Positions 1 through 64,000 of a stretch of DNA of 64,000 nucleotides are shown here, one piece after another. A model generated the notes under the pieces. It was not told the origin of the DNA and made no database searches. It saw nothing but the letters and a program-made list of their open reading frames with translations. The first letter of the stretch is position 1. Each line of letters starts with the position of its first letter. Source of the stretch: Isosphaera pallida ATCC 43644 (lineage in GTDB: Bacteria > Planctomycetota > Planctomycetia > Isosphaerales > Isosphaeraceae); contig NC_014962.1 in NCBI RefSeq assembly GCF_000186345.1, positions 1,612,001 to 1,676,000 on the forward strand, given 5' to 3'. Position numbers and translations under genes: made by a program.

Positions 1-2336
1 CGCGGAGTCAACGACACCGTCTCAAACGGATAAAGGTCAAAGTATTTCTGAGGGGCGACATAAGGCGTGTGGGGACGGTAGAAACCGACCGCGAGGAACA
101 AGGGTTGGTCTTGCCGTTGGTTGAGGATGCGGATGGCCTCGCTGGCCACTTTGCCGTCGGTGTGGTCCTCGTCCTTACCATCGGGGTCGCTCAAATAGCA
201 CATCCCCGCGCCCAAGCCGCGCTTGGGTGTATGATTGATGATCTTAGGCTCAAGCTCAGACTTATCGATCCCGACAGGGTTGACCTTCTCAGACCACGAG
301 GGGGGATCGTCCAGGCCGTCGGTGCCGATCTGACCGGGGTTGCCGTAGTGGTAGAGTTTGCCCACCCGCGCGACATGATACCCATTGGTTTTGAACAACT
401 GAGGTAGTGTTAGAATATTGGGGTCGGTCTCGCGGAACTGTTTCTGGTTGTCGTACACCTTGGTTTGGTCGGGGCGAAGTCCGGTGAGGAAGGAAGCGCG
501 GCTGGGGTTGCAAAGGGGATACTGGCAATAAGCCCGATCGAATCGAACCCCACGGGCTGCGAGTGCGTCTAGGTGGGGGGTCTTGACCTGGGGGTGACCA
601 TAACAGCCCGCGTCGTTGTTCATGTCGTCCACCGTGATGAACACCACGTTGGGCCGTTGGACGGCGGCTGGAACCAAACGCGGAGGGCTGGCGGCCTGGG
701 GTCGAGTCGCGGCGGCCTTCGTGGTGGCCGCGTCGCCAGCCGCCGGGCTGTTGGCCTGGAAGGTCGCCGCGGGGTCAGGGTCAGGCACCTTCAACTCAGC
801 GCGGAGGCGTTCAAGCTCGGCATGCAGTTCAGCCTGAATCTGTGCGTATTCGGGCTTGCCGTAGACGCTGGTCAATTCCAAGGGATCGGTTTCAAGGTCG
901 AACAGCTCCCACTCGTCGATGTCGTCGCCGTAGAACCGGACCAACTTGTAGCGGTCGGTCACCACGCCGTAATGCCTACGCACCGAGTGAACGCCTGGAT
1001 ATTCATAATAGTGATAGTAGAACGACTTGCGCCAATCAGCGGGGGTTTTGCCCTTGAGGATCGGCACCAGACTCCGTCCGTGAAGGTCATCGGGGGGGGT
1101 AAGGCCGGCGGCCTCCAGAAAGGTGGAGGCGAAATCGAGGTTAGATACCAGGTCGCGGTTGACTGAACCGGGTGCGACCACGCCAGGCCAACGGATCAAC
1201 AACGGTGTGCGCAACGACTCCTCGAAGATGAATCGCTTGTCGAACCAGCCGTGCTCGCCCAAATAAAATCCCTGATCGGAGCAGTAGACCACAATGGTGT
1301 TGTCGGCGACGCCGGCGGCCTCCAGCGCCTCCAGCAACCGCTGAACCGACTCGTCCACCGCTTTGACGCACCCCAGATAGTCGTGCATGTAACGGTTGTA
1401 CTTCCAACGAACCAGGTCGTTTCCTTCGAGCTTGGCTTGGCGGAAGGCGCGGTTACGTGGTTCGTAGTAGGCGTCCCAGACTCGGCGTTGTTCGGCGTTG
1501 AGCCGCGCTGGAGGGACCAACTTGAGGTCGCGCTCGTTCATGGTTCGAGCAATGGTCATATCCTGTTCCCGCTCCGCCTTGCCGCGACCGGCGTAGTCGT
1601 CGAACAAGGTGGGGGGCTCGGGATAGACCCGGTCGTTGTCGTGACCGAGGTGCCGCAGCGCCGGCTCCCACTCACGATGGGGCGCTTTATGATGAACCAT
1701 CCAAAGGAACGGCCGCGAAGGATCGCGTGATTGGGTGAACCACTGCAAAGCCCGTTCCGTAATCAAGTCGGTGACGTAGCCAGTTTTGGTGATTTTGCCG
1801 GTGGGCGTCAGGAAGTCGGGATTATAGTAATGCCCCTGACCCGGCAGGATTTCCCAGTCGTCGAAGCCGGTCGGTTCGCTTACAAGGTGCCACTTGCCGA
1901 AAAGCGCGGTTTGATACCCTGCCTTCTGGAGCAGTTTGGGGAAGGTGGTTTGGGAGCCGTCGAATCGACTACGATTGTCATAGAATCCGTGAGCGTGGGA
2001 ATATTTTCCGGTTAGCACCGTCGCGCGGCTGGGTCCACAGATCGAGTTAGGAACCAGGCAGCGGTCGAACCGCATCCCTTCACGGGCGAGCCGATCGAGG
2101 GTGGGGGTTTGGAGCAGGTTGCGTGCCTCGCCGTAGGCGCTAAGGGCCGGGATGGAATGATCATCGGAGAAAATGAACAGGATGTTGGGGCGATGGTCCT
2201 CGTGGTGGGGGCGTTCCGCGGCGATGGCGGACTCGAGGCCGACTCCGATCCCACCCAGCCAAACGACGAGGAATGATGTCCACCGAAACGCCAATGAGGT
2301 CGAATGCGGGTTGAGTAGGTGCGTTGCCACGATCAT
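1..2336 (-). CDS. Double-domain sulfatase (tandem fused sulfatases), 3' end outside window
   Basis: One open frame runs from an ATG at 2336 (or GTG at 2330, better spaced from the GGAGG at 2337-2341) off the left edge, more than 778 codons. An N-terminal hydrophobic stretch ends in AIA-A, suggesting Sec export. Domain 1 (about residues 45-460) has the metal-binding SDDH, the formylglycine motif CGPSR with Cys at residue 100, the [11 protein letters not shown] motif and a typical C-terminal sulfatase tail (ELFDLETDP). An Ala/Pro-rich linker leads directly into domain 2, with [13 protein letters not shown] and a second formylglycine motif CNPSR, Cys at residue 609, resembling iduronate-2-sulfatases. 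The two Cys codons are in frame and I found no stop between them. Probable role: desulfation of sulfated polysaccharides outside the cytoplasm, after Cys-to-formylglycine maturation. Substrates are unknown. A missed stop or sequencing frameshift is the main alternative to a real fusion. Confidence 0.88.
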
Positions 2337-2719
2337 TCCTCCGGGTTTAACGCGTTTGACGACCAAAATCGTCAAGCCGAACGGGAAGCGGGAAGTCGTT
2401 CTCGGGAGCTCCCAACCGGTTGGGATGCGGATTCGGTGGACAGCGATCGCCGTGATCGAAACCGCACCGAGTTGTTTGACCCAACGCCGATTGTCAATCG
2501 TGGTGAAGCCCCGGTCAACCCACTCAGCCAAGTGGGAGGGACGGCACGCCAATTGAACTCAAGACACTTCTTGCCTGAAGGGAGGGCGGATGGTATTCCT
2601 CACCGTGTGGGATGCCTCGACTGTGAAGTGAACCGTCGAAGGCGGACGTTCAACGTCTCAGGTCGCGTCTACGCCTTCGTCATGTCCAATCACCCACGCG
2701 AATCCTGGATCATCCAACG
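2337..2719. other. Intergenic, no gene recognised
   Basis: This 383-base stretch separates the divergent sulfatase and DUF2760 genes. Short open frames exist, but their translations look like nothing known and lack a convincing ribosome site. It should carry the promoters of both genes. I cannot place them. Confidence 0.5.
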
Positions 2720-3199
2720 ATGTGGAAACGTCTTGCATTGGCGTTGAAGTTCGGTTGGCGAATCCTCACCCAGCCGGAGTTCGCCGACCGCGCCGCGCCT
2801 CTGCTCCATGCCGAACCAGAAGGGCCCGACCTTCGGATTTTGACCTTGTTGCAACGCGATGGCCGGTTGGTCGATTTCGTCCTGGAGGAGATCGATTCCT
2901 ACTCCGACGCCCAAATCGGCGCGGAGGTTCGCAAGATTCACCAGGGTTGTCGCAAGGTTTTGACTGACTATCTTGAAATTGAGCCGATCTTCACCCAAGA
3001 CGAATCGACCATGGTGACGGTCCCCGCCGGTTTCGATCCCAACGCCATTCGTCTGGTGGGTCAGGTGAGCGGCAACCCGCCCTTCAAGGGAACGCTCTGC
3101 CACAAAGGTTGGCGGGTCAAGACGGTGAAGTTCCCCACCTCCGCGGGTCTCGCCGCCTCGGCCAACATCCTCGCCCCCGCCGAGGTCGAGTTGCGTTGA
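2720..3199 (+). CDS. DUF2760 family protein
   Basis: A 159-residue protein matching the DUF2760 pattern: LLQRDGRLVDF near residue 45, YSDAQIGAEVR near 63, HQGCRKVL near 77, VPAGFDPNAIRL near 103, GNPPFKGTLCHKGW near 116 and a C-terminal LAPAEVEL. No signal peptide or membrane span is seen. The biochemical function is unknown. Family members often sit beside Hsp70-like genes, but none is present here. The start is the first in-frame ATG before the conserved region and has no strong Shine-Dalgarno sequence. Confidence 0.85.
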   Translation: MWKRLALALKFGWRILTQPEFADRAAPLLHAEPEGPDLRILTLLQRDGRLVDFVLEEIDSYSDAQIGAEVRKIHQGCRKVLTDYLEIEPIFTQDESTMVTVPAGFDPNAIRLVGQVSGNPPFKGTLCHKGWRVKTVKFPTSAGLAASANILAPAEVELR

Positions 3200-3247
3200 A
3201 CCGCGGTTTTCTCATCCTCAAGGTCAAAGACGCCGTTGGTTGGTGGG

Positions 3248-3892
3248 ATGACGCCTTGGAATTTGGAACGGTTCGCACAATCGCGTCCCTTTTTGGTGCA
3301 TTTGACGCTGGACCTCAACCTTGAGGCCATTCTCGACGATCGTGTTTTGAAACCGGCCGGCGAGCTGATGCGCGCGTCGGGTCAACTCGATTGGCTAACT
3401 CGTCGCCGTCCCGCCGATCTCCCTCTCACGATCCCCCACCGCGCGGATGGCGTGCGTCGCGTGTGGGTGCGCGACCAAATTCCCTTGCGACCCGAACGCA
3501 TTCTCTTTGAACCTGGGTGGACCTTGGAACGCTTTGTAGCGCGTTTGAACGCGATGGTGTTTCTTTGGCCCGCGACCTCCAAAGGTCCCATCACCGCTGG
3601 ACGCCGGCAAATCGCCTGCTACACGCGCCGTCCCGGCCCTCGACCACTCCTCATTTGGATGGACACCCGAGCGGTCTTCGCCCTCAACGACCCGAACCGT
3701 GTTCGGCTCACCACGGTGAACTCCGGAGCGCCTTCCGTCCGCGGCAGCCGCCTTGGATCCCGGGGCGAGTCCACCTTCCACCCGATCGAGACCTTTCCCG
3801 GCCCGTCCTGGCGGGTGGTCGAAGTCGCCTTCGAGGGACCCGTGCGGCTTCCCGAAACCTTCCGCGTCGCGCCGGTCGTCGCAATTCCCTAA
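3248..3892 (+). CDS. Uncharacterised protein (DUF7002-like?)
   Basis: A 214-residue cytoplasmic-looking protein. Visible elements are FLVHLT near the N-terminus, then NLEAILDDRVLKPAGELM, an RDQIPL segment, a LNAMVFLWPA stretch and a late VNSGAPSVRGS segment. This layout resembles uncharacterised bacterial proteins sometimes filed under DUF7002, possibly with an ADP-ribosyltransferase-like fold. That link is a guess from the pattern. I chose the ATG at 3248 over the upstream TTG at 3236. It lies about 50 bases after the DUF2760 gene on the same strand and may be co-transcribed with it. It converges on fbp with only 6 bases between the stops. Confidence 0.6.
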   Translation: MTPWNLERFAQSRPFLVHLTLDLNLEAILDDRVLKPAGELMRASGQLDWLTRRRPADLPLTIPHRADGVRRVWVRDQIPLRPERILFEPGWTLERFVARLNAMVFLWPATSKGPITAGRRQIACYTRRPGPRPLLIWMDTRAVFALNDPNRVRLTTVNSGAPSVRGSRLGSRGESTFHPIETFPGPSWRVVEVAFEGPVRLPETFRVAPVVAIP

Positions 3893-3898
3893 CGCTTC

Positions 3899-4969
3899 TC
3901 AAATTGTCCAAGCTGATGCGGTCTTTGGCTCCGCCTCGGCAACGAACTTCTCGATGAGTTCAACCTCGCGGGCCGAGCCGATCACCAGCGAGGATCGTTG
4001 ATGGATCGAGCGGGCGCGGGGAGGGAGGATTGGGGATCGGCCGTCGGACGCCTTGCCACCGGCCTGCTCGACCAAAAACGCCAGGGGCGCGCTTTCATAA
4101 AACAGCCGCAGTTTGCCCTCAGCGTGGCCGCGGTCGGACGGATAAAAATACACGCCACCCCGCAGTAAGCAGCGGTGGAAGTCGGCCACGAGCGCGCCGG
4201 AGTAGCGCAACGAATAGGGACGGCGGGTGGCCGGGTCGCGTTGAGAGATGTGATGGATGTAGCGTTGAAGTCCAGGGTGCCACTCGTAAAGCCGACCCGT
4301 GTTGGCGGCGAACGAATCGCCCTCCTCGGGACAGCGGATGTCGGGATGACACATCATAAACTCGCCGAGTTCCCGGTCGAGCAGGAAGGACCGCACTCCT
4401 TCGCCTTGGGAATAGACCAACAACGTGCCCGAGCCGTAAAACACATAACCCGCGGCGACCAGGGGGGCGCGTCCCTCGATAAGTTCGGCGGTGAGGTCGC
4501 CGGGTCCGGTTCGTTCGCGTCGGTAGAAGCCAAAGATTGTCCCGAGGGAGCCATTGATCTCGGTGTTACTCGACCCATCGATGGGGTCGATGCAAAGGAT
4601 CATGCGGGCGCGATCGCCTTCGGAAAGGACCACGAGTTCGTCCATTTCCTCCGAAACCAAACCGGCCAACCGGGTGGAGCGATGGAAGGCATCCAGCACC
4701 ACTTGATTGGCGTAGACGTCCAGGCGGGTTTGGTCGTCGCCGGTGCTGTTGGTTCCCCCTTGGACGGATTGGGGAGGAGCGGCCGCGGCGAGGGCAGCGC
4801 GATTGATCTCGCGGGCCAATACCTTGGCGGCGAAGGCCAGCTGATTCATCAGCGGCGAAAGGTCGTCGGCCACGCCTCCGGGTCGCTCCCGCTCCACTTG
4901 GCGCAAATGCTGGGCCAGCGAGAGGATCGTCGGGGAGCGGGGAGCGGGCGTGGAATATTGGGCGGACAT
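3899..4969 (-). CDS. fbp: Class I fructose-1,6-bisphosphatase
   Basis: Hydrolyses fructose-1,6-bisphosphate to fructose-6-phosphate in gluconeogenesis, in the cytoplasm. The 356-residue product has the metal-binding DPIDGSSN motif in full, the preceding SEEMDEL acidic segment, the substrate-binding YFYPSD region and a LRLFYESAPLAFLVEQAGG segment typical of class I enzymes. Length fits the family. The ATG at 4969 has a GAGG about 9 bases upstream. An in-frame upstream start at 5020 adds an unconvincing 17 residues. It is divergent from the transhydrogenase operon, so one 150-base region holds both promoters. Confidence 0.96.
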   Translation of the reverse strand: MSAQYSTPAPRSPTILSLAQHLRQVERERPGGVADDLSPLMNQLAFAAKVLAREINRAALAAAAPPQSVQGGTNSTGDDQTRLDVYANQVVLDAFHRSTRLAGLVSEEMDELVVLSEGDRARMILCIDPIDGSSNTEINGSLGTIFGFYRRERTGPGDLTAELIEGRAPLVAAGYVFYGSGTLLVYSQGEGVRSFLLDRELGEFMMCHPDIRCPEEGDSFAANTGRLYEWHPGLQRYIHHISQRDPATRRPYSLRYSGALVADFHRCLLRGGVYFYPSDRGHAEGKLRLFYESAPLAFLVEQAGGKASDGRSPILPPRARSIHQRSSLVIGSAREVELIEKFVAEAEPKTASAWTI

Positions 4970-5120
4970 GGGAATAGTCCTCACGGCGAGTCGAGAAACG
5001 GTCAGCCGACCGATCGGCAAGGGGAGGTCGGTTGAAGAGGAACCCCATCTCGACTATAACGGGTTGCCGTTCGAAAACCGAGGGACTGTCCGTTCGCGCT
5101 GGCGGAGGGTTGATCAATCC

Positions 5121-6302
5121 ATGAAGCTCGGAGTACTTCAAGAGCGTCGTCCCGGCGAAACCCGGGTTGCCTTGGTTCCCGCCCAGGTGCCGCTCGCGGC
5201 TAACCCCAAGACGGGTCTGGAGGTGCTGGTGGAACCGGGGGCCGGCCTCCACGCCGGTTTTTCCGACGCCGAGTACGCTGAGAAAGGAGCCACCATTGCC
5301 GCCGACCGCGCTCAGGTGTTGGCACAAGCCGATGTCCTGCTCTGCGTGCGGCTCCCCGAGGATTCCGAGACCCTGGTCGCCTTGAACGGCTCGAAAACCC
5401 TCATCGGCATGGCCGATCCCCTGGGGAATCCCCAGTTGATTGCTGACCTCGCTGGACGGGGCTTGCGGGTCTTCGCCTTGGAACTGATCCCCCGGATCAC
5501 CCGGGCTCAAAACATGGATGTGCTGTCGTCGATGGCTACGGTCTCTGGTTACAAAGCGGTTCTCCTGGCCGCCAACCACCTGACCCGGATGTTCCCTATG
5601 CTGATGACCGCCGCTGGCACCATCCCGCCCGCCAAAGTGCTCGTCCTGGGCGCGGGGGTCGCCGGCCTTCAAGCCCTGGCCACCGCGCGACGCCTCGGGG
5701 CCGTCACGATGGGCTACGACGTGCGGATCGCTGCTCGCGAACAGGTCGAAAGTCTGGGGGCTAAATTCGTCGAACTTGACCTCAAGGCCGACGACGCCGA
5801 AGGCGCAGGGGGGTACGCCAAACAACTCGATCAATCCTTTTACGACCGTCAACGTCAATTGCTCGGCCGGGTGATCGCCGAGTGCGACGTCGTGATCTCC
5901 ACCGCGGCGGTGCCCGGAAGCAAGTCGCCCCTGCTCATCGACGAGGCGGCGGTTCAAGGCATGAAGTCCGGCAGTGTGATCGTGGATCTCGCCGCGGAGC
6001 GCGGCGGCAACTGCGCGTTGACCATCCCCGATCGGACCATCCAGGCCCACAGCATCACCATCCTCGGCCCCACCAACTTACCCGCGAGTGTGCCAACCCA
6101 CGCCAGCCAACTTTATAGCCGCAACCTGGTCAACTTCATCACCCACCTGTCCAAGCTGGGGTTGCTTGGGGGAAACTCCACCGAAACCGACGACCAAATC
6201 GCCCGGGAAACCCTCGCCTGCGACCGGGGGGAAGTTCAAAGTGTGCCAGTCCGTCACAAACTCGGACTCCCGGTCAAAACTCCCGAGGCGGTTGGTTCCT
6301 AA
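5121..6302 (+). CDS. pntA: NAD(P) transhydrogenase alpha subunit, NAD(H)-binding part
   Basis: The 393-residue soluble domain I of proton-translocating transhydrogenase. It exchanges hydride between NADH and NADP+ together with the next two genes. The N-terminus (LGVLQERRPGETRVALVP) is typical of the PntA/alanine dehydrogenase family, and GAGVAGLQALATA near residue 175 is the Rossmann dinucleotide loop. A PGSKSPLLI segment near residue 275 and GPTNLPASVPTHAS near 320 are also family hallmarks. The ATG has GGAGGG at 5104-5109. The gene lacks the C-terminal membrane helices, which are encoded by the following small gene, so this is the split-alpha arrangement. Confidence 0.96.
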   Translation: MKLGVLQERRPGETRVALVPAQVPLAANPKTGLEVLVEPGAGLHAGFSDAEYAEKGATIAADRAQVLAQADVLLCVRLPEDSETLVALNGSKTLIGMADPLGNPQLIADLAGRGLRVFALELIPRITRAQNMDVLSSMATVSGYKAVLLAANHLTRMFPMLMTAAGTIPPAKVLVLGAGVAGLQALATARRLGAVTMGYDVRIAAREQVESLGAKFVELDLKADDAEGAGGYAKQLDQSFYDRQRQLLGRVIAECDVVISTAAVPGSKSPLLIDEAAVQGMKSGSVIVDLAAERGGNCALTIPDRTIQAHSITILGPTNLPASVPTHASQLYSRNLVNFITHLSKLGLLGGNSTETDDQIARETLACDRGEVQSVPVRHKLGLPVKTPEAVGS

Positions 6303-6437
6303 GCGGTATTCCCGCTTTAACCACCACTCCCAACCGCGTGTTGGAATCCCGCTGCGTCGCCGATTCGTCCTTGATCTCAACTCACCTGCACACGCGACTT
6401 AACTCGACTTTCTTCACGTTCACTGGGGATCATTGGT

Positions 6438-6803
6438 ATGGGCGCGGATCTGATGGTGTTTGTGACGGTCTTCGTCCTGGCGCTGTTCGTCGGGTTCGAG
6501 TTGATCGTCAAAGTCCCGCCGACTCTGCACACACCGTTGATGTCTGGCTCCAACGCGATCTCGGGAATCACGGCGGTTGGCGCGGTGGTGGCGGCCAGCT
6601 CCAACAGTGGTCTGGCCGCGGTGTTAGGCTTCTTCGCGGTGGCCTTCGCCATGACCAACGTGGTGGGCGGCTTCCTGGTGACTCACCGGATGCTAGGCAT
6701 GTTCAAAGCGCGTGGGACGGGAACTCCCGGCGGACACGCTGACGCCGACAAGGTTGCCGCCGTCCATGCCAAGGTCTCCACCAACGGCGCGGTGGGTTCC
6801 TGA
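6438..6803 (+). CDS. pntA2: NAD(P) transhydrogenase alpha subunit, membrane part
   Basis: A 121-residue integral membrane protein equivalent to the C-terminal helices of full-length E. coli PntA. Three hydrophobic helices are visible, at about residues 3-25, 40-62 and 64-86. The TPLMSGSNAISGI segment between the first two is the conserved signature. The tail after residue 90 is hydrophilic. It lies between the soluble alpha gene and pntB and should contribute to the proton channel in the cytoplasmic membrane. Confidence 0.93.
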   Translation: MGADLMVFVTVFVLALFVGFELIVKVPPTLHTPLMSGSNAISGITAVGAVVAASSNSGLAAVLGFFAVAFAMTNVVGGFLVTHRMLGMFKARGTGTPGGHADADKVAAVHAKVSTNGAVGS

Positions 6804-6942
6804 AACGAGCAGGATGACACCTCGTTCCATCCCGACGCTTCCTCCAAATGAACTGGACCGGGTCTTGCCATCGGTTCCAGACGACGAATCCACTCCGATC
6901 CAACCACCCCTCTTCCCCGTTTCCTCTTGGAGTCGCGTAGCG

Positions 6943-8355
6943 ATGACCCCGACCATGCGGCTGATGTACCTGATCGCCGCGAGCTTGTTCATTCTTGGGA
7001 TCAAAGGGCTGTCGCATCCCCGAACCGCGGTGCGTGGCAACATCCTAGGCGCGGTCGGGATGCTCCTCGCGATCGTGACGACCTTGATTGGCTATGGGAT
7101 CGTGTCGGTCTGGGTGGTTTGGGCGGGGATGGTGATCGGCTCGGTGGCCGGCGTCTACTTGGCCCTGAACGTGCCGATGACCGCCATGCCGCAAATGGTG
7201 GCGCTGCTCAACGGTTTCGGCGGCATCGCCTCGCTGTTGGTGGCCGGGGCGGAGTTGTGGTTGCAGCTTAAGGAGACCCAGTTCGAGGGGGCAGCTTCCC
7301 CCACCGCCGCCTTTGGCGTTTCGACTGGGCTTTCCGGCCTGATTGGTGGCGTGACCTTCACCGGCAGTCTGGTGGCCTTCGCCAAGTTACAGGAACTCAA
7401 GTGGATCGACAATCCGCAATTCGTGATTCCCAACCGCAACCTGGTGGTCGGCCTGCTTGCGCTGCTGTGCGTGACCGCCGTGGTGGGGTTGAGCAGGGAA
7501 CCGACCAATCCTCTGATCTACGCCGTCCTCTGCGTCCTGGCCTTGGTGTTGGGCTTCCTGCTGACGGTGCCCATTGGCGGGGCCGATATGCCGGTGGTGA
7601 TCGCGTTACTCAACTCCTACTCTGGTCTGGCAGCCGCGGCGACTGGCTTTGTCATTAATAACGACGTGCTGGTGATCGCCGGTTCGCTGGTGGGTTCCTC
7701 AGGCATTATCCTGACCCGCATCATGTGCAAGGCGATGAACCGTTCGTTCATCAATGTCCTCTTCGGCACAATGGGCGGCGGCGACACCGGCCCCAAAGCC
7801 GACGAGGTGTACGCGGGCAAAATCAAATCGACCACGCCCGAGGAACTGGCGATCCTGTTCGAATCGGCCCGCCGGGTGGTCGTCGTCCCCGGCTACGGCC
7901 TGGCGGTGGCCCAAGCTCAGCACGCGGTGCGCGACCTCTACAACAAACTGACCCAACACGGCGTCGAAGTCGAGTTCGGCATTCATCCCGTCGCCGGACG
8001 AATGCCTGGCCATATGAATGTCCTTTTGGCCGAGGCTGAAATCCCCTACGAGGTCATGAAGGAGATGGACGAGATCAACCCCACCTTCGACTTCACCGAC
8101 GTGGTGGTGGTGATCGGGGCCAACGACGTGGTCAATCCGTTGGCTCGGGAAAACAACAATGGACCCATCGCTGGAATGCCGATCCTCGACGTGGACAAAG
8201 CACGTACTGTGGTGGTCCTCAAGCGATCACTCTCGCCGGGCTTCGCGGGCATCCCCAACCCGCTCTTTGCCGCCGACAACACCCTCATGTTGTTCGCCGA
8301 CGCCAAAAAGGGTCTTCAAGAGATCAACACCGCACTGACTGAACTTGTGCGATGA
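6943..8355 (+). CDS. pntB: NAD(P) transhydrogenase beta subunit
   Basis: A 470-residue protein with about nine membrane helices followed by the NADP(H)-binding domain III. The membrane part starts MYLIAASLFILGIKGLSHP. Domain III carries VPGYGLAVAQAQHAV, HPVAGRMPGHMNVLLAEA and the late KRSLSPGFAGI segment, which are NADP-contacting motifs. I chose the ATG at 6943, which gives the usual short N-terminus and has a GGAG 10 bases upstream. An in-frame ATG at 6814 would add 43 proline-rich residues not typical of the family. The three genes form one operon producing NADPH from the proton gradient. Confidence 0.95.
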   Translation: MTPTMRLMYLIAASLFILGIKGLSHPRTAVRGNILGAVGMLLAIVTTLIGYGIVSVWVVWAGMVIGSVAGVYLALNVPMTAMPQMVALLNGFGGIASLLVAGAELWLQLKETQFEGAASPTAAFGVSTGLSGLIGGVTFTGSLVAFAKLQELKWIDNPQFVIPNRNLVVGLLALLCVTAVVGLSREPTNPLIYAVLCVLALVLGFLLTVPIGGADMPVVIALLNSYSGLAAAATGFVINNDVLVIAGSLVGSSGIILTRIMCKAMNRSFINVLFGTMGGGDTGPKADEVYAGKIKSTTPEELAILFESARRVVVVPGYGLAVAQAQHAVRDLYNKLTQHGVEVEFGIHPVAGRMPGHMNVLLAEAEIPYEVMKEMDEINPTFDFTDVVVVIGANDVVNPLARENNNGPIAGMPILDVDKARTVVVLKRSLSPGFAGIPNPLFAADNTLMLFADAKKGLQEINTALTELVR

Positions 8356-8407
8356 ATCCAGAAGCGGGACGACGTTGAGTCCTTCCTCAAACGAGGTCTT
8401 ATGGCAC

Positions 8408-9616
8408 TCACGTCGTCCTCCGCTGATTCGGTTCTTGCAATGCGCCAATCTTCGGAATGGCGGCTTGACGCAACGTCTCGATCAGACGATCAACCGCTTC
8501 GATGGAATGCCGCGCCGAGAGGGAAACGCGCAGGCGGGCCGTGCCTCGCGGCACGGTGGGTGGTCGAATCGCTCCAACGACAACCCCTTTGGTCTTCAAC
8601 TCTTGAGCCAACCTCATCGTCGCGTCCGCCTCGCCCACGAGGATTGGCACGATGGGACCGAGCGACTCGGGCACAACCCAACCGGCTCGACGCGCTTCGT
8701 GTCGAAGCCGTTCCGCCAAAGCGAAGACCTTGATGCGTCGCTCCGGTTCGGCTTGGACAATTGCCAAAGCCGCCCGCGCCGCCGCAGCGCAGGCGGGCGG
8801 CAACGCGGTTGAATAGACCAGGGGACCGGCCCGTTGCACCACATAGCGCACGAGACGCCGCTCTCCGGCTACAAATCCGCCCAACGTGCCCAACGCCTTG
8901 GAAAGGGTGCCTACGGTGATGGTCACCCGTTCCATCACATCCCAGTATTCCCGCGCGCCGCGTCCTCCCCGACCGAACAACCCGGTGCCATGAGCCTCGT
9001 CCACCAGCGTCATCGCCCCGTGACGTTCGGCCAAAGCGCAAACCTTGGGCAAGGGAGCGAGATCGCCGTCCATGCTAAACACGCCATCGACCGCGATCAG
9101 ACGACGACGATACCGGCCCTCGTCCCGCGTCAAAATCTCCGCCAACCGGGTTACATCATTGTGCGGAACGACCCGGAGGGCGGCTCCACTGAGCCTTACC
9201 CCATCCATTAAACAGGCGTGATTAAGCCGATCGACATAGACCGCGTCTCCCGATCCCACCACCGAGGCGATGGCACCTAGGTTGGCAGCGTAGCCAGTAG
9301 GGGCCAGCGCGACGGTCTCGACTCCCTCGAACGCCGCGAGATCCGCCGCCAGCGCCTCATGCTCCTCGGTCCAACCGCTGACGAGAGCCGAAGCCCGCGC
9401 TCCGGTTCCGAACCGGCGGGTCGCCTCGATGGCCGCGTCGATCACTCGGGAATCGTCCGACAACCCCAGATAATCATTACTGCTAAAGTCAAGAAGTGAC
9501 GACTCACGCCCATGAGGGCGGCGAGGCGTCAAGCGTCGCTCCAACCCCTGCGCGGTCCAATCGGCCCACTCGGCGTCGAGCCAGGCTAGGGGGTCAACGG
9601 GTTGGTCGGCCTTCAT
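8408..9616 (-). CDS. bioF: 8-amino-7-oxononanoate synthase
   Basis: A PLP enzyme condensing pimeloyl-thioester with alanine, the first committed biotin ring step. The 402 residues show the alpha-oxoamine synthase fold: FSSNDYLGL near 44, DRLNHACLMDG near 129, the DEAHGTGLFGRGGRG segment near 206 and the PLP lysine in GTLSKALG (Lys240). The ATG at 9616 has GAGGAGGG at 9621-9628 and overlaps the stop region of the upstream ketosynthase gene, implying translational coupling. The closely related kbl at 40 kb differs in its GTLGKALGG site and in its tdh context. The bioB neighbourhood favours BioF here. Confidence 0.93.
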   Translation of the reverse strand: MKADQPVDPLAWLDAEWADWTAQGLERRLTPRRPHGRESSLLDFSSNDYLGLSDDSRVIDAAIEATRRFGTGARASALVSGWTEEHEALAADLAAFEGVETVALAPTGYAANLGAIASVVGSGDAVYVDRLNHACLMDGVRLSGAALRVVPHNDVTRLAEILTRDEGRYRRRLIAVDGVFSMDGDLAPLPKVCALAERHGAMTLVDEAHGTGLFGRGGRGAREYWDVMERVTITVGTLSKALGTLGGFVAGERRLVRYVVQRAGPLVYSTALPPACAAAARAALAIVQAEPERRIKVFALAERLRHEARRAGWVVPESLGPIVPILVGEADATMRLAQELKTKGVVVGAIRPPTVPRGTARLRVSLSARHSIEAVDRLIETLRQAAIPKIGALQEPNQRRTT

Positions 9617-10813
9617 TCATCCCTCCTCGCGGCGCAAGACCGCGGCTGCCAAATGTCCACCGAAGCCGAGCGAGATTTTGAGCGCTGTTCGAACCGGTCT
9701 GGGTTGACCACGCGACACGACCACCTGAAGGTCGCAAACCGGGTCGCGCGGTAGAGTGTTGAGGGTCGGCGGCACGACCCCCTCTGACAGAGTCCAGACC
9801 GCGACCGCCAGTTCGACCGCGCCCGCGCCTCCCAATAAATGACCGAATTGAGGCTTGTTGGCCACGCAGATCACGCGATCGGCCTGAATGCCCAACGCCC
9901 GACGGGCTGCTTGACACTCCAACGGATCGTTGGAAGAGGTGGCCGTGCCATGCACATTGAGATGGTCGAGTTCTTGAACGCGCATCGCTCCATCGTCGAG
10001 CGCTTGAAGGATCAACTCCGCCAGACGTCGGGGGTTAGGGTCGAGATTAGTGGGATGGAAGGCGTCGGATCCGATCGCCCCTCCCACAAGTCGCGCTAGA
10101 CTTCGTGCCCCTCGACGACGCGCCAAAGCGGGCGACTCCAAGACCAGCAGCGCCCCTCCCTCGCCCACGAGAAATCCGGAGCGGTCGCGTGACCAGGGAC
10201 GCATGGCAGCGGTCGGATTGCTTGGATCGACCTTCGCCAGCGCATTCATGCGTGCGAACGCGGCGATCACCAGCGGGTCGAGCGACACATCGACGCCGCC
10301 GACCACCACGAGGTCGCATTCGCCGCGGCGAATCCACTCCAAACCCCTCAGCGCCGCGACCAGGCCCGTCGCGCAGGCGGCGACTGGCGCCAGACTTGGA
10401 CCAGTCGCGCCTAACAACCTCGAAACCTGGGAGGCAGCTCCATGAGGCCAAAAACGGGTCCAATCGGGTTCGTGATCGGGCCACCCCACCAGCTCCCGAA
10501 GGCGGGTCAAATCCCCCTTGCTCAGACCGATCGCCACCCCAACCCGGCTTGGATCAATTCCCTGCTCGGAAAGGGGGAGACGGAGATTCGCATCCTCCAG
10601 AGCGTCGGCGATCAGTTGGTCGAGCAAGTCGTCGATGGTGCGGAGGCGAGCCAGAGGGGCTCCGTAGCGGGGAGGGGCGTCGGCGGAAAAACCGCGTTCC
10701 TCGCCGAGTCGGACAATGGCCGAGCGTCCTGACAGCAGACCCTCCCAGGTCCGCTGTCCTCGGCCCAAGCCGGTTTCTAGGCCGATCCCGGTTACAATGG
10801 CACAGGCGTTCAT
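9617..10813 (-). CDS. Beta-ketoacyl-[ACP] synthase (KAS I/II type) in biotin operon
   Basis: A 398-residue condensing enzyme with the complete KAS I/II catalytic set: Cys147 in VAACATGL, His288 in NVHGTATSSND, and NKPQFGHLLGGAG with His325 after Lys320. The C-terminal SLGFGGHLAA also fits the FabF/FabB family. It should elongate an acyl thioester with malonyl-ACP. It lies between bioB and bioF and abuts bioF, so a role in making the pimeloyl precursor is plausible. Known biotin-operon condensing enzymes such as BioZ are FabH-like, which this is not. It could alternatively be a housekeeping or polyketide-type synthase sharing the transcript. Confidence 0.9.
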   Translation of the reverse strand: MNACAIVTGIGLETGLGRGQRTWEGLLSGRSAIVRLGEERGFSADAPPRYGAPLARLRTIDDLLDQLIADALEDANLRLPLSEQGIDPSRVGVAIGLSKGDLTRLRELVGWPDHEPDWTRFWPHGAASQVSRLLGATGPSLAPVAACATGLVAALRGLEWIRRGECDLVVVGGVDVSLDPLVIAAFARMNALAKVDPSNPTAAMRPWSRDRSGFLVGEGGALLVLESPALARRRGARSLARLVGGAIGSDAFHPTNLDPNPRRLAELILQALDDGAMRVQELDHLNVHGTATSSNDPLECQAARRALGIQADRVICVANKPQFGHLLGGAGAVELAVAVWTLSEGVVPPTLNTLPRDPVCDLQVVVSRGQPRPVRTALKISLGFGGHLAAAVLRREEG

Positions 10814-10871
10814 GGAGTCGGGTCCAACAAGATGCCGCCGCCCATGACGCTGTCGATGTCAACTGTCCGGT

Positions 10872-11915
10872 TCACTCGCGTTGGCACGACGGGGAACACG
10901 ATCCCCGCGGGTTTGGGGATGCCGACGACGGAAGGGGTTCCAACCCCAACGCCTCGAAGAGACGAGTATCCGCGTCGAAATCAGGGTTGGGCGTGGTCAG
11001 GAGCGTTTCGCCGGCGAAAATCGAATTGGCCCCGGCCAGGAAGCAAAGGGCTTGATCCGATTCGGACATGCTCACTCGGCCGGCGGAGAGTCGGACCATC
11101 GAGGTGGGCATGAGGATTCGGGCCGTGGCGATCGCCCGCACCATGTCGAAGATCGGCACGCGGGGACGATGGCCCAACGGGGTGCCGGGGACCGGCACCA
11201 AGGCGTTGATTGGGACCGATTCGGGCGGGGTGGGCAGATTGGCCAGGGTCCAAAGGAGGCTAATGCGGTCCTCGTGAGACTCGCCGAGCCCCAGAATGCC
11301 TCCCGAGCAGACGGTGATGCCCGCTTCCCGAACATGTCGGAGGGTTTCGAGACGATCTTGGTAAGTCCGGGTCGAGATGATGTCGCCGTAGAAATCCTCG
11401 GACGAGTCGAGGTTGTGGTTGTAAGCGTCCAGACCGGCTTCTTTCATTTTGCGGGCTTGGTCGGCGGTGGCCATGCCTAGCGTGCAACAAACCTCCAAGC
11501 CCAACGCCTTAACGCCTCGAATCATCTCCAACACTCGATCGAAATGGGCGTTGTCCCTCACCTCACGCCAGGCCGCCCCCATGCAGAACCGAGTCGCTCC
11601 CCGCTCACGGGCGCGGCGGGCCGACTCGAGGACCTCTTCGACCGCCAGGAGCGGTTGCGCTTTGACGTTGGTGTGATAACGCGCGGCCTGAGGGCAGTAG
11701 GCGCAATCCTCCGGGCAGCCGCCGGTTTTGATCGACAGCAGGACGCAAACCTGTACCTTGGAGGGATCGTGGTGGCGGCGGTGAACCTCGGACGCCCGGA
11801 CGACCAGTTCCAGCAGCGGGGTATGGTAAAGCGCGCGGACCGCATCGCGGCTCCAACGCTCGGCGGACACGCCGGTGGGGGATGGGGAGGAGACCGACGG
11901 GCGGGCGAGCGTCAT
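10872..11915 (-). CDS. bioB: Biotin synthase
   Basis: A radical-SAM enzyme inserting sulfur into dethiobiotin. The CxxxCxxC cluster ligands are [12 protein letters not shown] (Cys67, 71, 74 from the chosen start). Further hallmarks are CMGAAWR near 104, [12 protein letters not shown] near 158, GGILGLGE near 192, a Pro-rich [12 protein letters not shown] and the [17 protein letters not shown] segment. The ATG at 11915 has a GGAG about 9 bases upstream and gives a 347-residue product of normal length. An in-frame ATG at 11969 is the alternative. First gene of a bioB-KAS-bioF operon. bioA and bioD are not in this window. Confidence 0.95.
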
Positions 11916-12028
11916 CGAATCAAGCTCCGAAAAGAAACATGATTGGATATCTATATCAACTGCGACCATTTCGAGCGGCTTGAACGAACCGGTCGGTAGG
12001 AAGCGATCGCGGGGGGAAATCAAGGCGG

Positions 12029-12211
12029 TTAGGAGCGTCGGGCCGACTTGAGGGTGGCGTAGATGCAGAATCCGGTGATGAAGAAGGCGACGACGTAGCC
12101 GTAGACCATGCCTTGATTGGATTGTTCTTCCTGAGCCGAGGCGACGCCGGGATGGGTGACAACCAGCGCTAGCGCCATCAGCCCTGAAGCGAGCCAACGT
12201 CGCGGATTCAT
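12029..12211 (-). CDS. Small exported/membrane protein, unknown
   Basis: A 60-residue protein. It starts with a signal-peptide-like segment ending in GVASAQE, then a second hydrophobic helix (about residues 36-54, [20 protein letters not shown]) and a basic end KSARRS. The shape resembles CcmD-like single-span helper proteins, but no sequence identity is claimed. It starts close after the HYExAFE gene on the same strand and ends about 110 bases before bioB. No clear Shine-Dalgarno sequence precedes the ATG. Confidence 0.55.
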
Positions 12212-12225
12212 CAAAGGGGGACGGT

Positions 12226-13071
12226 TCACGCGGTCCACTCCGAGACAGGGGCGGGGCAGGGAAACGCCGCGCCGGAAGACGTGGCGGGGGAAGGAGGATG
12301 AGAGCGAGCGGAAGTCGTCGTCATGGCGGCGTGGGGCAGCCAATCGAGCAGTGGACGCACTCGGCGGCGAAACTCCGCCCGCGCCATCGCCACTGCTTTC
12401 CACGCGACACCCCGCGATCGCAAATGGTCTAGGTAGTCGTCCAGTTCGACCGCCCAGAACCAGTAACGACGACCGCGGAAGGGGAACCCGGCGTCGAGCG
12501 GGTCATCCTTGGCGGTTGGTCGTCGGTTACGCCGTCCACGGCGGCGACTGACGACCAGGCGAACGACCTGAGTCGAGTCCGGCCAAGGGGAGCCGGCTGG
12601 AGCGGTTACAAGGGTCGCGGGGGGACGTTCGGCGTAGACGAAGGCCAGAATTGCCCGGTAACCCGGACCGAACAGGTCGCGCCAACGCGCCAATCCATCT
12701 AGGTCGTCGGTGGTCACCCAATTCTCCCAACGGCGACGCCCGGTGTGGTCCTTGCCGCGTTTGCCTTTGACCTCGACGACTAAGTTGCAACCTAAGCGAG
12801 GGTACACCAAAAAGTCGGGGTTCTTCAAACGGAGTGGCGTGGTGTCAACCTCGTTCGTTTCGATGGTATCGAAGCTGCCCGCGGGATCGTTACAACGCGG
12901 TGCCGGCGGGTCGGCCGGACACGCCGGCTTCGCCTCGGCGTGACACGCCGGCTTCGCCTCGGCGTGACGATCGAGCGGGCGTTTCGACTCGTCCACCGCG
13001 ACACAAGGCACGCGCAGACTGCGAACGAAGGCTTCGAAGGCCGCTTCGTAGTGGTTACTGCGTCGCGCCAT
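12226..13071 (-). CDS. HYExAFE family protein, putative PD-(D/E)xK nuclease
   Basis: A 281-residue protein beginning [15 protein letters not shown], the defining HYExAFE motif of a family found in planctomycetes. The segment PDFLVYP ... [10 protein letters not shown] (about residues 84-105) matches the PD-(D/E)xK nuclease core, with D, E and K in the expected order. This suggests a Mg-dependent endonuclease or a nuclease-like fold. A Trp/Tyr-rich central region and a basic stretch RRRGRRNRR follow. Residues 36-54 are an odd insertion (HAEAKPAC twice) encoded by the 24-base repeat at 12920-12967. Cellular role unknown. Confidence 0.8.
12920..12967. repeat. Two tandem copies of a 24-bp palindrome-containing repeat inside a gene
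   Basis: Two identical 24-base units, 12920-12943 and 12944-12967. Each contains CACGCCG and its reverse complement CGGCGTG around a 9-base centre, so each can form a hairpin. The reading frame is kept through both copies (8 codons each), adding HAEAKPAC twice to the HYExAFE protein. The look is that of a REP-like element inserted and tolerated in a loop. Confidence 0.85.
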
Positions 13072-13251
13072 TGGCGTGAATGTCCTCGACGTGGACGGGG
13101 CGGTCGAACCGGGGGTAAGCGTGCGAGCGGAACGACAACCGGATGAACCCGCGTGGAACTCCCGATGATGGAGCCGTACTTCGGCGCGGGGCGTCTTGTC
13201 GGTCCGTTTCCTCGTGCGATTATGACGCCCGACCCCGCTGTTGTCGAGCGG

Positions 13252-13734
13252 TTAACCTGGCTCGGAACGGTTGCGCATCCGCAGCGGGGGCAGACTTACC
13301 AGCGCGGAGATGGTCTCGTCGGCCGGCGGGCGCGACCGTCTTAGCACCGCCTCGGCATATTCGACGATTTGCTCGGGATGTTCGAATACCAACTCAAATT
13401 TCCAATCGTCGTCATACTCGCAATCGTCCGAGGCGAACTCGCGGCAGATGCGGGGACGTTGCGAATAAATCGCGCAGCGATTGTCCGACCGAAGATAACC
13501 GCAACGGGTCATGACCAGGAGATACCAATGACGGTCGCAGACATAAATGAGGGTCTGTCCGTGGGCGAGATACCAACGCAGGTCGTCGAAATCCTCCCAG
13601 CTGCGGGGAGTGTCGATGGGTAGGGAGAAATAGCGGCAGCACTTGCCGACACAATAGTCGCAGGGACTGGAACCCGCCGGAATCAAACCGCGGGGGATGG
13701 GAGGACGGGGTTTGCGTCGCAAGGGATTCGACAT
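13252..13734 (-). CDS. YkgJ family cysteine-cluster protein
   Basis: A 160-residue protein with the YkgJ/CxxCxxxCC arrangement: CDYCVGKCCR near residue 25, RCGYL and RCAIYSQRPRICREF near 77-100, then DDCEYDD. Eight or so cysteines could bind a metal or an iron-sulfur cluster. The family lacks a settled biochemical function, and its members are cytoplasmic. It is followed on the minus strand by the HYExAFE gene, about 180 bases downstream. Confidence 0.85.
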   Translation of the reverse strand: MSNPLRRKPRPPIPRGLIPAGSSPCDYCVGKCCRYFSLPIDTPRSWEDFDDLRWYLAHGQTLIYVCDRHWYLLVMTRCGYLRSDNRCAIYSQRPRICREFASDDCEYDDDWKFELVFEHPEQIVEYAEAVLRRSRPPADETISALVSLPPLRMRNRSEPG

Positions 13735-13779
13735 CGGTGAAGGTTCTTTCCAGGATAGGATAAGGGCACCTGGGGATCG

Positions 13780-14649
13780 TCATGTTGTGGGGCGGGGACC
13801 ATCACCAAGGAGCAGGGGGGAGTGTGGGTCGCGGGGCGGCAAGTCGGCGCAAAGCGTGTGAAGGGCGGCCAGGTGGGTCGCGTTCCCACCGCAGCATAGA
13901 CCTATTCCGTCGGCCCCTGCGCGCCACCAATCCAGCACCTGCTCGGCGACCTCCAACGGCGTCGGCGCGGGCCGATCTGGTGGAGGGGGGGGGATCGACG
14001 GGGAGGCGATCAGGGGAACTCGGGTTCCCGCCGCAGCTCGCAGCGCGGTCATCAGCGGGATGCGTTGGGGGTCGTCGCACGACACGCAGTTGACACCGAT
14101 CGCCGCGGCTCCGGCCTCGATCAAACGGGCCGCCTGGGCCGTGATCGGACCTTGTTCGGGATCGTCACGCCAGTTGAACAGGGTGACCCAAATCGGCACT
14201 TGTTGGCCAATCCGTCGTTTGAGACGAGGCAGCTGATCGAGGGCGTGGAGGAAGGTGTAGGTTTCCAGCCAAATGGCCGCGACCCCATGATCCACGAGAT
14301 GAACGGCCGCCTCCTCGTGCGAACCGACTGGACCCAAGGCGGCCACCACCGGCAACCCCTCGCCGGCTCGTCGCGCCAAGTCAACCGCTTGGGTGAGAAG
14401 ACGGGGCAACCGTGCCCCGCGTCCCTGTCCCCGGCGCTCCAGACCGTCGCGGTGTGCCGTGAACACATTGGCGCGGAGCAACGACGCGCCCGCCAGGCAA
14501 TCCGCCCGGTGAATCGCCTCGACCTCTTCGGGATGATCGAGCGACCACTCGCACGCCTCTTCGACACGAAGATCTAGCCCTCGGGCCAGCAGACGGGTTC
14601 CCATGGGGCCGTCAAACAGGATTGGGGCCGGGCGCGTGGGTTCAGTCAT
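13780..14649 (-). CDS. Homocysteine S-methyltransferase family protein
   Basis: A 289-residue TIM-barrel domain of the homocysteine/betaine methyltransferase family, which moves a methyl group to homocysteine to give methionine. Seen: FDGPMGTRLLARG at the start, ANVFTAHRD near 60, GPVGSHEE near 106, and the zinc ligands as GVNCVSC near 187 and CCGG near 253. The substrate donor cannot be told from sequence. At 289 residues it carries only this domain, with no cobalamin or folate domain. Its start overlaps the end of the M50 protease gene by 8 bases, so they are probably co-transcribed. Confidence 0.85.
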   Translation of the reverse strand: MTEPTRPAPILFDGPMGTRLLARGLDLRVEEACEWSLDHPEEVEAIHRADCLAGASLLRANVFTAHRDGLERRGQGRGARLPRLLTQAVDLARRAGEGLPVVAALGPVGSHEEAAVHLVDHGVAAIWLETYTFLHALDQLPRLKRRIGQQVPIWVTLFNWRDDPEQGPITAQAARLIEAGAAAIGVNCVSCDDPQRIPLMTALRAAAGTRVPLIASPSIPPPPPDRPAPTPLEVAEQVLDWWRAGADGIGLCCGGNATHLAALHTLCADLPPRDPHSPLLLGDGPRPTT

Positions 14650-15883
14650 AAGAAGTCGTGGGATCGTCGGATTCGAGATCAGGGGGGGGCGAAAGGGTGG
14701 TCGTCGGATTGGCAGTGGAGGAGAGTCGGCCGCGCCGCCGCCGCAGGTCCCGGCTCATTTGCTGGAGGAAGCCGCGTTCTTCGTCGTTCAACGCGGTCTC
14801 GCCTTGACCGTGAAGCTTGTCAAGAATCGCGTCGAGGCGATCGCCGTCGAGGTGTTCGCGTTGTCGGTTACGAAGCTGGCGAGCCTGGCGACGCCGCTTG
14901 TGCCAACGTCGCAACATGCGATCGGTTGGCTTCAGACCAGCGGAGCCGGCGGCGACATGGCTGGAATTCGGTTCCAAGGGGTCGTGGGAATCGGGTTGGC
15001 CGGCCTTCGTGCTTGGGAGCGTTGAGGGGTCGAGGTCGCTGACGCCGTCGTCAAAAAAGCCGTCATCTTCAACCATTTCATTTTGAGTTCGGGCAATCCA
15101 TTCGATCAGACCTGCCAGAACGATCAAGTAAAGGGGCGAGGCGGTGGGAACCTCGCCAGGTGCGATGAACACTCCTCGAATCAGCCGAACGACCCCAACG
15201 AGTAACAAGACCGCCGCGCAGGTGCGGGCGGTCCACGGAATAAGGAACGATTCCCGGCGGCTTGGCGAGGACGACATCGCCAAGACGGCGCGAAGGAACC
15301 GCCCGCCGTCCAGTGGCGGAGCTGGGATGAGGTTGGTCAGCAACAGGACCCAGTTGACGAACCAGAACCCGCCCAGCCACCAAAGCCAACTGAAACGGGC
15401 GAGGGGCTGATCGTCCAATCGCGGCAAGCCGCCCGAACCGTCGGGGCGACCAAACGGATTCCAATCGAGGCTCTCGGGTCGTCCCGCGAAGATCAACGCG
15501 CCCAAGATCACCACCGCTAGGTTGGCCAGAGGACCGCCCAAAGCGTAAATTGCCGCCGCCCGAGCTTGTTCGGCGGGGACCCAATCGTCGGTCAGGTCGC
15601 CCAGGGGCCAAAGCTGGACCTCCTGGCGACGCCAACCGGACCAGCGACCTGCCAACCCATGACCCAACTCGTGCCAGGCGACTCCTAACACCGTCAGGCC
15701 CAACCAGGCCAAACCCAAACGCCAGTCACGCGGGTCGATGTCGATCTCCAAACCTGGCCGTCTCCACCCAGCCAGAGTCAAAGTCGCGATCAAATGGACC
15801 GCGAACGCCAACCAAAGTAGGTGGACTCGGATCCGCACTCCCCACCAACGTCCCAGGTTGATCGACCAAACCGGCTCGGTCAT
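14642..15883 (-). CDS. M50 (site-2) family membrane metalloprotease with C-terminal DUF6576-like region
   Basis: A 413-residue intramembrane metalloprotease of the SpoIVFB/S2P type. The zinc motif HELGHG is near residue 68 in a hydrophobic helix, and the third ligand motif NLIPAPPLDGGR is near 187. Several more membrane spans lie at about 20-40, 55-75, 165-185 and 215-285. The C-terminal 100 residues are soluble and very basic (RRWHKRRRQARQLRNRQRE), followed by LDAILDKLHGQGETALNDEERGF, a helical segment found at the end of planctomycete rhomboid and S2P-like proteins (DUF6576-like). ATG 15883 was preferred over 15931 because the protein then begins just before the conserved start. Substrate unknown. 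Confidence 0.85.
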   Translation of the reverse strand: MTEPVWSINLGRWWGVRIRVHLLWLAFAVHLIATLTLAGWRRPGLEIDIDPRDWRLGLAWLGLTVLGVAWHELGHGLAGRWSGWRRQEVQLWPLGDLTDDWVPAEQARAAAIYALGGPLANLAVVILGALIFAGRPESLDWNPFGRPDGSGGLPRLDDQPLARFSWLWWLGGFWFVNWVLLLTNLIPAPPLDGGRFLRAVLAMSSSPSRRESFLIPWTARTCAAVLLLVGVVRLIRGVFIAPGEVPTASPLYLIVLAGLIEWIARTQNEMVEDDGFFDDGVSDLDPSTLPSTKAGQPDSHDPLEPNSSHVAAGSAGLKPTDRMLRRWHKRRRQARQLRNRQREHLDGDRLDAILDKLHGQGETALNDEERGFLQQMSRDLRRRRGRLSSTANPTTTLSPPPDLESDDPTTSYD

Positions 15884-16180
15884 TGACGGCCTATTCTCCG
15901 ACGTCTCGAACTCGACCCACGACGCTCGCATGGCGACGTGGCCTCGACGTTCCCCTCCATGTTATCAGGTTTCCGCGTCGGTTCTCCACCGGCCTGCAAT
16001 TCACCCGCCAAGGCGATACAATCAGGTGGATTGCTCCGCCCCGTCTTCACCTCACTCCATCGCCACACCGTCCCTCGTCGTGAATGAGTTCTGAGGTTAC
16101 GATGGCGTCATGCCGACCAACCCCCGCCATACCGACGACGGCGGTGAGCCGCGATCCACCGAAGAAGGGATTGTTTAGCG

Positions 16181-16552
16181 ATGAACACCGAAACCACGAG
16201 CGTCGCCTTGACCGCCAAGCGATGCGTGCCCTGCGAAGGCGGCGTGCCTAAGCTCGATCGCGCTCAAGCCGAAGCGCTCCGCGCCCAAACACCCAACTGG
16301 ACCCTCTCGGAGGATGGTCGCAAGATCCGCCGCGAGTGGGTGGTCCGCAACTTCATGGCCGGCATGGACTTCCTCAACAAGGTCGCCGCCCTTGCTGAGG
16401 AAGAGGGGCATCACCCCGACCTGCACCTGGTCGGTTATCGCCACCTCGCCATCGAAATCTGGACCCACGCCATCGACGGACTCTCGGAAAACGACTTTAT
16501 TCTCGCCGCCAAGATCGACGCGCTACCCATCGAAACCCGCAAGTCCGCATGA
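16181..16552 (+). CDS. phhB: 4a-hydroxytetrahydrobiopterin dehydratase
   Basis: A 123-residue pterin-4a-carbinolamine dehydratase, which regenerates pterin cofactor or acts in moco-like pterin recycling. The active-site signature EEGHHPDLHLVGYRHLAIEIW (about residues 69-89) holds the two adjacent histidines and the third histidine, followed by HAIDGLSENDF. The N-terminus CVPCEGGVPKL is the usual start of bacterial members. No phenylalanine hydroxylase gene is in the window. Confidence 0.93.
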   Translation: MNTETTSVALTAKRCVPCEGGVPKLDRAQAEALRAQTPNWTLSEDGRKIRREWVVRNFMAGMDFLNKVAALAEEEGHHPDLHLVGYRHLAIEIWTHAIDGLSENDFILAAKIDALPIETRKSA

Positions 16553-16685
16553 CGATCGATTGATTCACTTGGAACCGCGAGATCGGGTCACTAGCCTTCG
16601 CGTCCTTCTGCTCGCCTCGACGAGGCGTCGAGGATCGGGCGAGAGGACGCGGGCGATCCTGAGGGCTCAAGCCCCTACAAGCGTC

Positions 16686-16937
16686 TTAATGTTCTTTGAT
16701 GAAGATGTTGTGAAACTCCAATGGGTCGCCGTGGTGCTGGAGCCGGATCGGACCCTTGGCGGGTAGAGGTTGGCAGCGGTCGGAATCGTTTTCCATGTTG
16801 ATGAGCTTGGAGACTACGGGTTGCCTTTCGTCCGCCGACGTGACCAAACCGACGCCGAAAAGCGAAAACACGAGGGTTGCGGTCAAGAAATAGGCGAAGC
16901 CGCGCGTGTTTTGCACGGTTGAAACTCTTGATCTCAT
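16686..16937 (-). pseudogene. Remnant of a DUF1080 (3-keto-disaccharide hydrolase-like) gene
   Basis: An 83-codon frame has a signal-peptide-like N-terminus (FAYFLTATLVFSLFGVGLVTSA), then about 25 undistinguished residues and a C-terminus reading GPIRLQHHGDPLEFHNIFIKE. That last segment matches the very end of DUF1080 domains, normally preceded by roughly 170 residues of jelly-roll that are absent here. The simplest reading is internal deletion of an exported DUF1080 gene with both ends kept in frame. It could alternatively be an unrelated short exported protein, but the C-terminal match is strong by eye. Confidence 0.6.
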
Positions 16938-17076
16938 TAATGGAACGCCTTTTCGGAGGGTGGACTGGACGATTCCAAGACCAGCCGCATCGTGAACTCC
17001 GCTTCGGCGATTTGACGTCATTCTTCGCCGAGGGAGAATCATTTGAATGGAGTTCGAGATACTCCCACTGTGGAAT

Positions 17077-18126
17077 TCAAACGCCGCTGCCACCGGGTGG
17101 ACAAGAGGCGCGACGGAGACGGTCGCGCACTGCAAGCCATTCTTCGGTTGCTGGAGGCGCTTCGACCACGATTTGAGTCACCCCGGCTTGATCCAGGTCG
17201 TGAAGAGCAGCGTAAAGACCAGCGGCGAAGCCCGCGGGATCGTCCGGAAGCGCAATCCGAACCGCGTGGGCGGGGTGGTTGCTCTGGAAATCCTGCGAAC
17301 TGACGCGATGAATCACGCCGAGCCGCTCAGCTTCGGCGATCCCACCTCGCCAATTCGCTGGATCGACCGCGACTCGCAAGGGAGCGCGGGGCGCGTAATG
17401 ACGCGGCGCAAGGCCGGGGGAGCCAACCAAAGGCGCGGCGGCATCCGGCAGTTCAAGTTCGGGGACCACCTGACGCAGGGTAGCTGGGTCAAGCGCGCCA
17501 GGACGAAGCAGCCGCGGACGTGGTCCCGAGAGATCCAACACGGTGGATTCAATTCCTTGAACACAAGGGCCGCCGTCGAGGATGAGCGCGACTCCCTTGA
17601 GACCAGCCCGCGCGACATGCTCGGCACGAGTGGGAGACAATCCTTCCGAACGATTGGCGCTAGGGGCGGCCAAAGGGACGCCACACGCCTCAAGCAAGGC
17701 ACGGGCCACTGGATGCGCGGGAGCGCGTAGACCCACCGTCCTCATCGCCGGGCCGCCGGCCACCACGTCGGGAACCCGCGACGAGCGGGGCAACACCAGG
17801 GTCAGCGGACCCGGCCAAAAACAATCCGCCAAGGCTTGGGCCAACTCAGGCCAGGTGGTCGTCAACGACCGGGCGTCGGTTTGTTCACGCACATGAACAA
17901 TGAGCGGGTTGCTTAGAGGACGACCCTTAGCGCGAAAAATCGATGCGACGGCCTGGGGATTGGTTGCGTCGGCACCCAGTCCGTAAACGGTTTCGGTGGG
18001 AAAGGCCACTAATCGACCTTGGCGGATCAAGTGGGCGGCCCGTTCCAATTGATCCGGAGTTGGAGCCGTCACAGGGGGTTCCCCCAAAGCGTCGTCAAAC
18101 TCTTCAGGGGAGGGGAGGGGACTCAT
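17077..18126 (-). CDS. L-threonylcarbamoyladenylate synthase (Sua5 type)
   Basis: Makes threonylcarbamoyl-AMP for the universal t6A37 tRNA modification. The YrdC domain spans about residues 27-205 with GRLVAFPTETVYGLGADA, the KGRPLSNPLIVHV basic motif and PSANRSEGLSPT. A linker with SPGLAPRHYAPRAPL leads into the extra C-terminal Sua5 domain, so this is the 349-residue long form and not the short TsaC form. The ATG at 18126 gives the expected N-terminus. It is about 30 bases after the photolyase-like gene on the same strand. Confidence 0.94.
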   Translation of the reverse strand: MSPLPSPEEFDDALGEPPVTAPTPDQLERAAHLIRQGRLVAFPTETVYGLGADATNPQAVASIFRAKGRPLSNPLIVHVREQTDARSLTTTWPELAQALADCFWPGPLTLVLPRSSRVPDVVAGGPAMRTVGLRAPAHPVARALLEACGVPLAAPSANRSEGLSPTRAEHVARAGLKGVALILDGGPCVQGIESTVLDLSGPRPRLLRPGALDPATLRQVVPELELPDAAAPLVGSPGLAPRHYAPRAPLRVAVDPANWRGGIAEAERLGVIHRVSSQDFQSNHPAHAVRIALPDDPAGFAAGLYAALHDLDQAGVTQIVVEAPPATEEWLAVRDRLRRASCPPGGSGV

Positions 18127-18155
18127 CGCCGTCTCTGGATTTCGATACGGTTGGT

Positions 18156-19526
18156 TCAGACTCGTCCGCCACCCATGCCCATCGCGTAGCGTTCCGCGAC
18201 GCGCCAGTAGCGGGAAAATCGCTTCAGGTCGATCGGACCATTGTAGGGCAGAAACGGTTGCTCGGACAAGAGTTCGATCGGCACCCGGGCCAGCTTCTCG
18301 ACCTGGTTGAGGATGGCATGGACCCTTGGGTTGACCGAGTCCGCCGCGACTAATCGTTTGGCCCCGACCCGGGCGATCGCCTGCACCAACAACGTCGAAG
18401 GTTCGCCCCGAGCCACCTCGACGGTAGCAGGCAACTCCTCGACGCATTCGGCCAAGAACACCACACGTTTGAAGGAGTAGGGAGCGCGGGGATTCCTTAA
18501 ATGAGAATCGTCCCAGACAAACAGGGCGGGAGCATTGGGATAGCTACGGAAGACCTCGGCTTGGGGATTGAGCGCATCTTCGTGCGCCCAGATCAGCACT
18601 GAGTCGGATTTTGGGAAGGGGGAGTTGATCTTGCGCGGGGCAATCGGGTCGCCGTTGCGACCCAACACGCCGTCATCCTCGGCCGAACCATCGCCAGCCC
18701 GGAGGCCGTGAGGGAAAAGGCGTTGTTCGAGTTGGTCGTAGGATCCTTCCAAGTCACAGCGGCCTTTGAGTGGACAGGAGCGGCAATATCGTCCACCCGT
18801 ATATTTCTCCAGATTCTCGCGGTTGAAAACGTAGGGTTTGTGGGAGAAGGTCGAGGCGACCCACTGCCAGGAGAGGTTGTTGCTTGCGGGGTCGCCGTCA
18901 AGCAGATGTTCAAGAAACCAGGTGGCTCCGGCCTGCCAGCGGACCTGGCGCCAGTGGACGACATAGGCGGCGAGCCACATGCGGGCGTGGTTGTGCAAAT
19001 ACCCTGTGTCGCGGAGTTCGCGGGCGAACTCATCCATGCAGGCCATGCCGGTTTGTCCTTCGGCGATCTCCTGGGGGAGTTCGGCGGCGTACCGTCGCGC
19101 CGAGTATCCGGTTTTGTACGGTTCACGATCGCGCCAGACCCCATCGCCTAAACGTTCATAGACCCGTTGCCAGTAGTCGCGCCAGCCCAGTTCGTTGATG
19201 AACTTGGCCGCCTCGACAGGATGCTTGACCAGCTTCAGCGCGTGGTTGCGGACTTCGGCTAGGGTCAAGACGCCATGACGGAGGTAGGGCGAGAGTCGAG
19301 TGACCGCGCCATCAAGATAGTTGCGGGTCCGCTCGTAGCGTGGCGGGTCGATCCCTTGGAGCGCCTCCAGAGCCGCGGCGCGACCGCCGCGGATCGGCGA
19401 AACCTGTCTGCCCCGGGCGATGATGTCGGGATGAAGCGCGCTGAGGTGTTCAATCAATTCAGAGCGGTTGGCGAAGCCACGACGGGGGACAACATCGTTC
19501 GATGGTGGTTCTGTGGACCTGGACAT
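18156..19526 (-). CDS. Photolyase/cryptochrome-like FAD protein with apparently permuted domain order
   Basis: 456 residues. The first 270 resemble the helical FAD-binding half of photolyases: YLRHGVLTLAEV near 80, INELGWRDYWQRVYERLG near 110, then LHNHARMWLAAYVVHW, WFLEHLLDGDPASNNLSWQW and FNRENLEKYTGG. A cysteine motif YCRSCPLKGRCDLEGSYDQ follows at about residue 247. The last 150 residues (DSVLIWAHEDALN ... ALFVWDDSHL ... SEQPFLP) look like the alpha/beta domain that in ordinary photolyases comes first. It may repair DNA or sense light. Its start abuts the stop of the upstream FeS-type photolyase gene. Calling the C-terminal part a photolyase alpha/beta domain is my inference. Confidence 0.78.
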   Translation of the reverse strand: MSRSTEPPSNDVVPRRGFANRSELIEHLSALHPDIIARGRQVSPIRGGRAAALEALQGIDPPRYERTRNYLDGAVTRLSPYLRHGVLTLAEVRNHALKLVKHPVEAAKFINELGWRDYWQRVYERLGDGVWRDREPYKTGYSARRYAAELPQEIAEGQTGMACMDEFARELRDTGYLHNHARMWLAAYVVHWRQVRWQAGATWFLEHLLDGDPASNNLSWQWVASTFSHKPYVFNRENLEKYTGGRYCRSCPLKGRCDLEGSYDQLEQRLFPHGLRAGDGSAEDDGVLGRNGDPIAPRKINSPFPKSDSVLIWAHEDALNPQAEVFRSYPNAPALFVWDDSHLRNPRAPYSFKRVVFLAECVEELPATVEVARGEPSTLLVQAIARVGAKRLVAADSVNPRVHAILNQVEKLARVPIELLSEQPFLPYNGPIDLKRFSRYWRVAERYAMGMGGGRV

Positions 19527-21254
19527 TTAGGGCAACTCCTGGTCGTCGCGGGTCTGGGCGGTGACCGAAGGGACCCGACCGTCGGGTCCAGGTTCGACCG
19601 AACCGTAGCGGGGCAAATCCGCCAGGAAACGGGCCGCCTCGGCCCGGATGGATTCTCGTTCCTCAATGGAGAGCCGCTTGAGACCCAGCACCGCCGGACC
19701 CAGCCGCGGATTGGCCCGCAATGCTGCCTCGTGCTCGATCAAGAAATTCCAGTACAAAGTGTTGAACGGGCATGCGTCGGTTCCGGTTCGAGCCTTGGGA
19801 TTGAACCGACAACCCGCGCAGTAGTCCGACATGGTGTTGATATAGTTGGCTGAACTGATATAGGGCTTGGTCGCCGTGACTCCTCCATCGGCGTTGAGTC
19901 CCATGCCCAGCACGTTGGGCAACACGACCCAGTCGTGGGAATCGACGTAGAAGGTGAGAAACCAGTCGGCCACCACGCCTGGGTCAATCCCCGCCAATAG
20001 GCAGAAGTTGCACACCAACATGAGGCGTTCGATGTGGTGGGAAAACCCGCGGTCGATCACCCGTCGCGTCACTTGGCGCAGGCAGTTCATCGGAGCGTCG
20101 CCGTCCCAAAGCCAACGAGGAAGCGCTCCGGTGCCTCCCCAATAGTTGACCTGGCGGAGGTCCGGCATCTGAAAACGATATTGCCAAAGGATATACTCGC
20201 GCCAGCCGATGATCTGGCGAATGAATCCCTCCACCGACGACAAGGGGGCACGCCCCTCGCGGTAGCGTTGTTCGGCCGCCCGCGCCATCTCCAGAGGGTC
20301 GAGCAGCCCGAGGTTCATTTGGGCCGACAGCACCGAGTGAAACAGGGTGTCGTGTCGTTGGCTCATCGCATCTTCAAATGGTCCGAAGTTAGGAAGCCGC
20401 TCGTCGAGGAAGATCTGGAAGGCGTCCTGCGCCTGTTGGGGGGTCACCGCCAGGTCGAAGCCATCGACCCGGCCGACTCCTTGGCCATGCTGGCCTTCGG
20501 CCACCTCGCGCATCACTTCACGGGTGAGGCGATCGGGTTCAAAACGGCGGGGGTGGGGTGGTTTGATTTGGGGCGGCAGGCGTTTGCGATTGTGCGAGTC
20601 GTAGTTCCAGGCCCCACCGGTCGGTTGCCCGTCGGATTCTATCAGCAGACCGAACGCTTTGCGCATCGCCCGGTAGAACGGTTCCATCACATACCGTTTG
20701 CCAGCGACCGGACGGGGGATGGGATTGAAGCGTTCGACGAGGAACCGGGTGTCGGGAACAATTTCGACTGGGCAGTCTCCTCGTTGGCGGAGGCGTTGTT
20801 GGACCAAGCCGACGGCGTACTCGGCGGCGCGGGCCGTTAGGACCAGGCTGGGTTGAATGGTTCGGATCGCCGTGGTCAAACCCTGTTCAAAAGTGTCGGC
20901 AGCGACAATCCGCGCGTCGATACCCTCGGCCTTCCAAGCTTGGACCGCGTGACGACCCGCCGAGAGGATCAGCACTTGACGCCAACGGTGAAACGGCAGG
21001 CGTCGCAACCAGGCTTGACTTTCGACCAGCAGAACCACCAGACGGCCCTGGGCGCGCCGGGGATCGTCCGACGCATCCAAACGAGCGAGCGCCTCGACCA
21101 AGGCGGCGGGACGGTGTCCCAACTGATCGGGGTTTAGCCAGACCAGGATGGGTCGGGTTGGATCGTCATTTGGAGGGGGCGTCGGCGGCGTCGCGGGGTG
21201 GTCGAATTGTTGCCGGCGACCGGACGAAGATCGAGGGGGTAGGGACTTGGCAAT
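19527..21254 (-). CDS. FeS-type cryptochrome/photolyase (PhrB-like), start uncertain
   Basis: About 575 residues from 21254 or 531 from TTG 21122. It is a member of the FeS-BCP/PhrB group, which includes (6-4) photolyases with FAD and a [4Fe-4S] cluster. Evidence: GFIRQIIGWREYIL, CNFCLLAGIDP, and the C-terminal signature YCAGCRFNPKARTGTDACPFNTLYW, which supplies three cluster cysteines. The first beta strand (PILVWLNPDQL, the LGDQL equivalent) lies upstream of TTG 21122 in the same open frame. That frame has no ATG, GTG or TTG before it. Only an ATT at 21254 sits 8 bases after AGGGAGG. I therefore extend the gene to 21254 and treat the initiation codon as unproven. Stop and next start abut, indicating coupling. 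Confidence 0.85.
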   Translation of the reverse strand: MAKSLPPRSSSGRRQQFDHPATPPTPPPNDDPTRPILVWLNPDQLGHRPAALVEALARLDASDDPRRAQGRLVVLLVESQAWLRRLPFHRWRQVLILSAGRHAVQAWKAEGIDARIVAADTFEQGLTTAIRTIQPSLVLTARAAEYAVGLVQQRLRQRGDCPVEIVPDTRFLVERFNPIPRPVAGKRYVMEPFYRAMRKAFGLLIESDGQPTGGAWNYDSHNRKRLPPQIKPPHPRRFEPDRLTREVMREVAEGQHGQGVGRVDGFDLAVTPQQAQDAFQIFLDERLPNFGPFEDAMSQRHDTLFHSVLSAQMNLGLLDPLEMARAAEQRYREGRAPLSSVEGFIRQIIGWREYILWQYRFQMPDLRQVNYWGGTGALPRWLWDGDAPMNCLRQVTRRVIDRGFSHHIERLMLVCNFCLLAGIDPGVVADWFLTFYVDSHDWVVLPNVLGMGLNADGGVTATKPYISSANYINTMSDYCAGCRFNPKARTGTDACPFNTLYWNFLIEHEAALRANPRLGPAVLGLKRLSIEERESIRAEAARFLADLPRYGSVEPGPDGRVPSVTAQTRDDQELP

Positions 21255-21269
21255 GGGATTATCCTCCCT
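21251..21269 (-). promoter_or_regulatory. Strong ribosome binding site without a standard start codon in the photolyase frame
   Basis: On the minus strand AGGGAGG (21269-21263) is followed by 8 bases and then ATTG. ATT (21254) is in the photolyase frame. TTG (21253) is one base out, in a frame that closes 37 codons later at the TAA at 21134-21136. The site decides where the gene begins. Confidence 0.6.
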
Positions 21270-21538
21270 GAAGAACCAAGGACGGCTTGCGTCAACCGCC
21301 TGGCGGCCGGTTGGCGGCGGACGACCGACATGTTCTCTTCATTTGGGTCACTTCCCCCGTTAGTGTAAGGACCAGGCAAGGGCGCAGGGTTCACCACGTG
21401 ATTGGAACCTCCACCGTGCCGAGGCCGTCGGGAACGCCGCGCAATCGCAACGAGTTGAGTCGAGTCGAAACGAGTTCCCAGCCACACGCCGGGCGGATTC
21501 GGTAACCGCCCGAACCGAATCAGTGGAAGGAGGGGTGG

Positions 21539-22366
21539 ATGAGCGAACGTCATTGGGCGCGACGAGCCACCTACGCCCTGTTGACCGCACCTTCCCCCTT
21601 GATCGACCATCAAACCGGCGGTCGAACCCGCGTTATTGACGGCCTGACCTTCTCGGCCCTCGCCTTGAACGGCCCTACCTTCAACATCGTGGCGGTCACC
21701 GGAACCCCTCCCGACAGAGAGCGGCTCGAAACCCTCGCCAGCGAGTTTTTCGGTGCCAATGCTCCGAGCTTCGGCGTGATCCTAGAGGGGGACGATCCCG
21801 CCAACGCTGGCCTCCAAGCCGAACTGAGCCAACGCGGTTGGCGAATCGTCGAGGAGGAACCGGCCATGATCCTAAGCGATCTCCAACCCCTTGAGCGAAC
21901 ATCTGTGCCAGCCATGTTAATGGTGGAGGTTGTCAAAACACCTGAAGAACTCGACGTGTTCTTCGCCTTGGTGCTTGAGATTTTCAAGTTGACACCCGAG
22001 TTGCTTGCGGGATTGGCGACGGCTCCCTCCGCGCTGGACGATCCCCGTCTTTTTTTCCTTTTGGGGCGAACGGCGGGGGTACCAGTGGCGATCGCGCTGG
22101 GGGCAATGGTAGAGGAGGCGGTAACGATTTACGGTGTCGGGGTGCGATCGACCCGCCGCAGACAGGGTTTCGGGACGGCGATGACCGTGGCGGCAGTTCG
22201 GGAGGGAATCCGACGAGGCGCGACTTTGGCGGTGTTGCGAGCCAACCCGTTGAGCCAACCCCTCTACGAACGACTTGGTTTCCGAGTCGTTTGTCTCCAT
22301 CGCACCTGGGCCTTCCCTGAACCTGAACCAGCGACGCCCTTGAAAAGCGACGGCATGAACGGGTGA
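21539..22366 (+). CDS. GNAT family N-acetyltransferase
   Basis: A 275-residue protein with a GNAT domain at its C-terminal end. VTIYGVGVRSTRRRQGFGTAMTVAAV (about residues 195-220) contains the R/Q-x-x-G-x-G/A acetyl-CoA loop, and LYERLGFRVV follows near 240. The N-terminal 130 residues are a divergent region, possibly a second degenerate GNAT fold. The start has an excellent GGAAGGAGG 6 to 7 bases upstream. Substrate unknown. It is divergent from the photolyase pair. Confidence 0.85.
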   Translation: MSERHWARRATYALLTAPSPLIDHQTGGRTRVIDGLTFSALALNGPTFNIVAVTGTPPDRERLETLASEFFGANAPSFGVILEGDDPANAGLQAELSQRGWRIVEEEPAMILSDLQPLERTSVPAMLMVEVVKTPEELDVFFALVLEIFKLTPELLAGLATAPSALDDPRLFFLLGRTAGVPVAIALGAMVEEAVTIYGVGVRSTRRRQGFGTAMTVAAVREGIRRGATLAVLRANPLSQPLYERLGFRVVCLHRTWAFPEPEPATPLKSDGMNG

Positions 22367-22592
22367 CTCAAGGGAAATGACTTCCAGTTCGACGGTTCAA
22401 ATCAAGACGTGTCCTTGCGATCAGAACACTATCACGAATCCATCGTGGTCCTCATCCGTTGAGGTGATCAGCCCAGGCCCACGCACCCACGTTGATTGCC
22501 CGCCGACTCAATCATTCCGCCGATTCGTGGTGGTTCGAACAGGACAACCTCGCTCGCCGAACAACTTATCATAAGGTCTCCAAACGGCGTGG

Positions 22593-23432
22593 TTAGGCGA
22601 GCCGACGCTCCAGTTCGACCAAAGCCCGCGCTGCGCCCAAGGGCAAACGAAGGTCGGCGATCGAACTGACTTCGGTGAAGTCGGGATTGATTTCGAGGGT
22701 CGGTTTGCCTAAACGCGCGTTGATGATCATCGGTTGGGCGATGTAGGGGAAGACACTGGTGGTACCGATGCTCACCACCAGGTCGAACCCAGCGCGTAAT
22801 TCGGTTTGGAGCCGTCGAAGCTTGGCCTCGGGGAGCAATTCGCCGAAGAGAACCACATTGGGCCGAATCGGCGAGTTGCAGACCGGACAACGCGGCGGCA
22901 ACCTGTCGGGGTCGATATGATGGTAGTCGGTGACGTGTTCCTCCCAACCGCATTCCCGCGCGCATTGCAGTTGGGAGAGATCGCCGTGAATGTCGATGAC
23001 CTGACGCGAACCGGCCCGTTGGTGAAAGCCATCCACATTTTGGGTCAGAATCCAGATCCGATCGAAGCCGTAAACCGGATCGTTCTCGAACGCGGCCAGG
23101 ATTTCATGACCGCGATGGGGCCGTTTCCCCCGCGCAGCGTTGGCCAACTCGAGCAAAACGCTCCAAGTGACGGCCGGATTGCGTTGGAACATCCCACCCG
23201 ACAGGGCCACCTCGACGGGCACTCCCGCATCGGTCGTGCGATCTTGATAGAGTCCACCCGTTCCCCGATAGGTGGGTAGTCCCGAATCGGCTGACATGCC
23301 GGCCCCAGTGATGAACAGCACCGACCGCGCCTCCTTGAGCGTCTCCGCAGCGCGATCGAGCATGTCAACCAGTTCCATCGTGAGGCCGGACTCCTCCGGG
23401 ACCCCTGAATCGATCGGTTCCGAATCCAACAC
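22593..23432 (-). CDS. NAD-dependent protein deacylase, Sir2 family
   Basis: A 279-residue sirtuin that removes acyl groups from lysines using NAD. Seen: ITGAGMSADSGLPTYRG (NAD binding), ILTQNVDGFHQRAG, the catalytic DIHG, four zinc cysteines as C-x3-C (CARECGW) and CPVC, then RPNVVLFGE and SIGTTSVFPYIAQP. A GTG at 23432 has GAGGG 6 bases upstream and was chosen. ATG 23378 and ATG 23507 are also in frame. The nearby GNAT gene on the opposite strand is a possible functional antagonist, but only by proximity. Confidence 0.92.
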   Translation of the reverse strand: MLDSEPIDSGVPEESGLTMELVDMLDRAAETLKEARSVLFITGAGMSADSGLPTYRGTGGLYQDRTTDAGVPVEVALSGGMFQRNPAVTWSVLLELANAARGKRPHRGHEILAAFENDPVYGFDRIWILTQNVDGFHQRAGSRQVIDIHGDLSQLQCARECGWEEHVTDYHHIDPDRLPPRCPVCNSPIRPNVVLFGELLPEAKLRRLQTELRAGFDLVVSIGTTSVFPYIAQPMIINARLGKPTLEINPDFTEVSSIADLRLPLGAARALVELERRLA

Positions 23433-23522
23433 GGTTTTCCCTCGCGATGGAGGACTTACAATCCAATCCCCTGGGTGGATCTTGCATCTCATGGCCAACG
23501 GATTCAACCCCGTCGCAGTCGG

Positions 23523-24791
23523 TCACCACCTCATGGGTGTCGGTCGCGGCTGGTTGAGGCAGATGATTTCGCGGGCGATCCGTTCGGCCAAGCGTTCCGG
23601 ATCGGGCGGCTCGGGAAGGACACTCCAAGTGTAGGTCTCGACTTCAACGATCGGCCTCGGGTCGATCGTATCAGCGTGACTTGGCGCGGTTGCCAGGGGT
23701 TCGGCGGCGATCGCGTTGAGGCACGGCGCGATTTGATCGAAGGTCGTGCCCAAAGGACCAAAACCATCCGAGTCGAGCGGCACATGAAAATGGACCCGCC
23801 AATCGGCCTGGTCGGGTATGGCAGAAGCGTTCAAGGCGTCGGGCAAATCGTCAAAAAACCATTCGTGATTCGATCCGTCGCGCGCGCGCACCACCGTCTG
23901 ATGGAGGTAGCGTGGTTCGGCGAAGCGGCTCAGAGCCTCGACAACCACGTGGCGTTGCTGGTGAGAGCGAGGCGAGGCGGCCAAGGCAGCGGAGACCTGA
24001 ATTTTACCCAACGACCATCCAGCCGCTGTGATCCGTCCAAGAGCCTCAGCCTGATCCTCGAACATCACCGCCGCGTGGCAAATATCGTGACAGACCCGCA
24101 CATGGCGTTTCACCAATGTCTGCTCATGGGTCTCCAGCGGCACTCCATGTTGGTCAACCATCAGCTCCCCGAGCAAGGCAACCAGGTCGTGGCTAGTCGT
24201 CAACGCGCAGCCGGGCTCCGGTTCAAGGTCGAGATGAATCCAACGCCCGGTTTCGGCCTCGATCCGGGCGAGTTCCCCGGCCGCGCGGCGCAGGTTGACG
24301 GCACAGGCGGTCCACCAGGAGGCTGGTGGTCGCGGTCGGCCCCATCCCAAGGGCACCGTCGAGATAGAAACGGCGCGGATGGGATCGCCCAAGCGGGCAG
24401 CCAGCCACGCCAGATCCAGTGAGTAGGCGAGACGCTCGGGTTGGGTCCAGTCCGGTCGATAAACCCCGTGCTTGACCCGTTGCGCGTGGAAGTCGCCGGC
24501 GGGAAACCCGTTAAACGACGCGATCGTCAACTGCTCCGACTGCAGCCACTCGGCGAATCGTTCCACTTCGCCGGGATGCTCGACCGCATAACGCGCTGCG
24601 GGAGCCGAGAGCCAAACCCCCACCTCCATCGGTCGAGGCGACGAGGCCCCTTGAGGGTCGATCGCCTCCAGAACCCGCCGACGCACCTCTGGCGCGTGGC
24701 GACGCAGCTGCGCCCACGCTTCCTCCCAAGTCACCCCGGCGTGAACATTGGCACAATAACCCATCACCGGTCTGGAAGCGGTGGCGTTCAA
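23523..24791 (-). CDS. eboE: EboE-like TIM-barrel protein
   Basis: A 422-residue xylose-isomerase-like TIM barrel. The start GYCANVHAGVTWEEAW, the ASFNGFPAGDFHAQRVKHGVYRPDW segment near residue 90, SISTVPLGW near 143, LDLEPEPGCALT near 190 and CHDICHAAVMFED near 240 match my memory of EboE, the metabolite-traffic protein of the ebo cluster (eboA-F). That cluster supports export of small molecules, such as scytonemin precursors in cyanobacteria. No eboA, B, C, D or F is near. The metal-binding Glu and His residues in EPEPGC and CHDICH suggest an active isomerase-like site. It might be only a related TIM barrel. Confidence 0.75.
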   Translation of the reverse strand: MNATASRPVMGYCANVHAGVTWEEAWAQLRRHAPEVRRRVLEAIDPQGASSPRPMEVGVWLSAPAARYAVEHPGEVERFAEWLQSEQLTIASFNGFPAGDFHAQRVKHGVYRPDWTQPERLAYSLDLAWLAARLGDPIRAVSISTVPLGWGRPRPPASWWTACAVNLRRAAGELARIEAETGRWIHLDLEPEPGCALTTSHDLVALLGELMVDQHGVPLETHEQTLVKRHVRVCHDICHAAVMFEDQAEALGRITAAGWSLGKIQVSAALAASPRSHQQRHVVVEALSRFAEPRYLHQTVVRARDGSNHEWFFDDLPDALNASAIPDQADWRVHFHVPLDSDGFGPLGTTFDQIAPCLNAIAAEPLATAPSHADTIDPRPIVEVETYTWSVLPEPPDPERLAERIAREIICLNQPRPTPMRW

Positions 24792-25339
24792 AGTGAAGTC
24801 CTCCTGTCGCTAAACGATTGCGACTTGGTTCCAAAGCCTATTGTCCGCCGAAACGCGATCCACAGCAACCGCCCACTCGAGTGGATCAAGCTCACCCGAA
24901 CACCCCAAGAAGTTGGTTCCTCACACCTCCGATGATGTCTGATGTCATCCCAAAAAGAAAACACTTCATTAAAGTTCAAAAGTGTAATAATGTAAATTTC
25001 AATACGACACGTTCAGAAACTCGTCCTCGGCGAACTGCCTTTCGACAAGCGAGAACATGGTGGTCTCCCCACGGCATGGAAACCCGGGAGGATGACCGTC
25101 TCATCACGCGCAACGGCCGCCGTTTCATCCTTCGCGTTTTTGCGGGATCGGCCCACTTTTGAGCTTCTTTCAAGGATTCGCCACCGGATTGACACCCGAA
25201 CCGTCGCTGCTTACGATGAGGCACTGCCTGCCCAATTCGTAAGCAGGCCGAAGATTCGAACGGGTTGCGGACCGTTCTTGAACCACTTCGAATCGCAATT
25301 GAGACGCGGGCCTCCTTCGACGAAAGCGATCAGAGCATC
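24792..25339. other. Long intergenic region between eboE and argH
   Basis: This 548-base region holds no convincing gene. It contains the most AT-rich stretch seen in the window (about 24940-25012) and should carry divergent promoters. The part from 25013 to 25339 is of normal GC content and gives only shadow frames. Confidence 0.6.
24940..25012. promoter_or_regulatory. AT-rich putative regulatory region with inverted repeat
   Basis: An AT-rich block in otherwise GC-rich DNA. It contains ACACTT (24961-24966) and its reverse complement AAGTGT (24980-24985), 13 bases apart. TTCATT and TAATGT with a 17-base spacer could form a weak plus-strand promoter for argH. Reading as an operator/promoter is inference from composition and position. 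Confidence 0.4.
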
Positions 25340-26845
25340 ATGGGTGGCAGCGAGGCGCGAAGCCAGATGGATTGGACCTCCGGCGGTTTCCAGGGCGAGC
25401 CGGATGATCGTCCCTCACGCGACTCGAAGACCGGTGCGGATGTTTCCTTCTCCCCAAGCGGCAAAGCTTGGGGAGGACGGTTCGAGATGGCCACTGACCG
25501 ACGGGTGGAATTGTTCACCGAGTCGATCTCATTCGACCACCGGTTGTATCGTCAAGACATTCGCGGCTCGATCGCCCATGTCGAAATGCTAGCACGGGTC
25601 GGCCTGGTCACCGACGACGAACGTGGCCGCATCGTCACTGCGCTCGAGGAAATTGAGCAAGAGATCGCCCAGGGTCGGTTCCCCTTCTCCATCGAGAAGG
25701 AGGACATCCATATGCATATCGAGTCGGCACTGATTGCCAAGCTTGGTGACGCGGGCCGCAAGATTCACACCGCGCGCAGCCGCAACGATCAGGTGGCCAC
25801 CGATTTCAAGATGTGGGTTCGCGACGCTCTCGATCGGGTCGAGGCGGGCATCTTGACGCTTCAGAGGGCTATGATCCTCAAGGGATGGCACTGGCGTGAC
25901 GCGGTGATGCCTGGCTACACCCATCTGCAACGCGCTCAGCCGGTGATCGCCGCTCATGCTCTACTTGCTTATGTCGAGAAGCTGGAGCGTGATCAAGGGC
26001 GGCTGCGTGACGCCCGCAAGCGGCTCAACGAATGCCCGTTGGGGGCCGCCGCGTTGGCTGGGACAAGTTTGCCCATCGACCGCCGCGGAGTGGCCGAGGC
26101 GCTGGGATTCGACCGGATCACCGCCAACAGCTTGGACGCCGCCTCCGACCGCGACTTCGCGCTGGAGGCGGTTTTCGGTTTGGCCACGCTGTCGCTTCAC
26201 CTTTCGGGCTGGGCGGAGGAGTGGGTGCTTTGGAGCGGCGGCGAGTTTGGCTTCCTGAAGCTCCCCGACGCGCTTTGCACCGGGTCGAGCATCATGCCGC
26301 AAAAGAAAAATCCGGATGTTTTGGAATTGATCCGCGGCAAGTCGGCCCGAGTGGTGGGGGCGTTGACGACGCTCATGGTCCTGGTCAAAGGGTTGCCGTT
26401 GGCCTACAACCGCGACCTCCAGGAGGATAAGCAACCGGTCTTCGACGCCTTCGACACTGTGGAGTCGATTCTCGCGGTCGCCGCACCTCTGGTCGAAGGA
26501 GCCGAACTGAACCGCGAACGGATCCTTCGGGACCTTGAGGATGGTTTTCTCGATGCGACGACTCTGATGGAACATCTGATCGCCCGAGGCGCACCCCAAC
26601 GTTCTGCTCATGAGACGGTGGGGCGTCTCGTGGCCGAATGCGAGCGACGGGGTCTGCGGCGTCTCTCCGATCTCGATCCCGCCTTGTTCGCTCAAATCGA
26701 TCCCCGCCTCGACGCCGAGACACCCAAGCTCTTGGGAGTTGCTCAGGCGGTCAAAGCGTTTCGCTCCGAAGGTTCCACCGCCCCCGATCTGGTTGAAACT
26801 CAGCTGCGGCGTTGGGCCGATCGGCTTCAGCTTACCTTAGAATGA
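25340..26845 (+). CDS. argH: Argininosuccinate lyase
   Basis: Splits argininosuccinate to arginine and fumarate, the last step of arginine synthesis. The fumarase/aspartase superfamily signature GSSIMPQKKNPD is near residue 317, with HTARSRNDQVATDF near 140 and GYTHLQRAQPV near 192. The 501-residue product has about 40 extra N-terminal residues before KAWGGRFEM, where most family members begin. The start is therefore uncertain: ATG 25340 or 25367, neither with a strong ribosome site. It is followed by lysA. Confidence 0.95.
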   Translation: MGGSEARSQMDWTSGGFQGEPDDRPSRDSKTGADVSFSPSGKAWGGRFEMATDRRVELFTESISFDHRLYRQDIRGSIAHVEMLARVGLVTDDERGRIVTALEEIEQEIAQGRFPFSIEKEDIHMHIESALIAKLGDAGRKIHTARSRNDQVATDFKMWVRDALDRVEAGILTLQRAMILKGWHWRDAVMPGYTHLQRAQPVIAAHALLAYVEKLERDQGRLRDARKRLNECPLGAAALAGTSLPIDRRGVAEALGFDRITANSLDAASDRDFALEAVFGLATLSLHLSGWAEEWVLWSGGEFGFLKLPDALCTGSSIMPQKKNPDVLELIRGKSARVVGALTTLMVLVKGLPLAYNRDLQEDKQPVFDAFDTVESILAVAAPLVEGAELNRERILRDLEDGFLDATTLMEHLIARGAPQRSAHETVGRLVAECERRGLRRLSDLDPALFAQIDPRLDAETPKLLGVAQAVKAFRSEGSTAPDLVETQLRRWADRLQLTLE

Positions 26846-26980
26846 AACATGGCAAGTCGGGAACTCACGCCGACAGACCACCCCACTTCGCTCCGTTTCC
26901 TTCACGTATCACTCCACAACGCATCGGACCTCTTTCAATCCAAGTGGTCAAACCAATCCAATCCAATCAGGACGACCAGC

Positions 26981-28399
26981 ATGTCCACGCCTCCCTTCTT
27001 TGAGTACCGCGACGGCACCCTCTACTGCGAAGGGGTGGCGGCGCGCGATCTTGCCGCGCGATTTGGAACGCCGCTTTATGTGTATAGCCGCGCCGCGTTT
27101 TTGGCTGCGTTGGAGGAACTCCAAAGCGTCTTCGCCGAGTTCGATCCGGTGATTTGTTATTCGGTGAAGGCGAACTCCAATCTGAGTGTTCTCAAGATGC
27201 TGGCGGCGCATGGGTCGGGCTTTGACGTGGTCTCCTCCGGCGAATTGCGCCGGGTGGAGGAGGCTGGCGGTGATCCAGGACGAACGGTGTTCGCCGGAGT
27301 GGGCAAGACCGACGAGGAAATTGCCCACGCCCTCAAAAGCGGCGTTCTGATGTTCAACGTTGAGAGCGAGGCGGAACTCGACGCGATTGACCGGGTTAGC
27401 CGCGAACACGGTCTGCAGGCTCCGGTCGCGCCGAGAGTCAACCCCGACGTGGACCCGCAAACCCACCGCTATATCAGCACGGGCCACAAGGAATCCAAGT
27501 TCGGCATGGACATCACCCGCGCCTTGAGACTGACTGAGCGGGCCCGCGACATGGCCGGGATCAAGGTGGTTGGGTTGCACATGCACATCGGCTCGCAAAT
27601 CACCAAGACTCAGCCTTACGCCGACGCGGCCGCCAAGGCGGCGGATCTGGTGGCTACGATGCGCGGTCAAGGTCACGCGATCCAATGGCTCAACTTAGGC
27701 GGTGGGTTCGGCATCGACTACCGCGGCGGAGAAGCCCAACCGATCACCGCCTACGCCGCGGTCATGGCTCCAGCGATCCGCGCTAGCGGTTGCCGCCTGG
27801 CGTTGGAGCCGGGCCGCCGGGTCGCGGGCAACGCCGGTGTTCTGTTGAGCCGCGTGATCTTCACCAAAGTCTCGGGCGACAAGCGGTTCTTGATCCAAGA
27901 CGCGGCGATGAACGACCTGTTGCGCCCCTCATTGTATCAGGCATTTCACAAGATTTGGCCGGTGGAGGCGTCCATGCAACCGCCCGACATCCCCGCTGGT
28001 CACGACGGTTCCCAACCCGGCGCGTCCGACGCCTGGGATGTGGTGGGTCCGGTCTGCGAAAGCGGCGATTTTCTGGCGAAGGACCGTCCCTTGCCCCCCT
28101 TGGAGCGGGGTGACCTGCTCGCCGTGTTCTCGGCGGGAGCTTATGGCATGGTCATGGCCTCCAACTATAACACACGGCCACGGCCCGCCGAGGTTCTGGT
28201 CGAGGGGAACCACGCCCGACTGATCCGCCGCCGTGAAACCTATGACGACCTGGTCGCCGCCGAACGCGATTGTGAAGGCGATCGTCAAGAAGGACTCGGT
28301 CAAGGAATCGCTACAGGGGGCTCGAGCGCCTCCGCCAATGGCTCAACCGGTCACGTTTTGGCCTCCGAACCATCGAGAGTGCCAATCGCGCCGAATTGA
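26981..28399 (+). CDS. lysA: Diaminopimelate decarboxylase
   Basis: PLP enzyme converting meso-diaminopimelate to lysine. Seen: PLP lysine in CYSVKANSN (Lys63), GSGFDVVSSGEL near 75, HMHIGSQI near 204, LNLGGGFGIDY near 240, LEPGRRVAGNAG near 275 and the PVCESGDFLAKDR substrate segment near 362. ATG 26981 with AGGA 8 bases before is the natural start. An in-frame frame extends upstream to 26849 but reads as untranslated leader. The last 40 or so residues are a low-complexity tail beyond the normal end. argH upstream lies 135 bases away. Confidence 0.96.
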   Translation: MSTPPFFEYRDGTLYCEGVAARDLAARFGTPLYVYSRAAFLAALEELQSVFAEFDPVICYSVKANSNLSVLKMLAAHGSGFDVVSSGELRRVEEAGGDPGRTVFAGVGKTDEEIAHALKSGVLMFNVESEAELDAIDRVSREHGLQAPVAPRVNPDVDPQTHRYISTGHKESKFGMDITRALRLTERARDMAGIKVVGLHMHIGSQITKTQPYADAAAKAADLVATMRGQGHAIQWLNLGGGFGIDYRGGEAQPITAYAAVMAPAIRASGCRLALEPGRRVAGNAGVLLSRVIFTKVSGDKRFLIQDAAMNDLLRPSLYQAFHKIWPVEASMQPPDIPAGHDGSQPGASDAWDVVGPVCESGDFLAKDRPLPPLERGDLLAVFSAGAYGMVMASNYNTRPRPAEVLVEGNHARLIRRRETYDDLVAAERDCEGDRQEGLGQGIATGGSSASANGSTGHVLASEPSRVPIAPN

Positions 28400-28840
28400 G
28401 GTTGAATCGCTTGCGAACTCCTCCGCGTTCACGTCGCCTGGCCTTCAACGATGGGGCAAAATCGTTTCAGAGGGTCTTCGGACGCGATCGGTTTCGGTTT
28501 CACCACTCCGTCTGTCGCCTGCGGTTTGATTGTTTGGTGTGGTTCCGGTGGCGATCGGCTGCACCCAAACCGGTAAAACGCGGCTGGCGAACAACGTGAA
28601 GGCGATGAAGGTGACGCCGGGATGGCAATCCATCGTCGCGTCCATGTCCGGCTCAATGCGATGCGATTGGGAGAGGCCTAAGGACGCTCTACCCCGCCCG
28701 AGGCCGTGGGACGTACCGCAAGCGGCGTCGGCGATCGAGATTGGCTGATTGGTCTTGACCCTTCGCCCGCGACCCGTTCCCTTCCCACCTTGGACGTTCG
28801 ACCTGAAACACGAGACCACGGGTTCCTCGGAGGCGCGGCG
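28400..28840. other. Intergenic, no gene recognised
   Basis: This 441-base region lies between lysA and the exported HEAT-repeat gene. Open frames on both strands (for example 28530-28748 plus) give no recognisable protein and lack ribosome sites. It presumably holds the lysA terminator and the next promoter. Confidence 0.45.
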
Positions 28841-31405
28841 ATGGCCTTGGATTGTTCGGCAACGACTCATCCCACCACCCCCGCTCAAGCGGTTTGGTCG
28901 AGTCATCCAGCCTGGTTGGCGTGCCTCGTAATGGGGCTGACCATCATCAGTTCCATCCTCTCCGCGCCGTGGCCAGCGGTGGCCCAAGCCCCGGACGACG
29001 CCGTCTCTCGTTCACCGGCCGACGCGGCGGTCGAGGCGTTCGCGGCCTTGCCCCGTCCCGAGCGTTTCGCCTCGGCTCCACGCAGCTTCCGCGAGGTTTG
29101 GCAAGCGATCGACTACTTGGTGCGCATCCAGAAAATCGACGTGGCCCGCCCTTACTTTGACGCCTTCGTGGAAGCCCAACCCAGTGACGAGGTGCTGGCG
29201 GCAATTCAGCGGGAGTTCGGCACTCGGACATTCCTCGAACTCACCGATGTTCCCGAGTTTGCCCAACGCGCTGAGGCGTTGACTCGAAAAATGCTCCAGG
29301 CCAGTCGTCGTCAACGAACTGATCCCACCCTCTTGGCCAACGCGATCAACCTGCTGTCCTTGAGTCCCGCCGAGGCGAAGCTGGGAATGGCAAAGCTCCG
29401 AGAGGCCAAAGCTGACGCGGTTGCTGCCTTGGCTGCCGCCTGGCGCGATGCCGTTGATCCTCTCCTTCGTGGGCGTTTGGCCCAAGCCCTCGGCTTTCTG
29501 GACGTAGAGGCAGTTGATCCCCTCATCGCTTCGCTCGACGCCGCCGGCGATCCCGAAACACGTCCTTGGGCCGAGGCCGCCGCTCGCGCGTTAGGACGTC
29601 TGGGGGATACCCGTGCGATTCCCTTCCTTCTCGGTCATGCTGATCTGCCTGCTGCCCTTGAGGCGGCGAATGATCTTGCTCGGGCGCGTCGTCCTTCTCT
29701 CGACCTCTCCGATCCTTCGGCCATCATTCAAGCCGAGGCGATGAAGTACCTGGTCGGTGACGTTCCCCTTGCAATAGACGAATCCCGCCTCGATCCCAAC
29801 GAGACCGAAGTTCGCCTCTGGGCATGGACTCGCGAGGAACTCGCCTGGGACGACTCCAATTACCCCGCCGCCAACGCCGCCGGTCAAGAGGGCGACCTCG
29901 CGGCCAACCCCGCGGACGCCCAACCGGCTGCCACCGATACCCAGCCGGTCGCCGCGATGCTGCCCCGTCGTTTGGCCTCGCTCAAACTGGGCATGCGGTT
30001 GGCCCGTTTGAATCTGATCCGCCACGAGGCCGATCCCCACGCTCAGGGACTGGTTTTGGTGTTCGCGCTCGAGACGGCCGCCTTTGAAGCCGGCGACCGC
30101 GCCTTCCTGGAACCCGCGCCCGACATGGTGCAATCCACTCTCACCGAGGCAATGGCGGCCGGCCCGGCGTTGGAAGCGGCTTTGACACTGGCGCTGGATC
30201 ATCATCAACACGCCGCTGCGGCTTTGGCAGCGCGTGGGTGGGGGCGAATTGTGGACCGTGATCGTTTGCTGGCCGATCCACGAACCTCTCCCCTCTTTCG
30301 GGCGTTGACCTCGCCGGAACGGCGGGTCCGCCTGGAAGCTGCCCGCGCTTTTGTCGAACTCGATCCCGATCGTCCATTCCCTGGGTCCAACCGGGTGGTG
30401 TCCACGCTGACGCCGTTTCTCTCGGAAGGAAGCGACGAGGGAGCCGGTCCGCCTCCCCCACGCGCCTTCGTCTTCTCGGTCAATTTGGACCGCGCCAACA
30501 GTTACGCTCGCCTTCTGGATACTCTGGGCTACGCCGCGCGCGGCTATGACTCGGGCGAGGAGTTTGTCCGAGCCGCTTACGAATCATCCCTAGTTGAACT
30601 GCTGATTGTCGAACCCGGACCACGCGGCGTGGTTCCAATTGGTTCGGGAACCTACGACACGGTGGAGATCCTCCGTAATCTCAAGGCTGACGCGCGGACC
30701 GCCCAGGTTCCGGTACTGCTCGTCGGCGGGTTGGGCATGGTTGATCGGATCGAACGATTGTACGGCGAGTTACATCCTCGAACCGCTGTGATCGTCGGTC
30801 CTGGCGGACCGGAGGATTTCGCCTTCCAGGTCGAGCGCGCGCTAAAGAGACTGAATGCTCGTCCCCTGTCCGCCCAAGAACGAGGTTTGTTCGCCCGGAT
30901 TGCCACCGACGCGATGGCTCGGATCGCCAGTCAACCATCCAGCCCTTTCCGAACCGATCTGGACAAGGCGTCGGTGGGGCTCTCCCGCGCCAGCCGCTCA
31001 GCACCCACGCGGGCTTCGGCCACAACGGCCCTGGCGATGACTCCCACCGTTCCAGCCCAACAGCGCTTGCTCGATCTGGCGCTGGACACCGAGTTACCCG
31101 TTGCCGACCGTTTGGAGGGAGCCAAGGCGCTGACGCGCTCGATCCAACGGTTCGGACCACTGCTGACCGACGGTCAAGAACGTCGGCTCGACGCTGCCCT
31201 GGGGGACGAGTCTCACCCAAGTCTCCGCGCCGCTTACGCCGCCGCTCTGGGCGCTCTGACGCCTGACCCCGTCATCGTAGGCCGGCGGATGCGGCTGCGT
31301 CATACTCCGCTGGGCCTGAAGTCGTCCCGCGAATCCCTCACTCCTTCTCCAAGCCCGGACGCGCCGCCGTCCCCCTCCGTCCAACCTGGATCCGATTTGC
31401 CTTGA
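28841..31405 (+). CDS. Exported HEAT-repeat protein with receiver-like domain
   Basis: 854 residues. The ATG has GGAGG 7 bases upstream. A hydrophobic segment at residues 25-48 ending AVAQA looks like a Sec signal peptide. Residues 170-300 contain HEAT-type helical repeats (LRGRLAQALGFLDVEAVDPLIASL, AAARALGRLGDTRAIPFLL), with further ones near 480-520. Around residues 540-670 a segment reads like a response-regulator receiver fold: AFVFSVNLDRANSYARLLDT, LGYAARGYDSGEEFV, LLIVEPG, and ILRNLKADARTAQVPVLLVGG. The Asp at the phosphorylation position seems replaced (VEPG). HEAT-like helices return near 780-830. The function is unknown. It ends 3 bases before the sigma-54 activator gene, suggesting a shared operon. 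Confidence 0.75.
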   Translation: MALDCSATTHPTTPAQAVWSSHPAWLACLVMGLTIISSILSAPWPAVAQAPDDAVSRSPADAAVEAFAALPRPERFASAPRSFREVWQAIDYLVRIQKIDVARPYFDAFVEAQPSDEVLAAIQREFGTRTFLELTDVPEFAQRAEALTRKMLQASRRQRTDPTLLANAINLLSLSPAEAKLGMAKLREAKADAVAALAAAWRDAVDPLLRGRLAQALGFLDVEAVDPLIASLDAAGDPETRPWAEAAARALGRLGDTRAIPFLLGHADLPAALEAANDLARARRPSLDLSDPSAIIQAEAMKYLVGDVPLAIDESRLDPNETEVRLWAWTREELAWDDSNYPAANAAGQEGDLAANPADAQPAATDTQPVAAMLPRRLASLKLGMRLARLNLIRHEADPHAQGLVLVFALETAAFEAGDRAFLEPAPDMVQSTLTEAMAAGPALEAALTLALDHHQHAAAALAARGWGRIVDRDRLLADPRTSPLFRALTSPERRVRLEAARAFVELDPDRPFPGSNRVVSTLTPFLSEGSDEGAGPPPPRAFVFSVNLDRANSYARLLDTLGYAARGYDSGEEFVRAAYESSLVELLIVEPGPRGVVPIGSGTYDTVEILRNLKADARTAQVPVLLVGGLGMVDRIERLYGELHPRTAVIVGPGGPEDFAFQVERALKRLNARPLSAQERGLFARIATDAMARIASQPSSPFRTDLDKASVGLSRASRSAPTRASATTALAMTPTVPAQQRLLDLALDTELPVADRLEGAKALTRSIQRFGPLLTDGQERRLDAALGDESHPSLRAAYAAALGALTPDPVIVGRRMRLRHTPLGLKSSRESLTPSPSPDAPPSPSVQPGSDLP

Positions 31406-31408
31406 TCG

Positions 31409-32629
31409 ATGGCCTGGCCAGGCGTACTTGTTGCGATTCGCACCCTTGGTTCCGAACCCCGCACCGCACTCATGGCCTTGATGAACGCCCGTGACCGCGA
31501 CCGCTTCGCCTCTGCTGATGTGCCTGACGCCCAGGATCTGGGAATCATCGGCGAGAGTCCCGCGTTGCGCGAGGTGGTCCGTGCCACCCGTCAGGTGGCG
31601 CGGTCGCGGGCTTGCGTCCTCATCGTAGGCGAGACCGGGACCGGCAAAGAACTGATTGCCCACGCAATCCACAAATGGAGCCCGATGGCGTCGGGTCCTT
31701 ACGTCCGAGTCAACTGCGGCGCACTGTCGGAAAATCTTTTGGAAAGCGAACTCTTCGGCCACGTCAAAGGCGCATTCACCTCAGCGGTTGAAAATCGCAC
31801 CGGTCGATTCGAAGCGGCCGATCATGGCTCCATTTTCCTCGACGAGATCAACAGCACCACCCCCAAACTCCAAGTCAAACTGCTTCGTGTGCTCCAGGAA
31901 GGGGAGTTCGAGCGGGTCGGTGACAACAAGACGATTCGAGTGAAAACCCGCGTCATTGCTGCGACCAACCGTGATCTTCATCTGGAGATCGAATCCGGTG
32001 CGTTTCGTGAAGACCTGTTTTACCGCCTCAACGTGGTGCCAATCGAGTTGCCCCCGCTTCGGGAGCGTCGCGAGGACATCGCGTTGTTGACCCGGCACTT
32101 CCTCAAACGCTACGCCGAACTCGAACGACGGCCCATCCCGTCGATTCATCCTGAGGCGCTGAGGTTGCTCGAAGCCCACGACTGGCCAGGCAACGTGAGG
32201 GAGTTGCAAAACTACATCGAGCGGGCCTTGGTCCTCTACGACGAGCCAGAGCTTCGACCCGAGCATCTTCCTCCCCGGTTGCGTGGCGAAGCGCCGACGC
32301 GATCGATCCGGGTTCCCGGACGAGGACCGCGCGACTTCGACACTCTAGCCGCCGAACTCGTGGCCCAGGGCTTGCGCGACGCGGGACCTCTAGGCCGCAA
32401 CCTCTATGAGCGGATCATCGGTCGCGTCGAGAACGAGTTGATCCGTCAGGTCATGAACGCTTGCGACCAGGTCCAGATCAAGGCGGCCGATCGTCTGGGC
32501 ATCAACCGCAACACCCTACACAAAAAACTCGAAGCCATCCGCGACACTCACACCTCCTTCCAGTCGGATACCAGCAGCAACGATCCACCTCGAAGCGATT
32601 TACCGGGATTAAACTCTCCCGAAGGATGA
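31409..32629 (+). CDS. Sigma-54-dependent transcriptional activator without receiver domain
   Basis: A 406-residue AAA+ enhancer-binding protein. Walker A is GETGTGKE (74-81). The sigma-54-contacting loop reads GAFTSA (121-126) in place of GAFTGA. Walker B is GSIFLDEIN, and REDLFYRLNVVPI and WPGNVRELQN follow. A Fis-type HTH is near the C-terminus (IKAADRLGINRNTLHKKL). The N-terminal 45 residues are too short for a sensory domain, so activity must be controlled by level or by a partner. The preceding exported protein is the obvious candidate. The start at 31409 lies just after the upstream stop. ATG 31472 and 31481 are alternatives. Confidence 0.93.
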   Translation: MAWPGVLVAIRTLGSEPRTALMALMNARDRDRFASADVPDAQDLGIIGESPALREVVRATRQVARSRACVLIVGETGTGKELIAHAIHKWSPMASGPYVRVNCGALSENLLESELFGHVKGAFTSAVENRTGRFEAADHGSIFLDEINSTTPKLQVKLLRVLQEGEFERVGDNKTIRVKTRVIAATNRDLHLEIESGAFREDLFYRLNVVPIELPPLRERREDIALLTRHFLKRYAELERRPIPSIHPEALRLLEAHDWPGNVRELQNYIERALVLYDEPELRPEHLPPRLRGEAPTRSIRVPGRGPRDFDTLAAELVAQGLRDAGPLGRNLYERIIGRVENELIRQVMNACDQVQIKAADRLGINRNTLHKKLEAIRDTHTSFQSDTSSNDPPRSDLPGLNSPEG

Positions 32630-32808
32630 AACCCTCAATTCTTGAGGTACCGCGGCGCATGAATCATCGAGCCGCGAACGAGGGCGGGGATGGCCGATTC
32701 CAATGGATGAGAATCGACCATCCCTGCCTCTGCGGGGTTCTTCTCGTCTTAGTGGTGTCAGTTCAATTCAATTCAAATCAATGGATAAGGGGCTACCCCT
32801 GCATCCAC

Positions 32809-34698
32809 TCAGTCGCGGCCGTGGGCCAACCTGGACAACACTGGAGTCAACAGGATGAGCAGGATGCCCGAGCCCACTCCTAGACCAGTGAGGAACCACC
32901 AAAGGTCGATGTCGTAGCGCACCACGATCGATTCAAGGATTCCCGCGACGTAGTTGGCCAGAGCGCTGGAGAGGAACCAGACGGCCATCATCAACGAGGC
33001 GATCCGGGTCGGCGAGAGTCGATTCACCAGCGACAGGCCAATCGGCGAGAGGAACAACTCGCCGACGGTGTGGATGAAGTAGACCACCACCAGCATCCAG
33101 GCGGCCGCCTTGCCTTGGGTGTCGGCTTGAGCTTGGGCGAAGGTCATCACGAAGAAGCCGACTCCAAGCAACACCAGACCCAGCCCGAGCTTGGCGATTG
33201 CTGAGAACTTGAATTGCGACTTAGCCAGCTTGGTCCAGAGAACCGAGAAGAACGGGGCCAGCATAAAGATGAAGAATGGGTTGACCGCTTGGTACCAGGT
33301 GGTTGGTATCTCCTGGGTGACCGCCGCGAGTTGGCCTGTCAGTCGGCGTTGATCCTCCTCAAGTGTTTGCCGTTCCTCGGAGGTGATGTCACGAACATTG
33401 AGCTGTTCTTGAATTCGTTTGATCACGACTTCAACCCGCGCCGGCAACGTGGGGGGGGCGGTCGCCTCGCCGTGGGGCTCCTCGGCTTGCTCCTCGGCCT
33501 TGGTGGGGGGAGCGGGATACTTGGCCTCGAAGTCACGAACGATCCGCTCCTGGAGCGCTTTGACCCGCCCCGGAAGATCGTCGGGGTTTTCGGGCGTGAT
33601 GCCGTAACGGGTCTCGCCATCGGCGAGGGCCGCCTGGTTGATCGAGATGGTACGGTCGGTGTTGTCGCGGGCGAAGATGTTCATGGTGCCGCCGGCCTGC
33701 TCGAACCCGGTCCAAAACAGGGTGGAGAACAGCACCAAAATGAAGATGAGCAGGATCCGTTGCTTCTCCTCGCTGGTGAAGGGTTCAAGAGAGTGGGATT
33801 TGGACCGACGACCGCCCAAAAACCAGAGCGCTGCGATCAAAAGACCACGCCAGCCCCAGGTCGCCAGACTTTGAATTCCTTCGCTCTCAGGCAACACAGC
33901 CAACAACCACTCAGGGGTCCAGATGACCCGAAGCCAGGGCCAGAACAGCACCCCGGCGATCGTCAAGCCGGTGACGACCGCTGTGACGATCAGGATTTCG
34001 ACATAATCCCGCAGCCCCAGCCGAGCAGCAGGTTGACCCACGCCGGCCCCTGGAGTCGATGAGCCTCGACCCGGCGGCATTCCGGCCTGTTGCAACGTCC
34101 CCTGGAACCCCTGGAAGATGATCACCGACAGCACCATGCCGATGCCCGCGACCGTGAACCCATAGTGCCAGTTGTGTCCATTGCCGATCGACTCCGCCAC
34201 ATAACCACAGATCAGCGGAGCAAGAAATGCCCCAATGTTAATCCCCATGTAAAAGATAGTGAATGCGCCGTCGCGTCTAGGATCCTTTTCGGGGTAGAGC
34301 GCGCCGACCATCGTGGAGATGTTGGGTTTGAAAAAGCCATTGCCGAGGATGATGAGGCCCAGGCCGTAATACAGATAGTCCATTCCCATCGCCAGGGTGA
34401 ACTGGCCCATCGCCATGAGGAGGCCGCCGATGAAGATCGCTTTGCGTTGGCCTAAAAAGCGGTCGGCCAGTGCCCCACCCAGCAATGGCGTCAGGTAAAC
34501 CAGCCCGGTGTAGATGCCGTAAATCTCCAGCGCGTCGGGGCGTTTCATCCCGAAATAGAGAGCGTCGGTGAGATACAGCACCAGCAGCGCGCGCATCCCG
34601 TAATAACTAAACCGCTCCCAAAGTTCGGTGGCGAACAGTGCGTACAACCCGCTGGGGTGTCGTGTGGTGGGGATTTCGGAAGGAACGGACGAGGACAT
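32809..34698 (-). CDS. POT-family (PTR2) proton-coupled peptide transporter with large insertion
   Basis: A 629-residue MFS protein importing di- and tripeptides with protons. The POT signature ELWERFSYYGMRALLVLYL is in helix 1, then GGALADRFLGQRKAI and FFKPNISTMVGALY. The usual loop between helices 7 and 8, from NTDR to WYQAVNPFFIF, is expanded by about 100 charged, partly coiled-coil residues (33310-33650), predicted on the outer face. ATG 34698 gives the standard N-terminus. The upstream in-frame extension to 34854 does not look coding. Confidence 0.93.
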   Translation of the reverse strand: MSSSVPSEIPTTRHPSGLYALFATELWERFSYYGMRALLVLYLTDALYFGMKRPDALEIYGIYTGLVYLTPLLGGALADRFLGQRKAIFIGGLLMAMGQFTLAMGMDYLYYGLGLIILGNGFFKPNISTMVGALYPEKDPRRDGAFTIFYMGINIGAFLAPLICGYVAESIGNGHNWHYGFTVAGIGMVLSVIIFQGFQGTLQQAGMPPGRGSSTPGAGVGQPAARLGLRDYVEILIVTAVVTGLTIAGVLFWPWLRVIWTPEWLLAVLPESEGIQSLATWGWRGLLIAALWFLGGRRSKSHSLEPFTSEEKQRILLIFILVLFSTLFWTGFEQAGGTMNIFARDNTDRTISINQAALADGETRYGITPENPDDLPGRVKALQERIVRDFEAKYPAPPTKAEEQAEEPHGEATAPPTLPARVEVVIKRIQEQLNVRDITSEERQTLEEDQRRLTGQLAAVTQEIPTTWYQAVNPFFIFMLAPFFSVLWTKLAKSQFKFSAIAKLGLGLVLLGVGFFVMTFAQAQADTQGKAAAWMLVVVYFIHTVGELFLSPIGLSLVNRLSPTRIASLMMAVWFLSSALANYVAGILESIVVRYDIDLWWFLTGLGVGSGILLILLTPVLSRLAHGRD

Positions 34699-35218
34699 CG
34701 TCGTCGGGGTCTCCGGCGCGTGGGGAGGGAGGAAGTCAGCGTTGAACGACGGACGATGAGTCGCGGTGTGGGAGGTTAGTATCGTGTGGGTCGCGCGTTT
34801 GGCCAGTTTCTTCACCAGAACCCATCGACCGGGATCAAGAACCATTTCTGCCAAAAGGAAACTTCATCATGCCCTTTTCCCCGTCGCTTCACAAGTCCGT
34901 CGTGGTCGAGGGGCGACCAAGTTGAATTGCTCGCCAAAAACGAACGACCAGACCAACTCCCATGGCCCGCCAAGAACAGGGAGAGACCGCCCAACCATTT
35001 CTGATCTCAGAATCATCAATAATATCATTCATTAATAATGATCAAATCCAATTTTGACAACGAATCGGCCGCCTTGATCGGCGACGTGCGCGTGGTCCCC
35101 TTCACCAACCCGGATATGGTTGACGTTGACGTTCTGAGCGGTTGAGCGATCTGATGGGAGTCCACATTTCCTTTGATCTGTCGATTCGTATTATTGAGGT
35201 CAACACAATCGCCGGGTT
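34699..35218. other. Intergenic with AT-rich segment and inverted repeat
   Basis: 520 bases without a supportable gene, upstream of the peptide transporter and downstream of the BshC-like gene. At 35010-35045 the DNA is AT-rich and contains ATCATT (35024-35029) and AATGAT (35037-35042) around CATTAAT, a near-palindrome that could be an operator or terminator-related structure. Confidence 0.45.
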
Positions 35219-37006
35219 TCAATCCAGACCCGACTCGACCAAAATCCGCTGGAACAGCGCGCGGGTTTGAGAGGCGGAATGGAGGACGATTGCGTACTCG
35301 CGATCGGTTCGACGCAGCAGAGAGGCCAGTTGCGATTCGACCTCCGCGCGTTGGGCGACCCACATCTGGCGTTGATCGGCGAGAAGCGCGGCGAGTTCGC
35401 TTCGGATTCCACGCAATGCCCGGCAACGCTCGGCGCGTTGGGCGCGGGTGGCCGTCGGTGCCTCAATCCACTGGCGTTTTTGAGCGATCAGTTGATCGAA
35501 ACGTTGGGCGCGGGCCGGTTCGCAAATGTCCTGCGTACCGACGAGCCTTTCGGGATGGTGCGTCAAATCGCGCAGGCGTTGATTGATCCAATCCCGTTGC
35601 CGGCGGATCGCGTCGGGGTCGGGTTGACCAGGCTTCAAGTGTTGAGTGAGGGAGAGGACTCCAAAGGTTGGGGGGGGAGCTTGAAACCAGTGGGAGGCGA
35701 TCCGGTCACCCAACTGGTCGTAATGAGCGCCCCCAATCCCATGAAGGAACCAGTCGGCCAGGAACCAGCGAAGAAACAGGGTGGTGGTGAACGCTCGGGG
35801 ACGGATTTTGATGCCTGCTTGTTCCAACTGAGCGAGTGTCTCCCGCGCCGAAGCGGAGGCGGTCGGGGACACGGGCAAGTCGGCGAAGCGATCAGGACCC
35901 GGCCGCCCCTCCCCTTCAAAGAGCGATTCTGGCGTGGCCAGTTCGACCCGATCGCCACGACGACGAACCAACAGGGGACGACGGCGGGGCCGCGACGCCG
36001 ACCAAACCCAAAAGGGTGTTTCGATCCACCCCTCGGAAGATTGTGCGAGGTCCGCAAAGGGATGATGGCGTGAGCGAATCTTGTGGCGATGTCGATGGTC
36101 GCGTAAGGCCGCGTTGTGAAGGACGCGGAACCGTTCGGCCTGACAAACCAGATCCAGCAACAAGCTCCGAAACGACTCGGTGCGCGCAATTGCGCTGATA
36201 GCGACCTCATCGACGCCCCACCCCCAGGCCCGTTCCAGACGGGCGCGGGCGACGGTGTGGCGTTCCCCCAGCGTGACCCGGCCCTCAACGCGGAGGGCTT
36301 CGGTCAGGTAAGGTTCCATGATGGGATCTGCAACCAATGACCCGAGAATCTCGCGTGTCCGGGCGGCCAAGGAGCGGAACAGGTCCCAATCGTGCACAAC
36401 CCATTCCTCATGGATTGCCTCCCCCGCGCCGCGATCAAAGGCCAGAGTGCAAGGCGACCAATCCGGCGAACGCCCGTCAGGGACCTTGATGGTCAAGCGT
36501 TTGACCAAATCTTGATCCACCACGACATTGAGCGCCGCGCCGCCGACACGACGCGCCAAGGCGTGAGCCGCGATCATCTTGAACCAGACACCAGGGTGGA
36601 TCCATTCCGGTTGATGTCCCGTGACGATCAAGGGGATGGTTCCATCCTCCAAGGCTCCCAAACCCGAGGGGGACAACTGATGGCGCTGGGCGAAGGCGCG
36701 CGCGCACATGGCGACTTCGCGGCGGGCTTGGCGGCGCAACTCGTTCAGCGGCCAACCGGCCACGCGAACGGCTTCGTCGCGTTGGGCGCGGACGGCGTGT
36801 TCGTGCTGGATCAGCCGAGGTGTGTCGGCCAGGGGGGGGTCGGCCACCACCTCTCCGTCCCGCCGGGGAGCAGACCAACGACGTTGGGCCGGGGCATGAG
36901 GCAGGGCAGGGCGGGCGGGGGAAACGGAACCATCCCACTCGGTGGAGGGGTCGCTACGGCTCGGGAAGCGGCTGGAGGGGACCGGACCGGATTCGGCGTC
37001 GATCAT
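35219..37006 (-). CDS. BshC-like protein, function unproven
   Basis: A 595-residue soluble protein. Near residue 135 it has IVTGHQPEWIHPGVWFKMIAAHALA followed by ALNVVVDQD. This closely parallels the TGHQ-x-x-x-x-x-GPLY-x-x-KI segment and following acidic strand of BshC, the putative last enzyme of bacillithiol synthesis (cysteine addition). The rest is less similar. A long middle region is Arg/Trp-rich and the C-terminal 100 residues are helical with many Gln, Arg and Ala. The start ATG overlaps the stop of the GT2 gene (ATGA). Planctomycetal bacillithiol-like metabolism is an inference. It could be a divergent homologue with another substrate. Confidence 0.6.
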   Translation of the reverse strand: MIDAESGPVPSSRFPSRSDPSTEWDGSVSPARPALPHAPAQRRWSAPRRDGEVVADPPLADTPRLIQHEHAVRAQRDEAVRVAGWPLNELRRQARREVAMCARAFAQRHQLSPSGLGALEDGTIPLIVTGHQPEWIHPGVWFKMIAAHALARRVGGAALNVVVDQDLVKRLTIKVPDGRSPDWSPCTLAFDRGAGEAIHEEWVVHDWDLFRSLAARTREILGSLVADPIMEPYLTEALRVEGRVTLGERHTVARARLERAWGWGVDEVAISAIARTESFRSLLLDLVCQAERFRVLHNAALRDHRHRHKIRSRHHPFADLAQSSEGWIETPFWVWSASRPRRRPLLVRRRGDRVELATPESLFEGEGRPGPDRFADLPVSPTASASARETLAQLEQAGIKIRPRAFTTTLFLRWFLADWFLHGIGGAHYDQLGDRIASHWFQAPPPTFGVLSLTQHLKPGQPDPDAIRRQRDWINQRLRDLTHHPERLVGTQDICEPARAQRFDQLIAQKRQWIEAPTATRAQRAERCRALRGIRSELAALLADQRQMWVAQRAEVESQLASLLRRTDREYAIVLHSASQTRALFQRILVESGLD

Positions 37007-37743
37007 GGGGTCAAGCTCGCTTCGGACCGCCCAAGAAGGTGGTGGAGTCCCTGACGCTCCAACTCTCCACGCAACACGTCGAGGTAATGATTCAGGCGAA
37101 TCGCCGGGTTGTCCAGCGCTCCGCCGAAGGCGCGGGCTTCCTCCAGATAAATCAGGGGAACGGGTTCCTCGTGAATCCTTAGGTTCCAGCGGTACGCTTG
37201 GACCCAAAGTTGCAGCGGCATAGCATAACCGTTTTCAGTGATGTCGAACCGTTCGAGCGCTTCGCGGCGATACACCTTGAATCCACAAAAGGCGTCGGTC
37301 AACCGCCAACCAAACAACTGATTGAGCGTTTGGGTGATGTTCAGGTTGATTCGTCGCCGATCCTCTGGAGGCCGCGCGTCGCCGGGGTGGTGGCTTAGGT
37401 AACGGCTTCCCGACACGATGTCCGCACTAGTGGTCGTCAGCGCGGTGACCAGCTGGGCAATGAGACTGGGCTGATGCTGACCGTCGCAGTCGATGGTTGC
37501 CAGGGCGTCGTAGCCGTGTTGGAGAGCAAAGGCGAAGGCCGAGCGTAAACTGGCCCCGTAACCGAGGTTGACTGGGTGGCGAATCACTTTGACCTGCGGA
37601 AAACCGCGTAACAGGTTGGGGGTGGCGTCGTTGGAGCCATCGTCAACCGCCAGCACCTCGCGGGTGTGAGTCAAAAGTTCGCTGAGGACCGACTTCACGT
37701 AGGCGGCCTCATTATGGATCGGAAGGGCGGTCAAAACCCGCAT
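37003..37743 (-). CDS. Glycosyltransferase family 2 (DPM1/polyprenyl-phosphate type)
   Basis: A 246-residue GT-A enzyme: VLTALPIHNEAAYV at the start, VDDGSNDAT near 35, NLGYGASLRSAF near 61, DCDGQHQP (DxD) near 84, and GSRYL near 110. A DAFCGFKVYRREAL segment near 150 is typical of dolichol/polyprenyl-phosphate-type transferases. No membrane helices are seen. ATG 37743 matches the family start. An in-frame ATG at 37917 would add 58 residues. Its end overlaps the BshC-like gene by 4 bases, so the two are co-translated, though a joint pathway is not obvious. Confidence 0.88.
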   Translation of the reverse strand: MRVLTALPIHNEAAYVKSVLSELLTHTREVLAVDDGSNDATPNLLRGFPQVKVIRHPVNLGYGASLRSAFAFALQHGYDALATIDCDGQHQPSLIAQLVTALTTTSADIVSGSRYLSHHPGDARPPEDRRRINLNITQTLNQLFGWRLTDAFCGFKVYRREALERFDITENGYAMPLQLWVQAYRWNLRIHEEPVPLIYLEEARAFGGALDNPAIRLNHYLDVLRGELERQGLHHLLGRSEASLTP

Positions 37744-37971
37744 CGGCGAAAGGCCCGCGTCGATTTGCGAAGTAGGAAGGGACCATTCACGCGGACTTCG
37801 TTCAACCGACACGAAACCCGCCCATCGGGATTGTAGAAGTCGGGTCCATCCCGTTGACGCTGGGACGATTTCCTTGAGTGTCGCCTGGGGTTGAGAAGGT
37901 CGTTGGGCGGAATGCATGGCAAACGGTTGAGGAGCCCCGCCGCAGCTGGAACTGTCAGGATCAATTCGGGC

Positions 37972-38640
37972 TCAATCTCGATAGGTGACGACCAGGAACG
38001 CGACCGCCTCGATTTTGCCGTGGTTTTCGATGCGATGGGGAAGATCGGCGCGGTAGTGAGCCGAGTCGCCGGCTTGAAGCTCGGCACGGTCCTCGCCGGA
38101 GACCACGAGGAGGCGTCCCTTCCAAACCGTCAGGAATTCGCGGGTGCCCTCAAAGTGCGCCGCGCTAACCAACGCGCCGCCGGCGGCCAACCGAAGCTCG
38201 TAAAATTCGACATCTTTTTCCAGATGAAGCGGGGAAAGGGTGCGAATCCGGCAATCAGGGTCGGAGCGGTAGGTGTGGGCCTGGTCGTCGGCGCGAATGA
38301 CCTCAATGCCCGAGGTGGCCGAGGGAGCGTCGATGAGTTCGCCCAAACTCATACCGAAGACCTGGGCGATCCGGAACATCACCGCCAAGGTCGGATTAGC
38401 CTCGCCCCGTTCGATCTGTGAGAGCATCGACCGTGACACTCCACACGCTTTGGAAAACTCCTCCAGCGACCAGTTGCGCTCGGTCCGCAACGTCTTCACA
38501 CGCTGACGTAACCGCTCGGCCACCACCTCGGAGGGGTCGATGAATCCCTCCCGTCGCAACGCCGACCCCACCCTTCCAGGTTCCCGTCCATTCAGTTGCT
38601 CCGTCCGACCGTTGGCTTTCGCCTTCGCCTTGCGAGCCAT
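37972..38640 (-). CDS. XRE-family transcriptional regulator with cupin domain
   Basis: A 222-residue regulator. A basic N-terminus precedes a helix-turn-helix at about 48-103 (WSLEEFSKACGVSRSMLSQIERGEANPTLAVMFRIA). The C-terminal cupin (about 140-220) has the ELRLAAGG, AHFEGTREFLTVWKGRL and LQAGDSAHYRADLPHRIEN motifs and ends at VVTYRD. Such proteins usually repress or activate an adjacent amino-acid or polyamine gene and sense a small ligand. The ATG at 38640 has GGGGAGGA upstream. It is divergent from tdh, which makes tdh-kbl the likely target. Confidence 0.92.
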   Translation of the reverse strand: MARKAKAKANGRTEQLNGREPGRVGSALRREGFIDPSEVVAERLRQRVKTLRTERNWSLEEFSKACGVSRSMLSQIERGEANPTLAVMFRIAQVFGMSLGELIDAPSATSGIEVIRADDQAHTYRSDPDCRIRTLSPLHLEKDVEFYELRLAAGGALVSAAHFEGTREFLTVWKGRLLVVSGEDRAELQAGDSAHYRADLPHRIENHGKIEAVAFLVVTYRD

Positions 38641-38761
38641 CGCCCCGTCCTCCCCGGTTCGCCCCATCAACCGCACTGCCCCCCGGAATCGTTGAACGCG
38701 CCCCCTCATCCATCATACCGGACGACTCATTCGAAAAAATGGAATTCCTCCCGGTTCACCC

Positions 38762-38815
38762 TTGACCAATCCGGTTTGCTTCCGCTATGGTGGAGGAGTT
38801 GTCCAACAAATTGGA
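38762..38815 (+). promoter_or_regulatory. Candidate tdh promoter with overlapping palindromic operator
   Basis: TTGACC (38762-38767) and TATGGT (38786-38791) are separated by 18 bases, a fair sigma-70-like promoter for tdh. Just downstream is a perfect inverted repeat TCCAA-CAAA-TTGGA (38802-38815), which could bind the divergently encoded XRE-cupin regulator. Assignment is by position and symmetry only. Confidence 0.45.
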
Positions 38816-38873
38816 TGATCCCTCGTGTAACCCGATAGGATCACCACGGCCTTGGAACAAACGAGGCGCGACC

Positions 38874-39899
38874 ATGAAGGCATTAGTAAAGAAAGAAGAT
38901 CGTCCAGGGCTGTGGATGATGGAAGTGCCTGAGCCAGAGATCGGCATCAACGATGTGCTGATCAAGGTGGACCGCACCGGAATTTGTGGAACAGACATTC
39001 ATATTTATAAATGGGATGATTGGGCGCGACGGACGATCCCCTATCCGATGGTGGTGGGTCATGAGTTCGTGGGCGAGGTGGTGGCGGTTGGTTCCAACGT
39101 CAACGATTTTCGTCCCGGCGACGTGGTCAGCGGCGAGGGGCATGTGGTCTGCGGGCGTTGCCGCAATTGCCTGGCGGGGCGGCGTCATCTGTGCGCCCAC
39201 ACGCAGGGGGTGGGGGTGAATCGTCCGGGGGCGTTCGCCGAATATGTGGCGCTGCCGATGTCCAATGTCTGGCTTCACGCGCCGGGGATTGACCGCGACG
39301 TAGCGGCGATTTTCGATCCCTTTGGCAACGCGGTCCACACCGCGTTGTCCTTCGACGTGCTGGGCGAGGATGTGTTGATCACCGGAGCCGGTCCCATTGG
39401 GATCATGGCCGCCGCGGTGGTCCGCCACGCAGGAGCGCGCCACGTGGTCATCACCGACGTCAACCCCCACCGCCTCGAACTGGCTCGCCGAATGGGGGTG
39501 ACCCTGGCCCTCGACGTGCGAACCGAGTCGATCGCCCAAGCCCAAAAGCGACTGGGAATGCAGGAGGGATTCGACGTGGGTTTGGAAATGTCGGGCAATC
39601 CCCAGGCGTTCCGCGACCTCTTGGCCAACATGTGTCACGGCGGCAAAGTGGCGTTGCTAGGCATCCCCGCAACCGAGATCGCCATCGACTGGAACCTCGT
39701 TGTTTTCAACATGCTCACCATCAAAGGGATCTATGGACGTGAGATGTACGAAACCTGGTATAAAATGACGGTCATGCTTCAAAGTGGTCTGAACATCAAG
39801 CCGGTCATCACCCACCATTTCCCGGCCGACGAGTACGAACGAGGATTCCAGACCATGCTCTCGGGACAATCGGGTAAAATCATCCTGCACTGGAACTGA
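38874..39899 (+). CDS. tdh: L-threonine 3-dehydrogenase
   Basis: Zinc NAD-dependent dehydrogenase making 2-amino-3-oxobutyrate from threonine. The 341 residues fit the family exactly. Seen: [16 protein letters not shown] (catalytic zinc Cys and threonine-specific segment), GHEFVGEV, the structural-zinc cysteines [25 protein letters not shown] (NAD loop), and LLGIP. The ATG has GAGG 7 bases before. It is followed by kbl, whose product cleaves the unstable intermediate, so the pair turns threonine into glycine and acetyl-CoA. Confidence 0.96.
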
Positions 39900-40032
39900 A
39901 TGCGTCCAGGCGGGTTGCATGGGATCGTTCTAACCCCGCTGGCAATCTCCGTCCCACTTCGCTCAACACCCTTGACCTCGCCCCGCTGACGCCCGCCCAC
40001 GTTAGTCTCGTTTTTCCCGGGAGATCCTTGTG

Positions 40033-41247
40033 ATGTACGGCGCGATCAAGAAACACCTCGGTTCACAGTTGGAGCAGATCGAATCGGCTGGGTTGACCAA
40101 GAGGGAGCGAATCATCACCACGCCGCAGGATTCGCACATTCGGGTCAAAGGTGTGGCCCGCGAGGTCATCAACTTCTGCGCCAACAACTATTTAGGGTTG
40201 GCCGAACATCCCGAAGTCATCCAGGCGGCGCACGAGGCGCTCGATCAATGGGGTTACGGACTGGCCTCGGTTCGCTTCATCTGCGGCACGCAAACCCTCC
40301 ATAAAACCTTGGAGGACAAGCTTAGCGAATTCCTGGGGACCGAGGACACGATCCTCTATTCCTCCTGTTTCGACGCCAATGGCGGACTGTTCGAGACCCT
40401 GCTGGGACCGGAGGACGCGGTCATTTCCGACGCGCTCAATCACGCCAGTATCATCGACGGCATTCGCTTGTGCAAAGCCAAACGATTCCGCTACCGCCAC
40501 AACGACCCCGCCGACTTGGAAGCCCAGCTGATTGCCGCCAATGAGGCGGGAGCCCGCTACAAGCTCATCGCCACTGACGGCGTTTTCTCGATGGACGGCA
40601 CGATCGCTAACCTACCGGCGATCTGCGAGTTAGCTGACCGCTACGACGCCTTGATTATGATGGACGACTGCCACGCCACCGGCTTCCTGGGTCGAACTGG
40701 TCGCGGCACTCACGAATATCACGACGTGATGGGACGCATCGATATCCTCACGGGAACCCTCGGCAAAGCACTCGGTGGGGCCAGCGGCGGTTATGTCTCG
40801 GGACGCGCTGAAATCATCGCGTTGCTGAGGCAAAAGTCGCGTCCTTATCTGTTCTCCAACACCCTGGCTCCTCCTATTGTGGGCGGTTCGCTCAAGGCGC
40901 TGGAACTGGTGAGCCGATCGACCGAACTGCGCGACAAACTGATGCGTAACACCCAAATCTTCCGCGAGGGAATCACCGCGCTGGGTTACACCGTGTTGCC
41001 CGGCGAGCATCCCATCACTCCGATCATGCTGGGCGACGCGGCCCTTGCGGCTCGCGTGGCCGATGCTTTGCTCGACAAAGGCATTTATGTGATTGGCTTT
41101 TCCTATCCCGTGGTGCCCCAGGGTCAGGCCCGCATCCGGGTCCAAATCTCGGCTGCCCATTCCGAGGAAGACCTGACTCATGCTCTGGAGGCTTTTGGTC
41201 AGGTCAAACGCGAGATGGGACTTGAGGCTGTCCTGACAAATTCCTAG
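40033..41247 (+). CDS. kbl: Glycine C-acetyltransferase (2-amino-3-ketobutyrate CoA ligase)
   Basis: A PLP alpha-oxoamine synthase cleaving 2-amino-3-ketobutyrate with CoA. The 404 residues include [59 protein letters not shown] and the PLP lysine in [10 protein letters not shown] (Lys245). GGAG lies 8 bases before the ATG at 40033, and a GTG at 40030 is also possible. Placement 130 bases after tdh fixes the assignment over the related bioF. Confidence 0.96.
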
Positions 41248-41410
41248 GATGGTTAGCGCCCTGAGGGTGGATTTGATCCGCTCGACAATGGAGTTCCCAA
41301 TCATCCCTCACCCCGACGGGGTGGTTTCCAAAGTCGAGGGTCAAAGCCTTGGGAAGCGACCCAGCGCCAAATTCCATCTTTCCATCAATCACGCTGGCTG
41401 ATTGGACCAA

Positions 41411-41437
41411 TTCCCCGACCCCAGCGGGCTCGGGGAA
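41411..41437. terminator. Strong hairpin between convergent kbl and hybrid kinase genes
   Basis: TTCCCCGA (41411-41418) pairs with TCGGGGAA (41430-41437), with CCC/GGG able to extend inside the loop. A second, smaller hairpin CACCCC-GAC-GGGGTG lies at 41309-41323. Neither is followed by a T-run, so this is at best a non-canonical bidirectional terminator. Confidence 0.4.
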
Positions 41438-41463
41438 TCATGGGATATGTTTCATCGATGGTT

Positions 41464-43101
41464 TCACATCGGTCTTGAGAAACGGTTGCGGGGCACGGCC
41501 GACGTGGCGTCGCGGATCGCTCTCCAGAGTTCCATCATGTCGTATGGCTTGGTCAGAAATGCGGTCAGTGGCGGGGCCACCGTGGTGGACGACAGTTGGC
41601 GGCTGAGGATCACGAGAGGACCATCGTAACCCATCTGCCGAAAGAGGCGCGGGGTCACGTTCAGGTGGTCGGCGTCGGCCAAGACGAGCGGAAGTCGAGG
41701 AGGACGCCCTGTGGACAACTCGCTGATCGATTCAAACTCGTCTTGACGATCGCCCACGCTCGTTCGAGCGTACCAGGCCATCAACTCGTCGATGTCTTGG
41801 GCGAGGGTTGGAGTTCCACCCGCTTCGGCGAGTTGACGCATCAAAACTTGGGCCGAAAATGCCCCACAATCCAGCACCAAAATCTGATACCGCTTGAGAA
41901 CCGGCATCGCAACCAAGGTGGATTCCGACTCGCCGATCACCTCGGCTTCAAACTCAAACACGAAGCAACTGCCTTTAGAAGGCTGGCTCTCCACTCGCAG
42001 CGAGCCACCCATCAGACACGCCAACTTCTGAGCAATGACCAAACCCAACCCCCAACCCGTCCGACTCGACTTCGTCCCCCGGCTCTGGATTGGAAAGGAA
42101 CCCGGCTTGAACAACATCTCGATTGTCTCCGGGTCCATCCCCGAGCCGCTATCCTCCACCTCGAAACGCAAGCGGACCCTCTGCGTCGAAAGAGTGGTCG
42201 CCCGAACTCGGACCACGACGCCACCGACGTCGGTGAATTTGATCGCGTTGCCAATCAAGTTGATGAGCATCCGTTTGATGCGGGCTTCATCTCCAACGAT
42301 CCGAGTTGGTACCTCCGAGCCCAAGTCGCACACCAATTCGAGATTCTTGGCGCGGGCCAACACGTCTTGACAGCGGATCAACTCCAAGAGCGACTCATGA
42401 AGATTGAACGGCGCCAGACGCAAACGCAGTCGGCCCGACTCCAAACTGGTGTAATCAAGAAGTTCCGTCAGGAGGTCCATTACGATTTTGGAGCAAGCTT
42501 GGATTCGTTCCAGGTCGCTTTCGATGGTCTCGATCGTCTCGCCGGAGGCCAGAATCTCGGCCAGTTCGGAAATAACCCCCACTGGGTTGCGGATGTCGTG
42601 GGAAACCTGGGCCAGCAAATTCCGCAGGTCTTCATTCTCGCGGGAGGCCCGTTCGCCGGATTCGCGCCAGGCGGTTTCCATGCGGTGGCGGTGAAGACTC
42701 AGCTCGATGGCAGCGCGCAATTCTCCTTCGCGGCAAGGCTTGTGCAGATAGGCGTAGGGATGGGTTGGCTTGGCTCGTTCGATGGTGAACTGGTCGGCGA
42801 AAGCGGTCAAATAGATGATCGGCACGTGCAGCTGATCGGAAATTGTTCTCGCTGCTTCGATGCCGTCTTCGTCGCCCTTGAGTCGGATGTCCATGAAAAC
42901 CAGGTCGGGCCGTAATTCCTCGGCCAACCGAACTGCGTCAGCGGCAGTATCGGCGTGACCGACCACGCGATGACCCATCTCGTGCAATTGGTCTTCCAGG
43001 CCCATCCGCAGAATTGCCTCGTCCTCGACTAAAAGGATACGCACCGGCGAAGCCGCCGCTGCTGGCGACGAAGATGATTCCACCGGAACGTTGTTCATCA
43101 T
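41464..43101 (-). CDS. Hybrid receiver/histidine kinase/receiver protein
   Basis: 545 residues. The N-terminal receiver (about 20-135) has the acidic pair in LLVEDEA, the phospho-acceptor Asp71 in FMDIRL, LTAF and YLHKP. A HisKA dimerisation helix carries His168 in QVSHDIRNPVGV. HATPase_c has NLIGNAIKF (N box), DSGSGMD (G1) and GWGLGLVIAQKL. The C-terminal 120 residues (QILVLDCGAF ... LVLADAD ... FLTKPYD) resemble a receiver lacking part of the acidic pocket. The gene overlaps the phytochrome gene by 4 bases, so it very likely receives the light signal as response regulator and relays it. No DNA-binding domain is present. Confidence 0.9.
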   Translation of the reverse strand: MMNNVPVESSSSPAAAASPVRILLVEDEAILRMGLEDQLHEMGHRVVGHADTAADAVRLAEELRPDLVFMDIRLKGDEDGIEAARTISDQLHVPIIYLTAFADQFTIERAKPTHPYAYLHKPCREGELRAAIELSLHRHRMETAWRESGERASRENEDLRNLLAQVSHDIRNPVGVISELAEILASGETIETIESDLERIQACSKIVMDLLTELLDYTSLESGRLRLRLAPFNLHESLLELIRCQDVLARAKNLELVCDLGSEVPTRIVGDEARIKRMLINLIGNAIKFTDVGGVVVRVRATTLSTQRVRLRFEVEDSGSGMDPETIEMLFKPGSFPIQSRGTKSSRTGWGLGLVIAQKLACLMGGSLRVESQPSKGSCFVFEFEAEVIGESESTLVAMPVLKRYQILVLDCGAFSAQVLMRQLAEAGGTPTLAQDIDELMAWYARTSVGDRQDEFESISELSTGRPPRLPLVLADADHLNVTPRLFRQMGYDGPLVILSRQLSSTTVAPPLTAFLTKPYDMMELWRAIRDATSAVPRNRFSRPM

Positions 43102-46100
43102 GTTCCAGACTCCCGTTTATCTGAATCGAATGGGTTTGGAGGCTTGAGAGGAAAGGACAACAACGCGGTGACACCTTCACCGGGTCGGGAAACAAATCGA
43201 ATCGACCCATCGAGCTGCGCTGTGAGGTTGTGAATCAGTCGCAAACCCAACGACGGTGAGGCGGACCAATCGAACCCCTCCGACGCGCCGGGCCCGTCGT
43301 CGCCGACAGTCAGCGTCAAACGATTGTCTGAAGAACCTCTCACCGCGACCTCCAAACGCCCGGCCCGTCCTCCGGCGAACGCATGTTTGAGCGCGTTGGT
43401 AATCAGTTCATTGAGGATGAGACCGAACGGAACCGCCCGTTCCAGGTCCAACTCCAACTCCTCCGGTTCGGCTGAGATCCGCAGGTCGATCTGGCTGAAT
43501 CCGTTGGAACCGCCCTGGGTCAACAGGTCGCACAATCGCCTCAGATAATTTGGAACCGGAAGCGAGTTGCTCCAGCCTTCCCGACGATGCAGCAACTCGT
43601 GAACCATCGCCAATGAATGGATGCGCGATCGGCTTTCCTCCAATGCTTGGGCAGCCAGATGATCAAAGCGTCCCAGCTGCCGGGCTTGAAGTCCCAAAAG
43701 TTCGACGATCACCGCCAGATTGTTCTTGACCCGGTGATGCACTTCCTTGAGCAAAATCTCGCGTTCCATCAGCATCTTTCTCAATTGAAGTTCAATCTCC
43801 TTGCGTTCAGTAATGTCGATGGTGGTACCGATCGCCTTCAACGGATCACCTTCATCGCTCCTGATCGCTCGACCGCGAGTGAGAAACCAACGAGTTCCAT
43901 TCCCGGGAATATTGACAAAATACTCGTATTCAAACCAGCCAGCTTTTCCTTGAATGTGTTCTTTCAATAATTCAATGGCCTGTTGATGAATTTCAGGACT
44001 CATACGACTAAGAATCTCGCTAGCGGTTCGAGGTGGATCAGCGGGATCAAATCCCAACCAGGCATAGAGTTCCGGGTCGGGCGTGAACACATCGGTGGCG
44101 AGGTCGTATTCCCAGACCGCGACTCGCCCGTTCTGGATCGCCATGCGATAGCGTTCCTCCCGCGCACGGAGTTCCTGCTCCATGCGGTTGCGTTCGGTCA
44201 AATCCAGCGCGACGCCACCCAGCAACTTTGTTCCTGAACGGCTCTGAATCGGAAACCTGACCACCATCGCCTCGCCGACTCCACCGTCGGCCATCTGATA
44301 TTCCTCGATAGTAGCTGTCGACTCGCCGGTCTCGAACACCCGGCGACTGGCTTGACGATACGCCTGCATTCGGTCCGACGGAATCAACTTCTCGAATGTC
44401 GAATGATGGAATTGATCGAGCCGGAGGCCATAGTAGTTCAGCAGGAAACGGTTCACATAGTCGAAACACAGGTCGTCACGTTGGATCCAAGCGGCGATTG
44501 GTAAGTGATCGAGGAAGGCGCGGAAGTTCAGTTCGGCTTGTTTGCGATCGGTGATGTCGATGATGGTGCCAATTCCTTTGATCGGCGCGCCCGCCTCAGC
44601 GCAAACCACCTGGCCCCGGCCGAGGAACCAGCGAATGCCCCCATCGGTCGTCCGGACGCAACATTCGAGTTCAAATGGATCTCGATCTCCTTCCAACGAA
44701 CGACGTACTTGCTCCTGTACGGCGGGCAGGGACTCTGGATCGAGATAGTCGAGCGCTTCGGTCAAGGTCCGAGGAGCTTTGACGGGATCCACCCCCAACC
44801 AGGTCCAAAGTTCCGGGTCGGGTGTGAACACATCGGTGGCGAGGTCGTGTTCCCAGACCGCGACTCGCCCGTTCTGGATCGCCATGCGATAGCGTTCCTC
44901 CCGCGTGCGGAGTTCCCGCTCCATGCGGTTGCGTTCGGTGATGTTGATTGCGATCTCGCCTAGCAGTTTCTTGTCGGAGCCGTTGGGAATCGGGAACTTG
45001 ATGACCAGATACTCGCCCGTCGTACCGTCGGCCTTGGGGATTGACTCGGTGAAATTGATGGTCTCGCCGGTCTCGAACACCCAGCGGCTGGTATTGCGGC
45101 GTTGCTCCTTCTGTTCGGGTGTCTGAAGGAAGCAAGGGTCGAGGTTGGTTTGGCCGAGACCGTGTTCGAGCTGGGCGTGTCGGTTGCAAAACTCGAATTC
45201 AAAATCGTCACGTTGGATCCAAGCGCTCACCGGCATATGGTCCATGAAGGCTTGGAAGCGGTTGCGAGTGGCCTTGAGTTCCTCCATGGTTGTTTTGCGC
45301 GTGGTGGCGTCATGGAGGACCGCCAGCACAAAGAGGAGCTTGCCCTGATCGTCATTGACAGCGCGCCAGCGTTCCTCGACCCAGAGGCGTCCTTGAGGAA
45401 GGTCAAGCCAACGCTCCGCGTCGATCGAGCCGCGTTGGGCGTGGGTGGTCCGCCAACGTTCGACCACCACGGGGTCGATCGCCAAGGCCGGGTCGTCCAA
45501 TCGTTTGCCGACCACATCGCCTTCAGGTCGTCCCAGAATACGTTCGGCGTTGTGGTTCCAAACTAGTACCGTCCCCACAGGGTCAATCGCGAGAACTGCG
45601 TCGTCGATCTGGGCGAAGAGCGCTTCGCTCAGCGTTCGAAGCCTTAGGCCAAGCAAACGACGCCACTCGATCACGCCGCCCAGAACGTGATCGCGAATCG
45701 TTTCTTCGACAATGAGCCGATCCGCGGTCGTCCAGGGACGGCTGCGGCCGCGGACCACTTCGATCCATGCGGCGAACGAGGCGCAGGGTTCGAGACGATA
45801 GCCCTCGGGAGTCGGGGTCAATCCTTTGCGGTGGTCGCCACCCCAGGTCACCGTTCGGGCGAACTCGCCTCGGAACCAAAGCAACCAGTGTTGGGGATAG
45901 TCGGGTACCTTGAGGGCGAGTAAGCCGGCGGCGACTTCGGCCTGGTCGGCGAACTCCGGCATGATCTCGGCGAGATGATCGCTCACCACCAGCGGTTCGC
46001 CTCGTTGGTCGAGCCGATCGACGAGGCGATGCACCATCTCGTCGCGTGGGACAATGCCTCGGGAGTAAACCGCATCGGGGCGCGCCACGGCGAAACCGTC

Positions 46101-47264
46101 GGCATGCAGCAATTCGAGCAGCCCGGCCTCGGGACCGGCGAGCAATTGCTCCCATTCGGCGATCGAACCGATCCGCAACACTTGGGGCAAGGTGCGGAGT
46201 AGCTGCTGAGCGCGACGAAAGGCGTCCACCTCCGCGCGGGCCTCGGCTAGCTTGACCCAGCCGGCGATCAAGTCGGCGGCGATCAAAGCGGCCCGACGGG
46301 CCGCGTGACGGGGAACGCGGGGCGTTTGATGGTGACAAGCGATCAAACCCCAAAGCCTCCCCTCCACGACGATCGACACGGAGAGGGTGGCTCGCACTCC
46401 CATGTTGGTCAAATAGCGGCGATGCACCGGGGACAAGGCGCGACAGAGCAGGGGGGCCAGATCGACGCCGGGTTGCAGCGCTGGTTCGAGCGGCACCGGT
46501 TCGGTAGCGACGTCGCCCAAGACGCGAAGCTGATGGCGTTGGTAAAGCGCGCGGGCCTGAGCAGGAATGTCCGAGGCGGGGTAACGCAACCCCAGATACG
46601 GTTCCAGGTCAGGACGACGGGCCTCGGCGATGACCTCGCCATTCCATTCCTCGTCGAACCGGTAAATCATTACCCGGTCGTATCCCAGACCGCTCCGCAA
46701 GCGGGCGACGGTGTCCTGAAGCACTCCGGCGCGGGTCTCCTCATGGACCAGCAACTTGGCCAGGTCGCCGACCAAATTCTCAAGGGCCTCGTCGCGGTCC
46801 TCTGTCAACTCGGTGGAGTTCGTCGAGGTTTGCCCCTCGGAATCGGAATCCTCCCCCGTCTCGATCAACTCCAGCAGCCATCGACCCGTGTGACGATGCA
46901 ACAGCGCTTCACGCGGCGTCGGGTCGCCATCCCAGGAGGAGGCCCACGGTTTCTCGAAGCGACCCAGGAATCGCGACTGGCCTTCTGTCAAGGCGTTCGG
47001 GCCATGCATCCCGCGCGCCACTTTGGCCGCGAGTTCGGGCGCGAGGACCTGATCAAGGTGATCCTCCTTCTCCTGACTAGTCTGCGTGATCAAGCTTCGC
47101 TGGGCGGTTTCACCTGCTCGCTGGAGGATCCGCCCTGCACTGTCGAGAACCCAAGCGATCCCAAACGACTGAATCGCGCCGGGACGCTCAATTGGCTCCG
47201 AGGCGCATTCCGCCAAAGCACGTTCCAACGCATCCGACAACAAGGGCTCCGTGTCCGCAGGCAT
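43098..47264 (-). CDS. Bacteriophytochrome with multiple PAS domains and HisKA_2-type kinase
   Basis: 1388 residues from ATG 47264 (GGAAGGA 6 bases before). The photosensory core is complete. Cys20 in ECASEPIERPG sits where biliverdin attaches. PAS spans about 25-110. GAF follows with YPASDIPAQARALY (Asp232), SPVHRRYLTNMG (His281) and WGLIACHH. PHY spans about 320-520. The PHY tongue reads PCASF (493-497) where PRxSF is usual, so the conserved Arg is Cys. Five PAS-like segments follow (about 545-655, 670-780, 790-905, 912-1025, 1037-1155). HisKA_2 comes next with LLKEVHHRVKNNLAVI (His1176), then an ATPase domain with LNELITNALKHAF. It is a red/far-red sensor kinase, cytoplasmic, in an operon with the hybrid kinase/regulator. 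Confidence 0.95.
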   Translation of the reverse strand: MPADTEPLLSDALERALAECASEPIERPGAIQSFGIAWVLDSAGRILQRAGETAQRSLITQTSQEKEDHLDQVLAPELAAKVARGMHGPNALTEGQSRFLGRFEKPWASSWDGDPTPREALLHRHTGRWLLELIETGEDSDSEGQTSTNSTELTEDRDEALENLVGDLAKLLVHEETRAGVLQDTVARLRSGLGYDRVMIYRFDEEWNGEVIAEARRPDLEPYLGLRYPASDIPAQARALYQRHQLRVLGDVATEPVPLEPALQPGVDLAPLLCRALSPVHRRYLTNMGVRATLSVSIVVEGRLWGLIACHHQTPRVPRHAARRAALIAADLIAGWVKLAEARAEVDAFRRAQQLLRTLPQVLRIGSIAEWEQLLAGPEAGLLELLHADGFAVARPDAVYSRGIVPRDEMVHRLVDRLDQRGEPLVVSDHLAEIMPEFADQAEVAAGLLALKVPDYPQHWLLWFRGEFARTVTWGGDHRKGLTPTPEGYRLEPCASFAAWIEVVRGRSRPWTTADRLIVEETIRDHVLGGVIEWRRLLGLRLRTLSEALFAQIDDAVLAIDPVGTVLVWNHNAERILGRPEGDVVGKRLDDPALAIDPVVVERWRTTHAQRGSIDAERWLDLPQGRLWVEERWRAVNDDQGKLLFVLAVLHDATTRKTTMEELKATRNRFQAFMDHMPVSAWIQRDDFEFEFCNRHAQLEHGLGQTNLDPCFLQTPEQKEQRRNTSRWVFETGETINFTESIPKADGTTGEYLVIKFPIPNGSDKKLLGEIAINITERNRMERELRTREERYRMAIQNGRVAVWEHDLATDVFTPDPELWTWLGVDPVKAPRTLTEALDYLDPESLPAVQEQVRRSLEGDRDPFELECCVRTTDGGIRWFLGRGQVVCAEAGAPIKGIGTIIDITDRKQAELNFRAFLDHLPIAAWIQRDDLCFDYVNRFLLNYYGLRLDQFHHSTFEKLIPSDRMQAYRQASRRVFETGESTATIEEYQMADGGVGEAMVVRFPIQSRSGTKLLGGVALDLTERNRMEQELRAREERYRMAIQNGRVAVWEYDLATDVFTPDPELYAWLGFDPADPPRTASEILSRMSPEIHQQAIELLKEHIQGKAGWFEYEYFVNIPGNGTRWFLTRGRAIRSDEGDPLKAIGTTIDITERKEIELQLRKMLMEREILLKEVHHRVKNNLAVIVELLGLQARQLGRFDHLAAQALEESRSRIHSLAMVHELLHRREGWSNSLPVPNYLRRLCDLLTQGGSNGFSQIDLRISAEPEELELDLERAVPFGLILNELITNALKHAFAGGRAGRLEVAVRGSSDNRLTLTVGDDGPGASEGFDWSASPSLGLRLIHNLTAQLDGSIRFVSRPGEGVTALLSFPLKPPNPFDSDKRESGT
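44068..44198. repeat. Internal duplication in the phytochrome gene, copy B
   Basis: This 131-base block matches 44809-44939 with about five mismatches by eye and an offset of 741 bases (247 codons). It encodes the end of one PAS linker and the start of the next PAS_3 domain (ERYRMAIQNGRVAVWEYDLATD). Confidence 0.8.
44809..44939. repeat. Internal duplication in the phytochrome gene, copy A
   Basis: Partner of the block at 44068-44198, in frame. It encodes the same PAS_3 start with His in place of Tyr. Flanking PAS sequence is clearly less similar, pointing to gene conversion or a constrained segment. Confidence 0.8.
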
Positions 47265-47730
47265 CGCCAATCCTTCCAAGCAGCGTTCGGAACGTCAAAA
47301 AGAAAGATTGCACGGAACGAACTTGAGCGAAGTCTGATGAACCGCAACCTGTCAATCTAGGTAAGGTTGGCCTCGCAAATCGGACACGATCTGCTTCTAT
47401 GGAACATAAGAATCATAGACCCCAATCCTCTCCCTGTCACGAAAATTCTCAGTTTGGCTGTCTCTGAAGCGGCTGGCGATTCGCCAACGACTCGAAACAC
47501 GTGGAGCGCTTGAATTTGGGAGCTTTTGGGCACGGTGGCATTGAAGTCGCGGTCCAAGAGGGGTCGAATGGAAGAATGAGAGGGCGTCAGGTAATCCTCC
47601 AGCATTGGAGAGGAAAGCGGGACTTGGCCCAGGGTTGGACCTCGGTATAAAATACAGCCTAGATTCAACGATTGGACTAAGGAAACTAATCAGACCGGAC
47701 AGACGGGTGAGGTCGGATGAGGAGTTCATG
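47265..47730. other. Divergent intergenic region with candidate ABC promoter
   Basis: This 466-base region lies between the phytochrome and the ABC exporter genes. On the plus strand TTGGCC (47624-47629), a 16-base spacer and TATAAA (47646-47651) form a credible promoter about 80 bases before the ABC ATPase start. On the minus strand a TTGACA (47355-47350) lies upstream of the phytochrome gene but lacks a good -10. No gene is supported here. Confidence 0.45.
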
Positions 47731-48714
47731 ATGACGATCGAACCCGGCGCGACGACGCCGGAGCCGGCCTTGGTATTACGTGAGGTGCGGAAAACTTACG
47801 CGAACGGGTTCGAGGCGCTCAAGGGGGTAAGTTTCACAGTTCAGCCCGGCGACTTTCTGGCGTTGCTCGGACCCAACGGAGCGGGCAAGACCACGCTGAT
47901 CGGGATTCTGACCTCGCTGGTGCGGAAAACGGCCGGGACAGTCGCGATTTTCGGTATCGACATCGACCGGGACTTTCCCCGCGCCCGTTCGCTGGTGGGG
48001 GTCGTGCCGCAGGAGTTCAACTGCAACTTCTTCGAGACCGTGTCCAACGTCGTGTTACACCAGGCCGGTTATTATGGGGTGCCCCGTCGCGAGGCGCGTC
48101 GGCGTCTCCAACCGATTTTGGAGCGTCTTAATCTCTGGGACAAGCGGAACGAGGTTTCCCGCACCCTCTCCGGCGGCATGAAGCGCCGGCTTATGATCGC
48201 CCGCGCGCTGATCCATCGGCCCAGGCTGCTGATTCTGGACGAACCGACCGCGGGGGTGGATTTGGAACTGCGTTACGCGATGTGGGACCACCTGCGCGAG
48301 ATCAACCAAGCCGGGGTGACGATCATCTTGACCACCCACTACCTCGAAGAGGCCGAACTGCTCTGCAATAAGTTGGCGATCATCAACGAGGGTCGTCTCG
48401 TCGAGTCCGGTGACGTCAAATCGCTGCTGCGGCGGCTCAAGGTGCAAACCTATCTGCTGGACCTCGCCGAACCGGTCGCCGCCGGCGTCGTCGCCGCGGC
48501 GCGAGAGTTGGGCGGCTATGCCCTCAAAGCGATCGACCCCAATACCGTCGAAGCCGAACTGGTCGAGGGCCAAAACCTCCCCCGTCTCCTGGCAGCGCTG
48601 GATCGTCACGGCTTCGAGGTGGTCAGCTTGAAAAACAAAACAAATCGACTTGAAGAACTGTTTCTTCGTTTGGTGCGTGCCCCCCGCGAGGATGGGGCGC
48701 GTTCGCGGGCGTGA
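47731..48714 (+). CDS. ABC-2 type exporter, ATP-binding subunit
   Basis: A 327-residue ATPase of the DrrA/NodI/CcmA-like group. Walker A is LLGPNGAGKTTLIG (about 47-60), the Q-loop is VVPQEFN, the signature is SRTLSGGMKRRLMIARAL, Walker B is LLILDEPTAGVD, and the H-loop is TTHYLEEAE. The C-terminal 90 residues form the extra regulatory domain seen in multidrug-type members. GAGGAG lies 6 bases before the ATG at 47731, and ATG 47728 is also possible. It pairs with the permease downstream. The exported substrate cannot be deduced. Confidence 0.93.
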   Translation: MTIEPGATTPEPALVLREVRKTYANGFEALKGVSFTVQPGDFLALLGPNGAGKTTLIGILTSLVRKTAGTVAIFGIDIDRDFPRARSLVGVVPQEFNCNFFETVSNVVLHQAGYYGVPRREARRRLQPILERLNLWDKRNEVSRTLSGGMKRRLMIARALIHRPRLLILDEPTAGVDLELRYAMWDHLREINQAGVTIILTTHYLEEAELLCNKLAIINEGRLVESGDVKSLLRRLKVQTYLLDLAEPVAAGVVAAARELGGYALKAIDPNTVEAELVEGQNLPRLLAALDRHGFEVVSLKNKTNRLEELFLRLVRAPREDGARSRA

Positions 48715-48823
48715 ACCTGTCCTATCCCAAATGTTGTGTTTGTCTTGGTTATTGCTTCATCTCTTTCGATTTTATTGCTGATCCTTTCCATCCCCTTTGT
48801 TCTTATTGCGAGACGCTGCCCCC

Positions 48824-49597
48824 ATGGATCGTCAGGCCCAATTCATTGCGTTCTGGACCATCTTCTCCAAGGAAGTTCAGCGCTTCTTTCGCATTTGGCC
48901 TCAGACCCTGCTCCCCTCGGCGATCACCACTACCCTCTACTTCGTCGTCTTCGGCAGTTTGATTGGTTCGCGGATCGGCGACATGGACGGCACCCCCTAC
49001 GTCGCCTTCATCGTGCCCGGTCTCATCATGATGTCAGTCGTGAATAATTCCTACACCAATGTGGTCTCTTCCTTCTTCAGCGCCAAGTTTCAGAAACATA
49101 TCGAAGAGCTTTTGGTCTCGCCGACCCCCAATTGGATCATCTTATGGGGCTATGTGGCCGCTGGCATGATGCGTGGTTTGATCTGCGCGGCGATCGTCAC
49201 AGCGATCGCCCTGGTCTTCACCGATTTGGGAGTCCACGCTCCCCTGACCACGATCGCCGTAACGATCCTGGCGGCTCTGGTCTTTTCGCTGGGCGGCTTT
49301 GTCAACGCGATGCTCGCCCGCAAGTTCGATGACGTGTCGTTCTTTCCCACCTTCGTGCTGACACCGTTGACCTACCTGGGTGGGGTCTTCTACACGATCG
49401 ACCTGTTGCCGCCATTTTGGCGGACGGTCTCGCTGTTCAACCCGATCCTCCACCTGGTCAACACCCTGCGCTATGGCATCCTCGGGGTTTCGGACGTTTC
49501 CCGCTATCTCGCTTTCGGCGTCCTCGCGGTCGTGTTGGTGGTGACGCACACCATCGCGCTGGTCATGCTCGAACGCGGCACCGGGTTGCGATCCTGA
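48824..49597 (+). CDS. ABC-2 type exporter, permease subunit
   Basis: A 257-residue membrane protein with about six helices, starting FWTIFSKEVQRFFRIWPQTLLPSAITTTLYF. It has the ABC-2 permease motif MMSVVNNSYTNVVSSFFSAKFQKHIEELLVSPTP in the first cytoplasmic loop and FVLTPLTYLGGVFY near residue 175. It resembles YadH-type permeases. The ATG lies 109 bases after the ATPase gene. A homodimer with two ATPases is the expected exporter. Confidence 0.92.
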   Translation: MDRQAQFIAFWTIFSKEVQRFFRIWPQTLLPSAITTTLYFVVFGSLIGSRIGDMDGTPYVAFIVPGLIMMSVVNNSYTNVVSSFFSAKFQKHIEELLVSPTPNWIILWGYVAAGMMRGLICAAIVTAIALVFTDLGVHAPLTTIAVTILAALVFSLGGFVNAMLARKFDDVSFFPTFVLTPLTYLGGVFYTIDLLPPFWRTVSLFNPILHLVNTLRYGILGVSDVSRYLAFGVLAVVLVVTHTIALVMLERGTGLRS

Positions 49598-49911
49598 CGC
49601 CTCGTTGACCCGGACCAATAAAGCGTGTCCTTCCCGACAACCTTCTCCACTTCACCTCTGGCTCCGAGGCAGACGCCCACGCGGGGCGTGCCGCGTGGGG
49701 CCGCGTGGCCTGGTTTCGCCGTGGTTTAAGCGATTCTCCAACCGATGTTGGAAATCGTCGGCCTAGTGGGTAAAATGATACAAGGAGCCTGCGCGCTTGA
49801 AGCCAGCGCGGTTTGGTTTCCTTCTCACCCACTCTCGACTCGACGTCGATCCCGCCCCACCCCCGTCCCTCCCCCCGCGCCCACCTTCGTTCCGTTGTGG
49901 AGACCTCACCC
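49598..49911. other. Intergenic, no gene recognised
   Basis: 314 bases between the ABC permease and the PSCyt/PSD1 gene. It includes pyrimidine-rich leader sequence just before the next start. No gene or clear promoter was identified. Confidence 0.45.
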
Positions 49912-52900
49912 ATGCCCTCGGCTTCCGCCTCTCGGCAACGGCGCGCCGCGTTCCATCGCCAACGTGGGTCCGGTGATCAGGTTGGGACAACGCCGCTTTG
50001 GCAAAAAGCGTCCCTCCTCGTGGTGTGGCTTCTGGGAACCATGCCAGGCGTGTTCTCTGCGTCAGTCCCGGCCCACGCGACCGAACCCCCAGCTCAGGCT
50101 CAGGCTGCCGCCACGTTGGAGCAGATCACGTTTTTCGAGACCAAAATTCGCCCAGTGCTGGCCCAACATTGTTACCGATGCCACGGCCCCACCAAGGAGT
50201 GGAATGGTCTACGGCTGGACTCGCGGGAACGGATGCTCAAAGGCGGCGATCTCGGCCCTGCCGTGGTGCCCGGCGCTCCCGGCGAAAGCCTGATTCTGGC
50301 CGCGCTTTCCCACGATCCCGAGCTCGACCTCAAAATGCCGCCCGACCAGCCCCCGCTGGACCAGGCGATTGTGGAGGACTTCAAACTCTGGATCAGCCAG
50401 GGCGCGCCGTGGCCCGCTGTGCCTCCCGCCGACGCCTCGACCAACCAACCCCATTGGGCCTTTCAACCGATCGTCAAGCCCACGGTGCAGACACAGCCAG
50501 GCCAGTCGCCCATCGACGCTTTGATCGAACGGCAACTCGCCTCCCGCGGACTCGTCCCTGCTCCCCGCGCTGACAAGCGGACCCTCATCCGCCGCGCTAC
50601 CTTCGACCTGACCGGCTTGCCGCCTACTCCCGAGGAAATCGACGCCTTCCTCGCCGACGAGTCACCCGACGCCTTCGCCAAGCTGGTCGATCGTCTGCTG
50701 GCCTCCCCCCGCTACGGCGAGAAATGGGCTCGCTATTGGCTCGACGTGGCCCGCTACGCCGACACCAAAGGCTACGTCTTCCAAGAAGAACGGCGGTATC
50801 CATATGCGTATACCTACCGGGATTACGTCGTGGAGGCATTCAACCGCGACGTGCCCATCGACCGCTTCTTCGTCGAACAAATCGCTGCCGATCGCCTCGT
50901 CAAGCCCGACTCCGGCAACAACCGCGCCCTAGCAGCGCTGGGGTTCCTAACGGTCGGACGCCGTTTTCTCAATAATCAACATGACATCATTGATGATCGC
51001 ATCGACGTTATCAGCCGTGGGATGCTTGGTCTGACCGTCGCTTGCGCCCGCTGTCACGATCACAAGTACGACCCGATTTCCACCGCCGAGTATTACGGCT
51101 GGTACGGCGTCTTGAGCAGCTCGTTCGAACCGGACGACTTACCGATCCTCGACACGACCAACACTAGCGACTTGGCGCAGCGGGCCGACTACGAGCGTCA
51201 AATCGCCGAGCAACGCCAGCGCGTCTCAAACCGAGTTGAAGAGATCCGCCAGGCCAAGCTCAAAGACTTGCGCGATCGGGCCGGCCTCTATTTTCGGGCG
51301 GCCTTGGACATCGACTTCAACCCGAACCATAGCCGCCTTGATGCCACCGCCCGCGCCCGCCAACTGTCCCCAGAACTGCTCCGCCAGGTCGCCGACCGGG
51401 GCGGGCGTTGTCTCGATGCGGCCGCTCAAGATGAAACCGATCCTCTAGCCGGTCTAGTCGCCCTGGTGGATGGTCTGAAGGCCCGTCGCTGCGCTGATCC
51501 CGCCGATGCTCCCCGCACCCTCGATGACGCCCTGGCGCAGCAGGTTCCCACCTGGGCGGGCGACCTCTTCGCGGATCGCGCGGCGATCACTACGTTGGAA
51601 CAAGTCCGTGACCGTTTGGGCGAGGCGGTCCAAAACCTGGCCAATCGCGCCGAGACCGACCAGGCCGACGAAGCAACGCGGGCCGCGTGGGATGTGTTGC
51701 GGGTCCAACCCGACGGCCCATTCAACATCTCCCCCGACCAGACCCGCGCGGTCTTCAACCGGGCCGAACGCGAGGAGGTCCGGCGTCTCGAACAACGCAT
51801 CGCGGTCATTCAAGCCGAACATCCCGGCGCGCCGGCCCGCGCGATGGTGTTGGTAGACAAGCCGGATCCGGGCGATGCCCGCATTCTTATCCGCGGCAAT
51901 CCGGGACGACCTGGCGACCTGGTTCCCAGGAGGTTCCTCAGCATCCTGGCAGGTCCGAACGCCCCGCCATTTCGCGACGGCTCAGGACGCCTCGAACTGG
52001 CCCGCGCCATCGTCGATCCCGCTAACCCCCTGACCGCCCGCGTCTTCGTCAATCGAGTCTGGGCCTGGCGGTTCGGCACCGGACTCGTGGACACTCCCTC
52101 CGATTTCGGAATGCGTTCTGAGCCCCCCAGCCATCCTGAACTGCTCGACTTCCTGGCCGCCTCATTCATCGAGTCCGGTTGGTCGCTCAAAACGCTTCAT
52201 CGCGCGATGATGCTCACCGAGACTTATCAACGCGCCCCGGTCCATCCCGATCCCAAGGCGTGCGAGGCGGCAGACCCAGACAACCGCTTGTTGTGGCGGT
52301 TCCCCCGTCGTCGCTTGCTCTTCGAGGAGATGCGCGACGCCCTGCTCGCGGTCGCCGGCCGTCTGGATGACACCATCGGCGGCAAGCCGGTATCGATCGT
52401 CTCGCAACCCTTCTCGACCCGCCGCACCCTCTATGGCTTCATCGACCGCCAGAACCTCGAGGGCATCTATCGAACCTTCGACTTGCCTGACCCCAACATC
52501 TCAGCGGCGCGACGATTCGTCACCACCGTCCCCCAACAGGCCCTGGCGCTGATGAACGGCCCGTTTCTGATCGAACAGGCCCGTTATCTGGCCGGCACGC
52601 TTGACCCGAACGCCCCCGTCGAGGACCGAATTCGCTACCTGTCGCGTTGCGTCCTGGGACGCGAACCCACCCCCCGCGAGCTCGATCTGGCGGTCGCCTT
52701 TGTCACTCGGCACGATGAGTCCACCGCCGAGCGAGACGATCCCCGCGGCCCTTGGCGTTATGGCTTCGGCGCGCTCAACAACGCGACCTACGCCCCTGCC
52801 ATCCGCACAGCCCGCTTCGAGGAACTGCCTCACTTCGACGCTGACGCCTCGGCCTGGCGTCTGGGGTCAGACTATCCCCTCAACGGGGATTATCTCATGC

Positions 52901-53340
52901 TCAACGCCCAAGGCGGCCACGTCGGCCCCACCCGCGACCGGTCCGCAATCCGCCGCTGGATCGCCCCAACCGACGGCCTATTCTTGATCAACGGCGTCCT
53001 GAAGCACTCCTCCAACCAGGGGGACGGCGTTCGCGGTCAAGTGGTCTCCTCGCGTCTGGGACGCTTGGGCGAATGGACCGTCCACAACGGCGAGGTCCGC
53101 ACCCGTCTGCCTGTGGTGGTTGTTCTCAAGGGCGACACCCTTGACTTCGTGGTGGACTGCCGGGACGGTCACGCCTTCGACTCCTTCGAGTGGGCTCCGG
53201 TCATTCGTCGCATGCCCGGCAAGTTAGGCCTCTGGGATGCCGCCCGCGACTTCCGAGGGCCTCAGCCGCCTCCTGCCGACCTTTGGACTCAATATGTGCA
53301 GGTGCTGATGATGTCCAACGAGTTCCACTTCATCGACTAA
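49912..53340 (+). CDS. Planctomycete cytochrome-domain protein (PSCyt1-DUF1549-DUF1553/PSD1)
   Basis: 1142 residues. A signal peptide at about 32-56 ends PAHA. The PSCyt1 domain carries the haem-binding CYRCH (about residue 87) and the KMPPDQPPL distal segment. DUF1549 (PSCyt2) follows, with RRATFDLTGLPPTPEEIDAFL and YGEKWARYWLDVARYADTKGY. A second CxxCH, ACARCHDHKYDPI, comes next, then a helical middle region and DUF1553 (PSD1) with NRVWAWRFGTGLVDTPSDFG and TYQRAPVHPD. These large exported proteins are numerous in planctomycetes and almost always paired with a DUF1501 gene, as here. A role in periplasmic redox or polysaccharide breakdown is suspected, not shown. The ATG has GGAG about 9 bases upstream. 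Confidence 0.94.
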   Translation: MPSASASRQRRAAFHRQRGSGDQVGTTPLWQKASLLVVWLLGTMPGVFSASVPAHATEPPAQAQAAATLEQITFFETKIRPVLAQHCYRCHGPTKEWNGLRLDSRERMLKGGDLGPAVVPGAPGESLILAALSHDPELDLKMPPDQPPLDQAIVEDFKLWISQGAPWPAVPPADASTNQPHWAFQPIVKPTVQTQPGQSPIDALIERQLASRGLVPAPRADKRTLIRRATFDLTGLPPTPEEIDAFLADESPDAFAKLVDRLLASPRYGEKWARYWLDVARYADTKGYVFQEERRYPYAYTYRDYVVEAFNRDVPIDRFFVEQIAADRLVKPDSGNNRALAALGFLTVGRRFLNNQHDIIDDRIDVISRGMLGLTVACARCHDHKYDPISTAEYYGWYGVLSSSFEPDDLPILDTTNTSDLAQRADYERQIAEQRQRVSNRVEEIRQAKLKDLRDRAGLYFRAALDIDFNPNHSRLDATARARQLSPELLRQVADRGGRCLDAAAQDETDPLAGLVALVDGLKARRCADPADAPRTLDDALAQQVPTWAGDLFADRAAITTLEQVRDRLGEAVQNLANRAETDQADEATRAAWDVLRVQPDGPFNISPDQTRAVFNRAEREEVRRLEQRIAVIQAEHPGAPARAMVLVDKPDPGDARILIRGNPGRPGDLVPRRFLSILAGPNAPPFRDGSGRLELARAIVDPANPLTARVFVNRVWAWRFGTGLVDTPSDFGMRSEPPSHPELLDFLAASFIESGWSLKTLHRAMMLTETYQRAPVHPDPKACEAADPDNRLLWRFPRRRLLFEEMRDALLAVAGRLDDTIGGKPVSIVSQPFSTRRTLYGFIDRQNLEGIYRTFDLPDPNISAARRFVTTVPQQALALMNGPFLIEQARYLAGTLDPNAPVEDRIRYLSRCVLGREPTPRELDLAVAFVTRHDESTAERDDPRGPWRYGFGALNNATYAPAIRTARFEELPHFDADASAWRLGSDYPLNGDYLMLNAQGGHVGPTRDRSAIRRWIAPTDGLFLINGVLKHSSNQGDGVRGQVVSSRLGRLGEWTVHNGEVRTRLPVVVVLKGDTLDFVVDCRDGHAFDSFEWAPVIRRMPGKLGLWDAARDFRGPQPPPADLWTQYVQVLMMSNEFHFID

Positions 53341-53388
53341 CCCCCAACCAACCCGACCGTTCCCTCACCCCCCCCGGAGCGCCGAGCC

Positions 53389-54906
53389 ATGAACCCCTCC
53401 GAATCGTTCGACGCCCAAGGTCTGTCGCGTCCCGACCCGCATCGGGGGCACCGACCGCGTTGGGAACACCTTGCCCTAACCCGTCGGCAATTGCTTCAAC
53501 GTTGCGGGATGGGGATGGGCGCTTTGGCGTTGGGAAGCGTCTTGGCTGAGGCCACTGGGCTTGCTTCCACACCGGCGGCACGGGGCGACCAACTCAACCG
53601 CGGAGTCAATCCCCTTTTGCCTAAGTCGCCCCACTTCGCTCCCAAAGCCAAACGGGTTGTTCACTTGTTTATGAACGGTGGCCCCTCGCATGTGGACACC
53701 TTCGACCCCAAGCCTGAACTGGCTAGGCTGGCGGGCAAGGAGTTACCCAAGACCTTGGCGACTGAACGCAAAACCGGCGCGGCGCTGCCGTCCCCCTTCA
53801 AGTTCGCCAAACGCGGCCAAAGCGGCATCGAAGTCTCCGAATTGTTCACCCGCACTGCCGAGCATATCGACGACATCTGCGTGATCCGCTCGATGCACGC
53901 CGACGTACCTAACCATGAGCCGTCACTGATGCTCATGAATTGTGGTGACGCGCGCCAGGTCCGCCCAAGCCTAGGCAGCTGGACTCTCTACGGCCTGGGC
54001 ACTGAGAACCAAAATTTGCCCGGCTTCATCGTGATGTGTCCGGGGGGCTATCCGATTTCCGAGTCGCAGAACTGGCAAAACGGGTTCCTTCCCGGCATCT
54101 ACCAAGGCACCTACCTTGACCCCAACCACACCGACTTGGAAAAACTGATCGAAAACATCCGACACAACCATATCACGACTCAAGACCAACGAGCGCAGCT
54201 TGACCTGTTGGCCCAACTCAACGCCGCCCATCGCGATGCGCGTCAGGCCGAGGCCGACCTCGAGGCCCGCATTCAATCCTTCGAATTGGCGTTCCGAATG
54301 CAACTCGAAGCCGAGGACGCCTTCGACGTCAGCCGCGAGCCGGAATGGATCCGCGAGGAATACGGACCCGGCGTTCACGCCCGCCAACTGCTGATCACCC
54401 GCCGCCTGCTGGAACGCGGGGTCCGGTTCGTCCAACTTTGGCACGGTGCCGGTCAACCCTGGGACAACCACGACGACCTCGAAGTGAACCACCGTCGTCT
54501 GGCGCGTCAGTGCGATCAGGCCATTGGTGCGTTCCTCGCCGACCTCAAGCGGCGGGGACTCTTCGAGGACACCTTGGTGATCTGGGGGGGCGAATTCGGC
54601 CGCACCCCCACCGTCGAACTGCCCACGCCTGGTGCCAACGCCGGCAAGGTCAACGGACGTGACCATAACCACTATGGCTTCACCATGTGGCTGGCCGGTG
54701 GCGGCGTCAAGGGGGGGCATGTCCACGGCGCGACCGACGAATTCGGTTTTCAGGCGGTCGAGGACAAAGTGCATGTCCACGACCTCCACGCCACTATTCT
54801 ACATCTGTTGGGATTTGACCATGAACGGTTCACCTACCGACACGCTGGCCGCGACTTCCGATTAACCGACGTTCACGGCCACGTCGTCAAGGGAATCCTC
54901 GCCTAA
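53389..54906 (+). CDS. DUF1501 family exported protein
   Basis: A 505-residue partner of the preceding PSD1 protein, 48 bases downstream. A twin-arginine type leader is visible (LTRRQLLQRCGMGMGALALGS, about 30-50). The domain is of the alkaline-phosphatase/sulfatase-like superfamily, with VVHLFMNGGPSHVDTFDPKPEL near 85, VIRSMHADVPNHEPS near 165, WGGEFGRTPTVE near 400, and a DHNHYGF segment near 425 with possible metal-binding His and Asp residues. It lacks the sulfatase CxPSR motif. The Tat leader and paired cytochrome protein suggest periplasmic work on a redox or sugar substrate. Confidence 0.93.
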   Translation: MNPSESFDAQGLSRPDPHRGHRPRWEHLALTRRQLLQRCGMGMGALALGSVLAEATGLASTPAARGDQLNRGVNPLLPKSPHFAPKAKRVVHLFMNGGPSHVDTFDPKPELARLAGKELPKTLATERKTGAALPSPFKFAKRGQSGIEVSELFTRTAEHIDDICVIRSMHADVPNHEPSLMLMNCGDARQVRPSLGSWTLYGLGTENQNLPGFIVMCPGGYPISESQNWQNGFLPGIYQGTYLDPNHTDLEKLIENIRHNHITTQDQRAQLDLLAQLNAAHRDARQAEADLEARIQSFELAFRMQLEAEDAFDVSREPEWIREEYGPGVHARQLLITRRLLERGVRFVQLWHGAGQPWDNHDDLEVNHRRLARQCDQAIGAFLADLKRRGLFEDTLVIWGGEFGRTPTVELPTPGANAGKVNGRDHNHYGFTMWLAGGGVKGGHVHGATDEFGFQAVEDKVHVHDLHATILHLLGFDHERFTYRHAGRDFRLTDVHGHVVKGILA

Positions 54907-55234
54907 ACCGGAACCTGGCCCAACCGGCAGAACCGTTCCAACTCCAACGACTTCCTGGGACGATTGCTCAGAGTGACTACCACGCAGGGGGTGTTGGTCA
55001 GGTCGAACAATCATTCTTGATCCCAATCGATCGGCTCGGATGTGAGTCCGATTGGGTGGGATGATTGCCCAGTTTGTTCCTTGATAGGTCGTGACAAACG
55101 GATTGGGTCGGTTCGAACCGAATCGCGACCCGCCGCGCAGCCGGCGAAGCGACTGAAGTGAACCGACCTCGTTCGTCATGTCGAACGCCCATTGGTCCGA
55201 CTTTGGCCTCAAGAGTCGAGCGAAATGGGTTGGA
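54907..55234. other. Convergent intergenic region with inverted repeats
   Basis: No gene. CCCAATCG (55022-55029) and CGATTGGG (55049-55056) form an 8-base inverted repeat with a 19-base loop. TCGGTTCGAACCGA (55108-55121) is a perfect 14-base palindrome. Position between two convergent genes suggests transcription termination, though no T-run follows. Confidence 0.5.
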
Positions 55235-55951
55235 TTAAACCCGGTTACGCGCTTGACTTTCGGCGGTGGCACGAGCCGCGTTGGCGGTGTGGGGAGCAGG
55301 GATCGCCGAAACCGGACGGCGGCCCTCGCTGACCAAAAATGGGGCGGGACCACGATGAATTCGCTGCTCGATCATTTCTAACCCAGCCTGGTGGTAAAGG
55401 TGACGCATCCGCTTGCGTGAGCAATGGAGAACCGCGCCCTCCACCGCCGTCACACACACGTCGTAAATGAACCAACCCCAGGGGGCGTCGCGGTAGCCGT
55501 CGAGCAAGATGAGACGGCCCCCCGGCTTCAACACCCGCTGCATTTCCCGAATCGCCTGATCCTGATGGGGGTAGTGGTGGAAGCTGTTGGCGCAGGTGAT
55601 CACATCGAAGGTCTGGTCCACGAACGGCAGACGCTCGCCGTCGCCCTGGACAGGTCGGACCCGATCGCCGATCCGTTCCCAACGCTCCCGACCACGTTCC
55701 AGCATCCCCCGGACCAGATCGAGCGCCACCACCTCGGCGTGAGGGAAGCGGTCGCGCACCTCAGCGACGAACTGGCCGGTTCCACAGCCTACGTCAAGCA
55801 AACGGAACGGCTTCGACCCGAAACGCTGGGCCAAACGCGCCCCCAGCGCTCGACGGGACGGCGCGAACAGTAACGGTTGCAGCACGCCGCGGTCGTAACT
55901 GCGGCTCCATCTGGTGAATTCCTCGGTTGCCTGCCGCTTGTCGTATGCCAT
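55235..55951 (-). CDS. Class I SAM-dependent methyltransferase
   Basis: A 238-residue methyltransferase of the UbiE/Methyltransf_11 type. Motif I is LLDVGCGTGQF (about 51-61), then VVALDLVRGML, VQGDGERLPF, FDVITCANSFHHYPH (motif post-I/II) and VLKPGGRLILLDGYR. A C-terminal segment with FIYDVCVTAVEGAVLHCS suggests a lipid-like or quinone substrate, but it is not identified. GGAGG lies 7 bases before ATG 55951. The end is rich in Ala and Arg and is likely disordered. Confidence 0.9.
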   Translation of the reverse strand: MAYDKRQATEEFTRWSRSYDRGVLQPLLFAPSRRALGARLAQRFGSKPFRLLDVGCGTGQFVAEVRDRFPHAEVVALDLVRGMLERGRERWERIGDRVRPVQGDGERLPFVDQTFDVITCANSFHHYPHQDQAIREMQRVLKPGGRLILLDGYRDAPWGWFIYDVCVTAVEGAVLHCSRKRMRHLYHQAGLEMIEQRIHRGPAPFLVSEGRRPVSAIPAPHTANAARATAESQARNRV

Positions 55952-56078
55952 TGATTCGCCTCCGTGCGGGTTGGTCGCTTCGTGCGGGAACCGGGATAAG
56001 ATAAGTTGCAGATGAGTTGCAAAACGAACAGACCGCCTTGACCGAACGTCAGCGGGCGACGACGCCCAGACGGGACGC

Positions 56079-58037
56079 TCATGGGACGTGTTGGGAAGTT
56101 CGTCGAGACGTTCGGGCACCGTCACGCGCTGAAACGTCCGACTTCTCCAGGCCGAAGTGGTCGGCCACCTCGCGGGCGATGGCTTGAAACACGCTTCGCC
56201 ACTCGCCGGGAACACGCTGACGAATCAAACGATGATGGGGATACCACGGTGTATCGGCGCGATCGAGCAGCCAACGCCAATCCTGTGCTCGGGGCAGCGC
56301 CAGCCAGACTGGTTTGCCCAGCGCTCCGGCCAAATGTCCCAGGGCCGAGTCGCACGAGACAACCGCGTCGAGTTGCGTCACCACGGCGGCAGTTTCCACG
56401 AAGGCGTCTCCCTCCAGGTCGAGTTCGGCCCCCAAGTCGATCACCTCGAAGCGACCGCCGAGGTCGGCGAGTTGGTCGCGTCCTGGTCCCTGTTGCAGCG
56501 CAATCAATCGGACGGCGTCCAAGCGGGCGAGTTCGCCGAACGCGGCCAACGGTAACGAGCGGTGACGATCCAGCGGATAGCCAGGCGCGCCCTTCCAAGC
56601 AATCCCGAGCTTAAGGCCCTCAATCCCGCGAACCCGCGGCGACCAGCGGGCGATCAGTTCCGGTTCGGCTCGAAGGTAAGGAATCGGAGCAGGTACACGG
56701 TCGGGACGGGTTTGGAACACCCGGGGCAGGCTCAGAAGCGGCACATGAGCGTCGAAACGGGGCAAGGGTTGTTCGATCGGCACCACCTGAACCCGGTCGG
56801 GGTTCCAACTCGGCGCGTCGCTCGCCAATCCCCGCAACAAGCGATTGAGCCGGGCGGGCGCGGCCAGAACTACCCGGCCCACGCGCTCCAGCGCCAAAGG
56901 AAGGTAGCGGAGGAACTGGATGGCGTCGCCCGCCCCCTGTTCGGCATAGACCAGCAGAGTGCAATCGGGATCGTTTGCACCTTCCCAGCGGGGACCAGGC
57001 AGGCCGGGGTCGCCAAGGTCTCGGCAACGGAACCGCCATTCGTAATGCTCGAACCCCTCTTCCCATTCCCCCAAGGTCAAAAGCGCGAGCGCGAGGTTCT
57101 TGTGGGCTTCCGGGAAGTCGGGGCGAAGTCGAAGGGCAGCGCGGTAATGTTCGACGACGCCTTCATACCAGCCTCGGTTGAAGCGGGAAAGGGCCAGGCC
57201 GTTGTGGGCTTCGGCTGAGTCGGGCCGGGTTTGGAGAGTTTCGGCGTGGAGCGCTTCAGCCTCGGCCTCGCGGGCCTGAGCCATCAGGGCGTTGCCGAGG
57301 TTGACACGTGCCTCAAGGAAGTCGGGACGGAGTTCCAAAGCCCGACGGTAGGCGGTTTCGGCCTCGACGTGGCGTCCCAGCTCCTGAAGCGCGTTGCCCA
57401 GGTTGTAGCGGGCGTCGGCGTAGTCGGGGGCGCGGTCGATCGCCTCGGTGAAGGCGGCCAGGGCCGCCTCGAATTGGCCTTGCTCTTGAAGCGCGGTGCC
57501 GAGGTTGCACCAGGCCAGCGGTTGGTCGGGGTTGAGGTCGAGCGAGGCGCGGTAGCATGCCTCAGCCCGATCGTGCCGCCCTCGGCGCAGCCAGGCGTTG
57601 CCCAGGTTGTAGGCAATCAACGGATCGTCGGGACGCAAGGCGTGCGCGTGGGTGAAGGCGTCGATGGCGCGGGGAAGCAGTCCGGCGTCTTGAAGGGCGT
57701 TGCCCAACGCCACCCAAAACTCGACGCATTGCGGTTGCCCCTGAAGACCCTCCTCCATTAGCGCGACGACTTCGCCAAAGCGTCCCAACCGTCCGAGAGC
57801 CACAGCCAGGTTGAGACGATAGGCAGGATGGTCGGGACGATGGGAATGGGCATGCGTCAACCAGGGAACCGCGCCGGCCGCGTCCCCTTTTTGGAGGATG
57901 ACGACCCCGAGAAGATGGCATATGTTGGGATCGTTCGGGGTCTGGCGGCGCAGAGCGTTCAGGAGGGTCTCCGCTCCGTCCCAATCGCCCCGCGTGATCC
58001 GTTCGATCGCCTCGTTGAGACCGGAAACCAGGGTCAT
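56079..58037 (-). CDS. TPR protein with C-terminal GT9/OGT-like glycosyltransferase domain
   Basis: 652 residues. About nine tetratricopeptide repeats fill residues 5-330, seen as AYNLGNAWLRRGRHDRAEACY, WCNLGTALQEQGQFEAAL and similar units with 34-residue spacing. The second half (about 345-620) resembles the glycosyltransferase domain of bacterial TPR-GT proteins: LLVYAEQGAGDAIQFLRYLP, GIAWKGAPGY, and DAVVSCDSALGHLAGALGKPVW. The architecture parallels O-GlcNAc transferases, suggesting protein glycosylation. Donor and target are unknown. The start has GAGG 8 bases before and lies 3 bases after the ligA stop, so the two are co-transcribed. Confidence 0.88.
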   Translation of the reverse strand: MTLVSGLNEAIERITRGDWDGAETLLNALRRQTPNDPNICHLLGVVILQKGDAAGAVPWLTHAHSHRPDHPAYRLNLAVALGRLGRFGEVVALMEEGLQGQPQCVEFWVALGNALQDAGLLPRAIDAFTHAHALRPDDPLIAYNLGNAWLRRGRHDRAEACYRASLDLNPDQPLAWCNLGTALQEQGQFEAALAAFTEAIDRAPDYADARYNLGNALQELGRHVEAETAYRRALELRPDFLEARVNLGNALMAQAREAEAEALHAETLQTRPDSAEAHNGLALSRFNRGWYEGVVEHYRAALRLRPDFPEAHKNLALALLTLGEWEEGFEHYEWRFRCRDLGDPGLPGPRWEGANDPDCTLLVYAEQGAGDAIQFLRYLPLALERVGRVVLAAPARLNRLLRGLASDAPSWNPDRVQVVPIEQPLPRFDAHVPLLSLPRVFQTRPDRVPAPIPYLRAEPELIARWSPRVRGIEGLKLGIAWKGAPGYPLDRHRSLPLAAFGELARLDAVRLIALQQGPGRDQLADLGGRFEVIDLGAELDLEGDAFVETAAVVTQLDAVVSCDSALGHLAGALGKPVWLALPRAQDWRWLLDRADTPWYPHHRLIRQRVPGEWRSVFQAIAREVADHFGLEKSDVSARDGARTSRRTSQHVP

Positions 58038-58040
58038 GGG

Positions 58041-60731
58041 TCAATCCTCAATGGGAAACAGCAGACGATCCTGGCCAGACGGGACATGAGAGGCTTTGCC
58101 TGACCTGGCGCGACGGACTGGCGAGGTTGGAGAAGCGGCCTCGACGGCCTGCTCTACCTGGGATGCCGCAGCGGTTGGAACGGCAACGGCCGGGTCTCCA
58201 TAGCGGGACAACATGGTGATCAAGTCGAGACGAATCACTTGCCGGGCATCGACTTCGGCAAGTTTGGTCGCGGAGGGCTTGGTGCCAACCAGCGCGAGCG
58301 TGGCCCTCCCAGGCGATTGAGTGACGACCCCACGCCTGGCTTTGATCCACTCCGCGAGCTTGGGCTGAGTCCAAGGCTTGACGAAGTGTCCTAAGATGAG
58401 AACCTGTTGCCCTTCTAGGGACTTGGATTCGGTCGCGACGGGGGAGGGGGCAGGAGTGACGCTCGCATCTCCAGAACGCGCGGGCTCGGCAATGGGTTCG
58501 GCGGTGTGGGGCGGGGCAGGAGCGACGCTTGCATCTCCAGAACGCGCGGGCTCGGGAGTGCAAGTCTGGTTCTCCGACACCGGTGGAACTAAGGCGTCCG
58601 GTTGTCGGGGGGATTCCTCCCGCTCAAGCGGGGTTGCGGGTTTGAGGTGGGGTTCACCAACGATGAATTCGACGGGGGGTTGGGTCGGGTTGGCCAGAGC
58701 GAGTAGGGTGGCCTCGTCGATCACTGTCACGCCCAGCTTCAGAGCGTTGACCAGCTTAGAACCGGCGTCAGCCCCGGCGACGACCAACGAGGTGGTCTTG
58801 GACACCGATCCCGAAACCTTGCCGCCTAGCGACTTGATCAGGTCCTCGGCCGCCGAACGCTTGAGCGTCGGCAGGGTCCCGGTCAACACCACGGTCTTGC
58901 CCGCCAGAGGAAGACCAGCGCGGGCGACGATCACTGGGGGAGCGGTAGGCGACACCCCGACACTCAACAGGTCGTCGATCATGGCGATGTTGGCGGGGTC
59001 GCGCAAATATTGAAACACGCTCTCGGCCACGATCTCGCCAATGTCGGGCACGGCCTTGAGTTCGTCGATGGTCGCGGCTCGCAGCGCCTCCAACGTGCCG
59101 AATTTGCGCGCCAGGGTCTCGGCGGAACCAACTCCCACATGACGAATTGTTAACCCGACGAGCAAGCGGTCCAGCGAACGGCTCTTGCTGGCGGCGATCG
59201 CCTTGACGAGATTTTCAGCGGACTTCTTGCCCATCCGGTCCAAGGCGGCCAGGGTTGGAACGTCTAAGCGGTAGAGGTCAGCGGGGGTTTTGACCAGACC
59301 ACGCTCGACCAACTGATCGATCAGCTTTTCGCCCAGACCGTCAATGTCCATCGCGTCGCGGTGGGCAAACCAGGCGAGCCATTCTTTGAATTGACGATGA
59401 CACTGGAGCGCGGGGATCGGGCAGCGGACATCGACCTCGCCAGGCGGCTTCACAACGTCGGCGCGGTCGCAGGGGCAACGGGTGGGAAACACAAAGGGCT
59501 GTTCCGTGCCGTCGCGGTCCTCGGTGCGGACCCGCACGACCTGGGGGATGATCTCGCCGGCCTTCTCGACCACCACCGTGTCGCCAATCCGCACATCTTT
59601 GCGGGCGATCTCTTCGGGGTTGTGCAGACTGGCGCGTTTGACAATCGTGCCCGCTAAGAGTACCGGCTCGAGTTCGGCCACCGGGGTCAGCTTGCCAGTC
59701 TTGCCCACCTGGATGGTCACGCCCCGCACTTTGGTGATCGCCTGCTCGGCGTCGTATTTGAATGCCAACGCCCAGCGGGGTGACTTGCTCCGCGTCCCCA
59801 GACGCTCGCGCTGGCCCAGATCATCCACCTTGACCACCACGCCATCGGTACGGAAGTCCAGCGAGGCGCGCTGAATCTTCCAGGTTTGGATATGACGCCA
59901 AACCGCCTCGATGTCGTCGTAGCGGGCGTGGTGGGGACCAATCGGCAATCCCCAGTCCCGCAACCGCTCTAGAATCGCCCAGTAGGAGCGCAACTCCAAC
60001 CCGCGGGTCTCGCCCAGGCCGTGGGTGGTGAACCGCAAACGCCGCTTGGCGACCTGTCTGGGGTCCAATTGTTTGAGTGTGCCGGTGGTGAGGTTGCGGG
60101 AGTTCGCGTAGGGCGGTTCGCCCGCCTCCCGACGCAGCTGGTTGAGTCGGGCGAGTTCGCTTTCGGTCATGAAGACCTCGCCTCGCACCTCTAACACTTC
60201 CGGAGCAGGCGTCCGCCGCTCATCGAGTACCAACGGAATGTCGTGAATCGTCCGGGCGTTGGCGGTGATATCGTCGCCGCGTTCGCCGTCGCCGCGGGTC
60301 ACGGCGCGGACCAGACGTCCGTTCTCGTAGCGCAAACCGATCGCCACCCCATCGATCTTGAGTTCCACGACGTAATGGATCGGTTCAGTCGAGGTCAAAC
60401 CCTTGCGAACCCGCGTCGCCCACTCACGCAATTCGGCTTCGGAGTACGCGTTGTCGATCGAGAGCATCGGGACCGTATGCTCGACCGTGATGAACTCGCC
60501 CAACGGTGCGCCACCAACCCGCTGAGTGGGACTGTCGGGAGTCACAAGGTCGGGACGCTCGGCCTCCAATGCCTCGAGATCTTTGACCAGGCGATCGTAC
60601 TCGGCGTCCGAGATGACCGGGGCCGCCTCCACATAGTAGAGGCGGTTGTGGTGCTCAATCTCGCGGCGCAACCGTTCAATCCGGTCGCGGATCGGATCGT
60701 CGGTCGTGGGGACGAGGAGGGACGTGGTCAT
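58041..60731 (-). CDS. ligA: NAD-dependent DNA ligase with C-terminal extension and second BRCT-like domain
   Basis: An 896-residue DNA ligase (usual length about 670). The adenylation domain has ELKIDGVAIGLRYE with catalytic Lys125, then TRGDGERGDDITANARTI and the OB-fold motif GDTVVVEKAGEIIPQV. The zinc finger reads Cys419-x1-Cys421-x15-Cys437-x6-Cys444, off by one from the standard C-x2-C and C-x5-C spacings. Helix-hairpin-helix repeats follow, and BRCT 1 (about 606-685) has LAGKTVVLTGTLP. A Pro/Ala-rich linker with a repeated EPARSGDASV leads to a second BRCT-like domain (about 772-846, LEGQQVLILGHF) and a basic tail. ATG 60731 was chosen. Seals nicks in replication and repair. Confidence 0.95.
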   Translation of the reverse strand: MTTSLLVPTTDDPIRDRIERLRREIEHHNRLYYVEAAPVISDAEYDRLVKDLEALEAERPDLVTPDSPTQRVGGAPLGEFITVEHTVPMLSIDNAYSEAELREWATRVRKGLTSTEPIHYVVELKIDGVAIGLRYENGRLVRAVTRGDGERGDDITANARTIHDIPLVLDERRTPAPEVLEVRGEVFMTESELARLNQLRREAGEPPYANSRNLTTGTLKQLDPRQVAKRRLRFTTHGLGETRGLELRSYWAILERLRDWGLPIGPHHARYDDIEAVWRHIQTWKIQRASLDFRTDGVVVKVDDLGQRERLGTRSKSPRWALAFKYDAEQAITKVRGVTIQVGKTGKLTPVAELEPVLLAGTIVKRASLHNPEEIARKDVRIGDTVVVEKAGEIIPQVVRVRTEDRDGTEQPFVFPTRCPCDRADVVKPPGEVDVRCPIPALQCHRQFKEWLAWFAHRDAMDIDGLGEKLIDQLVERGLVKTPADLYRLDVPTLAALDRMGKKSAENLVKAIAASKSRSLDRLLVGLTIRHVGVGSAETLARKFGTLEALRAATIDELKAVPDIGEIVAESVFQYLRDPANIAMIDDLLSVGVSPTAPPVIVARAGLPLAGKTVVLTGTLPTLKRSAAEDLIKSLGGKVSGSVSKTTSLVVAGADAGSKLVNALKLGVTVIDEATLLALANPTQPPVEFIVGEPHLKPATPLEREESPRQPDALVPPVSENQTCTPEPARSGDASVAPAPPHTAEPIAEPARSGDASVTPAPSPVATESKSLEGQQVLILGHFVKPWTQPKLAEWIKARRGVVTQSPGRATLALVGTKPSATKLAEVDARQVIRLDLITMLSRYGDPAVAVPTAAASQVEQAVEAASPTSPVRRARSGKASHVPSGQDRLLFPIED
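58451..58555. repeat. Imperfect 66-bp tandem repeat in the ligA linker
   Basis: A 39-base core at 58451-58489 recurs at 58517-58555 with two differences. The offset is 66 bases, 22 codons. It encodes EPARSGDASV(A/T)PAP twice in the linker between the BRCT domains. The repeat points to slippage or duplication in a flexible region. Confidence 0.8.
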
Positions 60732-60866
60732 GTTGGATCGTCTCGACTCACAACAAAAAATCCCCGGACCTGATTGATGAAACGAACCCGCCAAGCCGTC
60801 GGTGACAACCCGCCTAGCCTCGAACCGCCGAACCCAGGTGGAATCAGGGAAAACTTGACATCTCTG

Positions 60867-62174
60867 TTAAGAATGTGAAGAAGGATTGAACTGCAACGGG
60901 TTGGCAGCGGTCTCGACGCTCCCGGCGCGGGGTGAGGAACCAAGGTGAGGATGGGGGATGGACCCCGTGTGGGAAGAGGCGTTGTCTTTTAGGGTGAGCG
61001 GGGCTGCCACGGTTTGGCGGAGGACTTCCAGAAACCGTTGGGTGAATCGTTCAACGGCAAACGGTTCGGCCTTGCGGCGCGCTGCTCGGGAGTCAATCGG
61101 TGGTCGCGCCTCGAAGGCGAGCAACGCTTCGGCCAAGGCATCGGGTTTCGGTTCTTCAAACCGTAGCCCGACAGTGTCGTCAACCGTTTCGGGAACTGCG
61201 CCCCGGTTGAGGGCGATGACCGGGCAACCGCAGGCCAACGCCTCGATGGGAACGATGCCGAAATCCTCCTCGCCGGGGAAGATCAGCGCGAAGGCTCTTC
61301 GATAGTGGTCCCGAATGACCGTGTCGTCGACCCAGCCGAGGAAGTGGATGGTGGGGCCGGCCAGAGCCCGCAGCTTGGCGGCTTCGGGGCCGTCGCCAAT
61401 CACGATGAGACGACGTTTGAGCCGATTGCACGCCTGAATCGCCAGATCGATCCGCTTGTAGGGCACGAGGGCCGAGACGCACAGATAAAACCTCTCACGC
61501 GGCCAATCGGGATTGTGGGACAGGGTGTAGAACCGAGTGTCCACCGGGGGAGGCAAAATGAGCGCGTCGCGCTTGTAATGACGGGCGATTCGGTCCTGAA
61601 CCGTGCGGGACAACGCCAAGAAGCGAGTCACCCCAGTGGCGGTGGCGCGGTCCCAATCCTTGAGGCGGTCCAATACCCGCGAGGCCACCGCCCTCTTGAG
61701 CGGGTGAGCGATTGAGGCTAGGTATTCGGCCCGAGCGTCCCAGGCGTAACGCATCGGCGTGAAGCAGTAGCAAAGGTGAGGCACTCCCTCCGGTACCCGC
61801 ACCGCTTTGGCCACGCAGTGGCTGAAGCTGATGACCACGTCGAACTCCCCTGGCTTCAGTCGCCACGATCGTACCGCCATCGGCATCAGAGGAAGCAAAC
61901 CGCGGTAACGCCTCGATACCGACGGAATCTTCTGAAGCCAACTGGTCCGAATCTCCCTCGCCTCCAGGATCGGCCCGGCCGATCCAGCTTGATGTAAAAG
62001 CGTATAGATTGGGGCGTGGGGAAACAAGAGGGCGAGTTGCTCGAGGCATTTTTCGCCGCCGCGACGTCCGGTGAGCCAGTCGTGGATCAGGGCGGGGCGG
62101 AGGGAGAGCGAAGGCGATTCGCCATGATGGGGGAGAGGCGAGGGGTTCGGCGGATCAAGGCGGAGAGGACTCAT
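60867..62174 (-). CDS. Glycosyltransferase family 4
   Basis: A 435-residue GT-B enzyme. N-terminal half: ALIHDWLTGRRGGEKCLEQLA, ISFSHCVAKAVRVP, and CYCFTPMRYAWD. C-terminal half: ALVPYKRIDLAIQAC near 245, IGDGPEAAKL, the E-x7-E type motif FPGEEDFGIVPIEALACGCPVIA near 325-350, and GAVPETV. The RGGEKCLEQL and YCFTPMRY segments are typical of mannosyltransferases of capsule or exopolysaccharide synthesis. ATG 62174 gives the usual start. The last 45 residues are low-complexity Ser/Pro/His. It is divergent from a second GT4 gene. Confidence 0.92.
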   Translation of the reverse strand: MSPLRLDPPNPSPLPHHGESPSLSLRPALIHDWLTGRRGGEKCLEQLALLFPHAPIYTLLHQAGSAGPILEAREIRTSWLQKIPSVSRRYRGLLPLMPMAVRSWRLKPGEFDVVISFSHCVAKAVRVPEGVPHLCYCFTPMRYAWDARAEYLASIAHPLKRAVASRVLDRLKDWDRATATGVTRFLALSRTVQDRIARHYKRDALILPPPVDTRFYTLSHNPDWPRERFYLCVSALVPYKRIDLAIQACNRLKRRLIVIGDGPEAAKLRALAGPTIHFLGWVDDTVIRDHYRRAFALIFPGEEDFGIVPIEALACGCPVIALNRGAVPETVDDTVGLRFEEPKPDALAEALLAFEARPPIDSRAARRKAEPFAVERFTQRFLEVLRQTVAAPLTLKDNASSHTGSIPHPHLGSSPRAGSVETAANPLQFNPSSHS

Positions 62175-62326
62175 AACGCGGCGTCCTTGCCGGGTGAGCT
62201 GGGAATCAAACCAAGCGAATCGAACCATCCGGACCGACGGGTCCAACCCAGGTTGCGAACGGGGTGGCAACGAAGCGAAGCAAGGGGGAGAGAACTTGGA
62301 GGCGAACCAAGCGGAGGGATGGTAGG

Positions 62327-64000
62327 ATGATCGCACGATCCGGGCAACCCCGACCCTGCGAGGCTAACCCGTTGCGACCGTTGCTTTCTTCCTGGTTCTT
62401 TGGCTCTACCCCCCCAATGTCCGACTGGAACGGAGGGGCTTCATCCCCGTCGGCGGCAGTAGTGCCGGGAGCGCCGGCGTCCATCCTTCGCCCGGTCCCG
62501 GTGCTTCTTACCATCACCGAGTTGGAGGTCGGTGGAGCAGAACGGGCGCTGGTGGAATTGGCGACCCGGTTGGATCCGCAACGCTGGCGTGTCACGGTTG
62601 TCACTCTGGCGGAGCGGGGACCACTGGCCGAACCCCTGCGGGCTAGTGGAATCGAAACGGTGGCGTTGGGGTTGAACTCGATTCGACAGATCCGCCGAGG
62701 GATTCGTCAGCTGTCCCAAATCCTTCTTGAGCGACGAATCGAGCTGGTTCAGAGCTTCCTGTTTCACGCCAACCTACTCAGTCGTTGGGCTGTAGCGCGG
62801 TTGGCACGACGTCACCGCCGAGAAGGCGCAGCGCGGCGAACGACGTGGGGGGAAGCTCAGGAGGTTTGGACGCCCAAGGTGGTGCTGTCGGGAGTTCGGG
62901 TGGCCGACCCCCGCCGCTGGCGTCTTTGGCTGGATCGCCACCACCTAGATCTTTGCGCCGGTTGGGTTTGCGTGTCGGAGGGGGTCAAGCGGCAATATCT
63001 CCAGGCGGGCTTTCCCGAATCGAAGCTGTTCGTGATTCCCAATGGGGTGGACCCACAACGGTTCGTTGGACTGGACGAAGGACCGAAGGTCTTCGGTGAG
63101 GCCGCCCAGGATGGACCGGTGGCGCTATTCGTCGGCCGCCTAGAGCGGCAAAAAGGTTGGGAAACCTTGATCGAGGCCGCCGCGCGGTTGCATCGTGAGG
63201 GACCGAACTTGGCCGGGATACCCCCGCGGTGGTTCTTGGCGATCGTGGGCGACGGTCCCGACCGGGAGCGGTTGGCGCGTCGAGTTCTGACCACGCCGGG
63301 TCTGAAGGAGCGGGTCGCCATTTTGGGATTCCGCGCCGACGCCGATCGTTTGATCGCCTCGGCCGATCTGCTGGTCTCCCCCTCGCGTTGGGAGGGGATG
63401 CCCAATGTCGTTCTAGAGGCCATGGCCGCCGGCAAGCCGGTGATCGGCACGCGGGTGCAGGGAACCGAGGACCTGGTGATCCACCACGAGACCGGTCTGC
63501 TGGTTCCTCCCGACCACCCCGCCTCGCTGGCTAAGGCGATGTACGACCTGTTGCGAAGTCGTCGAATGCGGCGAGAGATGGGGATGGCTGGCCTAAGACG
63601 GGTCGTCGAACGCTTCAGCCTGGACGCGGTCGCCTTGGCCTACGATCGGCTCTGGTCGCGGTTGCTGAACTTGGACCCGCCCCCCCCTCCTCGCGCAAGC
63701 GAAGGCTCTTCTCTGAGATTTGCCCACACTGTCGTCTCGCACGCCAACGAGCCGCAGAAGATCGCCGAGGGTGTGGTGAAGACCGTCCGCTCCGAAACGG
63801 TCAACCCACCGTCAACCATTCCGGCAGGATCTTCCGTCGCACTGACCGCTCCGGCGGCGACCAACCCACCCGGCGGCGACCAACCCACCTCACACGCCGC
63901 GGCTTCAAGTTCACCCGTCGCGTCAGTTGAGCCAATCGTTCCGCTTGACGAGGTGGACGAGGTGGGTCAAGCCGCCGAATCTGCTGGGATCGCCATCGAG
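62327..64000 (+). CDS. Glycosyltransferase family 4, 3' end outside window
   Basis: An open frame from ATG 62327 (GGAGGG 8 bases before; ATG 62417 is an alternative) runs off the right edge without a stop, at least 558 codons. The GT4 domain starts at about residue 56, VLLTITELEVGGAERALVELA, with CVSEGVKRQYL near 222, IPNGVDPQRF, FVGRLERQKGWETLIEA and VGDGPDRERL. The sugar-nucleotide binding motif SRWEGMPNVVLEAMAAGKPVIGT lies near 355 and includes both glutamates. After about residue 445 the sequence becomes a Pro/Ser/Ala/Thr-rich tail, presumably a linker to something beyond the window. Likely role: cell-surface or lipid-linked polysaccharide assembly. Confidence 0.9.
   Translation, partial: MIARSGQPRPCEANPLRPLLSSWFFGSTPPMSDWNGGASSPSAAVVPGAPASILRPVPVLLTITELEVGGAERALVELATRLDPQRWRVTVVTLAERGPLAEPLRASGIETVALGLNSIRQIRRGIRQLSQILLERRIELVQSFLFHANLLSRWAVARLARRHRREGAARRTTWGEAQEVWTPKVVLSGVRVADPRRWRLWLDRHHLDLCAGWVCVSEGVKRQYLQAGFPESKLFVIPNGVDPQRFVGLDEGPKVFGEAAQDGPVALFVGRLERQKGWETLIEAAARLHREGPNLAGIPPRWFLAIVGDGPDRERLARRVLTTPGLKERVAILGFRADADRLIASADLLVSPSRWEGMPNVVLEAMAAGKPVIGTRVQGTEDLVIHHETGLLVPPDHPASLAKAMYDLLRSRRMRREMGMAGLRRVVERFSLDAVALAYDRLWSRLLNLDPPPPPRASEGSSLRFAHTVVSHANEPQKIAEGVVKTVRSETVNPPSTIPAGSSVALTAPAATNPPGGDQPTSHAAASSSPVASVEPIVPLDEVDEVGQAAESAGIAIE

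Follow-up and report, generated by a model that had tools for sequence, protein, structure and literature searches.

The phytochrome gene and its chromophore site

The window, by which we mean the whole 64,000-nucleotide stretch of Isosphaera pallida DNA that was analysed, contains an intact 1388-codon frame for a bacteriophytochrome histidine kinase. An earlier reading, made from the sequence only, had placed this frame on the minus strand at 43098-47264, and frame, strand and coordinates proved exact on recomputation. The features considered here are as follows.

41464..43101, minus strand: downstream REC-HisKA-HATPase protein, 545 aa (ORF and Pfam); 4 bases are shared between its start and the phytochrome stop
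43098..47264, minus strand: bacteriophytochrome histidine kinase, 1388 aa, with PAS_2-GAF-PHY, several PAS repeats and a HisKA_2/HWE-type kinase, without a receiver domain (ORF and Pfam)
43143..43745, minus strand: HisKA_2 and HATPase_c kinase module, residues 1174-1374 (Pfam; position by arithmetic)
45684..46160, minus strand: PHY domain, residues 369-527 (Pfam PF00360, 127.7 bits against a cut-off of 27; position by arithmetic)
45765..45845, minus strand: PHY tongue from WGG (474) to W500, a predicted beta hairpin (alignment and structure model; position by arithmetic)
45774..45788, minus strand: PCASF, residues 493-497, replacing PRxSF (read from the ORF translation)
45783..45785, minus strand: Cys494, codon TGC, at the conserved Arg position (translation and alignment)
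45795..45797, minus strand: Arg490, the arginine at PRxSF-3, kept (translation)
46329..46337, minus strand: CHH, residues 310-312 (alignment; position by arithmetic)
46422..46433, minus strand: SPVH, residues 278-281, including His281 (alignment; position by arithmetic)
46563..46571, minus strand: DIP motif, Asp232-Ile-Pro, residues 232-234 (alignment; position by arithmetic)
47205..47207, minus strand: Cys20, the expected biliverdin attachment site (alignment; position by arithmetic)

The N-terminal part of the protein comprises PAS_2 (residues 20-84) and GAF (181-333), followed by PHY; all three score above their Pfam cut-offs and stand in the order that marks a bacteriophytochrome. Several PAS stretches extend from about residue 547 onward, and the kinase module is formed by HisKA_2 (1174-1249) and HATPase_c (1280-1374), with the HWE_HK and HisKA_2 models both above cut-off. 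The NCBIfam equivalog NF041576 (BphP), a narrow model of whole BphP proteins, scored 299 bits, below its cut-off of 1040. The downstream REC-HisKA-HATPase protein is likely to be the phosphotransfer partner of the phytochrome.

The chromophore-site landmarks noted in the sequence-only reading (C20, DIP, SPVH and CHH) were all found intact. The alignment shows the usual residue at C20, Y201, D232-I-P, R247, R275, S278, H281, Y284, H311, W474 and W500, and the Trp-switch residues, WGG and F497 are kept as well. Cys occupies the Cys20 column in 231 of the 267 aligned rows. We take Asp232 and His281 to correspond to Asp207 and His260 of DrBphP, and CHH presumably contains the equivalent of His290.

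An AlphaFold2 model of the core, built from the Isosphaera sequence and 34 relatives, reached a mean pLDDT of 82.0 and a pTM of 0.80. Its best PDB matches were bacteriophytochrome modules, many of them in Pr or dark forms, with XccBphP at the top (E 1.0e-41). The tongue was modelled as a hairpin with strands at 482-485 and 488-491 (block means of 73 and 62 across residues 481-500). The model describes the predicted fold and not the effect of Cys494, on which it is uninformative because the other rows of its input alignment mostly hold Arg.

Loss of the tongue arginine

The translation confirmed the residues PCASF at 493-497, with TGC as the codon of Cys494; the motif had been put at about 45772-45786, which is the right place but two bases off its true span. 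Cys494 lies at what we take to be the position of R466 of DrBphP. Only the Arg of the motif is lost, its Pro, Ser (Ser496) and Phe being kept, and position x is Ala. The pattern P[RK]x[ST]F has zero further occurrences within the protein, and the frame runs on in alignment with relatives through SFAAW and beyond, so that no alternative alignment of the tongue restores PRxSF and a frameshift or misalignment behind PCASF is ruled out. The PRxSF tongue by which bacteriophytochromes are commonly recognised thus reads PCASF here; it is typical of the family and not defining, since other Arg-less phytochromes have been published.

To place this residue among its relatives, loci were collected by searching species genomes at the protein level (best 80) and by genome searches by taxon, and further stretches were added. 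The genome searches covered 45 genomes of the family, 397 of the class, 95 and 102 of the nearest relatives' family and order, and 392 of the phylum; outside the phylum they covered 299 genomes of Pseudomonadota, 98 of Cyanobacteria and 296 of Actinomycetota, 7 of which gave phytochromes. The match lists had an upper size limit, and many cyanobacterial matches and one weak Pseudomonadota match were left out of the survey. Among 271 distinct sampled cores, a count that leaves out any core shorter than 120 letters or lying wholly within another, the tongue column is Arg in 257 by alignment and in 262 after five gapped rows had been read by eye; the sampled sequences are related, and such counts are not frequencies in nature. 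PCASF is more than chance, given this near-constancy of the column. The other nine cores comprise five substitutions, three sequences that end before the motif (L027, L264 and L356) and one without a recognisable motif (L360).

All five substituted cores are planctomycete and belong to one small group, with Cys in Isosphaera, Gln in L113 and L120, Gly in L313 and Asp in L312; the comparison with other planctomycete phytochromes proposed at the outset therefore found the Arg substituted in four further proteins. In a FastTree of 259 rows, the four substituted rows of adequate length fell into one clade of nine with a support of 0.96, L312 being too short for the tree and placed by alignment only. 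A more careful tree of 60 rows, from which motif columns 493-497 had been removed beforehand, again grouped these nine, as a starred set (95/84), and required four separate changes at the Arg site, all inside the nine-member clade. The order within the 8-row fork of this tree was not resolved (94/75), and the sister L115 of the FastTree was not confirmed. Arg is kept in five members of the clade (L109, L110, L111, L112 and L115), of which L115 has a PRKDF tongue and a Cys replacing the SPxH His.

The four other substituted proteins share the loss of Arg and the small clade or group with the Isosphaera protein, but they differ from it in several respects. Each has an Arg at position x (PQRSF, PQRSF, PGRVP and PDRSF), a residue present there in 38 of 267 rows overall. 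Other landmarks are lost as well: the Cys for attachment, the Asp of DIP and the His are missing from L313, L312 carries Glu and Gln where the His residues belong, the second His is Asn in L120 (in L311), and L113 lacks WGG. Furthermore, they end in HATPase and receiver domains, as Pfam found for 9 of 9 other group members examined (HisKA in 7 at the threshold used), whereas the Isosphaera protein has HisKA_2 and neither a receiver nor an Arg at x. Among genes next to such loci, the scan took in ten selected ORFs from five loci. Judged by alignment, the Isosphaera protein is the one sampled PAS-GAF-PHY protein in which the Arg is gone, no adjacent Arg is present and the remaining landmarks are intact.

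Arg-less tongues were also found among Cph2-like cyanobacterial loci. Of the 37 loci in this set, 34 gave a resolved tongue, the reading of L407 being ambiguous and the pattern matching neither L409 nor L410. Arg is present in 29 of the 34, Gln in two and Lys, Ser and Glu in one each; the loci were not deduplicated, L382 and L395 having one tongue sequence in common and L405 and L408 another. The Arg is thus absent from 5 of 34 resolved tongues (PKLSF, PQFSF, PQLSF, PSLSF and PELSF), which refutes a confinement of the loss to the planctomycete clade. Together with the four other planctomycete proteins, these loci also contradict the earlier assumption that the Arg is universal in known phytochromes. 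The Arg-less Cph2-like proteins keep a CH motif and either DIP or DLP. Four of these five (L397, L398, L403 and L404) have an ORF start just before GAF, as in PAS-less proteins, while L402 is truncated by the end of its locus. The Isosphaera phytochrome falls outside this PAS-less type, having PAS_2 and an N-terminal Cys20 rather than a GAF Cys.

A published case is SyB-Cph1 of the hot-spring Synechococcus JA-2-3B'a: in a crystal of its Pr form, the PLISF tongue is helical and Ser361 binds Asp86 (PMC11264168). The authors suggest that loss of the Asp-Arg bridge loosens the hairpin, and they allow that crystallisation may have caused the helix; the protein rests in Pr (PMC11264168). It resembles the Isosphaera protein, which likewise comes from a hot-spring organism, in its naturally absent tongue Arg and in keeping the motif Ser, the DIP Asp and the bilin pocket, but is PAS-less, binds PCB via a GAF Cys and has Leu at the position (arginine-to-isoleucine in the paper's wording; PMC11264168). 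With this protein and the five Cph2-like tongues, Arg loss is not unprecedented: it is already known in nature, and the Isosphaera case is a further variant. As far as sequence can tell, the loss in Isosphaera is genuine and rare, with natural precedents.

The Pr/Pfr balance and alternative explanations

Published work describes the contact between D207 and R466 as a Pr contact that is exchanged for S468 in Pfr (PMC6798134), with the same bridge exchange in Cph1 Y176H (PMC11924222). The D197-R462 and D207-R472 pairs are described as conserved bridges that, it is believed, must break for Pr to convert to Pfr (PMC9737838), and the Asp-Arg bridge has been termed pivotal for Pr (PMC12617373). In PsBphP1, the hairpin Arg466, by our count the -3 Arg, bridges Glu10 in Pfr (PMC11316798).

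We consider it about an even chance that the Isosphaera protein is a biliverdin-binding bacteriophytochrome kinase that has lost only the Pr-side anchor of its tongue, a working receptor with its balance shifted towards Pfr. In Pr, Asp232 of the DIP motif would be left with no arginine to bind, and the beta-hairpin tongue would for this reason dock weakly. Ser496, which partners the Asp in Pfr, and the -3 Arg490 would stay available, so that in view of the cited bridge data Pr would be weakened and Pfr relatively favoured. The helical Pfr form might then be reached at less cost or preferred at rest, in which case dark reversion would slow down or the resting state would be mixed or bathy-like. 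Output would pass through the kinase, which is of the HisKA_2 type, and probably on to the REC-HK protein whose gene is translationally coupled. In favour of this explanation are the intact landmarks, the rarity of the loss, the kinase and its partner gene, the heme oxygenase of the genome and the intact fold. The sequence-only reading had proposed that the Arg pairs with the DIP Asp in Pr and that a Cys there should alter dark-state stability or the photocycle; the missing Arg and the bridge hold, and the published work makes an altered Pr/Pfr balance plausible.

Replacement of the tongue Arg in another PAS-GAF-PHY bacteriophytochrome, SaBphP1 R472A, restored a stable Pfr, which its authors attribute to the Lys at position x (PMC6126659). 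This speaks against a simple transfer to Isosphaera, in that the Ala is engineered, the background is abnormal, lacking the usual His (Thr289), and Isosphaera has Ala, not Lys, at x. RpBphP3 is a natural bacteriophytochrome in which an altered motif (TRxSF-type) accompanies an altered photocycle, from Pr to Pnr, but there the Pro is replaced and not the Arg (PMC6126659). That SyB-Cph1 still rests in Pr likewise counts against the favoured explanation. Bathy BphPs are described as having a tongue longer by 5 than that of DrBphP, a -8 Gly, a -3 Arg and an HWE kinase, and most have Gln at PASDIP-3 (PMC12362586). Isosphaera has the longer tongue, with a W-to-P distance of 19, the -3 Arg and a match to HWE_HK, with Thr at -8 and Leu at PASDIP-3, and none of these traits is specific. 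The first two are common among ordinary phytochromes (119 and 191 of 254 parsed tongues, respectively), and Leu at PASDIP-3, found in 196 of 248 parsed sequences, takes the place of the Gln of most bathy BphPs; both points weigh against the favoured explanation.

The main rival to a shift towards Pfr is neutral drift: in a clade of loosening receptors, constraint on light switching would have relaxed, and the Isosphaera protein would perhaps be a poor or partial photoreceptor. Several clade relatives lack pocket residues, an observation that counts against the Pfr shift and favours drift: L313, L312, L120 and L113 have all lost pocket or tongue landmarks, and the losses to Cys, Gln, Gln and Gly sit on separate tree tips. 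The Isosphaera protein, however, keeps all other landmarks examined in an intact frame, and DIP or DLP and CH are retained in the Arg-less Cph2-like proteins; we regard drift as possible though on balance unlikely.

A functionally silent change, with WGG, F497, W500 and Arg490 holding the tongue through an ordinary photocycle, seems doubtful. The retained Trp-switch residues and F497, the hairpin of the model, and the Lys, Gln, Ser or Glu tolerated at the Arg position of functional-looking Cph2-like proteins would all fit it, but the Arg is kept in nearly all sampled cores and the bridge is held to be pivotal for Pr.

Two further explanations are very improbable. The thiol itself might matter, with Cys494 forming a light-dependent bilin adduct or a redox-controlled disulphide; this is suggested by the identity of the residue alone, the other cysteines of the photosensory core being 20, 274 and 310. 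No other substituted protein in the sampled or Cph2-like sets carries Cys at the Arg position, and the residue there is described as pointing out of the chromophore pocket in Pfr (PMC6126659), which leaves the earlier suggestion of a reaction with the chromophore unsupported. The other is a base-calling error hiding a true CGC: although TGC and CGC differ by a single transition, CGC is the commonest Arg codon of the gene, one strain was examined and Arg is present in L109-L112 and L115, the closest relatives, the genome was finished as chromosome and plasmid (PMC3072084) and other clade members have lost the Arg too.

A candidate red-light receptor in a phototactic heterotroph

The genome of Isosphaera pallida IS1B consists of a chromosome of 5,472,964 bases and a plasmid of 56,340, and Isosphaera is called the first heterotroph known to show phototaxis (PMC3072084). 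The word "phytochrome" is absent from this genome paper, and the literature searched, in which the genus name and phytochrome were not combined as a query, gave no report of the protein. The genome has one PF01126 match, away from the phytochrome gene, which represents a heme oxygenase for biliverdin supply. The genome also encodes a microbial rhodopsin and a second phytochrome, which has a PRESF tongue and a Cys replacing the SPxH His. The protein encoded at 43098-47264 is a candidate red-light receptor in this phototactic organism.

A more speculative idea, which we think rather improbable, is that nature has arrived at a Pfr-resting or temperature-compensated phytochrome by deleting the Pr lock, and not by adding Pfr contacts. 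Loss of the tongue arginine would then offset fast thermal reversion at high temperature in the thermophile Isosphaera, as in hot-spring SyB-Cph1, in a receptor that may guide its phototaxis.

With its other landmarks intact, the protein offers a natural single-residue test of the weight of the Asp-Arg bridge in the Pr state, which in the work cited here has so far been gauged from engineered mutants and a single PAS-less crystal, and it belongs to a planctomycete clade marked by repeated loss of the tongue arginine.

Planctomycete relatives and their neighbours

Two planctomycete phytochrome-like kinases have an eroded bilin pocket:
L312:2193-6221, phytochrome-like kinase
L313:1988-6748, phytochrome-like kinase

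The L313 protein lacks both the attachment Cys and the Asp of DIP. The His positions of the L312 protein are occupied by Glu and Gln. In a further phytochrome-like protein from the phylum Planctomycetota (L360, genome G1241), the tongue region contains no recognisable PRxSF.

Two phytochromes of the planctomycete clade that includes the Isosphaera protein are flanked by genes in which a 2Fe-2S ferredoxin domain is fused to a Ser/Thr kinase domain:
L307:6823-8559, ferredoxin-Ser/Thr kinase fusion
L306:2053-3807, ferredoxin-Ser/Thr kinase fusion

Tongue variants in other phyla

Five cyanobacterial Cph2-like phytochromes (L397, L398, L402, L403 and L404) carry K, Q, Q, S or E in place of the tongue Arg, with their DIP/DLP and CH motifs intact. 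Two proteins of the Actinomycetota sample (L272 and L273) read PRGSS, retaining the Arg and replacing the motif Phe with Ser.

A rhodopsin and a second phytochrome of the Isosphaera genome

The Isosphaera genome also encodes a microbial rhodopsin and another phytochrome:
L417, G000:C2:5130829-5131512, microbial rhodopsin (134 bits against a cut-off of 24.6)
L315:5470-8487, + strand, second phytochrome, PAS-GAF-PHY-HisKA-HATPase-REC (also L002)

One helix of the rhodopsin reads DWLLTVPLLMVE, resembling that of a proton pump. The second phytochrome has a normal tongue, PRESF, and PSFDVP in place of PASDIP. Its expected SPxH site reads SDHC, so that the His beside the pyrrole water is replaced by Cys.
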